Below are positions 1 through 64,000 of a DNA stretch of 64,000 bases, in pieces. Where the stretch lies: NCBI GenBank assembly GCA_900291925.1, contig UWYS01000002.1, forward strand, positions 1,270,668 through 1,334,667, given 5' to 3'. Within the stretch, counting starts at the first letter, position 1, and each line of letters starts with the position of its first letter. The stretch is from Thecaphora thlaspeos (lineage: Eukaryota; Basidiomycota; Ustilaginomycetes; Urocystidales; Glomosporiaceae). The position numbers were made by a program, and so were the translations under genes. The notes below the pieces were generated by a model. That model did not search any database, was not told the DNA's origin, and was given only the letters and a program-made list of their open reading frames with translations.

Positions 1-1224
1 GATGCCCGCCTGGTTGGTGCGCAGGAAGCCTTCCCAAGACAGGGCGTCCTCGAGGTGGGCGAGTCGGTCGCTGAGCTCTAGCAAGCTCCTGGGCAGCTCG
101 CTGGGCGGCGAGAGGACACGCGAGCCCCAGCGCGAGCGGGAGAAGAGCCCGCCAAGGAGGCTGCCGAGGCCGCCGCCGGAGGACGTAGATCTTGGGGCAT
201 AGTCGTCGATCCCACCGACGAGCGGTGTCGACGTGCCCAAGGGGGACGGAAAGAGGGCGGCGTGGAGCAGCGTTACGATAAGAATCGGTGCCACCAGCCA
301 GGTCAGGGCCTTGGCGGTCCCGAGCGACTGCAACCGATGCCACCCGAGCCTGGCAGCCATCAGCGGGGCCGAGAAGAGGAACGATGCGATGCTGTGGCCA
401 ATGCTCTGCAACGTGGCGGACGGTAAGAGGGCGGCTGTGGCGGCTTCTCCTCCATCGCCTTTTGTCGCAGCGGCGGCGTCGTGGTGCGAGAGCTGCGCAT
501 CGTCGTCGCCTTCGAGTGTGGTGTCGGCGTACGAGTAGGAATTGTCGCCGACGTCGTTGCCGTGCTCGTCCTTTTTGCGCGGCGAGCGCCGCTTCTTCTT
601 CTGGCCGCACCAGATCTTGTTGTCGTCGCGACCCTCGCGCATCTTAGGCCAGTCATGGCGCGCCGAGCGGCGTCGGTGGCTGTGCTTCTTGCCGCCCGCC
701 GACACGTCCGAGTCGCGGTCCTCGGCTTCGTCGTTCGAGTCTGGGCGATAAGGGAGGTGGTCTTTTGACGTCCTCGGCCTGCGCGGCTGCCGCTGATGGT
801 GCTGCCACGCGGCGTCGCCGTCCGAGGTGAGGTCATCGTTATCGTCGTCGTCCTCTTCTTTCAGCGCTCCCTGGGCGTGGAGATGTCCGTTGCTGTAGAT
901 GCCATTACTGCCGTTTGCGTGGCGGCTTGATTCCTGGGTGGAGGTGGTGTTGACGTTGTTGATCCTGTGCGACTCTTGAGCCTCTAGCTGTGCAGCGAGG
1001 CGTTCTTCTGCCTGGTAGTCGTAGGCGAGGCTCCTCGAGTCATCTGGCTCGCTGGAGAGGATCGAGTGCATGCCGACCGAGGTGCGCGAGTGGGAGGGCG
1101 AGTAGGGGTCGTAGCCGGGCTTCTGTGCGCCGCGGAGGAGCTGATTCGTGGAAGCAGCGGCGCGCGAGTTCGAGCTGCCGGAGGCCACCGTCGATCCGAA
1201 AGACAAGTTGTTCTGCTGTGGCAT
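1..1224 (-). CDS. SUN-domain-like nuclear envelope protein, N-terminal part (partial)
   Basis: An uninterrupted minus-strand frame of 408 codons starts at the ATG at 1224 and runs off the left edge, so the C-terminus is missing. The visible part has a polar, acidic N-terminus, a basic nuclear-localisation-like run (KKKRRSPRKK, about residues 208-218) and one clear membrane segment (about residues 306-325, ALTWLVAPILIVTLL). After this comes a Gly/Ser linker and the start of a helical segment (LLELSDRLAHLEDAL). This order (charged nucleoplasmic N-terminus, single membrane span, coiled coil) is typical of Sad1/SUN proteins, which link the inner nuclear membrane to the cytoskeleton through KASH partners. 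The diagnostic SUN domain would lie beyond the edge, so the name is inference from architecture. Another single-pass nuclear envelope protein is possible. Upstream is a 1.5 kb gene-free interval. Confidence 0.5.
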   Translation of the reverse strand, partial: MPQQNNLSFGSTVASGSSNSRAAASTNQLLRGAQKPGYDPYSPSHSRTSVGMHSILSSEPDDSRSLAYDYQAEERLAAQLEAQESHRINNVNTTSTQESSRHANGSNGIYSNGHLHAQGALKEEDDDDNDDLTSDGDAAWQHHQRQPRRPRTSKDHLPYRPDSNDEAEDRDSDVSAGGKKHSHRRRSARHDWPKMREGRDDNKIWCGQKKKRRSPRKKDEHGNDVGDNSYSYADTTLEGDDDAQLSHHDAAAATKGDGGEAATAALLPSATLQSIGHSIASFLFSAPLMAARLGWHRLQSLGTAKALTWLVAPILIVTLLHAALFPSPLGTSTPLVGGIDDYAPRSTSSGGGLGSLLGGLFSRSRWGSRVLSPPSELPRSLLELSDRLAHLEDALSWEGFLRTNQAGI

Positions 1225-2792
1225 GGTGCCGGTCGAACGCTCGCGAACAAAGAAGCTTGCCGGCTGGCGGTTCTGCTGCGGAGAGGTGAGGCCTGTGTGT
1301 GTGAGTGAGGGGGAGGTGATCGGGGACGGCGATGATAAGCGATGAGAGGCGTGGAGAAGGGGAGGAGAAAGGAAAAAAGGCATGTCGGGCGTCAGTTGAG
1401 AGATGAAGGTGCAGCGGGCGAATTGAAGCCAAAGGTTAGGCGCAGTGAGGCGCAGGCGCAGTCTAGCTGCGCGCCGGTCCGCCGCTGTCCGGCGGAGCGA
1501 TGAGGTGGGCAACGGGCGGGCATATCGAGCGGCGCATTGAGCGAACTGACCTTGCTGAGGGTTGACGCTGCCTGCTCGTCCTGTGCTCAAGCGGCTGCTC
1601 GACCTCGTCTGGCGGGTTGGGGTGTTGAACATTGTGTCGTGTCGGAGGCGGAGGCTGGTCGTTGGTCAGGACAGGCGGGGGCAAGGTCGAGGGCGGAGAG
1701 CGAAGCGGACAAGAGCAAGGCGTGGCGGCGGCGAGGACGGGCGGAGGATGTTGTTGGACGGCGTGACTACGTATCGTGGAGGTAGTGGAGTGTATTGCTG
1801 TGGGAGGGATGGGTATCGTGGAAGCTGTGTCGTAGGGCCAGGAGTGGAAGCGCGCGCTTGCAATCGTTTGCGGTACTGAGGCGAGAGAGGGAAGGGTGGT
1901 GGAGGAGCGAGAGGGATGGAAAAAGAACAGGGGGAGAACTGGTGGGTGGTGAGAGTGTAGATGGTGGCGGAGCGATGGATGGATGGATGGGCGGCCGACG
2001 TGGCGTGGGCGTTGGCGTTGGCGTGGAGCCGGGCTGCGTATTGCCTTTGCCGTTGCGTTGGCTTTTTCTGGCTGGGCTGGCTGGGCTGGCCTTGGATGGC
2101 CTTGGCTGCCCGTCTTTTTGGCCTTTTATTTTGGCATTGACCACGCAGCCTCACCCACACGCGCCAGAGTTGGCGGCGCGCAGCCGTCCCTTTTCTCCTC
2201 TCCATTTATTCTTCCAGCACCGCGTCCCACGGCGCCCCTCCCGAGCTCACCAGAGACCGCCAGCGGCCACCTTCTTGCAGCCCTCGACAGCCCCTCACCC
2301 TCTGCCCTCGAGCCGCCTCTCGCCATCGTCGACGCCGCCACGTCCACGCTCCTTTCACTCTTCGTCGTCGCAACTCATTCATCCCTCGTGCTAACAGAAC
2401 TTGGTGGTAATAACTAGTACATGACCGTGTCAGCTGTCAATATAATAATACGCACGGCCAAGGGCAAGAAAAAATGCAAAACAACGACGCACGCATGAAA
2501 GCGCACACAATACCAGGAGGCATACAGTATACCAACACCGCGCGACAACTTGGCATCACCCCTCTTGGCCTCTCTGTCGACGCTGACACCGCCTGGGCCG
2601 ACATGATGCGCCATCTGTGTACAACATCATCTTCGAGTGATGCCAAGCGCGAACAAGATATCGGCAGCTAGCACCGCAGGCGCGAGCGGCGCATGGCTGG
2701 GTGTAGCCGTGGTCGAGTGCGTACTCCCGTGTCCAAGAGCGAGGGGTAGATGAGCCGCAGTCGCCGCCATCACCGTGCTGCCTCCTCGACAC
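1225..2792. other. Gene-free interval with simple repeats
   Basis: This lies between the start of the SUN-like gene and the 3' end of the zinc-cluster gene. Open frames here are low-complexity and unsupported. It holds short GGAT runs near 1975-1992, GGCGTT runs near 2005-2025 and CTGGG runs near 2070-2095. A C/T-rich stretch at 2160-2390 resembles a transcript leader, but no convincing plus-strand gene follows it. Confidence 0.5.
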
Positions 2793-5700
2793 CTACTTCG
2801 ACACGTCGGTGCCGGCCGACCGATGCCGCCGCTGCTGCTGCTGCTGCTCGTCGCCGGCCGTCGGCTGCGAGTAGCGCATCGCCCACTCATAGCGCTCTTT
2901 GCCGTACTGCCGGGTAATCTCCGCCGTTGTGGCAGAGTGGCGGCTCCCCGTCGACCCGATCGCCTCGAGCAGCTCGGCGATCGTCTCGCCCGTCTCCCAC
3001 ATGGCCGCCTCCAGCGTATCCTTGTGCTCCGACGCCGGCAGAAACGCAAACGACGCCGGCTCGATCCAGCTCGGGTCGTGCCGCGTAAACGTCGAGCCCC
3101 ACGACGACCCCGCAACATGCGTCTCGGCCGCCATCGCAAACGTATGCTGCGCGATCGTGCGCCAGTGGCGTGGCCACCGCACCGAGCGCAGAATGCCGTC
3201 CATCGTCCGCCCCGTGCCAGTCCCCACCTTGTCATCAGCCGCCGTCGCAGACGACAGCGCCGCCTCCACCGTCAGCGCCTCGAGCGGCGCGAGCGCCGCC
3301 TCCCTCGCTCGGTGCATCTCGAGCAGCCTCCGAGCAATGGCGCCCATCTCGAGGATCGATGCAAAGCAGGCCCGGAAGGGACTGCGCGAGCACGTCGGTC
3401 GTGGAAGCAGCGCGAGCGGTCCCTCGTCGCCACCGTTGTCATCCGATGGCCAAGCTTGCTGCTGCGGCTCGTGTCCTCCGCCAGTCTGCTGCGCTGCGCC
3501 GTGAATCTGGCCTGGCGCACCGTCTCCGGCTATCCGCTCGAAGCCGGAACGGTGCTCGCGCTCCTTGGGGACCATCGTGGTGGCCAGCTTCAGCGAAGGG
3601 TCCGGCCGACGCGGCGTCGCCGCTTGGGCGGTAAAGAGAAAATGAAAGGCGGTGATGGCCAGATGTAACCTATACAGCATGACTTCCACGAGCCTTTGCT
3701 GAACAAGTGCCGCCATCTTGATCGGCGAGGATGGCTCGTGGAACGACATTTCGCCGATCCGGGCGCGGAGGCGGTCCGAGTCGGCTTCCATCTCGCTCAG
3801 GGCACGCTGGAGGTCCGGCTCGGGCGAGCGGCCAGTGCAAATGTCGAGCAACGGCGTGTGCAGCAGCCGGACGATGCGCGCGTAGACGCGAAAGACGTGG
3901 TAGCGTGTCTGCTGCATGAACTCGTTGGTGCGCGTCCGCGGCTTGGGAGTCCAGTTGCTCGCCTGGTGAATGAAGTCGTCGCGGTGCCGACTGTCGACGA
4001 CCATCGAGAAAAGGTCGAAACGCGGCAGCAGCATGTCGCTCGTCGCCACCCAGTAGGCGCTGCAAGTGATGAAGATAACGGTCCGGCGAAGCGCCTCGCG
4101 CTCGATCGGGTCGGTCACGGTCCCACGCGCATCGACGATCCGCGGAAGCGGCAGGTCGTCGCCGCTGTCGCCGACGTCACCAGCATACTCGACAGCACGG
4201 CGCAGCACCGTTGCCGGCTCCCAGACGGCGTCGTATTCGGGCGAGTCGCTCGACAAGTCGAGCTGATGGAGGCGCCAGCAGAACAGCACGCGGAAGAGCC
4301 AGTGCTTCATCTTGGCCTGGTGGGAAAAGGGTCGTGTTGAGGGCGTGCGGTCAGTCTCGGTAAGTTCTGCTCTGTTGGACTCAAGTACGTTGGAATGCAG
4401 CTCACCATCTTTGTGCTGCTGATCCCGTCCTCGACCGCGCCTAGATCCAAGAAAAGGCCGCACTGTACCAGCCTGGGATCGACTTCGCCAGCGCAGATCT
4501 TTTGGAGCATGATGTCGCACGACAGCGACCAGCAGCGGCGCGCAAATTGGAGCATCTGCTGGCGGTCGTCGCCCTCTAGGCGGCCCATCTGGGCGGCGCA
4601 GCGAAGCGTCGCCGGGCCGGCGCGCAAGTCGAGGTCTTCAATATCGAAGTCGTCCGGCAGCAACAGCGCGCGATGGCTGAGCAGCGCAAGCAGCGCCAGC
4701 AGCAGGAAAGCCGGGGGCTCCGGGTACAATCCCGCCGCCTGACCAAAGAGGTAGCGCGACGGGACCAGCTTCTCGTGGCTGTCGAACTCGGAGACGTGGG
4801 CCAGCGCGATGGCCACTAGCGGACGGTCCTGGTCGCTACAGTAGGGGCGCAGCCGATTGATCAGGTTCAGTTGATCAGTGTACCGGTCGCACGGGGCAAC
4901 CGCATCCGGCGGCGGCGAGAGCGCGGTGGCCTCCGCAAAGCGGGTGATGGCCGTCTCAGACGCCGGCGAGCCGTTTCCATAGCCATAGCCGCTGCCGCTG
5001 CCGCTTCCGGTACCGATGCCATTGCCATTGCCGCTGGATGCCAATGAGACGCGCGGTATCGCGGTCGCCGCCGCCACCGAATCGTTCGAGCGCTCCGGCG
5101 ACAGTGCGGTCCGACTGCGCGCGCCACTCGAGGCGCCGCTGTACTGCGCCGACGACCGCAAGCTAGTGTTACTGTTGCGCCGGTGCCGCATAAAGGGCGG
5201 CGCCGAGGAAGCATCGATGCCGCCGATACCGCTGAGGCTATCGCCACGGACGGGGCGAAGCGGCGGCGGTTCGCGTCGCGCTGTCGTCGAGTCCGAAAAG
5301 GCCCCATTGTCCTGCAGAGGGCTGTGTTCGAGGTTTCCAGCGGGGTAGCCGATCGCGGGACTGTAGCCGGTAGGCACGGGCCTTCGATGCGAGGACTGAA
5401 CGGACTGGGAGGCATGGCTAAAGGCCATCGTCGCCGTCGTAATCTGACTAGCGCCAGCGGCCTCACCCAAGATGATAGGCTGGCCCGGCGAAGAGGCCGA
5501 GAAGCGATGCAGCATCGACGAGCCCGTGCCCGCCGAAAACGTGTCTGGATGATCGGCGCCGCTGGAGGCTTGACCTCTGGCGGGGGCGGCGGCAAGCATG
5601 TGGGCCGGCCCAGAGCTCGAGATCGAGAGGGCCGAGTCCGATACGGTGGTGGCGGTCGACGTGAGCGGCGAAAACGATGATGATCCCGTTAACGGGAAAA

Positions 5701-6310
5701 ACGAGGTAGAGGACGGAGCGCCTTCGAGCGGGAAAAGGCCAGAGCGGCTGAACGAGCAGCTGTCGGCGTCCGAGTGCGACAGGGCACGGCCAAGCTGATG
5801 GTGCTGCGACTGGACGTAAGCGGCACCGGCGCTCGCCTCAGTCCGCGGCGCGCCGAGGTTCGAGGCATCGGTGCTCTGGCTCGAGCCTGGCCGCTTCTTG
5901 GCCTTGGGCCCGCGCGGCTTGCGATTCCAGTCGAAGACGCAGATCTCCTTGGCCTTTGCGATCCAGGCGGCTTCGTCCGCGCCGCCGCCGCTGCCTGCTG
6001 CGTTGGATTGGGGATCGGCCGATGAGCTCGACGATGCGACCGCGCTGGCCTTGACGGTGTTGAGGCAGCCCTTGCAGGGGTTCTGGCCGTCACAACGCGA
6101 CTTTCGCTTCCGGCACAGCTCGCACGCCGCCCAGATCTACAAAGGCGGGAGACAAAAAAAAACAACAGAGTCAGCCAAAAGAAGCTGTGCACGGCTTATC
6201 GGCTGACTTGCCAGAAAACTTACCCTGCGCTTCTTTGCCGCTGACCCGTCGCCGCCGCCGCTATCGCTGGGTCGCGGTTCCTCCATCATGTATGCGGCGA
6301 GGCCGAGCAT
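2793..6310 (-). CDS. Zn2Cys6 fungal transcription factor
   Basis: Three exons (6310-6224, 6136-4406, 4316-2793) give 1113 residues. Introns are 87 and 89 nt with GT-AG ends, both in phase 0. Exon 1 is short (29 codons, ending in basic AKKRR). Exon 2 opens directly into the zinc cluster: C34-x2-C37-x6-C44-x5-C50-x2-C53. The sixth cysteine is not in its usual place; the next one is C95, inside a segment resembling the normal end of the motif (ICVFDWNRKPRGPK). A Ser/Gly-rich linker follows, then the helical fungal-specific transcription factor domain (from about residue 300) and a Gln-rich tail. Such proteins bind DNA and regulate pathway genes in the nucleus; the target here is unknown. The start is the first ATG after an in-frame stop. 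The long inserts and the displaced cysteine are the odd points. Confidence 0.85.
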
Positions 6311-8239
6311 ATGAGCCAGCTCGGCCCTCCTTTCCTCGCACTCGTGGTCGGAGGTGTGATGGAGCCTCTAGGTATCGCCTGCGCAGGCAGATGGAGACAG
6401 ACCGCCGAAGACACCCTCTTGCTTGTTCAGGGACCGATGCCGGGGCTGAGATCTGCGTCCCAGCGCCCGCCAACGGGAGTAGAGAGGTGATGATCCTTGC
6501 TTTGGACGGAGCAGCAATCGGAAGGGTCCGGTGCAAGGAAGCGGTCCCTGTGCTAGTGCCGGGGAAGCCAGGACGTTGAAGGCGTTGTGAAGCGGCGCTC
6601 CTTCGGGTGGACGATCCACTCGAGAGGTATAAAAGGTGGGCGGGGGCGGCTCGCGGGACGAAACGAGCAACCGCTGAGAGAGGATGAGGCAAGGTCTTTC
6701 GGGCTGATATAGCGGGGTGGTTGGCTGTCAACGACGGCGACGACGCAGACGACAGCAGGACATGGGTGATTGGATCAGAAGTCTTCAGGGTGTGGCAGCA
6801 GGTTGCAGCCCAATCGTGCGTCAGCCTTGCGTGTGTCCAAAAGCCCAGGAATCTGTTGGCGGCTGATAGCGAGGTGGATCGACGTGGCAGGATCGCTGCT
6901 CGGTGGGAAGTAAGAGCGGAACAGGCCGGCGACTACGGGCCGGAAATGAAGAAGTCGGGGAGCGGGCAGGATGGGGCGACGCGATGTTTGAGCTTTGGCG
7001 TCGGCGTAGTCCGGATGTTGTAAAGTCACAGTGGCGACCAGCGGCGCCAAGGGCGAGAGAGGATGAGGGAGAAGGAGGAAGAGAAGACAAGAGAGACGGG
7101 ATTGGCGAACAGCGGACGGCAGTGAACGTCAGCGAGTATCTAGGAAGAGGTGGCAACGGAAGAGTAGGAAGAGGCAGGAGCAGGAGCAAGAGCAAGAGGG
7201 GAAGAAGGGGGGAGGGAGGTGGGGACGAGGTGGGGACGAGGTGACGGCAGGGTGGAGGGTAACGGGAAGCGAGCGAAACGGTGCGGGGTTGTCCGGCAGC
7301 GTTGGGAGAAGCCTCGCGTCCGCCCGCGAGAGCTCGAGGGCTGCTTGATGGTGGATAAGCGCGGCAGCAGCAACAGCGGCAGCGGCAGGCAGGCAGACCG
7401 GGATGGGCCGCGGGAGAGGCGCCGAGAAGGGCGGGGCGGCGCTGGGCAGTCTGACACTCGGAAAGTCGGCAAATAAATAAATAAATAAGAGAGACGCTGC
7501 CTCCAGCAGACCCGATGGACAGCCCTTCGATGGATGGCCTGCCTGATTAATTTGTTAACTTCGAGGGGCCGCTGTACAACCCAGAGTTAACACCTCTTGT
7601 CGACGACCTTAGGACAGCAGAGTCTCGAAGTTTTGTAAGCTCGTCCCACGAGGACTTAGCGACCATGGACGACGATGAAGCCAACAAGAGGTCGGCAGGC
7701 AGAGAGAGCCGTTGAGGGTGACGATGAGGCCCGGCAAGCTGGACGGCCGACCCTGACTAGGACCCGATGACGAGGCTGGCTGGGAAGGGCCGCGAGCGAA
7801 GCGAGATGACGAAGGACCTTGCCTCGCTCGCTCGCCCGTCGCCGGATAGGCGGCGCTTGGACCGCCAGAGTGCCCACCCTGCCTTTCCCTCCCTCGTTCT
7901 TCCTCTGACCAACGCACCCTCACGACCCTCACGACCCTCACCACCACCGCTCTCGACGTCCTCTCTCACCATCGCTCTCCCCGCCGTCAGGGTCACACCG
8001 CCTCTGGGGCTTCAGCTAGCTCAGCCTGCCTTCCTTGCTCGTCGCATCGGAACGGCCGCTTCCTCAAACTAGCTTTACCTCAGACCTTCGGCTCGAGGAC
8101 ATCTTCGGCCCTTGCTTCGACCCGGTTCCGGGTCAGGGACGCTCACTTTCTCGGGACCACTGGCGCACTGCCCGACTGTTCTCATTCTCCTCCGCTTTGC
8201 GAGGCAACAGCGAAGAGGGAGAGCTGCAGCAGCGAGACC
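6311..8239. promoter_or_regulatory. Long divergent promoter region
   Basis: A 1.9 kb interval separates the divergently transcribed zinc-cluster and MCU genes. A good TATAAAAG lies at 6628-6635 on the plus strand but is 1.6 kb from the MCU start, so its target is unclear. There is an AAAT tandem run at 7471-7489. Frames here are low-complexity and I see no supported gene. Confidence 0.45.
7471..7489. repeat. AAAT microsatellite
   Basis: Nearly five tandem AAAT units sit in the gene-free interval before MCU. Confidence 0.9.
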
Positions 8240-10368
8240 ATGGCTAGTCAGCCGGCTCGCAGTGCGGCAGCGCATCTGGCCGTGCACCGCCTTGCCGTTC
8301 GACCGTCTCGCCACGCCTCTGTGACCGCCGTTGCCGCCATATCCCTCCGGCTAGCTGCGGCGCGGAGACCGCTCCTCACCCTCGGGCCTACCGATTGCGG
8401 CACTGCGCAGCCGCGGTCATCGCGAGCGTTTGCTGCGTTGGCCGCCAGACCTGGCGGCCCTTCGAGGTCAAGGACGAGGGCTGTCAGCTCAGCCTGTCGC
8501 TCGTCTTTTCCCTCCGCCACACAACTCGCCGATCGCGCCGCCGTCCATGCTTTCAGCGTACGACTGTCAACATTGCATCGCCACCCCAGGGTTGAGCTCA
8601 AGGGCCGTCACCTAGCCACAATTGGCCTCCTGCGACGGACCTACGCCACCACGTCCTCCGGCGTTAAGACGATGCTCCCCAGCACCGCTAGGCCGGCGTT
8701 CGAGGAAAGCCGCCACCACAAGCGCCTCTCCAAGGTCAAGGACGAGGGCTACCTCGCCTTTACCAAGGCGAGCCTCTTTAAGCTCACCCTCCCGCTGCAG
8801 CCGCCTTCAAGCGACCCCAGCTCGCCCGCATCGAAGTGGAGCTCGCCAAAGACAACGGCGCAAGCTGCAGACGAGCAGAGGCAGCACGACCAGTACAATG
8901 AGCCGGACAAGAACGAGAGCGACGACAACGACAGACGGGTCAGCGATGCCAAGGGCGCGGGCGATAACATCTCGCATCAACCGTGGGAGCAGGCGGCCGA
9001 GACGCCCGGCCCGCCCGTCTCGCAGCTCAATCACCGTCCGCACTCGCAGCTTCACGGACCTGAACAAGGGGAGCCGGCTGACAACGAGGCCGAGGAGTAT
9101 GACGCCGAGGCCCCCGCCCACAGCGTCGTCTTCCTCCTCCACAGCGGACAACCGCTCAGCTACATTGCCAGCCTGATCCGCGCCGAAGGCCCCAGCCCGG
9201 AGCCGAGCCAGCACCAGACCGAGGCCGAGCGCGAGCAAAAGACCGACTCGAACGACCCGAGTTCGCAGCTCGCGCCTAGCCCGCAGCCGGCCGCCGGGTC
9301 GGGCGCCGATGCCCGGACCACGTTCAGCCGGCAGCAAATCCAGCGGCGCGAGGCGGCCCTCCGCGAAGGTTTCGTCGACCCGCTAGGCGATCCGCCCATC
9401 TCGTTCCACACTCGGGCCGCCGACGGCAAGCGGTGGTCGCCTTCCACGGGCATCGGCGACTTCCTCCGCGACGCCGCGCGCATTGGCTCGTTCATCATCC
9501 GAATCGGCGAGCGCAGCGTCACCGTGCAGGTGCCCTCGTTCGAGGATCGGACTCGCTTCATGCGCGCCAGCCTGTACGCCAAGACCGACCAGATTGAGCG
9601 GCTCGTCAAGATCAAGGACGAGTGCGACCGGATCGCCCACACAGGGACGCGGCGCTTCGCCCTCGGTGGCGTCGGCGTGCTCGGCGCGTGGTGGACGAGC
9701 GTCGCCTGGCTGACGTTTTACACCGAGCTCGGCTGGGACACGATGGAGCCCGTCACCTACCTCACCGGCCTCGGCACGCTGATGGGCGGTTACGTCTGGT
9801 TCCTCGTCCACAACCGCGAGGTTTCGTACCGCGCCGTCCTCAACGAGACGACGTCGCGCCGCCAGCAGAAGCTCTACATCGATCGCGGCTTCAACGTCGA
9901 CCGGTACCAGGAGCTGATTGAGGAGGTCAAGAAGCTGCGCCGCTCGATCAAGCGCGTCGCCGAGGAGTACGACCTCGAGTGGGACCAGGGCGAGACGAGG
10001 GTCGGCAAGGAGGCCAAGCGCGCACTCCGCATCGTCAGGCTACAGGAGGCAGGCAAGGACCGGCTGAGTCGCGCAAAGAGGGTGAGTCGTGGCGCTACTG
10101 ATTCAAGCGGCCAGTGTTGCCGGCACAAGCGCCCAATCATGCTGGGGAGGCTCGACAGATAGACTGACGCAATACTGGACTTCTCCCATTTACCTTGCGT
10201 ATACACACAATTCTCACGCTCACGCAGGACGAGGACGATCAGGACGATCATGAGGCCGTCTATGAGGACAAGGACGGCGACGGTCAGCCGGACCATGTCC
10301 AGCACAAGAGCAAGGCGAACAAGAAGAATGCCAACGCCTCGGCGGTGGACGGAGCAAGAGGTGAATAG
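8240..10368 (+). CDS. MCU: Mitochondrial calcium uniporter (MCU)
   Basis: Two exons (8240-10081 and 10228-10368; 146-nt GT-AG intron) give 660 residues. MCU is the pore of the inner-membrane calcium channel. The selectivity-filter signature is present as W499-D-T-M-E503-P (family consensus WDxxEP) between two membrane helices (about FALGGVGVLGAWWTSVAWLTF and TYLTGLGTLMGGYVWFLVH). Coiled-coil regions flank the pore, including DQIERLVKIKDECDRI before it and ELIEEVKKLRRSIKRV after it. The Arg/Ala-rich N-terminus looks like a mitochondrial presequence, followed by a long hydrophilic insert (about residues 190-330). The start has a good context (gagaccATGG). Exon 2 adds a 46-residue acidic then basic tail. 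COQ2 follows on the same strand after 227 bp. No EMRE or MICU1 gene is seen in this window. Confidence 0.93.
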
Positions 10369-10595
10369 AATTGGTCAGCAGCAGCTGCTGCGGCGACGGC
10401 GACCATTCAATAGACCACGGATCTCGCACCATAGACCAAGGATCCCGCATCGCACTACATGGCATTGGAATCGCACCGTCTCGGCCTCTGTGAAGCGCTC
10501 GTGACCGACAATAAGCCTTCTCTCTTCCTCTCTCTCTCTCCCTCCCTCTCTCCCCTTGCAACTCCTCTTATCAATCGCCTTCCTTTCCCCCTCTG

Positions 10596-11885
10596 ATGAC
10601 CGATACAGCGTATCACTCGCTAGCCGCGCCGACACGCTCGCATTCTGCCGCCTTCAGGGCTTCCCGCCCTTCGACCAGGGCTACGACGGGCCTCACTTTT
10701 GACGGACGCACGCGTCTGCTGAGCACGTCGGCAGCCTCTCGAATGCCCGAGGCGACGACCTGCAAGGACAACATCGGACCAGCCGGACATGACAACAGCG
10801 TGGATCAGAGTCAGTGCGACAAGACGAGGAAGCCGCTCAGCCTCCGACCCTACATGATGCTAGGGCGTATCGACAAGCCGATAGGGACGTGGCTGCTCTT
10901 CTGGCCGTGCGCATGGTCAATCACGCTGGCCGCCCATACGCTTGGCCTTCCCCTTTCGACGCCGCTCTTGTACACGCTAGTGTTTGGCGTCGGTGCGCTG
11001 GTGATGCGCGGGGCGGGCTGCACCATCAATGATATGTGGGACGTCAAGATGGATCGCCAGGTGGAGCGGACCAAGGCGCGACCGCTGGCCGCGGGCGACC
11101 TGACGCAGTTCCAAGCACTGTGCTTCCTCGGCGTACAGCTCTCGGCGGGATTGGCGGTGCTGATGCAGCTCAACTGGTACAGCATCGCGCTGGGCGCCTC
11201 GTCGCTCTCGGTTGTCACAATCTACCCGCTCATGAAGCGCGTCACTCACTGGCCCCAGCTGGTGCTGGGGTTTGCCTTCAATTGGGGTGCGATGCTGGGC
11301 TGGTCGGCGCTGGCGGGTGCCGTGGACTGGGCCGTGGTGCTGCCGCTCTACGCCGGGAGCGTGTTTTGGACGCTCATCTACGACACCATCTACGCCCACC
11401 AGGACAAGCACGACGACGTTACGGCCGGCGTCAAGTCGACTGCGCTCCTGTTTGGCGAGCAGACGAAGCCGATCCTCTCGGCTTTTTCCGCCGCCACCAT
11501 CAGCCTCTTTGGCTATGCGGCCTCGCAGGCGATCCCTCCCGCCCTCTCTGCGGCGGCAGGTGGCGTCCCGGCAACGGCGCTTTCGACGCTGAGTAACGTT
11601 CACCCCTCGCCCGAGACGCTCGAGCGGCTGGGGTCGATGGGCGCGCTGCTCGAGCATCACCCGCTCTTTGCCGTTGGGCTGGTTGGAGCCGCCTCGCACC
11701 TGGCCTGGCAGATATGGACCGTCACGCTCGACGACCGACCAGACTGCTGGTCTAAGTTCACCTCGAACCGCAACTTCGGCTGGATCGTGTTTGGGGGTCT
11801 GATGGGCGACTATGGACTGTGGCTCTATGCCAGGCGGCAGGAGGAAGAGGAGACGACAGCGGCGACAGACAAGGAGCAGGTCTAA
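10596..11885 (+). CDS. COQ2: 4-hydroxybenzoate polyprenyltransferase
   Basis: A single 429-residue exon. COQ2 is an inner mitochondrial membrane enzyme that attaches the polyprenyl tail to 4-hydroxybenzoate, the committed step of ubiquinone synthesis. Both Asp-rich prenyl-diphosphate/Mg motifs of the UbiA family are intact: NDMWDVKMD at residues 145-153 and [12 protein letters not shown] at 263-274. The usual string of hydrophobic helices surrounds them. The motif [18 protein letters not shown] near residue 84 marks the start of the catalytic domain. The N-terminus (Arg/Ser/Ala-rich, about 80 residues) fits a mitochondrial presequence. The length is close to that of fungal orthologues and no intron is needed. 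Confidence 0.96.
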
Positions 11886-12378
11886 TCAATAGAAGCGAGA
11901 CGCCTGCAGCGCGGAGCTGTCACACCTCTTAGCAGGCAGCTAATTGGTGAATGGGGAGCGGCAACAGTCTGATGCATAATGAGAAGAGGCTATGGCGGCC
12001 CAAGGCTAACTGCAACGCACTCCGTGACGATGCGTGCCGCGAAGGCAGAGCAAAATCTTGTTCGAGAGGAAACATGCCGAAGCTGCTAACGTGATACGAG
12101 AGGGACAAGCAGATAAAACGAGAGGTATCGGCAGACGATGACGACGGCGAAGAATTGACGAATTGAGAAGAGTACCGAGCGTCTACGCTATAGGGAGAGT
12201 GGTACAGAGGACAAGGGAACGCAAACGAGTCTTAGCGCGAGAAAAGACCACGAGGTCTTAAGGAGTAGTGGGGGCCTCGTCTCGACGTGGCGATGAGCGG
12301 GAAGGAGACAGTAATTCTTGCGGCGTCCAGCGCATTGTGGATAGGGGACCAGTCTCTACCTCGGCGAAGAACGTAGGC
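11886..12378. other. Intergenic interval, nothing recognised
   Basis: This lies between the convergent COQ2 and secreted-protein A genes. It contains no supported gene, repeat or RNA motif. Confidence 0.5.
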
Positions 12379-13152
12379 CTAGTGGTGTTTGAGCAGTCTT
12401 CGGAGATGGTGGCGCTTCTTCTTGGTCGTCGATGTATTGGGGTTGGCTTCCTTTCCAACACCAACGACAGCCTCGTCTTGCCCGAGTCCAGCGTCGGCCG
12501 GAGGAACGGTTTCGCCCTTGTCACTTCCCGCACCTCCTCCTCTGGGCCTCACTTTGACCATCCTCTTCGACAGCCCCGAAGTTCCGCCAAGTGATTGCGT
12601 CTGACCTCCAGTACCACCTTGCTGTGTTCCGCCACTTCCCTCACCGCCACTTCCGACCTGTGTTCCGCCAGTACCGCCACCGACTTGTGTTCCGCCAGTA
12701 CCGCCACCGAGCGGTGTTCCGCCAGTGCCACCACCTCCGCCAACACTCAGATCTCTAACACTGTTCCTAGGCTTGCCTGCAGCGACACTATCAAGGATGC
12801 CGCTGAACAGACTTCCTGGGTTGCCGGACAGTCCTCCGCCAACACTTTTTAGGACCCCTTCTGCGATACCCATGGGGTTGGTGGCGCCACCGCCTGGAAG
12901 GCCGCCTCCTCCGCCGAGTCTTCCTCCGAGTCCGGGCAACCCTCCTCCAAGGTCGGGTAATCCTCCTCCTCCGAGGCCAGGCAATCGGGGAATCGAACCG
13001 AGGCCGGGTAGTCCTCCACCCATACCGGGTAGTCCTCCACCCATACCGGGTAGTCCTCCACCCATACTGGGCATCCCCAGCGCATCGGTGACGATAGCCA
13101 AGATGACGGCGGCGAGAACGGCGAGCCTGGCCAGTCTGGCGATGCGACTCAT
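12379..13152 (-). CDS. Secreted Gly-rich protein A with C-terminal basic/His tail
   Basis: An intronless 257-residue protein that I do not recognise. Residues 1-26 form a signal peptide (basic start, hydrophobic core RLAVLAAVILAIV, cleavage near DALG). Next comes a repeated GGGLPGM heptad (three near-perfect copies at DNA level), then Gly/Leu/Pro-rich and Gly/Thr/Gln-rich stretches. One short less repetitive part (about residues 93-125, with IAEGVLKSV and SLFSGILDSV) could be amphipathic. There are no cysteines, so it is not a typical disulfide-rich effector. It ends in TTKKKR followed by HHLRRLLKHH. The Lys-Arg is a plausible Kex2 site. Genes B and C nearby share this signal-peptide plus basic/His-tail design, and B also shares a Met-Pro-x-Met-Gly motif after the signal peptide. 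Function is unknown; a cell-surface, effector or peptide-precursor role is inference. Confidence 0.75.
   Translation of the reverse strand: MSRIARLARLAVLAAVILAIVTDALGMPSMGGGLPGMGGGLPGMGGGLPGLGSIPRLPGLGGGGLPDLGGGLPGLGGRLGGGGGLPGGGATNPMGIAEGVLKSVGGGLSGNPGSLFSGILDSVAAGKPRNSVRDLSVGGGGGTGGTPLGGGTGGTQVGGGTGGTQVGSGGEGSGGTQQGGTGGQTQSLGGTSGLSKRMVKVRPRGGGAGSDKGETVPPADAGLGQDEAVVGVGKEANPNTSTTKKKRHHLRRLLKHH
13004..13066 (-). repeat. 21-bp tandem repeat inside secreted-protein gene A
   Basis: Three near-identical 21-bp units encode the heptad GGGLPGM. Slippage or unequal exchange could readily change the copy number. Confidence 0.85.
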
Positions 13153-14681
13153 TGCGAAAGGGACGGTCCTGTCGGCGTGGATGCTCGAGGATGCTTCTGG
13201 CTGAAGCGATGCGACTAGATTGGGGCGTGGCGAGCGGACAGGTCTCAGTGGGCTTGCTGACTGAGAGAGCGGTGTCCTGATGGCTTGTGTTGAGGGATCA
13301 AAAGTCTCAAAATCCTGTGTGCTGTATGCCAGTGTGCTTGTGAGAGAGGCAGTGAGGCAAATTGGAGGAAAAGAAGGGGGATCAGGCTCCTACCGTATTT
13401 ATGCCTTTTGACACGGTGTCCTACCAGCAGTAGATCTGGCCGACTCAACATGGCCGTCACAGATGGGGAGGAGACGAAAAGGATGTCCCAAAAAGGAACC
13501 TGGCTCATGACCGTCCGGGCGCAATGCGCGTCGACCATACGTCGCGCCGATGGCTCTCATGCTCACTGCCATTCGTGAACGTCGTCAGTGTCGTCGGCAC
13601 GGGACGGACCACCTTTGGCCGTCACGACGACTACTCCTCTCCTTCCTGACGGGCTGGCCCTACGCAGGTCGCTCTTAGCCGGTGCGACGAGCCTGTCAAA
13701 GAAGTCACACAGCCGCCGGTTGTTACGGCGGTTTACGCCACGCAACGCGGATTGAGTTCTAGTCCCTTCGACTCATTGGGAGGCCATTCGATCCGAACGG
13801 AGTAAAGGGCTAGCTGAGGCTAAATTTTAGAGGCTCGATGATAGTTTGAATAGAGCAAAGCGCGAAAGGCCGGACGCCTCAGCTAGTCTCGACAACCTGA
13901 AGCTGAAGTGGCGTTCAATCTCGCAGTCAGTAGTAGCGTCGTTGCTTGGAACGAAGTGGCCTGGAGCTTCACGCCGAGACTACGCCTGCGCCACCAGCGA
14001 AGCCCAGTCGCGACAGGCAGCTAGGCTGGGTGGGGGTAGATCGGTGACACGGCGCGCTTTTCACTCGACGCCAGACAACCTCGTTAGTCTGGTGTCCGGG
14101 CTGAACAAGACCGTGCACCCTGGCACGGGGCGCCGCCTTGGCTGACTCAGCCCCTACAAGCCTGTCTTCCACGGCAACGTATGCAACACGCCGAAAGTTG
14201 ATGCCGATGTCTGTCGCCAGGTATCGTTTGCGTTGCTTCACCGCATGCCCCGATCGTTTGACCTTTTTTTGAGCGTGTTCGCTGCAGGACTTTGTTGACC
14301 TGGGAATGCTTTTCTCGCCGGCGCCACTGAACCGTATGCGCACTGCTCCTCGCATCCATCCTTAGATCGCGCCGCCATTCGCCCTGCCGCCCGCCCTTCC
14401 ATCGACACGCAGATGGCATCGTAAGCAGGCTCGAAGGCTGGTACCCGATCTGTAGAGATCATCCAAACACATAGTCAGTGGCTTCTCCATGGACTTCTGA
14501 TCCTTCTGAATTCGCTAGGGTACAGCCCTTCTACCTAAGATACAAGAGTCCAGAGTCGCGAAAATGTGTACGGAGATCGTCACCTCTGGCGACGCGATAT
14601 GGCGATTGGCGATTTGCGCAGGGGAACTGTCTGGCAGCCGGGGCGTTAATGGAAAAGAACGTGACCGAGCTCCCAAAGGTT
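13153..14681. other. Gene-free interval within the secreted-protein island
   Basis: About 1.5 kb between genes A and B. Its composition is visibly less GC-rich than the flanking housekeeping genes. The longest frames (for example 99 codons at 13846-14145, plus) show no recognisable domain. No further copy of the signal-peptide plus basic/His-tail design was found by eye. Confidence 0.45.
13396..13402 (-). promoter_or_regulatory. TATA-like box upstream of gene A
   Basis: ATAAATA on the minus strand, 244 bp upstream of the gene A start, within the longer string CATAAATAC that also occurs upstream of gene B. Confidence 0.5.
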
Positions 14682-15611
14682 CTAGTAGTGGTGACTGCGA
14701 GGAAACCTCCTTAGCAGGTGGCGCTTTCGCTTCGTGTTGAAAGAGCCGGAACCGACCGCTCCTCCAGAGCCAGAGCCGGAGCCTGCGACCTTGTGAGTGC
14801 CTGTTCCTCCTCCAGCAGACATCGTGCCGGCAGCTCCTCCAGCGTCAGTTCCCCCTGAAGCGGTAGTCCCACTCCCTGAGCCAGCACCTCCTTTGATGGA
14901 GCTAGGTTCGGTTCCACTTGACCCTCCAGCTCCTTCTCCGAGGCCAGCTCCCGCTCTAGCTCCACCAACACCTCCAGCACCGGTTCCACCTCCACCCGAA
15001 TCGCTTTCATCCGTCTTGCTTAATTCCAGCGCACTTGGACTTGTCGTGCTTCCCTCAGTCGTGGCGTCAAGGGACGTGGTTCCACCGGATGAGCTTGATC
15101 CCGGCGTGCCTTCGTCTGACGTGCTCGACTCTGAGGGACTTGGGAAGGATATGCCTTCGCCCGACGTGCCTTCGCCTAATGTGTTCGACTCCGTGCTGCC
15201 TCCAAGCGACGAGGTTGTGCCCGACGTGCTTCCACCTGTTCCCCCAAGTCCGGTTCCACTTCCCTCTTCGGCCGTGCCAGTCGTCAAGCCACCACTTCTT
15301 CCTGCTTCTTCCCCACTAGTTCCTGCCGACAACGTGCCAGTCGTACCTGTTCCGGTGTTCCCGGATGTCTTTACCGAACTGATGGATTTCGCCACAACGG
15401 GCGCCATTTCCTTCATCAGGGGTCCTGCTACCGCGAAGATTTCCTTTATGAGCTCTATCCAGTTACCACCGCCACCGCCACCGCCACCGCCACCGCCCAT
15501 CATGCCCATCCCGGGCCACATGTGCATCATCCCCATTCCTGGCATTATCGCATGCGCCACGATGCTTATGGAGACTGTGACAAGAAGGACGAGCCAAGAG
15601 AAGCTCTTCAT
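14682..15611 (-). CDS. Secreted Gly/Ser/Thr-rich protein B with C-terminal basic/His tail
   Basis: An intronless 309-residue protein that I do not recognise. The start chosen at 15611 gives a classic signal peptide (MKSFSWLVLLVTVSISIVAHA). An in-frame ATG at 15776 would add 55 residues in front of it and is judged to be in the leader. After the signal come a Met/Gly-rich segment (IMPGMGMMHMWPGMGMM), a polyglycine run, and a short amphipathic helix-like part (NWIELIKEIFAVAGPLMKEM). A long Gly/Ser/Thr linker leads to a C-terminus of TKRKR then HLLRRFPRSHHY. The MPGMG motif parallels MPSMG in neighbour A, and the tail parallels both A and C. There are no cysteines in the mature part. Function is unknown. 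The Lys-Arg tail suggests Kex2 processing in the Golgi (inference). Confidence 0.75.
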   Translation of the reverse strand: MKSFSWLVLLVTVSISIVAHAIMPGMGMMHMWPGMGMMGGGGGGGGGGGNWIELIKEIFAVAGPLMKEMAPVVAKSISSVKTSGNTGTGTTGTLSAGTSGEEAGRSGGLTTGTAEEGSGTGLGGTGGSTSGTTSSLGGSTESNTLGEGTSGEGISFPSPSESSTSDEGTPGSSSSGGTTSLDATTEGSTTSPSALELSKTDESDSGGGGTGAGGVGGARAGAGLGEGAGGSSGTEPSSIKGGAGSGSGTTASGGTDAGGAAGTMSAGGGTGTHKVAGSGSGSGGAVGSGSFNTKRKRHLLRRFPRSHHY

Positions 15612-15884
15612 CTCAAGAAGTCGATTGTTGTTGTTGAGAAGTGAAGCGGTCGTTGTTTTCAATGATAGTGGAGCGTAGTTCGGTGTGAAGGGAATGGGCG
15701 ATGTGGTGTTGGCGAAAAAAAAAACGCAGACAAGGGGAGGTGGAGGGGCTATGGGACGAGTCTGTTGTGCAAGCAAAGGATCGATGGTTGTGCTGAGAAC
15801 AGAAGGGATAGGGATGGAGGAGGGACGGAAGGGAAGGGGATGGAAGAGAGACGGACCGGTAGGAGAGGGAGACGGAAGGTGAGG

Positions 15885-15891
15885 TATTTAT
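15885..15891 (-). promoter_or_regulatory. TATA-like box upstream of gene B
   Basis: ATAAATA on the minus strand, 274 bp upstream of the chosen start, in the same CATAAATAC context as the box of gene A. Confidence 0.5.
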
Positions 15892-17511
15892 GTCTTCCGT
15901 ATGGCCACACCCTGTGAGTCAATTCGCTGGCTCAGAGGCGCTGTGTCTGCCCTGTTGGCGCCAACACATCAGCTAAAAGCGGCCTGATTTTGCACAAGTG
16001 TCTCGAACAATCTTCCGTCGCTTCACAGTTGGGCGTATGGCACTTTGTTGTGAGATAGAACGAAGAGACATCTTGTGCCGTCAACACTCTGTAAGGTGTC
16101 CGTATCGCGCCAAACATCGCGGCTTGAATGGGCATATCGAGCGCTGAGCTCCGAAAGTCTGGAACCAGCCAAAATTTCCCCAATGCATCTGCACCTCTAG
16201 GAATCATATTCTTAGCTGGAACGCCGACGTCCAGCAATGAACTCGATCGGCCAGTTGCTGCCAGCAAGAGGCTCAGAGGCTCAGAGACTCACCCACAGCC
16301 CAGTGCTTCCAGCAGCGAGACCGATCTGGTCCTTTCTCTTTGCGCTTAACAAGCAGCTCATACTCTTTACAAGCTAGAAACAGAGCTAGACGGAGCCCAA
16401 AGGTGATGGCTCAGCGATAGTTCGACTGAACCGGCCAATCGTGCGAGCCAGCCGAGCTCTTTACCCGTCGCACGTGGGCGGACGAGGTGTCGAGAGGGTC
16501 TCGGAGGTGAAGGCCTTGAAAGTGTACCTTTTGTTCTTCTTAAGTGTATGTGAATTTTGCCCTAAGCTAGATCCCTCACGCCGAGGCGGCAAGTTACTCT
16601 AACCAATAGCTGACCGTTGGACAGATGGTGGGTTTGGGATGTCGTGGTTTTTACTTCTATTTGTTTTCTAATTACATATTTAATTTTTTTTTTCGGGCGG
16701 ATCTTCGGCCTCAGACGATGGTATGCAATAGCAGACCGCTATATTTGGTCATCAGGTGGTCAAAGGATGCTTTACTTGTTGCGCTACATGGGTCCATCCA
16801 GCCACTACAAGATGGACGTTCGTGGCATAGCCCCTGAGGCGCGCAGAGCAGCTTTCGGTCCCCACTTCTAAAGTGTCACCAGGTGTCGCTTGTGCGTCTC
16901 GAATTTGCGTCTTTTTGAGCTGATCGTATGCTACCATCCAACTCGAAGAGCGCCGATAAGTCATCGCCAGCCATCTAGGCGCCCATCCTTCCCAGCTTGC
17001 ATTTCGCCGGAACACTCACCCACCCTATACGGTCAGCTGTACAAACCCGCCTCTCCCTCCGTTGCGCGTTCGCAGAGACCAGCGACTAGCGCGGTATCGT
17101 CCGATCCTCTTCAAAAGCGCTAGTGATTTGAGCGCTTGAGCCGGACTTAGCACCGCAGTTACGACGCCCGCTATCGCTCTGTGCGCTAACAATAGGACAG
17201 CTGGCCTTGCCTGGCACGCCTTATCTCCAGTCCAAGTCACCGATCTCGGTGTCTTTTCTTCAGCCTGGCCAGCTGATCGCCTATTTTCTCTCATGTTTCG
17301 TAAGTCTCCAGGAAGGGCGCAATGGAGCTTGGTTTCAAGAGCTAGCTAAGTAGCAGTTCACCGAGCTTTGGACTCCCCGTTTCTCCCCTGGTGAGATTTC
17401 GAAAGGGTCGAGATATCATCGAAAGCCCTGTGGCCTCTTGTCGTTGTTCCATCATTTCTTTCGCCTCGTTTCACTTCTTCACGTTGCACCTTCTCACATC
17501 TCGATCCATCT

Positions 17512-17517
17512 TATAAG
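17512..17517 (+). promoter_or_regulatory. TATA box upstream of gene C
   Basis: TATAAG lies 113 bp before the start of gene C and is followed by a C-rich leader. Confidence 0.55.
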
Positions 17518-17624
17518 AGCACAGCACAGCGCACAGTAGCCTTCACATTTTCCTTCCACATTGACAATCCCCCCCCCCTCCTCCTTCCCGACAACGACGA
17601 ACCCACGAGACTACGACGTCAGAG

Positions 17625-18989
17625 ATGAAAGGCATCAGCAAGACCATCCTCCTCATCACGGTCATCATGGCGTTAGGAGTGAATGCGCATCTCCCACACC
17701 TGGGCGATTCCATTGCTGACTGCGACGAAGGAGCAGAGCCCGGAGGAGGGGAGGGGGAAAGCGGGGGACCTGGTGGGCTTGGTTCTCCGAGCGCTTCTGG
17801 AGGTGCACCAGACTTATCGAGCACCTTTGGCGGGTTGGGATCTTCGAGCGGCTCGAAAGGCGGAAGCAGCACGCCGGGCTCTTTGGATGGAGCGACCGAC
17901 TCTTCAGGCACTTCTGACGAGGTCGGTGACTCGAAGATCATGCCGGATGGAGAAGAAAGTAGCCCTTCGACTTCCTTCAACGGAGGTCCCAAACCCTCAA
18001 GCCCACTTGACGAAGGCCCCACCTCTTCAGACAGCCCTGATGCACCCGCTTCCCCCCTCGATTGTCCCGATTCGAGCATATCCAGTGACGTCGACCAACC
18101 GAGTGGGTCATTCTCGGACGGTTCCTCTGGCAAGTCCGGTAGCGCCGGCCAGTCCAGCGGCTCGTTTCTGGACGGTCTCTTTGGCACTTCATCAGACATG
18201 GCGTTGGAGAAACCCGACTTCTTCAAATGCTTGCTCGGAATGCAGAAGGGCAAGAACGATGTCTCCTTCTCCCTCTCGATGTCCCTCGGTCAGCTTAAGC
18301 CTCTCTTCGATGGAGCAGGAGCGAAGAAGGAAGATTTCATGTCTTGTCTCGATGCGATTGGTTGGTCGAAACAGAGAAAGGAAACTTCTATCGCCGAGAC
18401 CGACTCGAATGCCGAAGATACCCCTTCCGGCACCGGTGTATCCGGAGACAACGATCTGGAGGGTACGGATGGTGGGTCGGAGCAGAAGTCGACGGAGGAC
18501 GGGTCGGGAGGCAGCGGAGAAGATAGTGGTATTGGCGGTACATCATCGACCTTATCGAAAGATGACGATTGCCCCTCGACCGACAACGAAGGCGGTAGCG
18601 GTACCGATTTCCCTCAGCTCGACGACGAAGATGGCTCAATTCAATCGCCCACATCGAGCACGTCACCTTCTAGCACTTCATCGATCCCATCGAAAGATGA
18701 CGATTCCGCCTCGACCGACAACGAAGGAGGCATCGGTACCGATCTCTCTCCGACCGAACTCGACAACGATTCAACCCAAACGCCCACATCTAGCCCTTCC
18801 CCTTCTGACACCGACACCGACTCTGTGTACGATGGAGAAAGCGATCAAGGTAGCGACAAAGAATGCGATGGCGATGGCGAAACGGACCACCCCACCGCAA
18901 GTGACCAAGGTGCATCCGGTCGCGCGGAGACGAGCACGAATATGAGGAAGCGTCATCGTATCCTTCGACTTGACCGACACCATCATTGA
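17625..18989 (+). CDS. Secreted Ser/Asp/Gly-rich protein C with C-terminal basic/His tail
   Basis: An intronless 454-residue acidic protein that I do not recognise. Residues 1-21 are a signal peptide (MKGISKTILLITVIMALGVNA). A Ser/Gly/Pro/Asp-rich region follows to about residue 195. Next is the only segment that looks folded (about 196-250: EKPDFFKCLLGMQ, then SFSLSMSLGQLKPLF, then DFMSCLDAIGW), with two cysteines. A second acidic low-complexity region contains a 45-residue tandem duplication beginning SKDDD. The C-terminus is MRKR followed by HRILRLDRHHH, matching the basic/His tails of A and B. It lies on the opposite strand to A and B. The acidic body and cationic tail suggest a proregion that neutralises a basic peptide until cleavage, but that is inference. 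Function is unknown. Confidence 0.75.
   Translation: MKGISKTILLITVIMALGVNAHLPHLGDSIADCDEGAEPGGGEGESGGPGGLGSPSASGGAPDLSSTFGGLGSSSGSKGGSSTPGSLDGATDSSGTSDEVGDSKIMPDGEESSPSTSFNGGPKPSSPLDEGPTSSDSPDAPASPLDCPDSSISSDVDQPSGSFSDGSSGKSGSAGQSSGSFLDGLFGTSSDMALEKPDFFKCLLGMQKGKNDVSFSLSMSLGQLKPLFDGAGAKKEDFMSCLDAIGWSKQRKETSIAETDSNAEDTPSGTGVSGDNDLEGTDGGSEQKSTEDGSGGSGEDSGIGGTSSTLSKDDDCPSTDNEGGSGTDFPQLDDEDGSIQSPTSSTSPSSTSSIPSKDDDSASTDNEGGIGTDLSPTELDNDSTQTPTSSPSPSDTDTDSVYDGESDQGSDKECDGDGETDHPTASDQGASGRAETSTNMRKRHRILRLDRHHH
18555..18824 (+). repeat. 135-bp tandem duplication inside gene C
   Basis: Two diverged 135-bp copies (18555-18689 and 18690-18824) encode 45-residue repeats. Both begin SKDDD, continue with STDNEGG and GTD, and end in a PTSS/SPS stretch. 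Confidence 0.75.
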
Positions 18990-19233
18990 GATGTTCCTGC
19001 GCTATCGAAGGATTTCGCTTGTCTTCCACTCCCCTCGACTGCATCTTCTCACTCTCCTTAAAGCTTCTTCAATACGTATCCTCTGGCAGGAAAACGGAAC
19101 CACTCTCTCTCAAAATCGCTCTTTCAAGCTGTCACAAACGTCCTACAGGGCTATATCGTGAATCTTTCGTGAATCTTCAAATGTGAACTTCGTCTCTGAT
19201 CTACATCTTGGCATGTCTCGGCCTGTCGCTGAG

Positions 19234-20943
19234 CTACCTCTTCTCGAAGCTAACAAAGACGAGGTCGTACCTCTCAAACTCATATGCAATCCTATCCGTC
19301 CTCTTGTAGCCCTTGAGAAGCAAGCTGTGCAGTTCATTACCGTTCGATTCGACTTCTTCCTTTTCCCTCTCGCTAGCTCCGTCCTCTGCGGTACCCACGA
19401 ACAGGGTCACGCTCAACTTGCCCGCTTCGAAGGTCTCTACGATCCTCGAGACGAGCGCCGGCAGCGTGGTGGGCGTATCGTCTCCTTGAGCCCGGACCAC
19501 CGACGACGACGACAAAGACGAGGGGAGGAGGGAAATGTTTGTTTCGAAACTGGCATAGCTGCTTTCCTCTTCCGGTGTCACGTGAATCGTCCAGTATCCA
19601 GCCTGGTCCGTCTTGCCGCGACGAGGCATGATGGCGTTGGCAGAGTAGCCGCAGGGTTCAAAGGCGAACGCGTCTAGCTGCGTAGAGGGGAAGAGGTCCG
19701 TCAGATGCAGCCGGTTCGAGAGCGAGAGTCCGAACGCGTGACCCTTGTCCAGGTCCGAGGCTGGAGCATCGTAGCCCGCCTCAGAGGAAGAGGCGAAGTG
19801 ACCCGGGTAGCACTCTCCCATCGTAGGGTGCGGTAGGGCCTCGTCGAACACGAAGCGACCGCACGAGGCGGGTGAGAGGTGCGTCATCAGGATCTCGAGC
19901 GTCTGGTCCTCGATGCACGGCGTGGGGAGTCGGAGGGGTCGCTCGATGCTCGCCTGCTGCTGCTGCGCCGGGGATGTGATGGAGGCGGCGGCGATGGTGA
20001 GCGCATCGGCCTCGCAGGCGCCCTGGCAGCCCATCCAGAGGAGCCAGTGGGAGCCATTCATCTTGCCGACGGTGTAGGCAGCGCCAAAGTCGAAGAAACG
20101 GTCCAGCACGGCCACCTCGAGCATCCAGTCGCGGTGCGGACCCTTTTGGCGCTCGGGGAACATGAACGACTTGCGGCTGTAGAAGGCGTGAACAACCAAG
20201 GAGCCAAGGCTGCGCTCGATGCTGTTGGTGGCGTCGTCGTCGTCGTCGTCGTCGTCATTGACGGCAGTGTCGCGGTAGACGGCGCGGTGGATGTCGATGG
20301 ACGAGAGCTTGGCGCTGGAGCGTCGGAGGGACAAGAGGGCCTTGTTGGCGATCTTGAGGAGTCGTTCAAGGCCGAGGAGAAGCGTGGTGGTGCCGCAGGT
20401 CTTGAGGATGAGCTTGTGCGGGAAGACGAACATGGAGGACTCGCTGAGGAGGTAGGCGTCGACCTCGGTGCCCTGGATGACGCTGAGGACGTTGCACTTG
20501 ACGATGTCAAGCATGGTCTCCCAGACCTCGCTGGGGACAGAGCGGAGGCCGAATTGTGCCTGACGGGCGTCTGCATCGGGCCAGCGGCACTGGCGTACGT
20601 CTTGGGGCTCCTCTGCGAACCATAGCTCGAGGAGCTTCTCGGGGCCCTCAAAGGGGCCGCAGGGGTCGCTGAGGTCGTTGGCTGGCGAGAGGGAAGACGA
20701 GGAGGCGGTGGCGGCATCTGCGGTGGAGGTGGGCATGCTTAGCTCGACGACCTGGTCGAGTGTGTGCTGTACGGAGAGAGGCTGCTTGTGCTGTGCTTGC
20801 TGGCGAGCCTCGATGATTTCGAGGGAACGGATGCGCTGTGCCTCCTTCTGGAGCGCGAGGCGGTGGAGCGCGGCAGCGGCAGTGTTGACAGTGTCGTTTG
20901 ACAAGGAGATGGATGAATCAATCTCGCTTGCGGAGGGTGTCAT
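19234..20943 (-). CDS. SPE2: S-adenosylmethionine decarboxylase proenzyme
   Basis: A single exon of 569 residues. The enzyme makes decarboxylated AdoMet, the aminopropyl donor for spermidine and spermine. It self-cleaves to form its pyruvoyl cofactor, and the cleavage motif is visible as YLLSE168-S169-SMFVF. Other family blocks are FEGPEKLLELWF (about residue 98), LILKTCGTTTLL after the cleavage site, FYSRKSFMFPERQ, and the C-terminal GYKRTDRIAYEFERYDLVFVSF. The N-terminus is about 80 residues longer than usual before FEGPEK. An alternative start at 20736 (M70) would shorten it, so the start is uncertain. Inserts include a poly-Asp run near residue 230. It converges on secreted-protein gene C with 244 bp between them. 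Confidence 0.95.
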   Translation of the reverse strand: MTPSASEIDSSISLSNDTVNTAAAALHRLALQKEAQRIRSLEIIEARQQAQHKQPLSVQHTLDQVVELSMPTSTADAATASSSSLSPANDLSDPCGPFEGPEKLLELWFAEEPQDVRQCRWPDADARQAQFGLRSVPSEVWETMLDIVKCNVLSVIQGTEVDAYLLSESSMFVFPHKLILKTCGTTTLLLGLERLLKIANKALLSLRRSSAKLSSIDIHRAVYRDTAVNDDDDDDDDATNSIERSLGSLVVHAFYSRKSFMFPERQKGPHRDWMLEVAVLDRFFDFGAAYTVGKMNGSHWLLWMGCQGACEADALTIAAASITSPAQQQQASIERPLRLPTPCIEDQTLEILMTHLSPASCGRFVFDEALPHPTMGECYPGHFASSSEAGYDAPASDLDKGHAFGLSLSNRLHLTDLFPSTQLDAFAFEPCGYSANAIMPRRGKTDQAGYWTIHVTPEEESSYASFETNISLLPSSLSSSSVVRAQGDDTPTTLPALVSRIVETFEAGKLSVTLFVGTAEDGASEREKEEVESNGNELHSLLLKGYKRTDRIAYEFERYDLVFVSFEKR

Positions 20944-21786
20944 CGTGGCGAGTGGTGGAGGTAGAACGGGGCAGAAGTGGGGAGGTGCAGGTGGGAAGTG
21001 ATGGCGGTTGCCGATGGAGGAAAGGAAGTGGGTGAGGGTGTGGACGTGGTACTGTGTGGTGTATGGCTTGTTGTGCCACTTGTATTGCTGCTGCTATCGT
21101 CAGAGTCTTCTAAAGGCATGTGAGGTGGACGGGGGGCCTCGAGGTGGGCTGGACAGTTTTGCTTGATGTAAGCGTTTGCACGCAGCTAGGGGAGGTGGGT
21201 TGGTGTGGTGGTGTGATGCGATGGTGGAGTGGTGTTTTGAGAGGCGAGAGGACGGCAGGTGGTCGTGACGCTGTTGTAGTGGTGGTGGTCGAGGGGAAAA
21301 GGCGAGGAGGTTTGAATTTGCAGTTGGGGCCGCCTTTCTTCGTGTTGCGAGGGCAATTTGCCCAGCGCCGCGCCGATGCCGATGCGCTGCTTCAATCGCC
21401 TGCTTCAGTTCCAAACGGCTGCCAGCGCAAATGCCTCATCTTTTGCCCGCTCGCGTGGTCAGTCGCCTGGCCCCATGCGCCGATCTAACGAAGCTCGCCC
21501 CGATGCCACTCCATTTCTCGTCCCTTTTATCGGGCCCATCTGCGGAACCGAACAGCACCGCCGCCCGCCGCCCGCCCTCCACACAAGCCTCAGCTCCTCT
21601 TTGGACGGCGCGGAGGTTGGAAGGCCACTCAGGCAGCGCGAAGCGCAGTGGCCCGCCCTTCCCTTTGTACCCTCCACCGCACTTCCACCTCCCTCCCTTC
21701 TTCCTTCCCGCCTTGACCTGCCTCATCCCCCCATCGCCCTCACCCGCGCATCGGCACGCACGTCCACACCTCCATTTTCGCCACAC
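20944..21786. promoter_or_regulatory. Divergent SPE2/UBA2 promoter region
   Basis: An 843-bp interval between divergent starts, purine-rich near SPE2 and C/T-rich toward UBA2. The frame before the UBA2 start is open back to 21358 but is low-complexity and read as leader. Confidence 0.45.
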
Positions 21787-24055
21787 ATGGTATCAACCAG
21801 GTCTGCAGCAGCTGCAGCTGCCGCGGCACCCTCTCCACCTCCTCCTGCCACCCATGCTGCTCCTCCCCCTCCCCCTAGCCACGCCTCCGCCGACGCCGCC
21901 ACAAACGGCAATGCGCAGCCCGCAGCAGCCAGCGCCAGCGCCACTGCCACCACCACCAGCACGGCCGCAAACGCACCGCGCTACGCCTACGCTCGTGCCG
22001 TTCTCGGAGCACATACCTTCCATCGCATCGCATCCGCCAACCTCCTCGTTGTCGGAGCGGGCGGCATCGGCTGCGAGCTCCTCAAGAACCTCGTCCTCGT
22101 CGGCTTCGGCAACATCCAAATCGTCGACCTAGACACTATCGACCTCTCCAACCTCAACCGCCAGTTCCTCTTCCAGAAGCAGCACATCAAGAAGTCCAAG
22201 TCTATCGTAGCCAAGCAGACCGCAAGCGGCTTCAACCCGCTCGTCAACATCGTCGCCCACCACGCCAACATCAAGGAGCCCCGCTTCGGCGTCGCCTACT
22301 TCCAACGCTTTGACATCGTCCTCAATGCGCTCGACAACCTAGAGGCCCGCCGATGGGTCAATCGCATGTGCATCGCCGCAAACGTCCCGCTCGTCGAGAG
22401 CGGCACCACCGGCTTCCTCGGCCAGGTCCAGCCCATTCTCAAGGACGTCACCGAGTGCTACGACTGCACCGCCAAGCCCGTCCCCAAGACCTACCCCGTC
22501 TGCACCATCCGATCCACCCCCTCGACCTCCATCCACTGCATCGTGTGGGCAAAGAGCTGGCTCTTCACCCAGCTCTTTGGCGCCGACGACGAGACCGAGG
22601 AAGAGGAGCTCGACAAGGCCGTCGCCGACGGCCAAGACGCAAACGAGATCGACACGCTGCGCAAAGAGGCTAGGGAGATGCGCGACATCCGCACCGCCAT
22701 GTTCAAGGCGGCCGAGCTCGACGAAGAAACGCAGCACCGCGGCGAGGCGCTTCAGGAGGTGGCCCAGCGCGTCTTCACAAAGGTCTTTCGCGACGACGTC
22801 CTGCGCCTCCTCGGGATGGAGGAGATGTGGAAGCACCGACCCGTCAAGCCCGTCCCGCTCGACTACTATGAGGCTACCTTCCACCGCGAGAAATTGGACG
22901 TCGCCGACGGTGCGGGGGCGGGGCTCTTTGGCCAAAGGAAGCTAAGCCTGGCCGACAATGTCAGGGCGTTTTGCTCGAGGTGAGTCGGAGGACGATCTGC
23001 CGGCGGCCATGCGCTCGCACGGCACTCACTGACAATCTACGGTTTCCCACTCCTCGCTCTCTCTCGTCCCTGCCTTCCGCCCATCGCGCGCCTTCAGCCT
23101 GCACCAGCTAGCGGTCCAAGCGGCCGAGAACCCCTCTGTCCCGCTCACCTTTGACAAAGACGACGAGGAAGCGCTCGAATTCGTCACGTCCGCCTCGAAC
23201 CTACGCGCGCACATCTACTCGATCGAGACAAAGACACGCTTCGAAGTCAAGGAGATGGCGGGCAACATCATCCCGGCCATCGCCTCGACGAACGCGATCA
23301 TCGCGGGTCAACTGGTGGTCCAAGCGCTGCACATGCTTCGATCACGCTGGAACGACGACGGCAACGCGGGCGTGGGAGAGTCGAAATACGTCAGTCTAGC
23401 CAGGACGTCGCAACGCATGCTAACGGCCATCTCACCCGCCCCTCCCAACGAAAACTGCGCAGTCTGTCGAGACGTCTACGTTCCCCTTTGCATCGATCCG
23501 TCCGCCGTGACGCTAGGCGCTCTCATTGAGGGTTTCGTTCGTCTACCTCGATCCAAAGGTGGACTGGGCATGGAAGAGGAAGAGCTAGAGACGTACGAGG
23601 GTACACGTCTCCTGAGCGATCCCGACTTTGAGGATAACCTCGAAAGTTTATTGGAAAAGTTGGGAGTTGATATAGGAAAGATGCTTTCCATCGTCGACGA
23701 ACAGGGTCAATGGACGAACGTAAGCATCGTTCTGGAACCGTTGAAGCATGGAGAAAACAACTTCATCTTACCGGAAAAGGTCAAAGTTCCACAGTTGAAG
23801 AAGAAATTCGTCAAGCAAGAATCGATAAAGAGTCAGGAGGAAAGTGAGGATGATGATGAGATAGTGGAGGTGAGGGAAGAAGACATCTCTTCAAAGAAGA
23901 GAGCACTGGAAGATGGACGGAAACAGCCAACGGAAATAAAGAGAAAAAGAAACGACGAAGCCGTACCCGACGAGACCAAGGTCAAGAAGAGTAAGACGAT
24001 CGACGAGGCCGGGGGCGGGGGCGGTACAGAGATGGAAGCTATTGAGCTTGATTAG
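21787..24055 (+). CDS. UBA2: SUMO-activating enzyme subunit 2
   Basis: Two exons (21787-22979, 23098-24055; 118-nt intron, phase 2) encode 716 residues. UBA2 is the catalytic subunit of the SUMO E1, which adenylates SUMO with AOS1 and forms a thioester before transfer to UBC9. The N-terminal 65 residues are Ala/Pro-rich. The ThiF nucleotide fold follows (VVGAGGIGCELLKNL from about residue 88; DLDTIDLSNLNRQF at 114). Zinc cysteines are seen at ECYDC (224, 227) and later CAVC. The catalytic cysteine is C239 in KTYPVCTIRSTPS, the exact family context. The ubiquitin-like domain includes DVYVPLCIDPSAVTLGALI. The C-terminus is acidic then basic (KRKR, VKKSK), fitting nuclear import. The start is the first ATG compatible with a normal N-terminus. 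Confidence 0.96.
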
Positions 24056-24178
24056 AACGACAAGAGGGAGCAACGAAATGACGCTGTATGGTACAGATAT
24101 TGCAAGGAAAGACAAGCATCGCTGCGAAAGTAGACAGACATACAAAGACAAACACGATGAGATGAATGAAAAAAGGGG

Positions 24179-25628
24179 TTATAGTAACTTGGCCTTGACC
24201 AGTACACCGGCGAACCTGTAGGGTATCATTGACGGGAAGAAGGACGACTCCATCCGTCCGTCAGTCAGTTGGTCACTCGTGTCTTCTGGACGCGGTCTGC
24301 AGTAGCGCCACAGGGATGTATACTCACTCGTCAAGACCAACAGTGACACCACCCGCCGACGTCGTTCCGAACGCAGTGGCAGCACCTTGAGCCGCTTCTC
24401 TTGCCCTCTGCGCGGATAAGCGCGTAGCATGTGGCGAAGAGGCTGGTGCAAACAGGGCAGAGGCTACACTGAGCATCTCTTCGATCTGTCATGTCGCAGC
24501 GGCAGCGGGAGGGGAGGAAATGTCAGCGGATGTTGACGTCGATGCCGCGAGGCCAGGCCAAGGTAGAGGTAGCGCGATACTCACGTCCTTTTCGCTCAGC
24601 TTTTCGACCATGGCCCCAGCAACCTTTTGTATCTCGTCAACTCCCAATCTCCTCTGAGCCGGATTGCTAGGTCCCGACTGTGGGACGGGCAGACGTTCGA
24701 GGAAGAGCTCAAACGCAGCCAAGGCTTGGTCGCGTTGAGCTTGGTGGAGTTTGGGCGTCTTTGCGTTCGTCCTGCCGTCTTCTTGGCCGTCGGAGGGAGA
24801 ACTGGAGGGCGTGGAGGCTTTGCGACGTTTCCGTCTCACACCGCCGCCGGAAGCCGAGGAGCGACTTCGTTTGGAGGGTGCATCGCCGTAGGAAGCGTCG
24901 ACGTCGCTCAGCTCCGAGTTGTCGTCGCCCGCGACAGCGGCGGCGTTGGGAGCGGCGACGTCGGGATCTTGAAACTCTTCCGCACTGTCGTCGTCGTCGC
25001 GCTCGTCTGCCGCATCTTGTCTCAGCGCCGCTCTGCTCTTCCTTGCAGCATTCCTGGTGGGTCGTTTGGACCGGCCCGGCGCCTCGACGGGTGGAGCTGG
25101 TGAAGGTGCGGTGTCTCGTTGGGAAAGGAGGACGGAGACGACCTGTCGAAACTCTTCCCTGCCGATTACCTTATCTACGACAGTACCTGGCCGAGCGTTT
25201 CTACGGGCGGATACCGGTACGTAGGCGGTGGAGGCGAAGAGGTCGAGTACGTCGGAGTCGTTGGAAGGGAGGTGGAGGTTGGCCAGGGCGTCTGGGATGG
25301 CGGAGAGGGGGATATGGTTGGGTTCCGAGATGGTGGATGACGGTTGGTCGGGGGCGTCCGGAACATCCTGGGCGTCATCTGGGAGGAAGCCACCAGCGGC
25401 TGCGGCATCAGCGTGGACAGCGTGGGCAGCGTCGTCAGCGTCGTCTATTAGGAAGCCTCCGGCGGCGGCTTGTGCTGGAGCGGGTGGGGAGTGGCGGGAG
25501 CGTGAATGGGTGGGGGTGGGGTTGCGCTTGTAAGGGTCGGGTAGAGCGGATGAATGGTCGCCTGCAAGGATGCGGGCGGAGCGATAAGCGTCGTCGAAGG
25601 CGCGGTCTGCTTGGGCGTGGTGTGACAT
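24179..25628 (-). CDS. Centrin-like protein with degenerate EF-hands
   Basis: Three exons (25628-24585, 24485-24328, 24215-24179; introns 99 and 112 nt) encode 412 residues. The last 37-nt exon supplies the end FAGVLVKAKLL. The C-terminal part reads like the second EF-hand pair of centrin: QALAAFELFLERL, then RLGVDEIQKVAGAMVEKLSE, KDIEEML, and VGLDEFAGVLVKAKLL. The calcium-ligand positions are lost or replaced by inserts. An N-terminal half-pair may exist (DVLDLFASTAY and REEFRQVVSVLL). Between them lies an acidic then basic disordered region (SKRSRSS, VRRKRRK) suggesting nuclear location. Yeast Rad33, a diverged centrin relative that binds Rad4, is one possible analogue; that link is inference. 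It is divergent from eIF2B beta. Confidence 0.6.
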
Positions 25629-25939
25629 TGAGAAGAGCGAAAGAAGGGATGGTGGTGAGCGCGAGGATGGGAGCGAGGCAAAGCTCAGCCGCAGGTGCAG
25701 GTAGAGCGCACCGTGTGGAGGGCTCAGCGCAGGCACGCATCCCACCCACCCTTTCCCCTCTCTTGGATTTGCTTGTCGCGCGAGAAGAGGCCGCTCCCTT
25801 TTTCCTTCCTTCGCAGGGCAGCCACGCGTCCGTCACCCTCCCAGGTTGGCCCTTTCTCTGTCCCTCGTTCCTCCCTGCACCCCTCACCACCTCTCACCAC
25901 CTCACACCATCTCACACCACCCACTCGCGCCCCTCTGCC
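25629..25939. promoter_or_regulatory. Divergent promoter of centrin-like gene and eIF2B beta
   Basis: A 311-bp interval between two divergent start codons, C/T-rich on the plus strand near 25850-25935. No TATA box is evident. Confidence 0.5.
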
Positions 25940-27977
25940 ATGATCCTATCTCCATACGTACCCAGCGCGACCCTCTCCGCAGCAGCAGCAACCTCAGCAC
26001 CCTCCTCCTCCTCCTCCTCCTCCTCCTCCTCCTTTGCTCAAAACCTCAACACCACAACCACCCCTCCCTCCCACCATGCACCGCTCGAATCCCTCATCCG
26101 CGACAAGCCTTCCCAGCGTGCCCTCAACGATCTCTGCCTACGCCTACGCCGCGGTCAGCTCAAGGGCGCAGAGAACGTCGCAATCGCAACCGCAAAGCTC
26201 CTCCGCAGCGTAGCAAGCGCCGCAAAGTTCCACAGCCTCCAGGAGCTCATCGTCATCCTCAAGGCAGCCGGCCGCGCCCTCCAGACTAGTCAGCCACGGG
26301 GTGAGCTCTTCAAGCCATACGCAGACTGCCACCAGACACGGGCGCTCACCCACGTCTTTCCCTCCTCCCCTCTCCGACCTTTTCCTCCCTCTCCTCCTCC
26401 TCCTCCTCCTCCGCCTCCCACCGCAGAGCAAACCATCGGCAACATCACCCGCCGCGTCGTTCACCTCCTCCGCGAAGAGGCCAGGATCGCCATCAACGAG
26501 GCCCAAGAGGGTGCAAACAACAAGGGCTGCACTCCCGGCGCGACGGGCATCGCATCGCCAAACAGCCTCACACGCTCCCTTTCCGGCCTCACCCTCTCAC
26601 CCACCTCGCTCACGCCCCAGCCCCTCTCACACCAGCACCACCATGTCCTCTCAGCCGCTAGCTTCTCATCGCCTCTCGTCTCGCCCGGAAGCGCTATGCC
26701 ACCCGTCGCTCCCCCGCCGGGCCACGCCGTCTCCAGCCGCCCAGGTCCCTCGCCGTTGCGCAACGACTCGGCCTTCCTACATGGCAGCTTCTCCATCTCT
26801 GACCTCGTCGCCGCAGGCGCCATGGCCACACCCGCCCTCGCCACGTCTGCCGACTCGTCCTTCGCCTCGACGCCGCACGGCCCCATCTCGCGCAGCGGCA
26901 GCGGCTTCTTTAACCAGCACAGCCTCCACGTCCAGGCCGGATCGCACATCAGCCAATTTAACGTCACCGAAGACCCGGACGGCGAGGCCATGGCAGAGGC
27001 ACAGGACGTACGCGGCGCCTCAGACCTCGAAGATGGCGGTGGCGACAAGGCATCGGACGACGTCGACGAGTCGCGCGACTCGACTGAAGACGACGAGTCC
27101 GACGAAGACGCCGATGGCGGCAGACCACAGAAGCGACCGACGACGACGACGAAAAAGGCCGACGTCGGAGCTTACTGGCTGAAACCGCTCGTCGTTCAGG
27201 CAATCCAGGAGATGCTGCTCGAACTCGACGAAGCCGACGAGAACATCGCCAAGGACGCGCGCGACCACATCCACTCCGGCGAGGTCATCCTCACGCTGGG
27301 CTACTCCAAGACAACCGAGGGCTTCTTCAAGGCCGCCGCAAGGGAGCGCAAGTTTACCGTCATTGTCGCAGAGACGGCGCCGCTGTGAGTGCCGTGGCCC
27401 GGTGGTCCCCTTTCGTCAGAAGGTCGAAAGAGAGCGTGGGCAGAAGACTGATCCGACTTCCTACCTTGCAACCTACCTTCCTCCCCCTCGACCGCATCGC
27501 AGCTACACGGGTCACACCCTCGCGCGTTCGCTCTCCTCGGCGGGTATCTCAACGCTGCTGATCCCAGACAGCAACATCTTTGCAGTGATGCCACGCGTCT
27601 CGAAAGTGGTACTTGGGGCACACGCGATCCTAGCCAACGGGGGGCTCTTAACATCGCCGGGATCGCTACCCATCTCTCTTTCCGCACGGTCTCACTCTAC
27701 GCCCATCGTCGTATTGGCAGCTACTTACAAGATCTGTCCAGAATGGGAGACGATCGACGACTTCATCTCGCAAAGTGAAGGACCACCTGATCAGGTTCTT
27801 GAATTTGGAAGAGCTGCCAGTCTAGCGGAACAGACGGAAGTTGTTAACCCCCAGTGGGATTACGTCCGTCCGGAATTGGTCGATGTTTTTATTACCAATG
27901 TTGGGGAACATCCTAGTTCTTATGTCTATCGATTGGTAAAGGAGAATTATGATGGGGCTATGGATTTGGTGCTTTAA
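25940..27977 (+). CDS. GCD7: Translation initiation factor eIF2B subunit beta
   Basis: Three exons (25940-26300, 26427-27384, 27503-27977; introns 126 and 118 nt) encode 597 residues. This is a regulatory subunit of eIF2B, the guanine exchange factor for eIF2 and the sensor of eIF2alpha phosphorylation. Family blocks are ELIVILKAAGRAL and QTIGNITRRVVHLLREEA at the N-terminus. After a long Ser/Thr/Pro insert (about residues 150-370) comes the Rossmann-like half: GEVILTLGYSKTTEGFF, KFTVIVAETAPLYTGHTLA, STLLIPDSNIFAVMPRVSKVVL, HAILANGGLL, and a C-terminus with VDVFITNVGEHPSSYVYRL. The insert makes it much longer than the usual 350-400 residues. Intron 1 is a multiple of three and contains no stop, so retention would keep the frame. 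The N-terminus has polyserine from a TCC run. Confidence 0.93.
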
Positions 27978-28426
27978 CGAGGGAGCGAGGGGGCAGGAGG
28001 GAGGAAAATACGAAACATCGAATCGAAGTGTATTCATTGTCAACTTTTTTTCATCTCTGTCTGCTCACGTCTGTTTGTCTACCTTTCGTCATAGCTGTTC
28101 GTCACTGCCCGTCTCTCTACCTCGCGCGACGTCCATCCATCATATCTCTCACTTCCACCTTCTAGTATTGCCTCTGCATCGTTGCCAAACCTCAAGACAC
28201 ATCGCATCGACACACCCAATGATAAAATTCTATAACTATGTCTTTGATTCGTATGATTCCACTGCATGCAAAGTCGTACCAGGTCCGGTTCAACCCATCG
28301 ACCAGAGTTGAAGCAAAAATGGAGCTACAAAGCATGCGATTCATGGACGGTCCTCCTCAAAGAGGCGATGCCTTCTTTCCTCCTTTTTCAACCAGCGGAA
28401 AACGCGAAGGGATCGTAAAAAGGCAT
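27978..28426. other. Convergent 3' interval between eIF2B beta and QCR2
   Basis: 449 bp between two gene ends. A near-match to a tRNA B box (GGTTCAACCC near 28286) lacks a matching A box. Nothing else was recognised. Confidence 0.5.
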
Positions 28427-30480
28427 CTAGAGGATCTCGTCAGCGTACGGAAGGACGTAGACGTTTCCAACGGCAACCGTAGTGGCCTTGGCGTTCTTTC
28501 CGACCAACTTCTCTGCCGCCTTTGCGAGACCGTCCTTGCTGACGCTCTCGAGCTGCGACAGTTTCTCCTCGAGCTTCGTAACGTCTCCCTTGCTGCCGCC
28601 AGCGAGCAGCTGACCGGCCACAGCCTCGTGGCTAGCGATACGGCTCGTCTCGAGCGCAGCTGCAGTCTCGTACTTGGACTTGGCGATCGCCTTGCTCAGC
28701 TCTTCGGCAGAGACGCCGTCGGCGACCTGCTTGAACGCCCTGCCGACCGCCTTGGTCGCCTCGAGGATGCGCGAGTGGGGAGCGGAAACGTGCACGCCAA
28801 ACACGCCGCTGTCGCTAAACGAAAGGTTGAAGCTGTTGACCTCGCTACCGACCACCTTGTCGGCCACCTGCGAGAGCGCCGAGGTGCCCTTGCTCCACTT
28901 GATCGACGACTCGCCGCCCAGCAGCGAGCGCAGCACCGCGAGCGACGCAGAGGCGGCGCCGTCCTGGTGACCCGCGCCCTCAAAGCCGATCAGGAAGTGA
29001 CCGTGGGCGGCCTGTGTCTCCTCGGCGCCGTGCAGAGCGCTGAATGCGATCCTCTGCTCGCCGCCAAAGTACTTGGACGCCGGCGACGAGATCGAGGCGC
29101 TCTCGGCCAGACCGCCAAAGTGCTTCGAGACCAGGCTCGACAGCTTGCCCGCCTCAATCCCGCTGCCCAGGACGGCGATGTTGTCCTTGGCAAAGACCGA
29201 CTTGGCGTAGGCGACCGTCCTCTGGTGCGAGACCGGGGTGGCGGGCGATGCGAACAGCGAGGCGCCAAGGCCGCGCTGGCGGTAAGCCGTCTGGAGGAGC
29301 GCGTCGAAGCCAAGCACCTTGGGCGAGGCCTGCGCCTGGGCGTGCTCGGCGAGCACCTGCGGCAGCACCTCTTCGTGGAACTCGTGGGCGGCGAACTTGC
29401 TCTTGGTCAGAACATCACCGAGGATCTCGACAAAGAACTCCCTGAGCGGAGCGGTAGGGAAAGGGGAGAAGCGAGGGAGAGCGAGGAGAGAGAGAGAGGG
29501 GGGGTGACAGAAAAGGAGTCGCGAGTGGGGGAAACAGGGCTTCAGTATGGGGAGAGGAGGATGCAAGAGGACCCGGCACGCTCTGGCCGCGAGCAGACTC
29601 ACTCGTCGCCCCGGAGGAACTCGGCGGTGAGGAGGAGGTGCTCCTTGGTGAGGGCGGTGGAGAGAACTCCGCCGTAGAACTCAGCCTCGCGGACGAGGCG
29701 GAGCGCGGAGCGCTTGTCGTTGGACTTGAAGAGGAAGTTCTTGAGGACGTGCGCGACGCCGGGGATCGACTCGTATCGGGGGCCGGCCTTGATGGCAACG
29801 GTGATGGTCGAGGTCAGCGCACCATCATCCTGCGGTGCGGGGCAAGAGGGAGCAGAAGGACAAGGTGGGAGCGAGGGTCAGCACAGGGTCGAACAGTGGC
29901 TGGAATGTCTGGATCGAGCTGATGCAGAGATGATCGTGGAGAAATCGAACGAGCGAGCTAGCAGCATGTCGAGCCGGCATCGGAAGACGACCTCCTTAGC
30001 CGCGTCGGCAAAGGCGAGCTGAGCGAGAGGCAGCGGCCTGTCGCGAGGTGGAAGGTGACGAGAGCGCTGCCACGTTCCCGCGCCTGTGGACGGGATCGGG
30101 CCATCAAGTCGCCGAGTCGTGAAGTGGGCCTCGGAGATGGATAAGACGAGGGTTATCGCGCAGACGCCCGGAGCGAGTCCACAGCGAGAGGGCAACATCT
30201 GCCTAAGGCATGACGCTGATCGAGGTGGCAGCGCTTGGGCATCTCTGACGCTGAACGGTTTTCGTTAGGCGTCGGAAAGCGGTGACTGCACTCTCGTTGG
30301 GCAAGCTGCTCTGATCTGCGATTCTTGGGCGGGGCGCGGGAAGAGGGGGGGTGTGGTGAGACGTACGGCGGCAGCGACGTTAACGTTTCCAGCCTTGGCG
30401 GTGGAAAAGGAGCGCTGCTGGATGGCGGCATTCCTGAGAGCGGATCGGACGGGTGCGGCGGCAGACCTTGCGAAGGACAT
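28427..30480 (-). CDS. QCR2: Ubiquinol-cytochrome c reductase core protein 2
   Basis: Three exons (30480-30367, 29829-29603, 29441-28427; introns 537 and 161 nt) encode 451 residues. It is a matrix-side core subunit of respiratory complex III, of the M16 peptidase fold without protease activity. The N-terminus (MSFARSAAAPVRSALR, RSFSTAKA) is a mitochondrial presequence. The core begins DDGALTSTITVAIKAGPRYE, GVAHVLKNFLFKSNDKRSALR, EFYGGVLSTALTKEHLLLTAEFLR. The HxxEH zinc motif of active processing peptidases is absent from the expected place (VAHVLKNFLF), as usual for QCR2. The C-terminus is VGNVYVLPYADEIL. The first intron is several times longer than others in the window. Confidence 0.94.
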
Positions 30481-31099
30481 GATGAGGAGTGGACGGTAGA
30501 GGTGCGAAGCAATGATGTGTGAGAAAGGGGGGGGGGTGGGGGAGGAGGGAGAGGTGGTGGGTGGCAGGTTGGTGGTTTGGGGTGATCCGAGGTTGGTGAC
30601 GGCGACGGCGCTGGTGCGGGCGGCAGAAGACCTGATTGAATCCGAATCCTTCGTGGCCGCTCTCAGAGCGGCGGGGGCGGGCGATTTGAAATCACGCAGC
30701 GCTTTCCCCTGCGGTGATCGCCTCGCCCTCGCCCTGTGCTTGCGGCACCACGCCCTGGCGGGCGGGCAACGACGGGGCGCCGCCGTTTCGACCCGACACC
30801 TGTCCGGGCCTTCTTCTCTCGCACGAGCTATGCGCGCACAGGTCCCGGCGCCTCAGCGTGCGTGAGCCCGCCTCTTGGCCCGGCCTGCTTCAGGGATGGG
30901 CTGATGCCGAGCTATTTGTTAGGGGTCTTGCTTGACAGCTATGTAAGTAAGCTGACCGCCACCAGCACCACGCGTACCACCAGCTCCACCACCACCGCCA
31001 GCACATCCGCTACTCCTCGCCACCAACATTTCACCCTCACAATCTCTCTCCATACACTCCCTCCTCGTCCGCGCCTTTCCACTACCACCACCCTCACCC
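30481..31099. promoter_or_regulatory. Divergent QCR2/SUR2 promoter region
   Basis: A 619-bp interval between divergent starts, with a G-rich run near 30525-30540 and Ser/Thr-like ACC repeats at 30955-31090 just before SUR2. No gene was recognised. Confidence 0.45.
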
Positions 31100-32398
31100 A
31101 TGGCGTCGTCCTTGTTGGCCGCCGTGGGCGCCGTCTCGGGCAGTGCCAACTCCACCCTCGCCGCACCCAGTCTCGACACGCTCACCGCAACGCCCTTCTA
31201 CTTCCAGCCTACCCCCTCCGTCCTCCCCTTCCTCTCGGACAAGTACGTCTCGCTCCTCGCGCCCGTCATTGTCTACTGGACCGTCTCCCTCTACTTCCAC
31301 ACCATCGATACCCTCCAGCTCCCCTTCACCGAAAAGTACCGCCTCCATGAGCCAGAGGAGATCACCAAGCGCAACCGCGTCAGCGTCACCCGCGTCGTCG
31401 CCATGGTCTTCGTGCAGCAGCTCATACAGACCCTCCTCGGCCTAGCCGTGCTCGAGGACGACAGCACCGTGCTTCGCCAGACCTTTGCCGACCACCATGT
31501 CAACATCCTTTCGCTCGCGTCAAACATCCGCCACTACGCCGCCACCATCGCAGGGCCCCAGTTCGCACCTACGCTCACCCGCCTCCTTACAGGCAGCCAG
31601 GATGCCAACCAGGCCGCCTGGTGGCTCTACTGGTGGGGCACCCCCACTACCCAGTTCTGGTGGGCCTTTTTCGTCATGGACGCCTGGCAGTACATGCTCC
31701 ACCGCCTCTTCCACGAGTCGCGATGGCTCTACCGCAACTTTCACTCGCACCACCACCGTCTCTACGTCCCCTACGCCTTCGGAGCGCTCTACAACCATCC
31801 GGTCGAAGGTGGGTACACTTCCGCCATGTGCTCCCTCCGCTCCAGCGTGCGCTTTCGATAGGGACCTCTTCGCTGATCCTTGGTTCTTGATTCCGATTTC
31901 CCCGCTACGTTTCCATCCCCAGGCCTACTGCTAGACTCAGCCGGAGCCGTGCTCTCGCATGCCCTAGCATTCATGACGGCGCGCCAAGGCATCGTCCTCT
32001 TCACCTTCTCTACGCTCAAGACGGTCTCAGACCACGGCGGCTACGCCTTTCCATGGTACCTCGATCCTCTCCACCTCATCTTCCCCAACAATGCAGAGTA
32101 CCACGACGTGCATCACCAAATGACCGGACTGAAGTACAACTACTCCCAACCCTTCTTCGTCCACTTTGACGCCCTCTTCGGTACGAGGATGTCAGCGGAC
32201 AAGTTTCGGAAGTTGAGAGAAGGCGCAGCTGACAAGAAGAAGAGGGGCAAGGCGATGCTCTTACATCCCACCGTCGAGGAGAGACAAGGTGCGAAGGATC
32301 TGAAACCAAGTGAGATTTTAAAGAGGGAGATGGATCCCCTGGTCACGACGGATAGAGAATCGTACGTCGCTAAAGCAGGTACGAACGTAGACGAATAA
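31100..32398 (+). CDS. SUR2: Sphinganine C4-hydroxylase
   Basis: Two exons (31100-31808, 31923-32398; 114-nt intron) encode 394 residues. SUR2 is an ER membrane di-iron hydroxylase that converts dihydrosphingosine to phytosphingosine. The histidine clusters of the fatty acid hydroxylase family are present: HRLFH then HSHHH in MLHRLFHESRWLYRNFHSHHH, NHPVEG across the splice junction, and YHDVHHQM near the C-terminus. Hydrophobic segments fit a multi-pass protein (VSLLAPVIVYWTVSLYF, and the region FWWAFFVMDAWQYM). The splice junction restores EGLLLDSAGAVLSH, which matches the family. A C-terminal extension of about 70 charged residues follows the last histidine box. The start is the first ATG after a CT/ACC-rich leader. 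Confidence 0.95.
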
Positions 32399-32848
32399 AA
32401 ATAGCGGTACCGTTCGAACGGGAGGGTTTCATGGTGGAAGAAAAGTTTATACCCCCCCGCGCGCACGTTTCTTCCCCCCTTCCTTGAATCCTTCCCCTTC
32501 ATTCGTTCGTCCATGTGTAACGACGTAGATTCTCGTATAATATTACATGACCCTCTTCGAAGTTGAACCCCGTATCGAGGTTGAGAGTTCAGGTAAGAGA
32601 ATCTTGAACGTCTTTCGTGCGACCTGTGTGACGATGTGGTATCGTTTGAGATTTTCTCGTTTTCGTTCACCCTTCGATCGATTCTATAAAAGTTCAACTC
32701 CGTCCCGTCCCGTCCCGTCCCGTCCCTAGTCTCCTTTCTCGATCTGACGGTTATCCAACACATGCCTTTTCGACTACACGACTACCTCACTCGTCTCATT
32801 TCATCTCTCTTTCCTCCTACCTCTTCCTCCACGCAACTCAAACAGAAT
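32399..32848. other. Convergent interval between SUR2 and the VHS-GAT gene
   Basis: 450 bp. A plus-strand TATAAAA at 32685-32691 is followed by a CCCGT tandem run and an open frame that runs antisense into the neighbouring gene. No conserved product was recognised. Confidence 0.45.
32701..32726. repeat. CGTCC microsatellite
   Basis: Five tandem CGTCC units lie just after a TATAAAA box on the plus strand. Confidence 0.9.
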
Positions 32849-34991
32849 CTACCTCCACAAATCATCCAGATCCGCAAACGGATCATTCGTTTTCTTAGCG
32901 CCTCCTCCTGTCGTCGATTTTTGTTGTTGCTGCATCGTCGTCGTCGGCGTTGTCGGTTTCGAGGGTACGAGTGCGGGTGCGTCCATGAACGACGATCCAC
33001 CCAGCCCGCCCTTGGAGCCAGGTGCAGGTGAGGGGGAGGACGATGACGACGCAGGTAGTTGTAGAGCTCCCCAGCTTCCGCCGTTGCCTGCTCCTGATGC
33101 GGGCGGCGAGGAGGAGAACAGGTCCGTCGGTAGACCTCCGGGACCCGTTGTCGTGCTCGGCGTCGTCGTCGGTCTTGATGGCTGTGACGTTGCTTGCGAG
33201 GCGGCCGGGTGGACGACGGCTGCGGGCGCATCGTCAAATGTAAGGCTGGCAAAGTCGTCCATCACGTTATCCGACCCGCCCGCTCCGCCTCCGTTGGCGT
33301 CGCCATCCTTGGCCGCCGCATCCTCGTCGTCAAAGTCAATCAGGTCCTGGATCTTGGCCGTCGGCACTGCGTCGGCGCCGCCCCGGCTGGGATCGATGCT
33401 GGGATCGATGTTGGCCGTCGCACCCCACTCGCCACGCGTAAAGGCCTTGTACCGCTCGCACACCTGGTTGATCAGGTCGTTGATGAGCAGCAGCCGCTCC
33501 ATGCCCACGTGGACGTCGGACTCGCCCTCATCCGCCCCCTCGGCCTCGCCGATCCACTTTTGGATGCGCGGCTGGACGCTGCGCAGGTGGCTCGAGATCT
33601 GGTCGTACGCATCGCCACGCGCAAACTTTTCGTCGCGGTTGGCGTTGTTGAGCATGTCGTTGAGCAAGATCGCCCGGCTCTGGATCTTGTCGAGCTCCTT
33701 GGACGTCTGCGAGCTGTAGTCGGGCTTCGACTCGGGCTCGGCGCCCGACATGATCTTCATCAGCTCCTGCGCCTGGGCCAGATCGCGCGGCGTCCCGCGC
33801 CGGATAAACTCTTGCAGCTTGGCACCCTGCGCGGCGCGATCCTCTTCCTCGAGCTCCTCGGGCGACTTGAGATTGTTCTCCGGGTTCATGACGCTGGCGG
33901 CGCGCGAGTCGATGTTGGGGAAGCGATAGCCTGGCGGAGGGGGTGGGGGCGGGTCGGGCGATGGGGCAGTGTGCGACGAGGAGCAGAAGAGGACGGAGGG
34001 TCAGCAAAAGGGACGATAGCATCACAGCAGGTCGCTCCAATGCGAGGAACCTGCACCGCCCGCCGCGCTCGCATGCCTGCTCACCCTTGTAGCTGAGCAG
34101 CCTGTGCATGTCGCGAATATGGACGAGGTCCTCCTTGTGCTTGCTGGATACGCAGAGAGTGAGCTTCCACTCGTGAATGAGCTCGAGAATCTTGGTCTGG
34201 ACGGGCGACGGAAAGGGCGAGGGCCGTTCGGGGAAGCGCTTGACGAGCTCGTTGAGGAATTCTTTTGTGGCGATCTGAAGGTGGAAGGGGTAGCCGCAGT
34301 TCTTGACGAGGTTGTCAAGCAGCTGCAGGCAACGGAAAGGCGAGGCGGTGGGACAGAGGGATTGAGCGGCGCACATGGGTCAGTGGAGCTGTGCACAGGC
34401 AGTCTGGCAGGGATCGAGCAAATACGTTGAGCAGCTGTTGCTACTCACGGCGAGGCCGAGCATGCCGACGTGTGGGTTGCGCGAGTTGATCTTGCGGGCC
34501 GTCTCGACAGCGGCTTCTCGAGGGCTGTGCGGCATAGAAGATGGGTCGTCGTTAAGCAAACAGGGAAGAGGTATCGACGAGACAGAGATGGGCGCCGACG
34601 CTCGAGAGCAGAAGAAGCGTCGAGACCTACGTGTTTGCCTTTTTCTGGTTGATGTAGTCTGCCAACTCGAGGTTGAGTGCGAGATTAGGCTGGCTGAGGG
34701 AGGGGTGACAGCATCGCTCTGTGGCGGCGTCGTAGGGTGAAAAGAGAGGAGAGGTGAGAAGCAGAGCTTACTGGGAAGGTTCTGGCGGGCGGCGTGGCTG
34801 GAGCGCTCACCGATGTAGGTCTGTACAGGCGTGACTTGGACATCTGGATCGAGGTTGCGTACGGCCCAGTCTGCCAAGGCGCCGAGAGCGCCGCCCTGCT
34901 GCGCGGCGCCGCTAGGTAGGCGAGAGGATGAGGAGCCGCCGCCGCTGCCGCCGCCCGAGTTGCCGTAGCGGCTGGAGTGGTGATTGTACAT
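32849..34991 (-). CDS. VHS-GAT domain vesicle-sorting adaptor (TOM1/GGA-like)
   Basis: Five exons (34991-34811, 34718-34631, 34524-34449, 34322-34085, 33930-32849) encode 554 residues. Introns are 92, 106, 126 and 154 nt. After a Gly/Ser N-terminus comes a VHS domain of about residues 55-190: TYIERC, NLALNLELADYINQK, ETARKINSRNPHVGMLGL, LLDNLVKNCGYPFHLQ, FLNELVKRF, ILELIHEWKLTL. A GAT-like helical region follows (AQELMKIMSG, DKIQSRAILLNDMLNNA, RLLLINDLINQVCERYKAF), which in the family binds ubiquitin or ARF. The tail is disordered and ends in acidic-aromatic DPFADLDDLWR, without the ear domain of GGAs. The likely role is cargo sorting at the Golgi or endosomes. TOM1-like versus GGA-like cannot be settled by eye. 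Confidence 0.85.
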
Positions 34992-35440
34992 CGCGGAAGT
35001 CCGCCAGAGTGGGAGATGTGGGCTAGGGGCCTGAATGGGGCGGTTGTGGTGATGACGGTGTGAGGAAAGACGGGCAAGGAGGAAAGGCGGGCGGGGACTG
35101 GTGATGAGGGTGGAATGGAAGGGTGGGATGTAAGAATGGCAACGAGGCGCGGCGGGCGAGAGGGCTGTGTTGGTCTTGGCTGGCGCTGGCCGTCGGCCTG
35201 GCCGGGCGTGGCCTGGTTTGATTGCTTCTTTCGCTTCATGTCGCCCCGCCCCGCGCCTTGGTCCGAGCGGCGCGGCCTGCGTCAAGCACCAAGTCCGAGG
35301 CCAACGCCGCCCCACGAGCGGGACACGGAGGCCATTCAGAATGGGCACGTGCACCCTTCTCCACTTTCCTGCGTGCCAGCCTGTGAGCCTCACCCTGCGA
35401 ATTTCCAGAGGCCAAATGGTATTGCTCTCTGGCCGGCCTC

Positions 35441-36340
35441 GATCCTCCTTCCTTTCTTTCTTCCTCCTAACATGTCTCCCTGGGAAGCTGTCCTTGCTGG
35501 GAAGCTGGCAGATTTTTTATCCACTTCGCTTTTCTACCACCATCTCCTTGCCACCATGGTGCACCATCTCTCTGGTCAATGACCATCTCCTCCTGTATTG
35601 TTATTTCCTCTCTCTGACTCCACCATTGCCAAAGTGATCTTCACTGCTCTTCTGCTGTCATGCCATGCCACACAGTCCTACTGTCACACCACCAAGCTGT
35701 CTGCAAAGAGGCAGAAAAGCTTGACAGCCTTGCCACCTTCTACAATGTCTTTGCCTGCACCATCAAGGAGTACAACATTGCACAGGACCAGCTGTACAAC
35801 ATGAATGAGACAGGTGTGATCATGGGCTTCTCCAGGAGGCAAAAGGTTGTTGTGCTGGCAGAAAAGAAGATCTCGACTTCTGCAACAAGTGCTGGGCACT
35901 TTGGATTGTGCCAGTCTGCTTCCCTGCCCTTTGACCACCTCCTGTGCAAACTGCAGGGCAGCACAGATGAGAGAAAGGGCAGCCTTGTCCAGTGCAAGCT
36001 GCTCAAGGCAGCCAAGCTTGCCAATGAGAAGAAGTGTCACAGTGCCTCACTGCTCAAGACCATCACCAAGCCAGGTGACTTGCTGCTACATCTGCAAGGA
36101 CCAGATGATTGGCAGGGCCATGGGAGAGTGGCTCACCACCCACAATGACCAACTCACTTGCACTGGATCCCTCCCTGCCTGGGCCAAGCACTCTTGAGGC
36201 CTACAACATCCCCCTGATCTTCCATGACCCCTATGGCAGCTGTGGAGGACTTGCCAAGCCAGACTAGTTGTGCATTGCATGTAGTTGCCTTTTTGGTGTG
36301 GTCATCAACACAAGAGATGGTGGTGGAAAAGGGAGGACAG
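35441..36340 (+). mobile_element. CpG-depleted relic of a pogo/Fot1-type DDE transposon
   Basis: A 0.9-kb tract unlike its surroundings. From 35581 to about 36350 only one CpG is visible, while flanking DNA is CpG-rich. The plus frame at 35660-36148 contains a transposase-like stretch: LATFYNVFACTIKEYNIA, then DQLYNMNETGVIMGFSRRQ and KVVV. This resembles the first catalytic-Asp region of pogo/Fot1 transposases (usual core NMDE, here NMNE, so the Asp is replaced). Downstream the similarity breaks up through stops and frame changes (for example AYNIPLIFHDPYG near 36205). No terminal inverted repeats or target duplication were identified, so the ends are approximate. CpG loss fits methylation and deamination of a silenced repeat. 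It is an inactive fragment upstream of NBS1. Confidence 0.65.
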
Positions 36341-36366
36341 CTTCTCAGGGAGACGCGTTAGCCTCC

Positions 36367-36368
<2 letters not shown>

Positions 36369-36400
<32 letters not shown>

Positions 36401-36424
36401 CAGCCACCAGCCACCAGCCACCAG
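36369..36424. repeat. 7-bp minisatellite, 8 units
   Basis: Four CCACTAG units are followed directly by four CCACCAG units. It sits between the transposon relic and the NBS1 start, about 235 bp upstream of the ATG. Confidence 0.95.
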
Positions 36425-36658
36425 CCTCCGGCTTGGTCTCTGCCTCCTGTCCTGTCGCTCCCTCCGCCTGCCCGCCTACACCTCGACATGCCTTCCCTCA
36501 ATCAACGCTAACAGCGGTCCTACTGCTGCTGCACCTTCCTGCTGCCCTCTGCTACCACCCGCCACTCTAGTAACAGCCTCGACCTGTTCCATCCTGCTCT
36601 CTACATACCACCTTGCCCCTGCCTCTTGGCGCCGTCGCCATCGCTATCGCCATCCGCC

Positions 36659-39600
36659 ATGTGGCTGCTACAGGGCCGCTTTGGCGAAGAGGAGCGCACC
36701 CAGCAGTCCAAGCTCCTCAAATACGGCACCACCTACGTCCTCGGCCGAAAGATCCCCGCCGACATCATCGTAGAGAGCAAGTTCGTCTCGCGCACAGTCT
36801 GTCGCATCTCTGTGGGCGACCTGACGTCCGAGCAGCGCTCTCACATCGACGCTCGTCCCGAGTGTACCATCACGTTTGAGCCTAGCAAGAGCCGCCCCAC
36901 CTTCACCATCCGCAGGCCAGACCGCGACGACCCAGACACCCTCCATGAGACCTCCGTCCCAGCACAGCAGCAGGCTATTCTCGACGACGGCTCCTCCTTC
37001 ATCCTCACCACCACCATCACCCTCACCCTCGTCTGGAGGCCCTTTGCCGTATGCTTCTCCGGCAGGGTCAAGCAGCCCACCATCGATCCCTGGATCGAGG
37101 CAGCCCGCTCGCTCGGCATCTATCTCTCGCCCGCAAAGTCGCGATGGCGCGACGGCTATACCCACCTCTGTCTCTCGCAGATCAAACCCACAGAGACCAC
37201 CCTGAGCGCTCTCGTGCAGGCCAGGCCCATCGTCACGCCCTCCTTCGTCGAGGAGCTGCTCCGCCTCGGCCAGCTGCCCCGGCATGGCGACGAGACCTCG
37301 CTCGAGACCCACTTCCGCGAGCCAGATTATGCCGAGCACACGCCCGAAGTCAACGCGTCAGATTTCGTCGACGTCATCGACGTCCAGCATCTGACGCTGC
37401 CCTCCGAAGTGCGCCCACAGATGTTCAGCGGGACGACGTGCGTCTTTTTCGTGCTCCCCGAGGACGAGAACGAGTTTGCCGTCTACCGCTCCGTTCTTAC
37501 CCTCGGCGGTGCTCAGGTCATCTCACACAACCCCGTCGACGAAGGCCTGCGTATCAAGGCCGATTTCGTCAGGCTGCTGATGTCCTACCGCAACCGCGCC
37601 ATCACGTACCGCCGCAACAGCAACCCGGTCGGGATCCGCGAAGCGCCTGATGATGGCCTCGTTGTCCTCTGCAACCAGGGTCTCGAGCTTCGACCGTGGC
37701 GACAGGCCTGCGCCGCCGCCTGCATCAACCTCCAGATCCCAATGCCCTCGGGCTTCCACGCCGTCTCGGAAGCGGTCACCTGTGCAGGCGTTCGCTCCAG
37801 GCTCAATGTCCTCCCCACCGCCGAGGACGTCGACGGTGAAGGGGACGACGGCGAAGACGGCGACACTGGCGGGCCCGCAGCCATTGAGGCCAGGCCGGAG
37901 CAGCCACAGCCGGCGCCGATCGCAGCGTCAGATGCCAATGTGACCCACGTGGAGCCTTCGGCCAACGACGAAGTCGCCGCCGCTGCCATGGACGTCGACC
38001 AGGGACCCGCTCAGCCGGCCGCTCCCGACGGCGCTGGAGCCGTGTCGACAACCTCAATCGAGCCCTCAGGGCCCACTGCCGCCCCGATGGCGGGGGCGGC
38101 GGCGACTGAAATGACAACATCGATTCGAAGGCCGCTGCGCAGGAGGGCGCAGCGGATCAATATCCTTGATGAGATCTACGGCGGAAGCGGCGGCGGTGAA
38201 GGCGAAGACCAATTAGTCGCAGCTGTACCGGACGCCGACGTACCTGAGCTCGGCCAGGATGGCGACGCCGGCAACGATGCCCCTGCAGCCGTCGCGACGC
38301 CTGGTTTAGCCGGCTCGGCAGCGCTTCCCGCAGAGCCGGCCCCGTCGGTCATCCCGCCAACACCCTTGCGCAGGACGGGAAGCCGCCTGACGAGGCGCAC
38401 GGGGACCGACAGCACCAAGAGCCGCCGATCGGAGCTCTTTGACAATCTTCTGCAGGGTGCCGTCAGTGGCCCGTTTGATGCTGGCAGTGGCGCGGGCGGC
38501 GCGGGCAGCAGCTCGCTCTCGCTGGGCGCGATGCCCAAGAGCAAGAAGTACAGAATGGAGCTTGACGAGGAGGACAGACGCGAGTCGCAGTTGCTTGACG
38601 ACGTCCAGGGGCAGGCGACATCGCAGCAGCAGCAGCAAGGCGAGAGCGTCCGAGGCGAGGCGGCGGCAGCGGTTGGTGACGGATCAAGGCTCGGGACAGT
38701 GCTGGAAGACGGAACCGTCGTCATCGAGACGAGAGACAGCGCTGCCGGACCGAGAACGGCAGGCAGGGACGGTCGGAAGCGTCGCGCCCCAAGTCAGGAC
38801 GTTGAAATGGCCGATGAGGACGCCGCCAGCGGTGGCCGAAAGCGACACCGCACGGTCAGCGTCGTGGACGAAGGCGATGAAAGCGACGCCGCTGCGCGCC
38901 GCTCAACCGCGCATAACAAAGACGCCGGCGAAGAGGGCCGTATGATCCACCGTGCCGCCAACGACAAGGACGGCGTTGGGGGTGGGCTCGAGCGGGGCGG
39001 CCAGCCCGACTCCGAGCCCGAGTTCCTGCTCGTGCTCAACACGCAGAAGTCACGCCGGAAGAAGATGGACGAGTTCGACGACGAGTTCAACCAGCTCAAG
39101 ATTACCAAGCCCAGCCTGACCGCAGCGCGCGCCGGGAAAAGGGGCCAGGCCTCGACCGTCGCGGGCGGCGATGCGACTAGTGGTTACAAGGGGCAGGAGG
39201 ACAAGTTTTATGTCGACGAGGACTTCGAGGCGTTCAAGAAGCTGGCCGAGGAGGAGCTGCGCATCGACGTGCGCGGCAACTTTGTTCAGGTCGACTTTGT
39301 CCCGCTGGTCGTCAAGCGGAGCCACGGTCACAATGTCGCCTCGCCGTCGCCGGCGTCGAATCCCGAGTGGCAGGGAGTCCCCAACTTCAAGAAGTTCAAG
39401 CCCAAGGCTAGAACCCAGCACCAGCAGCAGCAGGAGGAAGGTAGCACTGGTAGCGGCAGTGCCACGATGACGATGACCATGACGGCACCTCCGGCAACGT
39501 CGAGGCGACAGCCGGTAGCGATGCAGCTGACGGAAGCCAACGACTACGGCATCGGCGACAGCTACTGGAAGAAGGGGTCAACCAACACCCAGGCCGCCGC

Positions 39601-40333
39601 TGCCGTGCCCAACAGGATCGAGGTGGACGGTCAGGAAGAAGATCTAATAGCTCCGCCGCCGCATGGCGGACGCGTGTGCGGGACAAACATCAACCTCGTC
39701 CTCTCTGACGACTCGGACGCTGACGCCGGGCCACGTGGAGGCCGACGTGGAAAAGCAGCCGCCGCCGCCGTCCCCTCCACGGCCAGGGCCAGCGCCAAGA
39801 CGACGACGAGGGGACGCACCGCGACCGCTGAGTCGGCGACGATGGAGGAGGATGTGTCTGACTCGCAGCCTGTCCGAGCCAACTTGGATCTGACAGGGCT
39901 AGACAGTGACGAAGAGGACTTGTCGATCCTTCAGCCCGTCCGAGTCCCAGCATCCACGGCGACGCGCACACGACGCGGAGCGACGCAGGCCGCGGGCTCG
40001 CAGCCTTCATCGACGGTCCGCGGCACGTCTGGAGAGAGCAGCGAGACAATCCGTGGTGCCAAACGTCCCCATCCCGCTCCGTTGGACGAAGAGGAAGACG
40101 AGGACAGCCAGCCTCCTTTGCGGTCTACTTCGCCGAGGAAAAAGGGAAAAACGACGAAGGAGGTGGTGGTCCTTTCGAGCGACGACAACGGGGAAGACGC
40201 CGACGACGGTGATGGAGACGGTAACTTTGCAGGGTTTGGGGCTTCCACCTCGGCGAGGAACGGGAGGGGCGTCGCAAAAGCCGGTACTGGCGGGACGGCG
40301 TCGACGCAGAGGAGGCCGAGGAGCCGCTTCTGA
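36659..40333 (+). CDS. NBS1: NBS1/nibrin-like subunit of the MRN complex
   Basis: A single exon of 1224 residues. NBS1 binds MRE11-RAD50 and recruits Tel1/ATM to double-strand breaks. The N-terminus is the characteristic start MWLLQGRFGEEER followed by an FHA domain (YGTTYVLGRK, then KFVSRTVCRISVG). Adjacent BRCT-like modules include FAVCFSGRVKQPTIDPWIEAARSLG and MFSGTTCVFFVL. A very long acidic, disordered region follows. Near the C-terminus an MRE11-binding-type motif is seen at about residues 906-913 (GVPNFKKFK), preceded by RIDVRGNFVQVDFVPLVV as in the family. A clear FxF/Y ATM-binding motif is not obvious; NFAGFG near the end is a weak candidate. It is longer than most orthologues. The start at 36659 was chosen over the in-frame ATG 33 bp upstream because MWLL is the family N-terminus. 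Confidence 0.92.
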   Translation: MWLLQGRFGEEERTQQSKLLKYGTTYVLGRKIPADIIVESKFVSRTVCRISVGDLTSEQRSHIDARPECTITFEPSKSRPTFTIRRPDRDDPDTLHETSVPAQQQAILDDGSSFILTTTITLTLVWRPFAVCFSGRVKQPTIDPWIEAARSLGIYLSPAKSRWRDGYTHLCLSQIKPTETTLSALVQARPIVTPSFVEELLRLGQLPRHGDETSLETHFREPDYAEHTPEVNASDFVDVIDVQHLTLPSEVRPQMFSGTTCVFFVLPEDENEFAVYRSVLTLGGAQVISHNPVDEGLRIKADFVRLLMSYRNRAITYRRNSNPVGIREAPDDGLVVLCNQGLELRPWRQACAAACINLQIPMPSGFHAVSEAVTCAGVRSRLNVLPTAEDVDGEGDDGEDGDTGGPAAIEARPEQPQPAPIAASDANVTHVEPSANDEVAAAAMDVDQGPAQPAAPDGAGAVSTTSIEPSGPTAAPMAGAAATEMTTSIRRPLRRRAQRINILDEIYGGSGGGEGEDQLVAAVPDADVPELGQDGDAGNDAPAAVATPGLAGSAALPAEPAPSVIPPTPLRRTGSRLTRRTGTDSTKSRRSELFDNLLQGAVSGPFDAGSGAGGAGSSSLSLGAMPKSKKYRMELDEEDRRESQLLDDVQGQATSQQQQQGESVRGEAAAAVGDGSRLGTVLEDGTVVIETRDSAAGPRTAGRDGRKRRAPSQDVEMADEDAASGGRKRHRTVSVVDEGDESDAAARRSTAHNKDAGEEGRMIHRAANDKDGVGGGLERGGQPDSEPEFLLVLNTQKSRRKKMDEFDDEFNQLKITKPSLTAARAGKRGQASTVAGGDATSGYKGQEDKFYVDEDFEAFKKLAEEELRIDVRGNFVQVDFVPLVVKRSHGHNVASPSPASNPEWQGVPNFKKFKPKARTQHQQQQEEGSTGSGSATMTMTMTAPPATSRRQPVAMQLTEANDYGIGDSYWKKGSTNTQAAAAVPNRIEVDGQEEDLIAPPPHGGRVCGTNINLVLSDDSDADAGPRGGRRGKAAAAAVPSTARASAKTTTRGRTATAESATMEEDVSDSQPVRANLDLTGLDSDEEDLSILQPVRVPASTATRTRRGATQAAGSQPSSTVRGTSGESSETIRGAKRPHPAPLDEEEDEDSQPPLRSTSPRKKGKTTKEVVVLSSDDNGEDADDGDGDGNFAGFGASTSARNGRGVAKAGTGGTASTQRRPRSRF

Positions 40334-40921
40334 CTGAGTGGTGCAAGGCCGAACGATCAACTTGGGTGACTCAGTCCACTACAAAGGTCGAAGGTCGGTG
40401 GATGGCACGCACGCATGTTGTTACTCTCTTGCTTTCTGATGCCCGGCGGAGTTGATGAATCGCAGAGAGTTGCTTTCTTCATCGTCGGCTTCAGCTCAAG
40501 GCTGAGTCCAAAGTCGAGTCTGTACGCCGAAGCGCAGAAAAATGGCCTGCACCAGCAAGGGTCGAGGGCGAGAGGCGAAGATCGGATCCGAACCGGACCG
40601 TGCTGAACCGTGCGAGCCTTGCGACTCAGCTTGAGCAAGCACCGGCGCACACACCCGCTGCCTTTCATCTACCCCACCTCCACGGTCACCGTCCGCTGGC
40701 ACCCATCTTCTCGTTCCTGCCCCCTCCTGGTTGTCTTGTGTCTTGCACCGCGACATTCGCCTTTGTGCTCAAGCGTACTCGCGACCCGATCTCCTCCCTC
40801 TTACACATCTTGCCGTCATCTTCCTCGACATTTTCTTGGCTCGCGCTCACGGTTTTGATCCCCAAAGTCACATCAGCCACGACAGCGACGCATCACTCCA
40901 CCGCACTAGCCACTGTAAAAG
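40334..40921. other. Interval between NBS1 and the first GNAT-like gene
   Basis: 588 bp of GC-rich promoter-type DNA. No gene, repeat or TATA box was recognised. Confidence 0.45.
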
Positions 40922-42685
40922 ATGTCGTTCAACCGCAAGGCTCGTACCCCCGAGCTCGTCGCGCTCGTTTTGTCCACATTGGCCGACAGAAGGGCTTCGG
41001 CCGGCAAGAGAAAGGCGACCGATGGCGACGAGCCCGAGCCGAAGAAGAGGGAAGTGAAGCAGGCGCAGGCGCCCGACCCGGACGGCAGGTTGCTGAAGGG
41101 GAAGAAGCTCTACTTTGTCTTTGGACGAAGAAGGTACTGCGAAAAGCCATTCGTCGAAATGGTGGACGACGTGCACGCGGCGGCTTATCTCGTCACCGAC
41201 GAGCAGCGGGATCGCCACAGGGCTTACATCAAGAACAAGAGAAACGATGTCAAGGAAAAGATCGACGAGGTGTACAAGTTGTTCAACGCGGAAGTCGGCA
41301 AATCCTACGATAAGGGGCACGGCGGACGGTACGTAGTAAACACCGATGACGGAGACGAGGACGACAGCGACGAAACGGCCAGCCACGACACGCTCGAGCT
41401 AGAGGAGATGGCGGAAAACAGGCGTCGCAAGGAAGAAGAGGAGATTCTTGGCTCGCCTATCGGGTCAGCGGAAGGCTGGATCTTCTTCCAGGACCACCCG
41501 GCTATGAGGACATCCGAGCGGTACGAGGCCTTCGACGCTGTACATCAAGATACGTGCGACCTTGCGATCAACTTCTTTGGACTTCGCAACACTTAAAGGG
41601 TCGTGTCGTTCCCAGACCTTGCCAACGGTGCGCTGCTCTTTGTCAACACCGTCCGGCTGGAGCCCGAGCACCGTGGCCACGGGCTGGGCATGCGCCTCGT
41701 CGCCGAGTTCCTGCGCCACTATTCTGCATACTGGACAGCGGCGATGGTGCGGCCTGCCACCCTCACCCGAGACACGCCAGACGGCATGACCAATGACGAG
41801 ATTCAGCACGCCAACCGACGCCTTAGCGCCGTTTACCAGACGATCGGATTTCGTCCCCCCGGATCGGACATTGAGCACCTCGTCCAGATGCAGGTCGGCT
41901 TCGAGGCCCGCTATCAGGACTTTGCGGTCGTCCGCCGCTATGCCGGCAAGGTTGCCGAAGCGGGATGCGCCTGCATCGACGGCGTGTCGGCGAGGATGTT
42001 GTGTCTGATGCACGCAGGAGCAGAGTTGGAGCACCAGATGAGCATGGACGACCTGAAGTGCGGAAGGCCGCTCGAGCTCGGGGAAATGCAGACGTTCCAT
42101 CCGCCCACGGTCAGCAAAACGCAGGACCACCGGAAAGGGTTTCTCCACATCCTCAGCGCCATCGCGGAGTGTTGCAGACATCGGAACGCGCCGCGCCCTT
42201 CGAAAATCAGGACGGCGCTGGAACACGGAGCGTTCTTCGGCCGCGATGCGTTCGCAGAATCCCAATGGAAGGGCTTCCTCGAGGCTGGCGGAGATGTCCT
42301 GGATCCTCTCGACTTCATCCTTTACTGCATGGCCAGGGGAATTATCAAGGAGAGACTACAGGGCCCCTTTGATCACGCGCGAGTCGAGCAGGACCTGCTA
42401 AGCTGGCTGTTGGACAATCTTCCAGGATGCCGCGAGCACGACGACGACTTTGAGGGGCTGAGGCATCGTTGGTGGAGGGAGGGAGGACGGGCGGCCAGAG
42501 ATCGCGGCCCGTACTGGTCCGAGTTCGATGCGGATGAGAAGTTCGACCCTGCCGACAACGAGATGCTTCCGCCAGAGGAACTCGTCGAAGGCGTCCCTCG
42601 CGGCGTCTTTTATAGGCACATGTATCACGGCGCGGAGCTGCCAGCTTGGGCTCGCGCTGCGATGAAGACAAATCGAGAGGAGTGA
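40922..42685 (+). pseudogene. GNAT-like acetyltransferase paralogue 1, interrupted by one nonsense codon
   Basis: One reading frame from ATG 40922 to the stop at 42685, broken by a single in-frame TAA at 41594-41596. Upstream: a basic N-terminus, then KKLYFVFGRRRYCEKPF and MVDDVHAAAYLV, an acidic linker, and EGWIFFQDHPAM. Downstream: FPDLANGALLFVNTVRLE, the acetyl-CoA motif RGHGLGMRLVAEFL (family R/Q-x-x-G-x-G/A), and LSAVYQTIGFRP (motif B). A long C-terminal domain follows (LRHRWWREGGRAARDRGPYW, ELPAWARAAM). At the TAA, paralogue 2 has a serine codon (NNTSRV versus NT-stop-RV), so this is a nonsense change inside the core, not an intron. The rest is intact, so inactivation looks recent; readthrough cannot be excluded. 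The substrate is unknown. Confidence 0.7.
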
Positions 42686-43917
42686 GAGTTCGCGCGGTAG
42701 ACAGCGCCGGATGGCGGGTCGGATAATCTCTAGAGGGCCAAATCGGCCAGCAGGGTAGACGAGAGAAGGAATCGGTCTCTCAATTGGGCTGACGCTAAGC
42801 GCAACAAGCTGTAAATGACCAAGGCATCAAACACCAGCGATGTTCAGACGACATATCAGCATCGCTGCCATCAGCAGGGACCACTCGAGAAAGTGAAGAT
42901 TGTTGCGTATGCGAGGCAAATATGCCCTGAGTGGTCGGAAGAAAAGGAAATCTCAACAAGTGTTGCAGCGAGTCAGCGCCACGGTGAGGCAGCTCAGCGC
43001 AGCGACTCTCCAGCTGGCTTCTTCGAAACGTGTTGACGCTTCTCGAGGAATTGAGCTTGGCTTTTTTCTACGTACGGATGTACCCGGCCCACTGGCCGGT
43101 ATGGTCGAGGACATAGTCGTCAAGGCGACGAGGCAGACGAGCAGCAGCAGCAGCCAGAATGGAGCGCTCGCTGCGACAGGGAGCGGGGCTTTTGCTGGTC
43201 GAAGGAGCGAGCGGGAGAAAAGCTTTGTCCCTCCGAGCGACGAAGGTGGAATCGGCTGAGTGTCTAACCGTGCGGGCTGAGGCAGAAGAGGGAATGGCGG
43301 AGGATCGATAGGCAGGATAGCGGAGGGAAGAGGGATCGGAGCCGATTGCTTTGCCCCCGCCTGGTCGACTTCTAACGCCTCGAACGTGCGCAAGCGCACA
43401 CAAGAGCAGGCGAGCCGCCTGCACTTGGTCCAGGTCGACTCAGCCACATCCCGTCCCGCGCCCATTTTTCGCTCTTGCGCGGACAGACGGCACGGTGCAG
43501 TCCTCCTTCGCCACCCACCACCACCACCACCGCCCTTCCCGACTTCCTCCGCTCCGCTCCGTCCACATATGCCGGCCTCCCGTCACGCCGCCATATAGGC
43601 CCGGACTCTTCTCCATCTGCCACGTGCCAACCCATCCGCAAAACAGCGGATTTTCCCACCCCAACCCTCGTCGCCACTTTGCCCGTCGCTTGTCGACGTA
43701 GCTACGACATCACTCCTGCCTCGCCCTACTGCTCCTCCGCACCTATTCTCCATCCTCGCCCCTCTGCCCTCCTCTGCTTGCTTACATCGACGTCCGACAG
43801 CCTTCCTCCTCCCTCCTCTCACCGTCGCAAGCTCTGTGCCCCTGGTGTGCGTCATAGATCCAAGCCGTAAACCACATCCCCCGGCTCAGACACACGCCGC
43901 CATCACCCAGCGCAAAC
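42686..43917. other. Interval between the GNAT-like paralogues
   Basis: 1.2 kb. It is C/T-rich from about 43490 to 43910, consistent with a promoter and leader for paralogue 2. No gene was recognised. Confidence 0.45.
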
Positions 43918-46085
43918 ATGTCGTCCGGACGCACCCCGCATCCGGCACCCACCGCGGCCGCTTCCTCGTTTGGCAAAACGTCTACCGCCTCCAAGCAGGC
44001 AACGGTCGAATCCGAGGACGAGCAGGAAGACGAGCAGGAGAAGCGCAACGAGCCTACGAAGAGGAAGCAGAGCGGCGGGTCAGAGAAACAGGGAAAGGGA
44101 CACGACGAGCGCGAGAAGCCCGAGAAGCCGAAAAAGAGAAAGGACAAGATGCAGAGCACCCCTGATATGCCGGCCTCGAAGAAGCTGTTCTTCGTCTTCC
44201 AGAGTCACCGCTACTTCGAGCCTTCGTTCAGCAGCATGGTCGACGATGTCCATGGCTCGGCCTACCTCGTCTCGGACAGCCAAATAGCAGCGCATCGAGC
44301 CTATACCGAAAAGAAACGGGGCGAGGCGAAGCAGAAGGCGGCAGACGCTGTCAAGAAGTACAAGGAGGAGCTTCGAAAGTCGCTGGCGGAGCTCAGGACA
44401 AAGGTGGACCGGTACAAAGAAAAGGGCAAGCAGACAAACGAAGGTGCATCCGCCTCCTTTAGCGCTGGCAAAGCGGCCGCTGAGCAACAGGGACAGCCAG
44501 CCCCCACTTCGGCCCCCTTGGACCGAGATGCTGCTACATCCGCCACACCTGCCGCAACCGGCACCACCACCGGAGCTCTTGCACCCGAGACGACGGAGGA
44601 CGACGACGTCAGCATGCCCGCGGACGACTCGGATGTCAGCAGTGAGGACGAAGACGGCTCCAGCCCGAGCAAAAATGGCGACGACGACGGTCACGACGAC
44701 GAAGATTACGACGATGACGATGACGACGACGAGGGTGCCGACGATGATGATGTATATGATGACGAAGATGATGACGACGACGAAGAAAGCCTTGCCAGCT
44801 ATGAAAAGGAAGAGATGAAGGAAGAGCGTTCGATCCTGGGCGAGAGTGTCGGGTCCGTCTGGCTGGATTTTCTACCAGGACGCCCCTTCGATGCGCATGT
44901 CGGAGCGTTTCCACGCATTCGACTGCGTCGACAGGGAGACGCTCAATCTGGCGATCCGCTTCTTCGGTCCCAACAACACCTCGAGGGTGTCGTCGTACCC
45001 AGACCTCGCCAACGGAGCGCTGCTCGTCGTTCACTACGTCCGCTTCGAGCCGGAGCACCGAGGCCACGGCTACGGGATGCGCCTCGTCGCCGAGCTTCTA
45101 CGCCACTTCCAGCCCTACTGAAAGACGTCGATCCTGCTGCCCATCATCCTCAACCCAGACCGTTCGGACGACATGACGAGCGGGCAGTATCGCCGCGCCA
45201 ACGAGCGCCTCAGCGCCGCGTTCCAGACGATCGGCTTCCGACCCCTTGGTCCAGACATCCATCACCTCGGCCAGAAGCAGGCCGGCTTCGAGGCCCGATA
45301 CCGGAACTTCCCCGTCGTCCTCCAACATCTCGCCGAGGTGGCCGATCCGTCCTGCCCCTGCGTCGACGGCATGAGCGAGAGGTCGTTCCATCTGATGAAG
45401 GCTACAGCCGAGTCAGAGTACGAGACAGCACATGAGATGCTGGACTACGACCTGGGCGCGTCCGATGCATTCCGACCGCCGGGCATCACCAAAACAAAGA
45501 CCCACGCCAAGGGCATGCTTCATGTCATCGGCACGATCGCCCATCTCTGCAAGGGACGGTTCGCTCCAAGCCCCAGCCGTATTCTAGCGGCGCTGGAGAG
45601 CAACAGCTTCTACAACCGCCACAACAGTTTTGCCTGGGCACAGTGGAGGTCCTACCTGCGGGACGGGGGAAGTGTGCTTGACGCGCTGGACTTTGTGCTG
45701 GACTACTCGGCGCAGGGAGTCGCACTGGAAACGGAGATAGGCATGTTTGACCCGTACCCGGAGAAGGACCCCAGCACCTGCTCGTGGCTCGACAAGAATT
45801 TGCCGCGAGCACGACAGCGACTACGAGGGCCTGAGGCACGGATGGTGGAGGGAGATGGGCAGGGCGGCGTATCTTCGTGGTCCTTACTGGGACATGTTCA
45901 AGCCGGATCAGAGAGCCAAGAACGGGTCGGAGGAGACCCAGCCACCGGAGAAGCTCACCGAGGGCACCCCGCGCGGCCTCATCCTCCACGTGTTCGAGGG
46001 CGGCGAGCTGCCGGCCTGGCTGCGTACCTTCCTCGAAGCAGAATTGGCTCAGCAAGAGAGGGAAGCGGCCGCCGGCCGCGGTTAG
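43918..46085 (+). pseudogene. GNAT-like acetyltransferase paralogue 2, multiply disrupted
   Basis: A tandem, same-strand copy of the gene at 40922. Shared blocks are KKLFFVFQSHRYFEPSF, MVDDVHGSAYLVSD, GWIFYQDAPSMRMSERF, YPDLANGALLVVHYVRFE, RGHGYGMRLVAELL, LSAAFQTIGFRPLG, LRHGWWREMGRAAYLRGPYW and GELPAWLRTFLE. It has three lesions relative to copy 1: a 2-nt deletion near 44855 (frame change before GWIFY), an in-frame TGA at 45119-45121 where copy 1 has Trp (YW versus Y-stop), and an 8-nt deletion near 45803 (frame change before REHDSDYEG). Between the conserved N-terminal part and the GNAT domain is a long Asp-rich insert (about 44660-44790) that is short in copy 1. It is almost certainly non-functional as a full-length enzyme. 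Confidence 0.75.
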
Positions 46086-46740
46086 AGCATCGGCTCGACA
46101 CTGCGATGGGCGTAACAAGCGAAGCGGTCGTCGAGGATGCCACACAGAGGAAGAGGTCCGCCGAACAGCAACACCGGCAGAACCACAAGAGCAGGCGAAG
46201 GCGACGCAGCAATCATGCCTTCAAGTGCGAGGCAAAGCAAGCAACAGCAACGACAGCAACGACAGAGACGAAAATAGCGACGAAAGTTCCCTGATATGTA
46301 TGTCCCTCCGCCGAGCGGCGAGAAGAACGGCCAGAAGAGACGGCACTCGAATTTCCCCGAATTGTAGCATCAAACGCAAGCCTTGTTCCGATCCCAAGCA
46401 GCCCCACACACGGCCTCACGTATTGAAGCCCGTCCGTATTCATCCGTACCCGCCATCCGACTGTACGAGCAATCACATCGGGGTAGCAGAAGCTTGCAGG
46501 TGGCGAGGAGGTCGCTGTCATCCCTTTCCCTTTCCACTCTCTGTGTGCGTCGCACAAAGGTTGAGCAGGCTGCGCACCCGAAACGTTACAAGCAACCTGT
46601 GCGCATTCGTCGGGATGACGAGACGTCACCCACCCGTCACGCGCGTGCCTCTGGGACGGGACCCTGAGACCCTGAAATGGCCTGGCCATTTTTTTGTTTT
46701 TTTCTTTCTTGACGTCCGCGTTCGACTTGCGCCAGCCAGC

Positions 46741-46776
46741 AGCGCGAAGCAGCGCGAAGCAGCGCGAAGCAGCGCT
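46741..46776. repeat. 10-bp tandem repeat
   Basis: AGCGCGAAGC occurs three times in tandem followed by a partial unit. Confidence 0.9.
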
Positions 46777-47059
46777 GATTCACCCTCTACGTGCGCGCCT
46801 CTCCTCCACCCCCCCAGAGGCGCCAAGGCGGGGCGGGGGGGCCACATCGTTCGTCATCTCGATTCTTGGTCTGAGGTCAAGAGGTGGGAGAGAGACATGT
46901 GATGGAGCTATGTACCGTGGCGGCATGCGAACAGCAGTCATCAAGAGCGAGCGACGAGATGACCTCACGTTCCGCTGTCCCGCGTCGCTTTTGGTAGATA
47001 GAGCAAGAGCAAGACCTGTCCTGTGCTTCCCATCCGCTCCACTCGACCGTCCGTCGGGA

Positions 47060-47065
47060 TATAAG
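47060..47065 (+). promoter_or_regulatory. TATA box of the small 76-residue gene
   Basis: TATAAG lies 162 bp upstream of the start codon and is followed by a long C/T-rich leader ending in acgcaacaATG. Confidence 0.55.
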
Positions 47066-47221
47066 TGGTCCCTCCATCCCCCCTCGCCCCCTCTCTTCCC
47101 CTCTCGTTGTCTATCTTGATCAAACTACCATCCGCCTCTAACACTCTTCTCGTCACCGACATCGACATCAAAAACCGACCCCCATTCCATTTCGCAACTA
47201 CACGACACAGCAAACGCAACA

Positions 47222-47712
47222 ATGTCCGGCGGAACTCAATCTCCCCCTCTTGAAGGAAAGTCCAACGACCCTATGGGACAGGTACGTTTTCAATCCTACC
47301 GCTCTATCTCATCCTCCTTTCCCTTTCCCTTTCCCTTTCCCTCTCCCTCTCTCTCTCTCTCTTCCTCTCTGATCGTCTGCCTGTCCTCGTACCACCCTCT
47401 AACCACATCTCACCCCCCGACATGTGACGACCACAGGCCGCACCGGGAAAAGACTCGCAGTCTGCCATCCCAGACACGGAGCAACGTGGAGAGATCTTTG
47501 GAAAGGACTCCTCCAAGGCCCCGCAAGGTAACCAGGCTGAAGGTGGAAAACTCGACGAGGTACGTTTCCTCCCCTTCCCCTTTCTCTTCTTGCTCTTTTT
47601 TTTATTACTCTACTACGAGATCTAATTCTTCAGACAACTACCTCTTGCTAAAAAATACGCACAGGCTATCGATTCTGCCAAACATGCTAGTAAGGCCGTT
47701 CGTGAAAACTGA
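47222..47712 (+). CDS. Small hydrophilic three-exon protein (76 residues)
   Basis: Three exons (47222-47281, 47437-47559, 47665-47712) with introns of 155 and 105 nt, all in phase 0, each opening GTACGT. The protein is Gly/Lys/Asp/Gln-rich, without a signal peptide or membrane span. It starts MSGGTQSPPLEGK and contains QRGEIFGKDSSKAPQG. It ends AIDSAKHASKAVREN, a short potential helix. I do not recognise the family; small disordered stress-type proteins of fungi look like this, but that is only a resemblance. The clear TATA box, the C/T-rich leader and consistent splice sites with no stop inside the exons argue for a real, probably well-expressed gene. BRL1 converges on it from the right, 241 bp away. 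Confidence 0.6.
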
Positions 47713-47953
47713 ACTTGCGCACACACGTTTACGACAAGGTAGTCTGTAGCTCTTTCGTATTCCTCCTCTCTAATGCGACAGCTTGATCCATTGTGATTCA
47801 TGTCATGGCAAAGTCTGGCGAGTGAAAGTCGATATGCTCTTGGCAACACGCTACGAGGCATCGTGGATCGATACGATATCTTATAAAAAGAGAAGTGTGT
47901 GTGTGTATGTATGCAACAAAACAGCACGGCGACGCGAGTGTGGACGAACTACG

Positions 47954-49602
47954 CTACTCGTCGACGACGGCAGCTTGCGACCGGTTGAGACGCTTACGAG
48001 CCGGTGTGGCCGGCGCGCTCGGCATCGTCCACGGCGGCGGGGCGTGGTAGTACGCGGCGGCATGAGGATGGCCCATGTATCCATACGGCGCATGTCCCGC
48101 CCCGCCTCCGCCGTTTTCGTCGAGCTGTTGATGCGCCTGGTGTTGATGCTGCTGCTGACCCTGTTGCTGCCCGCCTTGTCCCTTCTGCTGCTGCTGCTGC
48201 TGCCGCTGCCGCTGCTGCTGATGTTGCCGTCTCGACCGAAATCGAAAAAAGGAAAAGACGGAATTCGTCGCACCGACGAGGATCGACAGCGCCACGAGGC
48301 TAAATAGCATAGACTTCCAACTTACGACGTCGACGAAGCCGTTGAGGATCTCGGCAAACGTCTCGGCCGTCACCCTCGCCCGCCCCACGACGGCCGGATC
48401 GCGAGCTGAACATCGCTGCCAGTTGAGGCAGGCCGAGGCTAGAGCTGGCGCTTGCATGTCCGTCCCGCACCGGTTGGCCGAGTAGGCGGCGGCGCACGAC
48501 GTGATTTCGCTCAGCGTGTCTGGTCGCGGGGCGGATCATGTTCGGGAAAACAAGAAAGATCGAAGGGGTCAGCTTTTCTCTCGGAGCGGATCGATGCGAA
48601 CAGGAGGGGCAAGTGGTGAGGTAAAGGGAGCGTGACTCACCCATCTCGTAGCCGCGGACCTTTTCCGCGACATCCTGCTGCACGGTGCGCACGACGCAGA
48701 AGAGGAGGTAGAGAAAGGCGGCGAGGATACTGGCGTTGAAGAGGAACTGGGCGTATCCGAGCAGCAGCTCGGGCCAGTCGAGGTGGTTGAGGCCCGAGCC
48801 CGACACGGGCGGCACTCCCGCTGCGGGAGCGTGCTTGGCGCCGCCGGCGTGGAGGGCGGCCATGTCGTGTCCGCTGCCGGGCATAAAGTAGTTGACTGCA
48901 TATTTTGTGATGGAGCGCATCCTGCCCGGTGTCCCGCCATCGTCTTCGTCGTCATCGTCATGGTCGTCGTCGTCGTCGTCGTCTCGCTCTTCATGGTCGT
49001 CGTCGCTAGCGGCTGCTCGGTAGTAGCCCCTGGCCGATCTGGAAGCGAGGACAATCTGGCCCTGCCTCCGCCTGGTGCTGCCGCTGCTTGCCTTTGACTG
49101 CACGTTCCTCTTTCTCCTGATGCGGTTTACGGCGGCCGCGCTGATTGGCCGCTTTGAGAGTGAAGGGTCGTGCTGAGTGTCTGCGTCCTGATCGACCCAT
49201 GCCGAGGAGGATGAGGCGGCGGCGTGGGTGTTGTTGGTGCTGTGGTGTGGCGGGGTGACGCTGGTCATTTCTACGTCTGCGAGGGTGTCGCCTGGCTGGT
49301 GAAGGTCTGGGCGGCAGTGGAAGAGGAAGCCGGCGTTTGAGAAGTTGCTGGGCGGCAGGGAGGACTGGTTGTTGATATGCACGCCAGACGCGTCTGTGGT
49401 GAAGGAGGTGTCCTGCGTCTCGAAGATGGAGCCTGCAGGGTGCAGAGGAAAAGAGGGGAAAGGGAGGGGGGGTGGAGGCGATGAGCGGGGACGTTGCGAA
49501 GCGAAGAAAGAAGACGGGAGGGATAGCGGGGCTGTACGTACGTTTGCGTGGGCCTGCAGGGGTGGTGTCCATGGGAGCCTCTGTGCCGCGGTGCCAGGCC
49601 AT
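47954..49602 (-). CDS. BRL1: BRL1/BRR6-like nuclear envelope protein
   Basis: Three exons (49602-49542, 49432-48641, 48519-47954; introns 109 and 121 nt) encode 472 residues. Brl1/Brr6 proteins are integral nuclear envelope/ER proteins needed for nuclear pore assembly and lipid homeostasis. The conserved core lies between two membrane spans (LFNASILAAFLYLLFCVV and MLFSLVALSILVGATNSVF). It has four cysteines in the lumenal segment: SCAAAYSANRC and, after 11 residues, CLNWQRC, followed by RDPAVVGRARVTAETFAEILNGF. The N-terminus is disordered with a basic and Asp-rich part. The C-terminal tail is very Gln/His-rich (CAG-type repeats). It is divergent from the phosphatase-like gene. Fungi may carry Brl1 and Brr6 as two paralogues or one fused type, so the exact orthologue is not settled. 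Confidence 0.88.
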
Positions 49603-49978
49603 GGTGAGTGGCGGTGTTGGTGGTGATGGTGGTTGTGGAGCAAAATGAGGGGACGGGTGTCGCGGCTCTGGCCAGTTTTTCAGCTCTTCTACGTGACCAC
49701 TGCGTGCGTAGCTGGACGAGGCCGAGAGACCAACACTCAACCTCGCTCCACGTGAACCATACAGTAACTTACGTGCAGGCCGCCCACAATTTCTCCACTT
49801 TTTTTATTCCGACCAAAAAGCCGCCTTTTGACTGATGGCCCTACCGCGCCAACGCCCCTTGCTCGCTCTTTGCTCACTCTTTGTTCCCGGACCACCATGC
49901 AACCCGCTGGCCATCCTGCCATCCTGCCACCCTGCCATCCTCCCGCTGCTGCCTCGCCTTTGCGCCTCCCCTCCGCCA
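49603..49978. promoter_or_regulatory. Divergent promoter of BRL1 and the phosphatase-like gene
   Basis: A 376-bp interval. The reading frame of the phosphatase-like gene is open from an in-frame ATG at 49835, but that part is not conserved-looking and is taken as leader. Confidence 0.4.
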
Positions 49979-52900
49979 ATGTCGCTGCCCCCGCTCACCC
50001 CACCACTCCGCTTCTCCTACGTCGCCTTTCCGACAACGCAACCTCAACAGCAGCAGCAGCAGCACGCCTCCTCCTCTTCCTCCTCTTCCTCCTCCGCCTC
50101 CTCCTCCTCGTCTCCCTCCTCCGATGCAGCTCCATCTGTCGCGACCCCTCCGCACGCCCGCGAGACCGTCTACCGCGGGGCCTACCCCAAGCCGCGCAAC
50201 CTCGCCTTCCTCGACCGACTCTACCTCAACACCATCCTCAGCCTCACCCCCAAGCCCCTCGACAGCGACCCTGCGGTAAAAGCATGGGCCACTCTCTCCT
50301 ACCACAACCCTCCCGCCGCCGCCGCCGCCACCAGGCGCAGCGGCCATCGCGTCAACCTCGTCCACGTACGCACCGAAAAGCCAAAGGACGACGGCGGCGG
50401 CCTCACCCGCGAGGGCGCAGCAACCGCCCTCCTCGTTCTCCTCGACAGGCGCAACCATCCACTCTACATACACTGCCTCGACGGCGTAGAGGTCACCTCC
50501 ACCCTCCTCGCCTGCATGCGCGAGTTGCAGGCCTGGCATAACGACGCCCTCCTCGCCGAACTCGCACGCGCCCTCCGCGACTCGAGCTCCTCCGACTGGA
50601 CACAGGTTCCCACGCACCTCGCCACCTTCCTCGCAAAGTTCGGACAGCCAGACGGCGTCAGGCTCCCCGCGCGTAACCACATCCCATCCTGGCTCTGGCC
50701 CCCTCCCCACCCGCTCGCCATCCTCGCCGACCCTTATGCATGGGCACCCACTACCCATCATCCCGCCCAGCAGCAGCAGCAGCAGCATCACGGCCACCAC
50801 TCCCACCTTCACCCGCATGCCCCGCTCTCGTGCACCGTCTCGCATAACACCGCCGACGATCAGTTTCAGAGCGGCGATAGCGGCAGCATCCTCGATCCCG
50901 CCCCCCCTACTTCGACATCAACGTCCAAGAAGCAAGAGCCGAGTCAGAACACAATACGCGCGCACACGCACAACGGGCAGCACCCATCGCACCACACCCC
51001 TCCGCCACCGCAACGGAGGCTCCTGCCGATACAGCACCCCTCGCTCAAGCTTCGCTTCGACACCGACCCGGACCTGCCCCCTCCGCCGCAGCCGCCGGCG
51101 CTCGGCTGGCCGCTCACCTCGGGCCATCACCAAGGCGGCTACTCGCGCACCTCACAGTGCCTAGCACCTGGTGTTACCACCGGCGCACAGAGCCCTTCGG
51201 CGGCCGGTGGTCCGCGCACGCAGTCGCAGACCCCCTCTGAGAACGGCGGCGCTGGGCTTGGCCTCGGAAGCGTCAGCCACAGCGGCCTCTCGAGCGCCGC
51301 CTCGTCGACGCCCGGCAGCCCGCGCAGGAGGCATCCAATGTCGATGCCCCCAGGGCTCGGCCTTCACCAGCTGGCCGACCATCCCAACCTTCAGAAGAGT
51401 GGCTCCAGACGCTGGCCATCTGTCGGAGGCGGAGGCGGACCATCGTCGACTAGGGTCAGCGGCAGCGGCGTCGTCTCGCCGAATGCAGCGGACTCATACG
51501 GCAGCAGGGCGACCCTGCGCAGGACGCGACAGAGCTCGATCTCGTCAATCAACTCGTCCGGCTCGACCGATGCAGGCGCCATGGCTTCTCCGAACCGCCT
51601 TCGCTCTCGGACCAGCTCGGCGGCGACGACAAAGACGACTGCAGTGCTTCCGCGGACGCCACCGCTCAATCCAAAACCGCTCGGTGAGCTGCCCGGCAGC
51701 AGCAAGATGGCTGATCTTTTGGCGCTCGTGGGCGGCGACCAGGACAATCTCGGACTGAAGTCGGACGACTCGGAGGAGGTCAGCACGCCGAGGGCGAGGC
51801 CCTCCGCAGGCAGCAGGATCGAGGCCGGATGCGGGCCAGCGTTCGATCTGTCCTCGGCCGGCCAGATGCGTTCGCTCCAGTCGAGGAGAGCCGCTGCAGC
51901 GGGCGACGGGCAGCAACAGCTCGACGATCAAGCCCGGACCGAACCGTCTTCCTTGTCTGCTGCTGCCGCCGCTAGGATGCTCCAGCGGCGCGACGATGGG
52001 TTGTCAGAGAGCGAGGAGACGCCGACCAAGTCATCGGCCCAGGCGGCGTCGGCATCGGCGTTCGCCGCCCGTCTTTCGCCGCACGGGAGCGCTGCGACGT
52101 CGGCAGCGGAAGCGGGAGCGAGGGCGAGCAGCCGGAACGGTCGATTCACGACGCCGGACGGAGTCGAGCTGCTACGTGTACCCACTGCAGCTGCTGCGCT
52201 CGGCGAAGGCAGCAGCAGCCTCTCGCTGCCAGCATCGCCGCTGCTCAATTCGATCACGCCAAAGCAGTCTGACTTCGACCTATCAAGGTGGAGCCAGAGC
52301 CAAAGCCAGGCTGCCGAAGCGGCACGAAACGGCTCGTCGTCTGCCCCGCCGGGGCCACTATCGGCGCCGAGCCAACGTACGCCTCGCATCGGTACAGGTC
52401 CTGACGCCACCACGACGGCAGCGAAGGTGGAGGCGGATCGATCCACGAAGCTAAAGGCGGCCGATCTGCAGGCCAGTCCGACAGCTGCGGTGATGCCGAG
52501 AGCTGTAGAGGCGGCCGAGATGGATCGTAGCAGGGGCTTGAGCGAGCAGAGCGAGGCGTCATCGTACTTTGACGAGCCGAAATCGTACGACGGCGGGCGC
52601 GGGGAGAGGGAGGCAATGCGGTTCGACCGCGCGAGACGGCTGGCTAGGGAGATGAGGAGGGAGCACTCGACGTACGAGTCGGAAGACTTTAAGCAGAGAC
52701 AGGGGTACGGCAGTGACGACGAGGACGGAGAGCGTACGGAGCAGGGCCATGCGACGATGAGGTATGGTCGATGGAACGCAGATGACGGCGAAGAGGATGC
52801 AGGGGTCGAGGCTGAGGGTGTGGAAGAAGAAAACAAGGAAGAAGATGTCGGAGAGGAAGAGAAGAATGGGCTTGACAAAGGCGCAGAGGAAGAGGAGGAC

Positions 52901-53005
52901 GAGGAGGAGGACGAGGAGGAGGACGAGGAGGAGGAAGAGGACGACGACGGACAAGGGACAGACGACCTAGCTCTCCTGGACGCCTTGGACCTTGACGGAT
53001 ACTAG
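49979..53005 (+). CDS. Large OCA/SIW14-type phosphatase-like protein, catalytic Arg missing
   Basis: A single exon of 1008 residues from ATG 49979; starting at the in-frame ATG 49835 would add 48. The N-terminal third resembles fungal PFA-DSP (Siw14/Oca) phosphatases: ETVYRGAYPKPRNLAFLDRL, LNTILSLTPKPL, and a P-loop NHPLYIHCLDGVEVTSTLL. The active consensus is HCxxGxxR(T/S); here the Arg position is Val, although the Cys is kept. This suggests a pseudophosphatase or a non-hydrolytic binder, as proposed for some yeast Oca proteins. The rest (about residues 265-1008) is disordered and rich in Ser, Ala, His and Gln. It ends in a helical charged part (DRARRLAREMRREH) and a Glu/Asp-rich tail. In yeast, Oca proteins act in oxidant-induced arrest and inositol pyrophosphate signalling; the role here is inferred. 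Confidence 0.75.
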   Translation: MSLPPLTPPLRFSYVAFPTTQPQQQQQQHASSSSSSSSSASSSSSPSSDAAPSVATPPHARETVYRGAYPKPRNLAFLDRLYLNTILSLTPKPLDSDPAVKAWATLSYHNPPAAAAATRRSGHRVNLVHVRTEKPKDDGGGLTREGAATALLVLLDRRNHPLYIHCLDGVEVTSTLLACMRELQAWHNDALLAELARALRDSSSSDWTQVPTHLATFLAKFGQPDGVRLPARNHIPSWLWPPPHPLAILADPYAWAPTTHHPAQQQQQQHHGHHSHLHPHAPLSCTVSHNTADDQFQSGDSGSILDPAPPTSTSTSKKQEPSQNTIRAHTHNGQHPSHHTPPPPQRRLLPIQHPSLKLRFDTDPDLPPPPQPPALGWPLTSGHHQGGYSRTSQCLAPGVTTGAQSPSAAGGPRTQSQTPSENGGAGLGLGSVSHSGLSSAASSTPGSPRRRHPMSMPPGLGLHQLADHPNLQKSGSRRWPSVGGGGGPSSTRVSGSGVVSPNAADSYGSRATLRRTRQSSISSINSSGSTDAGAMASPNRLRSRTSSAATTKTTAVLPRTPPLNPKPLGELPGSSKMADLLALVGGDQDNLGLKSDDSEEVSTPRARPSAGSRIEAGCGPAFDLSSAGQMRSLQSRRAAAAGDGQQQLDDQARTEPSSLSAAAAARMLQRRDDGLSESEETPTKSSAQAASASAFAARLSPHGSAATSAAEAGARASSRNGRFTTPDGVELLRVPTAAAALGEGSSSLSLPASPLLNSITPKQSDFDLSRWSQSQSQAAEAARNGSSSAPPGPLSAPSQRTPRIGTGPDATTTAAKVEADRSTKLKAADLQASPTAAVMPRAVEAAEMDRSRGLSEQSEASSYFDEPKSYDGGRGEREAMRFDRARRLAREMRREHSTYESEDFKQRQGYGSDDEDGERTEQGHATMRYGRWNADDGEEDAGVEAEGVEEENKEEDVGEEEKNGLDKGAEEEEDEEEDEEEDEEEEEDDDGQGTDDLALLDALDLDGY

Positions 53006-53409
53006 ACAACTATTCTGAGGGGAATGGGCAGCGACGACCGAGCAGAACGAAAACACACTGATCGTCGCAGAGAGCGAGACGGCACACGGACCGCCTCTGT
53101 ACGGCCCAACACGCACCGACGCTGGGCCTGGCGTCGTCTGTGCGCAATGTTGTTGAGGTAATAAAGGAAGCAACCAGGGGGGGGACGCGGTGACGATGGA
53201 TCGCCCGTAGTGGAAGCGATGCGATTTAACGCCTTGGCAAAAGGCTAGGCAAGAAGCCTCGAGACGAGAGGACCGTACCGTGACGCGTGTCTCGTCGATG
53301 GCATTGGGATAGCCTGTGTGGCTCGAGCGTCGAGACGATCAAGACGGGAGGGATCGATGTGGTCTCGCACTGTGCGAGCCGGGGTAAAGGTTAGGCGTTG
53401 GTCGAGGTG

Positions 53410-53709
53410 TCAGATAAGATTATCTGGAACGTTGATGGCGCGTGGAACAAGGTATTCGCATCGCGTATCGAAGCCCCAGCGTAGCTCGAGGACGCGCCTG
53501 CCTACAGTATTTCCTCGTTTGATTTCTCGTTGGCATATCAGCAGGTCTACTAAGCGCCTCTGAAGCCCGCATGTAGCAAAAGAACCGAGATGGCACAACA
53601 TCGTCAAGAACAGACCGGCCTTCCAATTGCCCCGGTACACGATACAGACGAGGCTGTTTGGGACGACGAGGGTGAACGCCGCCGATTGGACGTTGATGTT
53701 TAGCGCCAT
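53410..53709 (-). CDS. Possible small membrane protein (99 residues, doubtful)
   Basis: A 99-residue frame starting after an A-rich context (aaaaATGG). It has a hydrophobic N-terminal half (SAAFTLVVPNSLVCIVYRG, then AGLFLTMLCHLGSFATCG) that could form two short membrane segments joined by a basic loop, and a basic C-terminal half. The two-helix spacing is vaguely like small PMP3/RCI-type proteolipids, but the key residues do not match. There is no other support, and it may be a chance frame. Confidence 0.25.
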   Translation of the reverse strand: MALNINVQSAAFTLVVPNSLVCIVYRGNWKAGLFLTMLCHLGSFATCGLQRRLVDLLICQREIKRGNTVGRRVLELRWGFDTRCEYLVPRAINVPDNLI

Positions 53710-53852
53710 TTTTCTAACGCGTGTCCGAGGATAGAGAAAGATGAGGTGAGAGGGGGACACAGCTTGTGCACGCGGATCATGGCGGCGATCGTTGCTGGCG
53801 CGCTTCCCAAACCCACGGCGGTTGCGTGAGGTTTGGAGTTGACGGGAAAGGA

Positions 53853-53854
<2 letters not shown>

Positions 53855-53884
<30 letters not shown>
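53855..53884. repeat. GCT trinucleotide run
   Basis: Ten tandem GCT units in noncoding DNA upstream of NPA3. Confidence 0.9.
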
Positions 53885-54225
53885 ATTGAATGGGCGAAGC
53901 TGCGCAGTCGACGGAGAAAAAGAGCAGCAGCGACGCGTTGCACATGTCGACTGCAGTTACCCACTCTGCGAGCACGCGTGTGCTGCCACGCTCGGCGGTG
54001 CGCACGCGGAGCCGAGGCTCTCCACACTGGGCGTGCCGCCTTTTTTCCTGGTTTTTCCCCCAGCGTGGACGCGCAGGCGGGCGGCAGGAATCAAGAATAT
54101 ATATACTCTCTGTAAATCCGCCAGCCCTATCCATGCATCTCGGCCCTCTTTCCCTCCCCTTCCCCCTTCCCCCTTCCCCCTTCCCCTCTCCGCCCTGCGT
54201 CCACCAGCCTGCCTGCCCATCCACA

Positions 54226-55855
54226 ATGGAAGCCGCCGCCACCTCACAACAGCAGCCCGCGCGCGAGCCTAGCACCTCCCTCCTCCCACCCATCCCGCAG
54301 GCCACCTCGATCATCATCATCGGCATGGCCGGCTCCGGCAAGTCAACCTTCACCTCGGCCCTCTCTACCTACCACGCCACACTCACCGGCGCCGCATCAC
54401 ACATACACGAGCCGTCACTGTCCGCCTCGCACCCCTCGCCCTCGCCGCCCTACATGATCAACCTCGATCCCGCCGTCGGCTCGCTCCACTACGAACCCAA
54501 CGTCGACATCCGCGATACCGTAGACTACCGCCGCGTCATGCAGCAGTACAACCTCGGTCCCAACGGCGGCATCCTCACCGCACTCAACCTCTTCACCACA
54601 AAGTTCGACCAGGTCCTCGCCATCCTCGAGAAGCGCGCCCACCAGACCGACCACATCCTCCTCGATACCCCCGGACAGATTGAAATCTTCACCTGGTCCG
54701 CCAGCGGAAGCATCGTCACAGACGCCCTCGCCAGCGCCATGCCCACTGTCGTCGCCTACATCATCGACACACCAAGAACCACCGCTCCCGCCACCTTCAT
54801 GAGCAACATGCTCTACGCCTGCAGGTACGTCCCGCCCGCTTCCACTCGGCACCGCGTCCACCGTCATCTTCCATCCCACGCTCGTCCGAATCCTGACCGC
54901 CTCTGTCCCACACTCTCTCCCCACCGCCCTGCAGCATCCTCTACAAGACCAAGCTCCCCTTCATCCTCGTCTTCAACAAGACTGACGCGCAGCCGCACGA
55001 CTTTGCGCTCGAGTGGATGGCCGACTTTGAAAAGTTCCAAGAGGCCCTGCGCGCCGGCAATGCCACCGAGCCGTCGTCGCTCGCCACCGGCGGAGCGGGC
55101 ACCGGCCTCAACGGTCCCGGCGAGGAGCAGGGCTACATGAACAGCCTCATGAACAGCATGAGTCTGGTGCTCGATGAATTCTACAAGAACCTCAGAGTAC
55201 GTCCTGTCGTCTGCCCCCCCTCCAACGATTGCCCGTAGGGAGCACCCGATTGACAATGACCCCCCGACTCTTTCTACTTCTCTTCCCATCGCCCCGCTCC
55301 GCAGACGGTCGGCGTATCATCACTCACGGGCGCCGGACTCGGCTCGTTCTTCGATGCGGTGCAAGAGGCGCGACAGGAGTACATCGACGACTACCGACCC
55401 GACCTGGAACGCCTCGCCGCACAGCGCCAGGCGAAACGAGAGAGCGAAAAGAGGAAACAGCTCGAGAAACTCATGAAGGACATGAAGGTGCACTCCCGTC
55501 CTGCGCCCACCGAGGCGCAAGACGAGCAAGATGACGTACAACAGGAACCAGTAGAGGAAGAGTACGATGGTGATGGACAGATCATCGAGCCGGTACGTGT
55601 CCTTAGTTGATCTTCTTTTCGTTTGGCGGCGTGAGGGAATCGAAAGAGAGAGGGAACTAACGAATCAAACCCTCCACTATATTCTTTTGTTCTTCTCCCT
55701 CCCATCCCTCTCCCTTCTCCTTGGCCTTTGGTTGGAATCATCATCTGACCGTCACCGCCACACAGGACTCGGACGAGGAAAAACCGCACTACGACTATCC
55801 CGGTCCAGAATACGACCGAGGTGACGGAACCGTCTGGCCGCGTCCTGGCGGTTAA
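54226..55855 (+). CDS. NPA3: GPN-loop GTPase 1
   Basis: Four exons (54226-54824, 54935-55196, 55305-55592, 55766-55855; introns 110, 108 and 173 nt) encode 412 residues. Npa3/GPN1 is a cytosolic GTPase required for assembly and nuclear import of RNA polymerase II. Visible motifs are G1 GMAGSGKST (33-41), the dimer-forming GPN loop in NLGPNGGIL (G111-P-N), G3 DTPGQIE, and G4 VFNKTD across the first splice junction. [16 protein letters not shown] segment follows. The C-terminus is a charged helix ([21 protein letters not shown]) and an acidic tail ending [14 protein letters not shown], longer than in the shorter GPN2/GPN3 paralogues, which supports GPN1. Confidence 0.94.
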
Positions 55856-56258
55856 TGTGACGGTGTGCAATTTGTTTGTACTTACGTCGCTCCCTTGCCG
55901 CACCGAACGAGACGAAATACGTATCGCAGTGTCGTCGTCGTCTTCGTTGATCTTTCGCGCTGCACCGAACCGCATCGTGCTGATCGTCGAGTGTGCATGT
56001 GTGGGACAGAGGGAACCGATGTAATCGCAAGGCGATGTTACGCCAGTGTGACGTGGGAAGTAGTGGTACGATACCGAAACGTCGCCTCCGAAAGGGTGGA
56101 TACCATTCAAATTTTTTCTCTGATGGAATTCACTACAACAAAACGCAACAAGGCGCAGAGACGACGACGACCAAGGTCGATACCATCTCGCCTCACCCTT
56201 CTCTTTCGTTTCGCCGTGATCGTGTTTGTGCTCGTTCTCTTTCCTTTTCAACGACCTC
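55856..56258. other. Convergent interval between NPA3 and CYC3
   Basis: 403 bp between two 3' ends. Nothing was recognised. Confidence 0.5.
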
Positions 56259-57443
56259 TTACGCCTTGGTCGCCTCGTCACCAGCCTGACTCCACTCCTG
56301 AAACGTCTTTCTCGCTCTAACCTTAACACTTTCCAAACTATCCAACGCCGGTCTCACGTCGAGTACGAATTCCGGTTCGTCCTTCTCCGGATCGTCGGGG
56401 ACGCTATAGTAATCGATGATGTACCTCACCTCCCTTCCGTCCTGATCGCGTCTTCTCACTATCCAATCGTGTCGATCGAACGGAGGTTCTTCGCTGAACC
56501 GACTCGGCATCAACGTAGCCAACATGCCGAATAGACGGGCTTTCGGTGAAAGCGTACCCGGTTTACCCTGGAAGCGAGCCAGTTCGGCGCGAGACGAGTC
56601 GGCGCCGGCGAGTTTCTCCCATTCCAACACCTCCAGCCAGGCTTGCTCGTTGAGGAAGTTGTGGATGAGTACCATGGTCTCGACGTGTTCCTCTGGCGTC
56701 TCCCAGCCTTTTCGAAGGAGCGCGTTGTAGAATTGTTGAGGTGATGGGTACTCCCATTTCGATCCGTCGTCCGAGGACGACGAAGCGGCGGTCGTCGTGC
56801 TGGAGACACCGTCCGTGGCGCCGGCGCTGCGGGATTCGTGCGGGACAAGACACGCCGAGGCCAAGGCGGGTGCATCGTACGGCGAAGCGCCCGGTGCGGC
56901 CGAAGAGCGAGAGCGCGGGATGGAGGACATGGTCCGTTCGGTCGAGAGCACCGTCTGCTGCTCCGGTGCGGTCCCCTGGGAAAAGGTGGGCATCATGTTG
57001 AGAGGGTTGAGCGTAGAGGACCAGGACGCCTTGTCGCCTTGGCTCGTCGGCGGCGGCGGCGATGGGGCCATGGACCCTCGAGCGGTGGCACTGGCGGCGG
57101 AGGAAGAGGAAGCCTGTCGTTCGAAGAGGTAGGCATCTCGCTGGTCGTGTGGGATGGGACATTGACCTGCGCTCAAAGGAGGAAGCGCGGGTTTCTTGGT
57201 CTTGGGCGCGGGTGGTAGGTAAGGCGTCGACGAGGTGCTAGCGCTGCTGCTGCTGGCCTCTCGAGCGATGTGCATAAGGCAGCCGGAAGGAGGTGTGGAT
57301 GAGGTGGTCGCGGAGGTGGACACAGAGTGACGCTGCTGCTGCTGCTGCTGCTGCTGTGCCTGTGCCTGAGCGAGATTGTAGGCCATGAGAGCAGCGACGG
57401 CGTGGTGGTTGTTGCCGCCGGACGTGGACTGGGTGGCGCCCAT
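56259..57443 (-). CDS. CYC3: Holocytochrome c synthase (cytochrome c heme lyase)
   Basis: A single exon of 394 residues. The enzyme sits in the mitochondrial intermembrane space and attaches heme covalently to apocytochrome c. Two Cys-containing N-terminal motifs are visible: SGCLMHIARE and GQCPIPHDQR, the latter a Cys-Pro heme-binding type. The conserved body includes STLNPLNMMP, LSTERTMSSIPRS, KWEYPSPQQFYNALLRKGWE, TPEEHVETMVLIHNFLNEQAW, EVLEWEKL, FGMLATLMPSRFSEEPPFDRHDW and YIIDYYS. Poly-Gln and Ser/Thr-rich inserts in the first 200 residues lengthen it compared with yeast. It is divergent from the TTI2-like gene. Confidence 0.94.
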   Translation of the reverse strand: MGATQSTSGGNNHHAVAALMAYNLAQAQAQQQQQQQQRHSVSTSATTSSTPPSGCLMHIAREASSSSASTSSTPYLPPAPKTKKPALPPLSAGQCPIPHDQRDAYLFERQASSSSAASATARGSMAPSPPPPTSQGDKASWSSTLNPLNMMPTFSQGTAPEQQTVLSTERTMSSIPRSRSSAAPGASPYDAPALASACLVPHESRSAGATDGVSSTTTAASSSSDDGSKWEYPSPQQFYNALLRKGWETPEEHVETMVLIHNFLNEQAWLEVLEWEKLAGADSSRAELARFQGKPGTLSPKARLFGMLATLMPSRFSEEPPFDRHDWIVRRRDQDGREVRYIIDYYSVPDDPEKDEPEFVLDVRPALDSLESVKVRARKTFQEWSQAGDEATKA

Positions 57444-57913
57444 GGTGGGTGATGCGACACGATGGGGAGGAGAGGATGTGGTGGGTGGTGGTGAACGGGT
57501 GGTGACGAGGGGCGGGTTGACGGGTGGCGAGATGGGTGTAGTGTTTTGAGAAAGATGTCAGCGAAGGAAGCTTGTGTGAGCGCTGCTCCACTTCTCTCTC
57601 CGCGCCTCATCAAGCCGAGCCGTGCCGAGTCCAACCGAGGAATACAATCCAAATTCTTTCGCCGCCTCGCCGGCCTGCGCTGACAAATTTACCCTCCCCC
57701 GCAGGCAACGCGATTAGAAAGATGATTCCCAAGGCACACAGCCTCCAACAGAGCGCACCTCTCGGATCCGAAAGCCAGGCAGGGCGTTGCTTTCCCCCCC
57801 TTCCGTCCTTCTGGCGACACGTCAAGCCTTTTCTCTCGCCTCTCGCCTCGACCTGCCTCGCTCCTTCCACACCGCAAAGCCCACCATCTCCTCAACACTC
57901 GACCCTGCACGCC
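57444..57913. promoter_or_regulatory. Divergent CYC3/TTI2 promoter region
   Basis: 470 bp between divergent starts; no TATA box or other element was recognised. Confidence 0.45.
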
Positions 57914-59935
57914 ATGCTGCGCTCCCACGCCGCTGGTACCGCCGCGGACATCCTCCTCCCACCACCCAGCCGTTCCCCCTGCGTCGCTCGCCACCATGCC
58001 GTCACGTCCGCCGCGTCACAACACGCCTCAGACGCCACCAACAACCAGCCCACCCCCATCCAGCAACTCACCCCCACCCACCCAGCTCTCCAACCGCTCC
58101 TCGACACCCTCCGCCTCCTCGTACCCCCCCTTCAATTCGTCTACCAAGGCGGTCAAGCATACGAGTCCGACCCAGCCTACCCCGACCTCCTACAATGGAG
58201 GGACGTAGAGGTGCCCGCGCTCTTGCAGCGCGTCGCACGACAACTCGCCCATCTCGACATACAAGCGCTCCATAGCGAGGGGAAGCACGACCAACTCGAC
58301 TGGACGCTCTTCAAGACCGTTGCGACCTTGGCCAGGTTCGTCCCCGTGCACACCTACCTCGACGGTGACCATGCGCGCCTCGTCCACCACCACCAAGCAG
58401 CAGAGGACCAGCACGATGGCATCGATGCAGCTTGGGTCACTGCGCGTTCCTGCGACATGGCACGAGGTGAGCACGCCGTCACGTCTCTCGCATTGGGTCC
58501 AAGCGCCCAAGCGTCTATAGCTGACAACCTCCCACCTCTCTTCTCTCCGTCCCACTAGACGTCCTTTCAAGCGCCACCGCCCTCTCTTCGAACCACGTCT
58601 CGCCCTTGCGTCTCTCGATCTCGCTCCTCGACCTCTACATCCGACCCCTCTTCCACGCCGCATCGCAAAGGGGCCTCACGGATCCAGCGACGGGTCGCAA
58701 GCGTCCCGCCGCTCCGGGGTCCCACCTGCTCGTCTCGCCCGGCATGGGCGTGCACGAACCTCTGGACGACCCGCCCGTCTGGAAAGGCGGATCAGACGAG
58801 ACCCTTCTCGACCTTTCCAACGGGCTCAAGGAAGCGTCACCGCCGCTACTTGCGCATCGCGACGAGGCGCTCGGAAGCTGGAACGTCCTGTCTCACTGCA
58901 TATCGACGTTGCGTCACTGCGCCGCGACCGACACCGAGATGGCGGTATGGCAAGAAACATGGCATCGCCTCATACCGCCGCTCCTCTCGCTCCTATCCGA
59001 CCACGACACTCGATTCCGTCTCGCGGGGTCGCGTCTGGCTCTCCTCCTCCTTTCCTCTTCCGCCGTCCGCGGCTCCTCGGTGCCAGCCTCTCTGCTGCGT
59101 ACGACGGGCATCTCGACACTCCTCGACACCGCGCTAGAGGCGAATCTACGCTTCACCACCGATCCTCTCGGCGCGGAACTGCTGGATTGCGCTATAGCGG
59201 CACTGCGAAGGCTCGTACTGCTCCTCACAGAGCAAGAGGAGCAGGAAGTCGAGAGATTGAAGAAAAAGTTCGAATCGCTTCAGACGCTGGTGGAAGAAGC
59301 GATCCTACATCCTTGGAGCTACGCCACCTCGCCCTTCTCTGCGCAGAGCAAGGACGTGCGCCTGGTGGAGGTGACATCTCGATGGCTCGCCCTGCTCTCC
59401 CTTGACTTGGGAGTGGGTGTTCGAAGGGTAGTCGAGATTTCCATCGAGTTTCTCCTTCTCGGCTGGATCGGAAACCTATCCTCACTCACATCTTCTGTCC
59501 TTCCATTGTCTTTGATCATCCGAACGACAAAAACCGTCCTTTCGACGTTGAAAACCGTTCTGGTAGAAGCGAATCGCGACGGAGGGAGGATCAAGGCGGT
59601 AGAAAAGAAACGAATCGCGATCGTCACGGCGTTGGCGCGCTTCTGGACGAGGTGTCGCAGAAGCGAAGAGTTTGCGCGCGAGATGAGCATGTTGGTGCAG
59701 ACGCTCAAGAAGGTTGATGCAGAGATCGAAGAGGTGAGTGCGACGTTGTTCTCCGTGTCCAGGCGTCATTGGCCCTGACCCTTTCTTTTGTCCACCCTTT
59801 CTTTCCCCTACCCCCTCCGGGCCGCCGAAATCGCACCGCATCGCATCGCTTCGCCCTACTGCCCCATCTTCACCAAGAAAGACGTTCCAGAGCGTAATGA
59901 AAGTCGATCCATCCCGCTTCGAAATTTTCTTTTAA
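57914..59935 (+). CDS. TTI2: TTI2-like HEAT-repeat protein (TTT complex)
   Basis: Three exons (57914-58466, 58559-59733, 59891-59935; introns 92 and 157 nt) encode 590 residues of mostly helical protein. The segment WHRLIPPLLSLLSDHDTRFR, LAGSRLALLLL, then LLRTTGISTLLDTALEANL and LLDCAIAALRRLVLLL matches the pattern of Tti2 (W..llPPlL.LlDD...R.rGa.lL). HPALQPLLDTLRLLVPPLQF and WNVLSHCISTL support it further. Tti2 works with Tel2 and Tti1 as a chaperone adaptor that stabilises PIKK kinases such as Tel1 and TOR. The final 45-nt exon (ending DPSRFEIFF) was chosen from two possible acceptors; the alternative at about 59878 would change the last residues. Identification is by pattern. Confidence 0.65.
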
Positions 59936-60246
59936 AGAGCAAGTAGTGCTAGCACCATCGAACATTCTCGTCCTTTGTCGTCTTTTTTCCACCTTCACCG
60001 CGTGTATCCGTACGTACGTACCCGACTGTACAGACCGCGCCACAGACAAGATACACGCATCTACGCTGTCTTTTTACCCCATCGAAACCCACGACACGCT
60101 TCGTTTCGCGAGAAAAAAAAAAAAAAAAAAGTGAATAGACAAGTCAAAGACCACGACGAAGCCACACGAATTCCAGCAAACGATAGGAATCAGACGCGCA
60201 AGGTTTGAAAACGTCTCGCTCGTTGACCTTTGCTCCTCGTGTCAGC
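59936..60246. other. Convergent interval between TTI2 and MAP1
   Basis: 311 bp with an A18 run at about 60113-60130. No other feature was recognised. Confidence 0.5.
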
Positions 60247-61776
60247 TCATGCCGTCGTCGCGGACCCTCCCTCCTCGGCATCGTCGTCGAGTTTGCGCTT
60301 CTTGCTCTCCGCCCTCTGCTCCTTGTCCCTCCTGAGCTGCTCCCTCTTCTCCGTGGTGTCGTACACGTTTGGCCCTCCCCTCGCCGTCAGCACCTCGACG
60401 CCCGTCTCGGTGATCAGCAGCGTCTCCTCGAATGCGGCGGAGCGCGCGCCGTCCACGGTCGAGACGGTCCAGTCGTCCGGCCACGAGAGGTCGCGCCAGT
60501 TGTCGCCCTGGTTGATCATGGGCTCGATGGTAAAGATGTGGCCTGGCTGCATCACCCCGAAGCTTTTCTTTGTCCGGTGGTGGTAGATGGTGGGCGCGCC
60601 GTGGAAGACGCGGCCGATGCCGTGGCCGGTATATCTGCAGCGCCAGTGCGAGGGGAGGAGGACGAGTGGGTCAGCGATGAAAAGAAGCTCCTGGGAGCTG
60701 AAGTCGAGCAAGCAATCGTTCCGACGACCTACCGCTTGACGACGGCCAGACCGGCCGCCTCGGCGATGGGCTGGATGGTGTTTCCAATCTCGGCGTAGGG
60801 CACGCCCGGCCCGCAGATGGCAATGGCGGCGTCGAGGCACTCGCGCGTCACCTTGATCAGGTTCGTTGACTCTGCATCTGCCTTTGCCTTTTCACCGACG
60901 GGCCAGGTCCCGTTGAGGTCGCCGTGGAAGCCGTGGTGGAAGAGGGTGACGTCGAGGTTGATGATGTCGCCGTCTTCGAGCGGACGCCTGTCAGGAATGC
61001 CGTGACAGATGACTTCGTTGACCGAGCTGACACGTGCAGGAAGAGGGACAGAGGGGGAACGGAGGCCCAATCAGCCCTCAGCGAGGTCTAGAGGCGAGGG
61101 GCGCCTGGCGGGACGAGGGCAGCGACTCACGTGCAGACGCTCTTGGGGTATCCGTGGTACCCTAGCGGACTCGGGTAGCAGTCGCGCTTGATGGCCTCTG
61201 CGAAGACGACCTTGTCGATCTCGTCTGTGGTGATGCCCGGTCGGATGTGGGAGGCGGCAATGTCGAGCACCTCTCTCGCCAGCTGGTTGGCGGTCGCCAC
61301 AGTAGATCCAGGCAAGGGCATGTGGAGCAGTCGGAGCGATGAGTGCCTCGAGCAGAATGGCAGCATCGAGCGGAGAAAGCACTTACGATGGCTACCTTTC
61401 GAACGCCTTCCTGGTCCGCGGGCGGGTTGACACGAATGTTGCGCGACTCGAGCAGCTGGTGCGGTGCGGGGTGCAGGTAGAGTGGGCGGTCACGAGGGGG
61501 GGGTACGTTCGTCAGTACCGTGTTGTCGGTCGAACACGGCAGGATCAAGGTGGAGGAGGCGCTGACCTGCCACCAAAAGGCCAACCACATTCTTACCCCT
61601 TCCCTGGCGTAGTTTGGCTTGCGGATCGAGGGCGGGACCTTTGACTTTGGTGCGAGCGGGTAGAGGGCCTTTACGGTGCCAGAGTACTTGAAGCCGGGAG
61701 CGCCCTCGAACGGGTCGTATGTGGAGTCGCTGGACGATGCGGCATCGTCGCGTTTTAATGTGGCTGTAGGAGACAT
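60247..61776 (-). CDS. MAP1: Methionine aminopeptidase 1
   Basis: Five exons (61776-61597, 61455-61387, 61282-61131, 61026-60733, 60634-60247; introns 141, 104, 104 and 98 nt) encode 360 residues. The enzyme removes initiator methionine from nascent proteins. Catalytic blocks are intact: [47 protein letters not shown], and metal ligands in [18 protein letters not shown] (two Asp). Further blocks are [14 protein letters not shown] (His), [10 protein letters not shown] (Glu) and FEETLLIT (Glu). The N-terminus goes directly into [15 protein letters not shown], with only about 29 residues before it. The zinc-finger region that type 1 enzymes use for ribosome docking is therefore absent, unless an unseen upstream exon exists. 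The C-terminus has a basic extension ([19 protein letters not shown]). Confidence 0.94.
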
Positions 61777-62182
61777 GGTAGCGGCGGCGGTGATGGTGGT
61801 GGCAAGGGTCGATGTAGAGGAAGGTGGTCCAAAGGCGGCGGTGAGGGGGGGCGGCCGTCCGAGTAACTACAGACTGTATGCCGCCAAATTTCTGCCTGCG
61901 TGCCTGCATGGCCGCCTGGGCTGCTTGCCGACTTCCGAGGACAGCGCGCACAGCTCATTCGGCGCGAGCCAAGCGCCTAGCGCCAGGCGCCGAACCGCGC
62001 TCGCCCTTCACTCTCTCCGCTCATCATCTTCTGCTCCAGCTACCGCCTACAAATCCCTTCTTATTCCTTTACCCTCAGATACCTCTTTAGCCACCGACGT
62101 CAAGCACCGACATCTCGCGAATTTACCAGTCCGACACTTCTGCCACCCTCATAGATTCCCCCCCCCCTTCGAGCGCCCCGAC
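61777..62182. promoter_or_regulatory. Divergent MAP1/YRA1 promoter region
   Basis: 406 bp between divergent starts, C-rich just before YRA1 (a C run at 62160-62167). No other feature was recognised. Confidence 0.45.
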
Positions 62183-63538
62183 ATGTCCTCCAGGCTCCTC
62201 AATCAGTCACTCGGTCAGATCTCGACAGACGACCGCAGACAGCCCTCCGGCCCTGTATCTCGCAACTCGCCCTACAACGTACGTGAATGATCCGACGCTC
62301 TGCTCTCTCTCTCTCTCTCTCTTTCTTCACTCCGTCACTCGCGTCCCCTCCTCTGGCCGCCCTCCAGCTCCCGCCCCTCTGCCTCTTCCTCCCTCCCGAA
62401 ATTGACCGCCACTGCGTCGACCTCTCCATCCCTTCCCTCGTTCAATGCAACCCTTCCCGCGCACAGCGGCCGAGTCGCACCGCAGGCGGAGGAGTAGACG
62501 ATACCTGGAAGCATGACATGTTCGACTCACACAGCGCAAACCCCCGTACAAGAGACGGCAGACCCGCTCGCGGCGCATCCTCGCGCGCTCCCACGGCCTC
62601 GCTCAAGCTGACCGGCAAGCTCACTATCGACAACCTACACTACGACGTCAGCGAGGGCGAGCTGCGCGACCTCTTTGAACGCATCGCTCCCGTCGTAAAG
62701 GCCTTTGTCAAGGTGCGCTAGCTCCTCTCCGCCCCGAGACTGCCGCCGTCGCCCCGCAACGCTCTACACGCTCGCATTCGCTGACCCTTCTCGTCCGCCT
62801 GTGCCTCGATGGAACGCGCGCGCAGTACGACCGATCGGGCCGCTCGACGGGACAAGCGGTTGTCATCTACGAAGACGCAGACGACGCCTCGGCCGCAAGG
62901 GGCGAGTACGACGGCGCAAAGGCAAAAGGGCAGGTCATCACCATCTCGCAGGAGATGCGCACAGACCGCCCGCCTCGCCCACCAGCGGGTGCCGAGGGAT
63001 TGGCGGGGCAAAGCGGAGGTGGCAAGGACCTGTTGTCTCGGTTCGACCTGCTGTCGCGCATGGGAGGGTGAGTATGGGTTGATTCGTCCAGCGGCTCCAT
63101 CGACCGAGACATCGCCCTCTAACTTTCCGCGGCCACACAAACAAATCACCTCATGGTCCCTTCCCGATCTTCCGCTCCGCACACAGACCGAAGCCTGAGC
63201 CGCCGCGCAACGCCCCAAAGGGTCCCGCCGCCGAAACCGCCCGCTTCTCCAACGGTGGCCGGACAGCTGGACGAAACGGTCCTCAACGCGGCGTCAGCAA
63301 CAGCAACAGCAGCGGCGGCGGCGGCCGTGGGCGTGAAACGCAGCAGGCGCAGACGCAATCATCGGGACGCGGAGGAGGACGCGAGAAGCGCAAGCCCGCC
63401 AGCCGCGAAGACTTGGACACCGAGCTCGAGGCTTTCATGAAGGCTTCCGGCACAAGTGCACCTGCAGAGGTACCCGCTCCCAACTCGACGGTGGCATCCA
63501 TCCACGCCGTGCCCACCGAGGACGTCGAGATGGCTTGA
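62183..63538 (+). CDS. YRA1: mRNA export factor of the ALY/REF family
   Basis: Four exons (62183-62278, 62467-62712, 62826-63067, 63187-63538; introns 188, 113 and 119 nt) encode 311 residues. Yra1/ALY couples transcription to mRNA export by linking the TREX complex and UAP56 to Mex67. A short N-terminal part (MSSRLLNQSLGQISTDDRR) precedes an Arg-rich linker. The RRM spans the second and third exons: GKLTIDNLHYDVSEGELRDLF (RNP2-like), then TGQAVVIYEDADDASAA (RNP1 region). An RGG-type Gly/Arg/Asn region follows. The C-terminal box DLDTELEAFMKAS is the UAP56-binding motif of ALY proteins. This is the last gene on the chromosome arm: its stop codon is 290 bp from the telomere array. Confidence 0.92.
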
Positions 63539-63828
63539 GAGTTTGCTTGCTCGATTCGATCATCGTCTGCGTTCCCTAACCCCAGTTTCTCACAATACAC
63601 ACCGCCGTGTAACCCTAACCATTGTGGCTGACGAGATGATGCATGTCCGTTGGCAAAGAGACGAGGCCGAGCTCATGCAGCCCCGAAATCCCATTTCAGC
63701 TTGTTTGGAAGAAACAGTGGCCAAAATGGGTTACAAGGCGCTGCCCGCCCCAACCCCAACTTGGCCAAAATTAATTTTCCTGATCTAATGTAACCAACTG
63801 GTAGACAAATCAAAATAATGTGTTGCAG
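63539..63828. other. Very short subtelomeric spacer
   Basis: 290 bp between the YRA1 stop and the telomere. It includes two short telomere-like strings in the opposite orientation (CCCTAACCCC at 63574-63583 and AACCCTAACC at 63611-63620) and a lower-GC tail. No subtelomeric gene family or helicase was recognised. Confidence 0.7.
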
Positions 63829-64000
63829 TTAGGGTTAGGGTTAGGGTTAGGGTTAGGGTTAGGGTTAGGGTTAGGGTTAGGGTTAGGGGTTAGGGTTAGG
63901 GTTAGGGTTAGGGTTAGGGTTAGGTTAGGGTTAGGGTTAGGGTTAGGGTTAGGGTTAGGGTTAGGGTTAGGGTTAGGGTTAGGGTTAGGGTTAGGGTTAG
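63829..64000 (+). repeat. Telomere, (TTAGGG)n
   Basis: 172 bp of TTAGGG repeats reaching the window end, G-rich strand 5' to 3' toward the end as expected for a right chromosome terminus. Two variant units are present: TTAGGGG at 63883-63889 and TTAGG at 63920-63924. Confidence 0.97.

Follow-up and report, generated by a model that had tools for sequence, protein, structure and literature searches.

Locus and gene content

In the window, a 64,000-nucleotide stretch of Thecaphora thlaspeos, three neighbouring genes, here denoted A, B and C, were read as intact single-exon frames of 257, 309 and 454 aa, respectively, in agreement with the first-pass annotation, which had described three intronless open reading frames at this place. 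A and B lie on the minus strand and C on the plus strand. Their position between the housekeeping genes COQ2 and SPE2, also part of that description, is borne out by the UbiA and SAM_decarbox domains assigned to the two flanks. The lineage is Ustilaginomycotina, and the closest SPE2 among the matches listed was that of Pseudozyma flocculosa (71%). The following features were located (a slash marks the predicted cut):

12379..13152, minus strand: gene A, Gly-rich predicted secreted protein with LPGMGGG repeats (intact frame)
13075..13152, minus strand: A signal peptide, residues 1-26, cut ALG/M (home-made n/h/c-region rule)
13060..13074, minus strand: A MPSMG, common [ML]Px[ML]G motif directly after the signal peptide (motif scan)
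12382..12423, minus strand: A KKKR site, residues 244-247, and tail, residues 248-257 (tail 12382-12411); protein end ...TSTTKKKR/HHLRRLLKHH (frame, tail comparison, BLASTP)
13395..13403, minus strand: TATA-like CATAAATAC upstream of A
14682..15611, minus strand: gene B, Gly/Ser/Thr-rich predicted secreted protein (intact frame)
15549..15611, minus strand: B signal peptide, residues 1-21, cut AHA/I (home-made rule)
15531..15545, minus strand: B MPGMG, common motif, residues 23-27 (motif scan)
14685..14732, minus strand: B KRKR site, residues 294-297, and tail, residues 298-309 (tail 14685-14720); protein end ...SFNTKRKR/HLLRRFPRSHHY (frame, tail comparison)
15884..15892, minus strand: TATA-like CATAAATAC upstream of B
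17625..18989, plus strand: gene C, very acidic Ser/Asp-rich predicted secreted protein with 6 Cys (intact frame)
17625..17687, plus strand: C signal peptide, residues 1-21, cut VNA/H (home-made rule)
17691..17705, plus strand: C LPHLG, common motif, residues 23-27 (motif scan)
18192..18410, plus strand: least repetitive stretch of C, residues 190-262, two Cys, three low-confidence predicted helices (AlphaFold, single sequence)
18945..18986, plus strand: C RKR site, residues 441-443, and tail, residues 444-454 (tail 18954-18986); protein end ...TSTNMRKR/HRILRLDRHHH (frame, tail comparison, BLASTP)
17512..17516, plus strand: TATAA-like site upstream of C (read by eye)

A signal peptide had been proposed for each protein, and all three indeed begin with a signal-peptide-like stretch according to our rule for n, h and c regions; this home-made rule, which is not SignalP, is loose, as 35 frames pass in all, some of them clearly non-secreted, and the cuts were assigned by eye. 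The bodies differ in composition. That of A is basic (computed charge +4.7) and contains tandem repeats of 21 and 27 bp, and its codon score is higher in the sense than in the antisense frame; that of B is acidic; that of C carries a charge of about -59 at pH 7 and includes a 135-bp tandem repeat (18543-18806).

Pfam returned no family for A, B or C at E ≤ 1. A protein search with the whole of B gave no homologue at E ≤ 10 among 7,996 scored candidates (those sharing most words), residues 190-262 of C gave nothing at E ≤ 10 among 13 candidates, and C had no match among PDB sequences at E ≤ 1. Smut proteins are present in the searched protein database, as the SPE2 positive control confirmed; word-based searches are poor on low-complexity bodies, so these null results for B and the C core do not establish that orthologues are absent. 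The AlphaFold model of the C core (residues 189-263, single sequence) had a mean pLDDT of 58.8, a confidence insufficient for a fold search. Judged by titles and starts of abstracts, the papers listed described no such family, and there was no match for the three tail peptides or for the P. flocculosa locus tags adjoining that of SPE2.

A common C-terminal tail

All three proteins end in [KR]KRH followed by basic and His-rich residues, and this block lies 10-12 residues from the C-terminus in each, a regularity that speaks for a processed precursor. Such matching ends had been claimed from the outset, and the comparison upholds the claim also against chance among basic-ended frames: the last 18 residues score 47 (A-B), 51 (A-C) and 45 (B-C), whereas none of 60,000 random pairs, drawn from 732 other ORF tails (267,546 pairs possible), exceeds 40, and the 62 most basic tails, compared in all 1,891 pairs, stay at or below 41. 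Composition-keeping shuffles did not reach the observed minimum score in any of 20,000 triples. Much of this significance is due to the KRKRH block: for the residues after KRH alone, the observed value was reached by 839 (minimum score) and 1,357 (sum) of 20,000 shuffles. With about 4-7% of shuffles doing as well as the real tails, the order of residues past KRH shows weak conservation only.

In BLASTP, A and C matched strongly in one place, the final 19 residues (E 8e-5), with the next match at E 0.71. A and B yielded no alignment at E ≤ 100, and B and C gave low-complexity matches at E 0.60 and up plus a long alignment with gaps that terminates in the tail (E 29). The bodies have no convincing relation by BLASTP. 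The further claim of selection on the tail has only indirect support: the residues agree, but the choice among synonymous codons is close to random for A-C (3 of 8 kept, 3.1 expected) and B-C (2 of 8 kept, 3.0 expected), and A-B keeps 6 of 10 vs 3.8 expected.

In 20.6 Mb of the own genome, a codon pattern built on the tails of the trio matched only A, B and C without mismatch. These three match by construction; the informative part is that nothing else does. With one mismatch a single further place appeared, a 65-residue frame (C12) whose stop lies 33 codons further on. With up to two mismatches, the 122 matches were balanced by 126 in the control, and none of the 48 read in frame, out of 119 lying elsewhere than in the trio, terminates a secreted frame. 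A second pattern, from the distal half of the tail, matched 123 times vs 78 in the control, an excess that we read as base composition. Among the 30 of these 123 that were opened, five have a stop no more than 14 codons away, and of the five only A and C have the K/R-K-R-H block; the other three (L060, L061 and L075) lack it and were rejected as family members. L060 is a 366-residue frame that looks cytochrome P450-like by eye. Paralogue searches in the same genome, whether by whole A, B or C or by a 25-residue tail (that of A or that of B), recovered the query itself only. Since the A tail fails to find the B tail, such searches are insensitive to this family, and the codon patterns are the better test.

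A second common element

Directly after the signal peptide, A, B and C share the motif [ML]Px[ML]G, which in A is expanded into body repeats (positions 27, 34, 41, 48, 57, 65 and 72). It occurs nine times in the trio, seven of them in A, vs six times in 100,166 residues of other frames. In composition-keeping shuffles of 15-residue windows it was not significant (p 0.20, 0.06 and 0.23), and its placement in all three proteins is suggestive only. The proteins had been called otherwise unrelated. This holds for the bodies as BLASTP sees them, but not for the motif common to all three, with which the trio resembles paralogues that have drifted apart more than unrelated proteins that gained one tail.

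The upstream regions of A and B share the identical 9-base TATA-like sequence, as inferred from the sequence. No 8-mer is common to all three 450-bp upstream regions, and common 7-mers are at chance level, their count being reached by 68 of 300 shuffles.

Candidate kexin sites and predicted peptides

A Lys-Arg pair ahead of each tail, the Kex2 recognition pair named in the first-pass annotation, is present within KKKR (A), KRKR (B) and RKR (C). One kexin gene was found, its product bearing Peptidase_S8 and P domains; it makes peptide release possible and counts in favour of precursors. KR and RR dipeptides are confined to the last 16 residues in B and C, and A has one more KR at 196; if KK and RK are counted too, C gains two sites, before residues 236 and 253. 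The tail peptides have computed charges of +2.1 to +3.1 at pH 7 and +5.7 to +6.7 at pH 5, a rise caused by His protonation. In C, the opposite charges of body and cationic tail likewise favour a precursor, but the basic body of A means that an acidic pro-part is not general. Two further points count against: helix amphipathicity of the tails is weak (shuffle p 0.056, 0.045 and 0.21), and the tails of A and B contain RR, a possible further cut site whose use would destroy the peptide.

Kex2-processed repeat proteins (KEPs), such as Ustilago maydis Rep1, resemble the trio in signal peptide (here by the home-made rule), low-complexity precursor, Kex2-type dibasic site and expected peptide release. 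They differ in carrying several similar cores per protein, whereas the trio has one C-terminal core repeated across genes. The definition, as given in the consulted part of Vogt et al. (PMC9769878), asks that, of the partial sequences between dibasic sites of a protein, one or more resemble two or more of the others. When each protein is split behind [KR][KR], its tail core appears in one piece only, and the one piece pair per protein that passed the length filter scored 0.12, -0.03 and 0.05 per residue. With a single core each, A, B and C were rejected as KEPs on this definition.

Interpretation

We tentatively favour, at a little under an even chance, a local family of fast-diverging secreted Kex2 precursors, each holding one cationic, His-rich peptide of 10-12 residues. 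Duplication would have created the trio, after which the repetitive bodies diverged and two parts were kept: an address (signal peptide and [ML]Px[ML]G) and an end (polybasic Kex2 site and one peptide in which Arg/Lys, His and Leu abound). Kexin cleavage behind KR in the late Golgi would free the peptide. The body, which varies and is basic in A but acidic in B and C, may be a spacer or carrier, or form a surface polymer of its own. Once extracellular, the peptide would most likely bind anionic surfaces, our guess being membranes of microbes or of the host, or else polymers of the fungal wall.

In plant peptide-hormone precursors of the CLE type, the pro-part varies and a single short peptide at the C-terminus is conserved, and histatin-like antimicrobial peptides are cationic and His-rich. 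Both belong to other kingdoms and resemble the trio in layout or composition by analogy only; that the trio is a CLE-like family of fungal peptide-hormone or antimicrobial precursors, with a kexin-cut C-terminal peptide on unrelated-looking, fast-evolving bodies, is conceivable but rather doubtful. A fungal precedent for a non-repeated propeptide freed by Kex2 from a secreted wall protein, and so a point for precursors, is Candida albicans Ywp1; its propeptide, unlike those proposed here, is N-terminal, measures 11 kDa and remains associated with the core (PMC6258133, in the part consulted).

Smut secreted-effector clusters are groups of 3 to 26 genes in which related members stand in tandem, according to the consulted part of PMC8224859, and A, B and C are three neighbours with common ends. 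Like clusters such as Pleiades, they are neighbouring, domainless predicted secreted orphans amid housekeeping genes and apparently diverged paralogues; unlike them, they show conservation confined to the ends. Such clusters are further marked by co-regulation and induction on infection, on which the upstream comparison gave the 9-base element of A and B and no 8-mer in all three.

Less probably, the tail stays uncut and acts as a polycationic anchor, holding repetitive, probably O-glycosylated surface proteins to anionic wall or capsule polymers, or as a His metal binder, with the body as a surface coat. The Gly- and Ser/Thr-rich bodies with tandem repeats are typical of surface proteins and the tails end His-rich; Rsp3, a repetitive secreted smut effector with a Cys-containing part as in C and a likely surface location, is described as coating hyphae (PMC5923269, a likeness by description only, from the part consulted). 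Against this, A, B and C have no Pfam domain and hence no known wall-binding one, and the common block is centred on a good kexin site in a genome that encodes kexin.

Short polybasic runs resemble classical nuclear localization signals (NLS), and KKKR, KRKR and MRKRHR could serve as C-terminal NLS or cell-entry signals of host-entering effectors. Mer1, from clustered smut effectors, acts in the host nucleus as described in part of PMC8224859. We consider this quite unlikely, as it leaves the Leu/Arg core, the terminal histidines and the strict C-terminal position unexplained, and the polybasic site of a secreted protein would meet kexin first. It is likewise quite unlikely that the tail is a processing aid or relic, cut off and degraded, with selection acting on the C-terminus of the trimmed body: propeptide removal by Kex2 is common and residue order beyond KRH is weakly kept, but free drift after KRH would then be expected, yet the basic/His/Leu make-up persists in all three while the bodies changed beyond recognition. 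Accidental or compositional likeness of three basic ends is very improbable given the random pairs, shuffled triples, tail scores, A-C BLASTP match, gene adjacency and genome-wide exclusivity of the pattern without mismatch, even though the motif was spotted after the fact and the likeness past KRH, taken by itself, is weak.

If the precursor reading is right, copies of the peptide are spread over several genes instead of being repeated inside one. The two KEP screens considered (PMC7329392 and PMC9769878, in the parts consulted) require repeated cores inside one protein, so precursors with a single C-terminal core would be invisible to them. The trio is a clear case of secreted orphans that are unrelated by alignment, yet recognisable by their ends as likely relatives. 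If these genes make peptides, a tail-centred screen between genes would give access to fungal secreted peptides of a class that has been little surveyed.

Three genes between COQ2 and SPE2

Flanked by COQ2, a UbiA family gene, and the SAM decarboxylase gene SPE2 are three genes, A, B and C, whose positions, flanks and intronless form are as described by the first-pass annotation:

12379-13152, minus strand: gene A (257 aa), intact single-exon frame
14682-15611, minus strand: gene B (309 aa), intact single-exon frame
17625-18989, plus strand: gene C (454 aa), intact single-exon frame

The signal peptides claimed for all three are predicted as well; the home-made rule used for this is a loose one, with 35 frames passing it altogether. 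Glycine makes up 32% of A, whose body carries LPGMGGG-type repeats; B is Gly/Ser/Thr-rich, and C is very acidic (82 Asp plus Glu, 6 Cys) and contains a 135-bp tandem repeat. A Pfam search gave no match for any of the three. The TATA-like CATAAATAC lies upstream of both A and B.

GC3 is 0.52-0.58 in the trio vs 0.80 in COQ2 and SPE2, with dissimilar codon usage; such low values across 12379-18989 are a possible sign of fast-evolving or young genes. Opposite each gene lies a long open frame:

12725-13204, plus strand: antisense to A, codon score lower than sense
14797-15678, plus strand: antisense to B, codon score lower than sense
17543-18253, minus strand: antisense to C, codon score lower than sense

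Because the codon score (COQ2 and SPE2 were themselves part of its training set) favours the sense frames of A, B and C over their respective counterparts, the latter probably arise as mirror images of biased repeats. The neighbouring SPE2 places the fungus in the smut lineage: it shares 71% identity with its Pseudozyma flocculosa counterpart and 59-64% with the SPE2 proteins of Testicularia, Ustilago, Sporisorium, Thecaphora and kin.

Elsewhere in the window, two tandem units (40922-42685 and 43918-46294) each encode, across two frames, a protein without Pfam match. By eye they resemble paralogues of each other, e.g., KLYFVFGRRRYCEKPFVEMVDDVHAAAYLV vs KLFFVFQSHRYFEPSFSSMVDDVHGSAYLV, and look like another case of orphan genes duplicated locally.

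A common C-terminal tail

In A, B and C the protein ends with [KR]KRH plus a stretch of 9-11 residues in which Arg/Lys, His and Leu abound. When the last 18 residues were compared in pairs, BLOSUM62 scores were 47, 51 and 45, vs a maximum of 40 in 60,000 random pairs from 732 other ORF tails (minimum ORF length 60 aa, 227,722 sampled bases). This background is strict, since most sampled loci had been chosen for basic patterns, and all 1,891 pairs among the 62 most basic tails scored at most 41. None of 20,000 composition-keeping shuffled triples attained the observed minimum score, and the tail was the sole strong BLASTP match between A and C (10/19 identical, E 8e-5). The likeness as a whole therefore exceeds chance, which bears out the proposed common tail. 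Two features are firm, the polybasic site (histidine included) and a composition rich in basic residues, His and Leu; the order of residues beyond KRH is not, as shuffling of these residues attained the observed score in 839 (minimum) and 1,357 (sum) of 20,000 cases.

A second short motif, [ML]Px[ML]G, is found no more than two residues from the predicted signal-peptide cut (at residue 27 in A and 23 in both B and C) and is multiplied into the body repeats of A. As a common element it is suggestive: it is uncommon outside the trio, with 6 occurrences in 100,166 residues of the other sampled frames, but shuffles of short N-terminal windows were not significant. At identical tail residues, the same synonymous codon was used in 3/8 cases for A-C and 2/8 for B-C (about 3 expected, near random) and in 6/10 for A-B, above the 3.8 expected. 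This pattern would fit an old divergence with the amino acids of the tail kept, and near-random codons behind retained residues favour, from few codons, selection on the tail. The earlier view of otherwise unrelated proteins under such selection is indirectly supported as to the selection and would need correcting as to the unrelatedness, given the common [ML]Px[ML]G; the genes are most plausibly local paralogues that have diverged.

Search for further members

The 20.6 Mb genome (32 contigs, window included) was searched with two patterns, both of which may overlook members with more strongly diverged tails. The first, spanning nine codons, three on the upstream and six on the downstream side of the expected cut, matched only A, B and C without mismatch and one further place with one mismatch; two mismatches gave background level (122 matches in all vs 126 for the control). 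None of the 48 inspected among 119 non-family matches was the end of a secreted frame. The second, covering the distal half of the tail, gave 123 matches vs 78 for the control; of 30 inspected, five have a stop no more than 14 codons from their end, and the basic block is present in just two of these, A and C.

At locus L046 (G000:C14:134500-140500), a stretch coding QKRHFLRSS recurs after 321 bases, both copies lying in 96-residue frames that are nearly identical; these copies were rejected as family members and represent a tandem DNA duplication. Identical 21-base distal-pattern matches at G000:C14:201313 and G000:C18:245121 possibly belong to a dispersed repeat.

Predicted processing and relation to known families

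The tails start at the expected kexin cut, 10-12 residues from the protein end, and one kexin gene, encoding both a protease and a P domain, was found in the genome. This gene (L053, G000:C7:5311) lies within about 6 kb of its contig start, perhaps near a chromosome end. KR/RR dipeptides are confined to the last 16 residues in B and C, and A has one additional KR at 196; counting KK and RK as cut sites too adds two in C. The simplest mechanism would be a kexin cut at the tail start, releasing one cationic His-rich peptide per precursor (computed charge +2.1 to +3.1 at pH 7 and +5.7 to +6.7 at pH 5). Alternatively, the tail could be an uncut anchor, an NLS-like signal of an effector entering the host, or a discarded propeptide. 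If a peptide is released, competitor or host membranes or the fungus's own wall may be guessed as its target.

The defining feature of Kex2-processed repeat proteins (KEPs) is a set of similar cores, several per protein, lying between dibasic sites (PMC9769878; PMC7329392). A, B and C fail this repeated-core test, and a full-text search of one literature collection did not find the three tail peptides. As a gene arrangement the trio fits a pattern described for smuts, in which 3 to 26 secreted genes form a cluster and related ones lie in tandem (PMC8224859). The trio appears to be a real local family, undescribed in the Pfam and literature searches, whose mechanism is predicted; despite lacking repeated cores, its members may function in a KEP-like manner.
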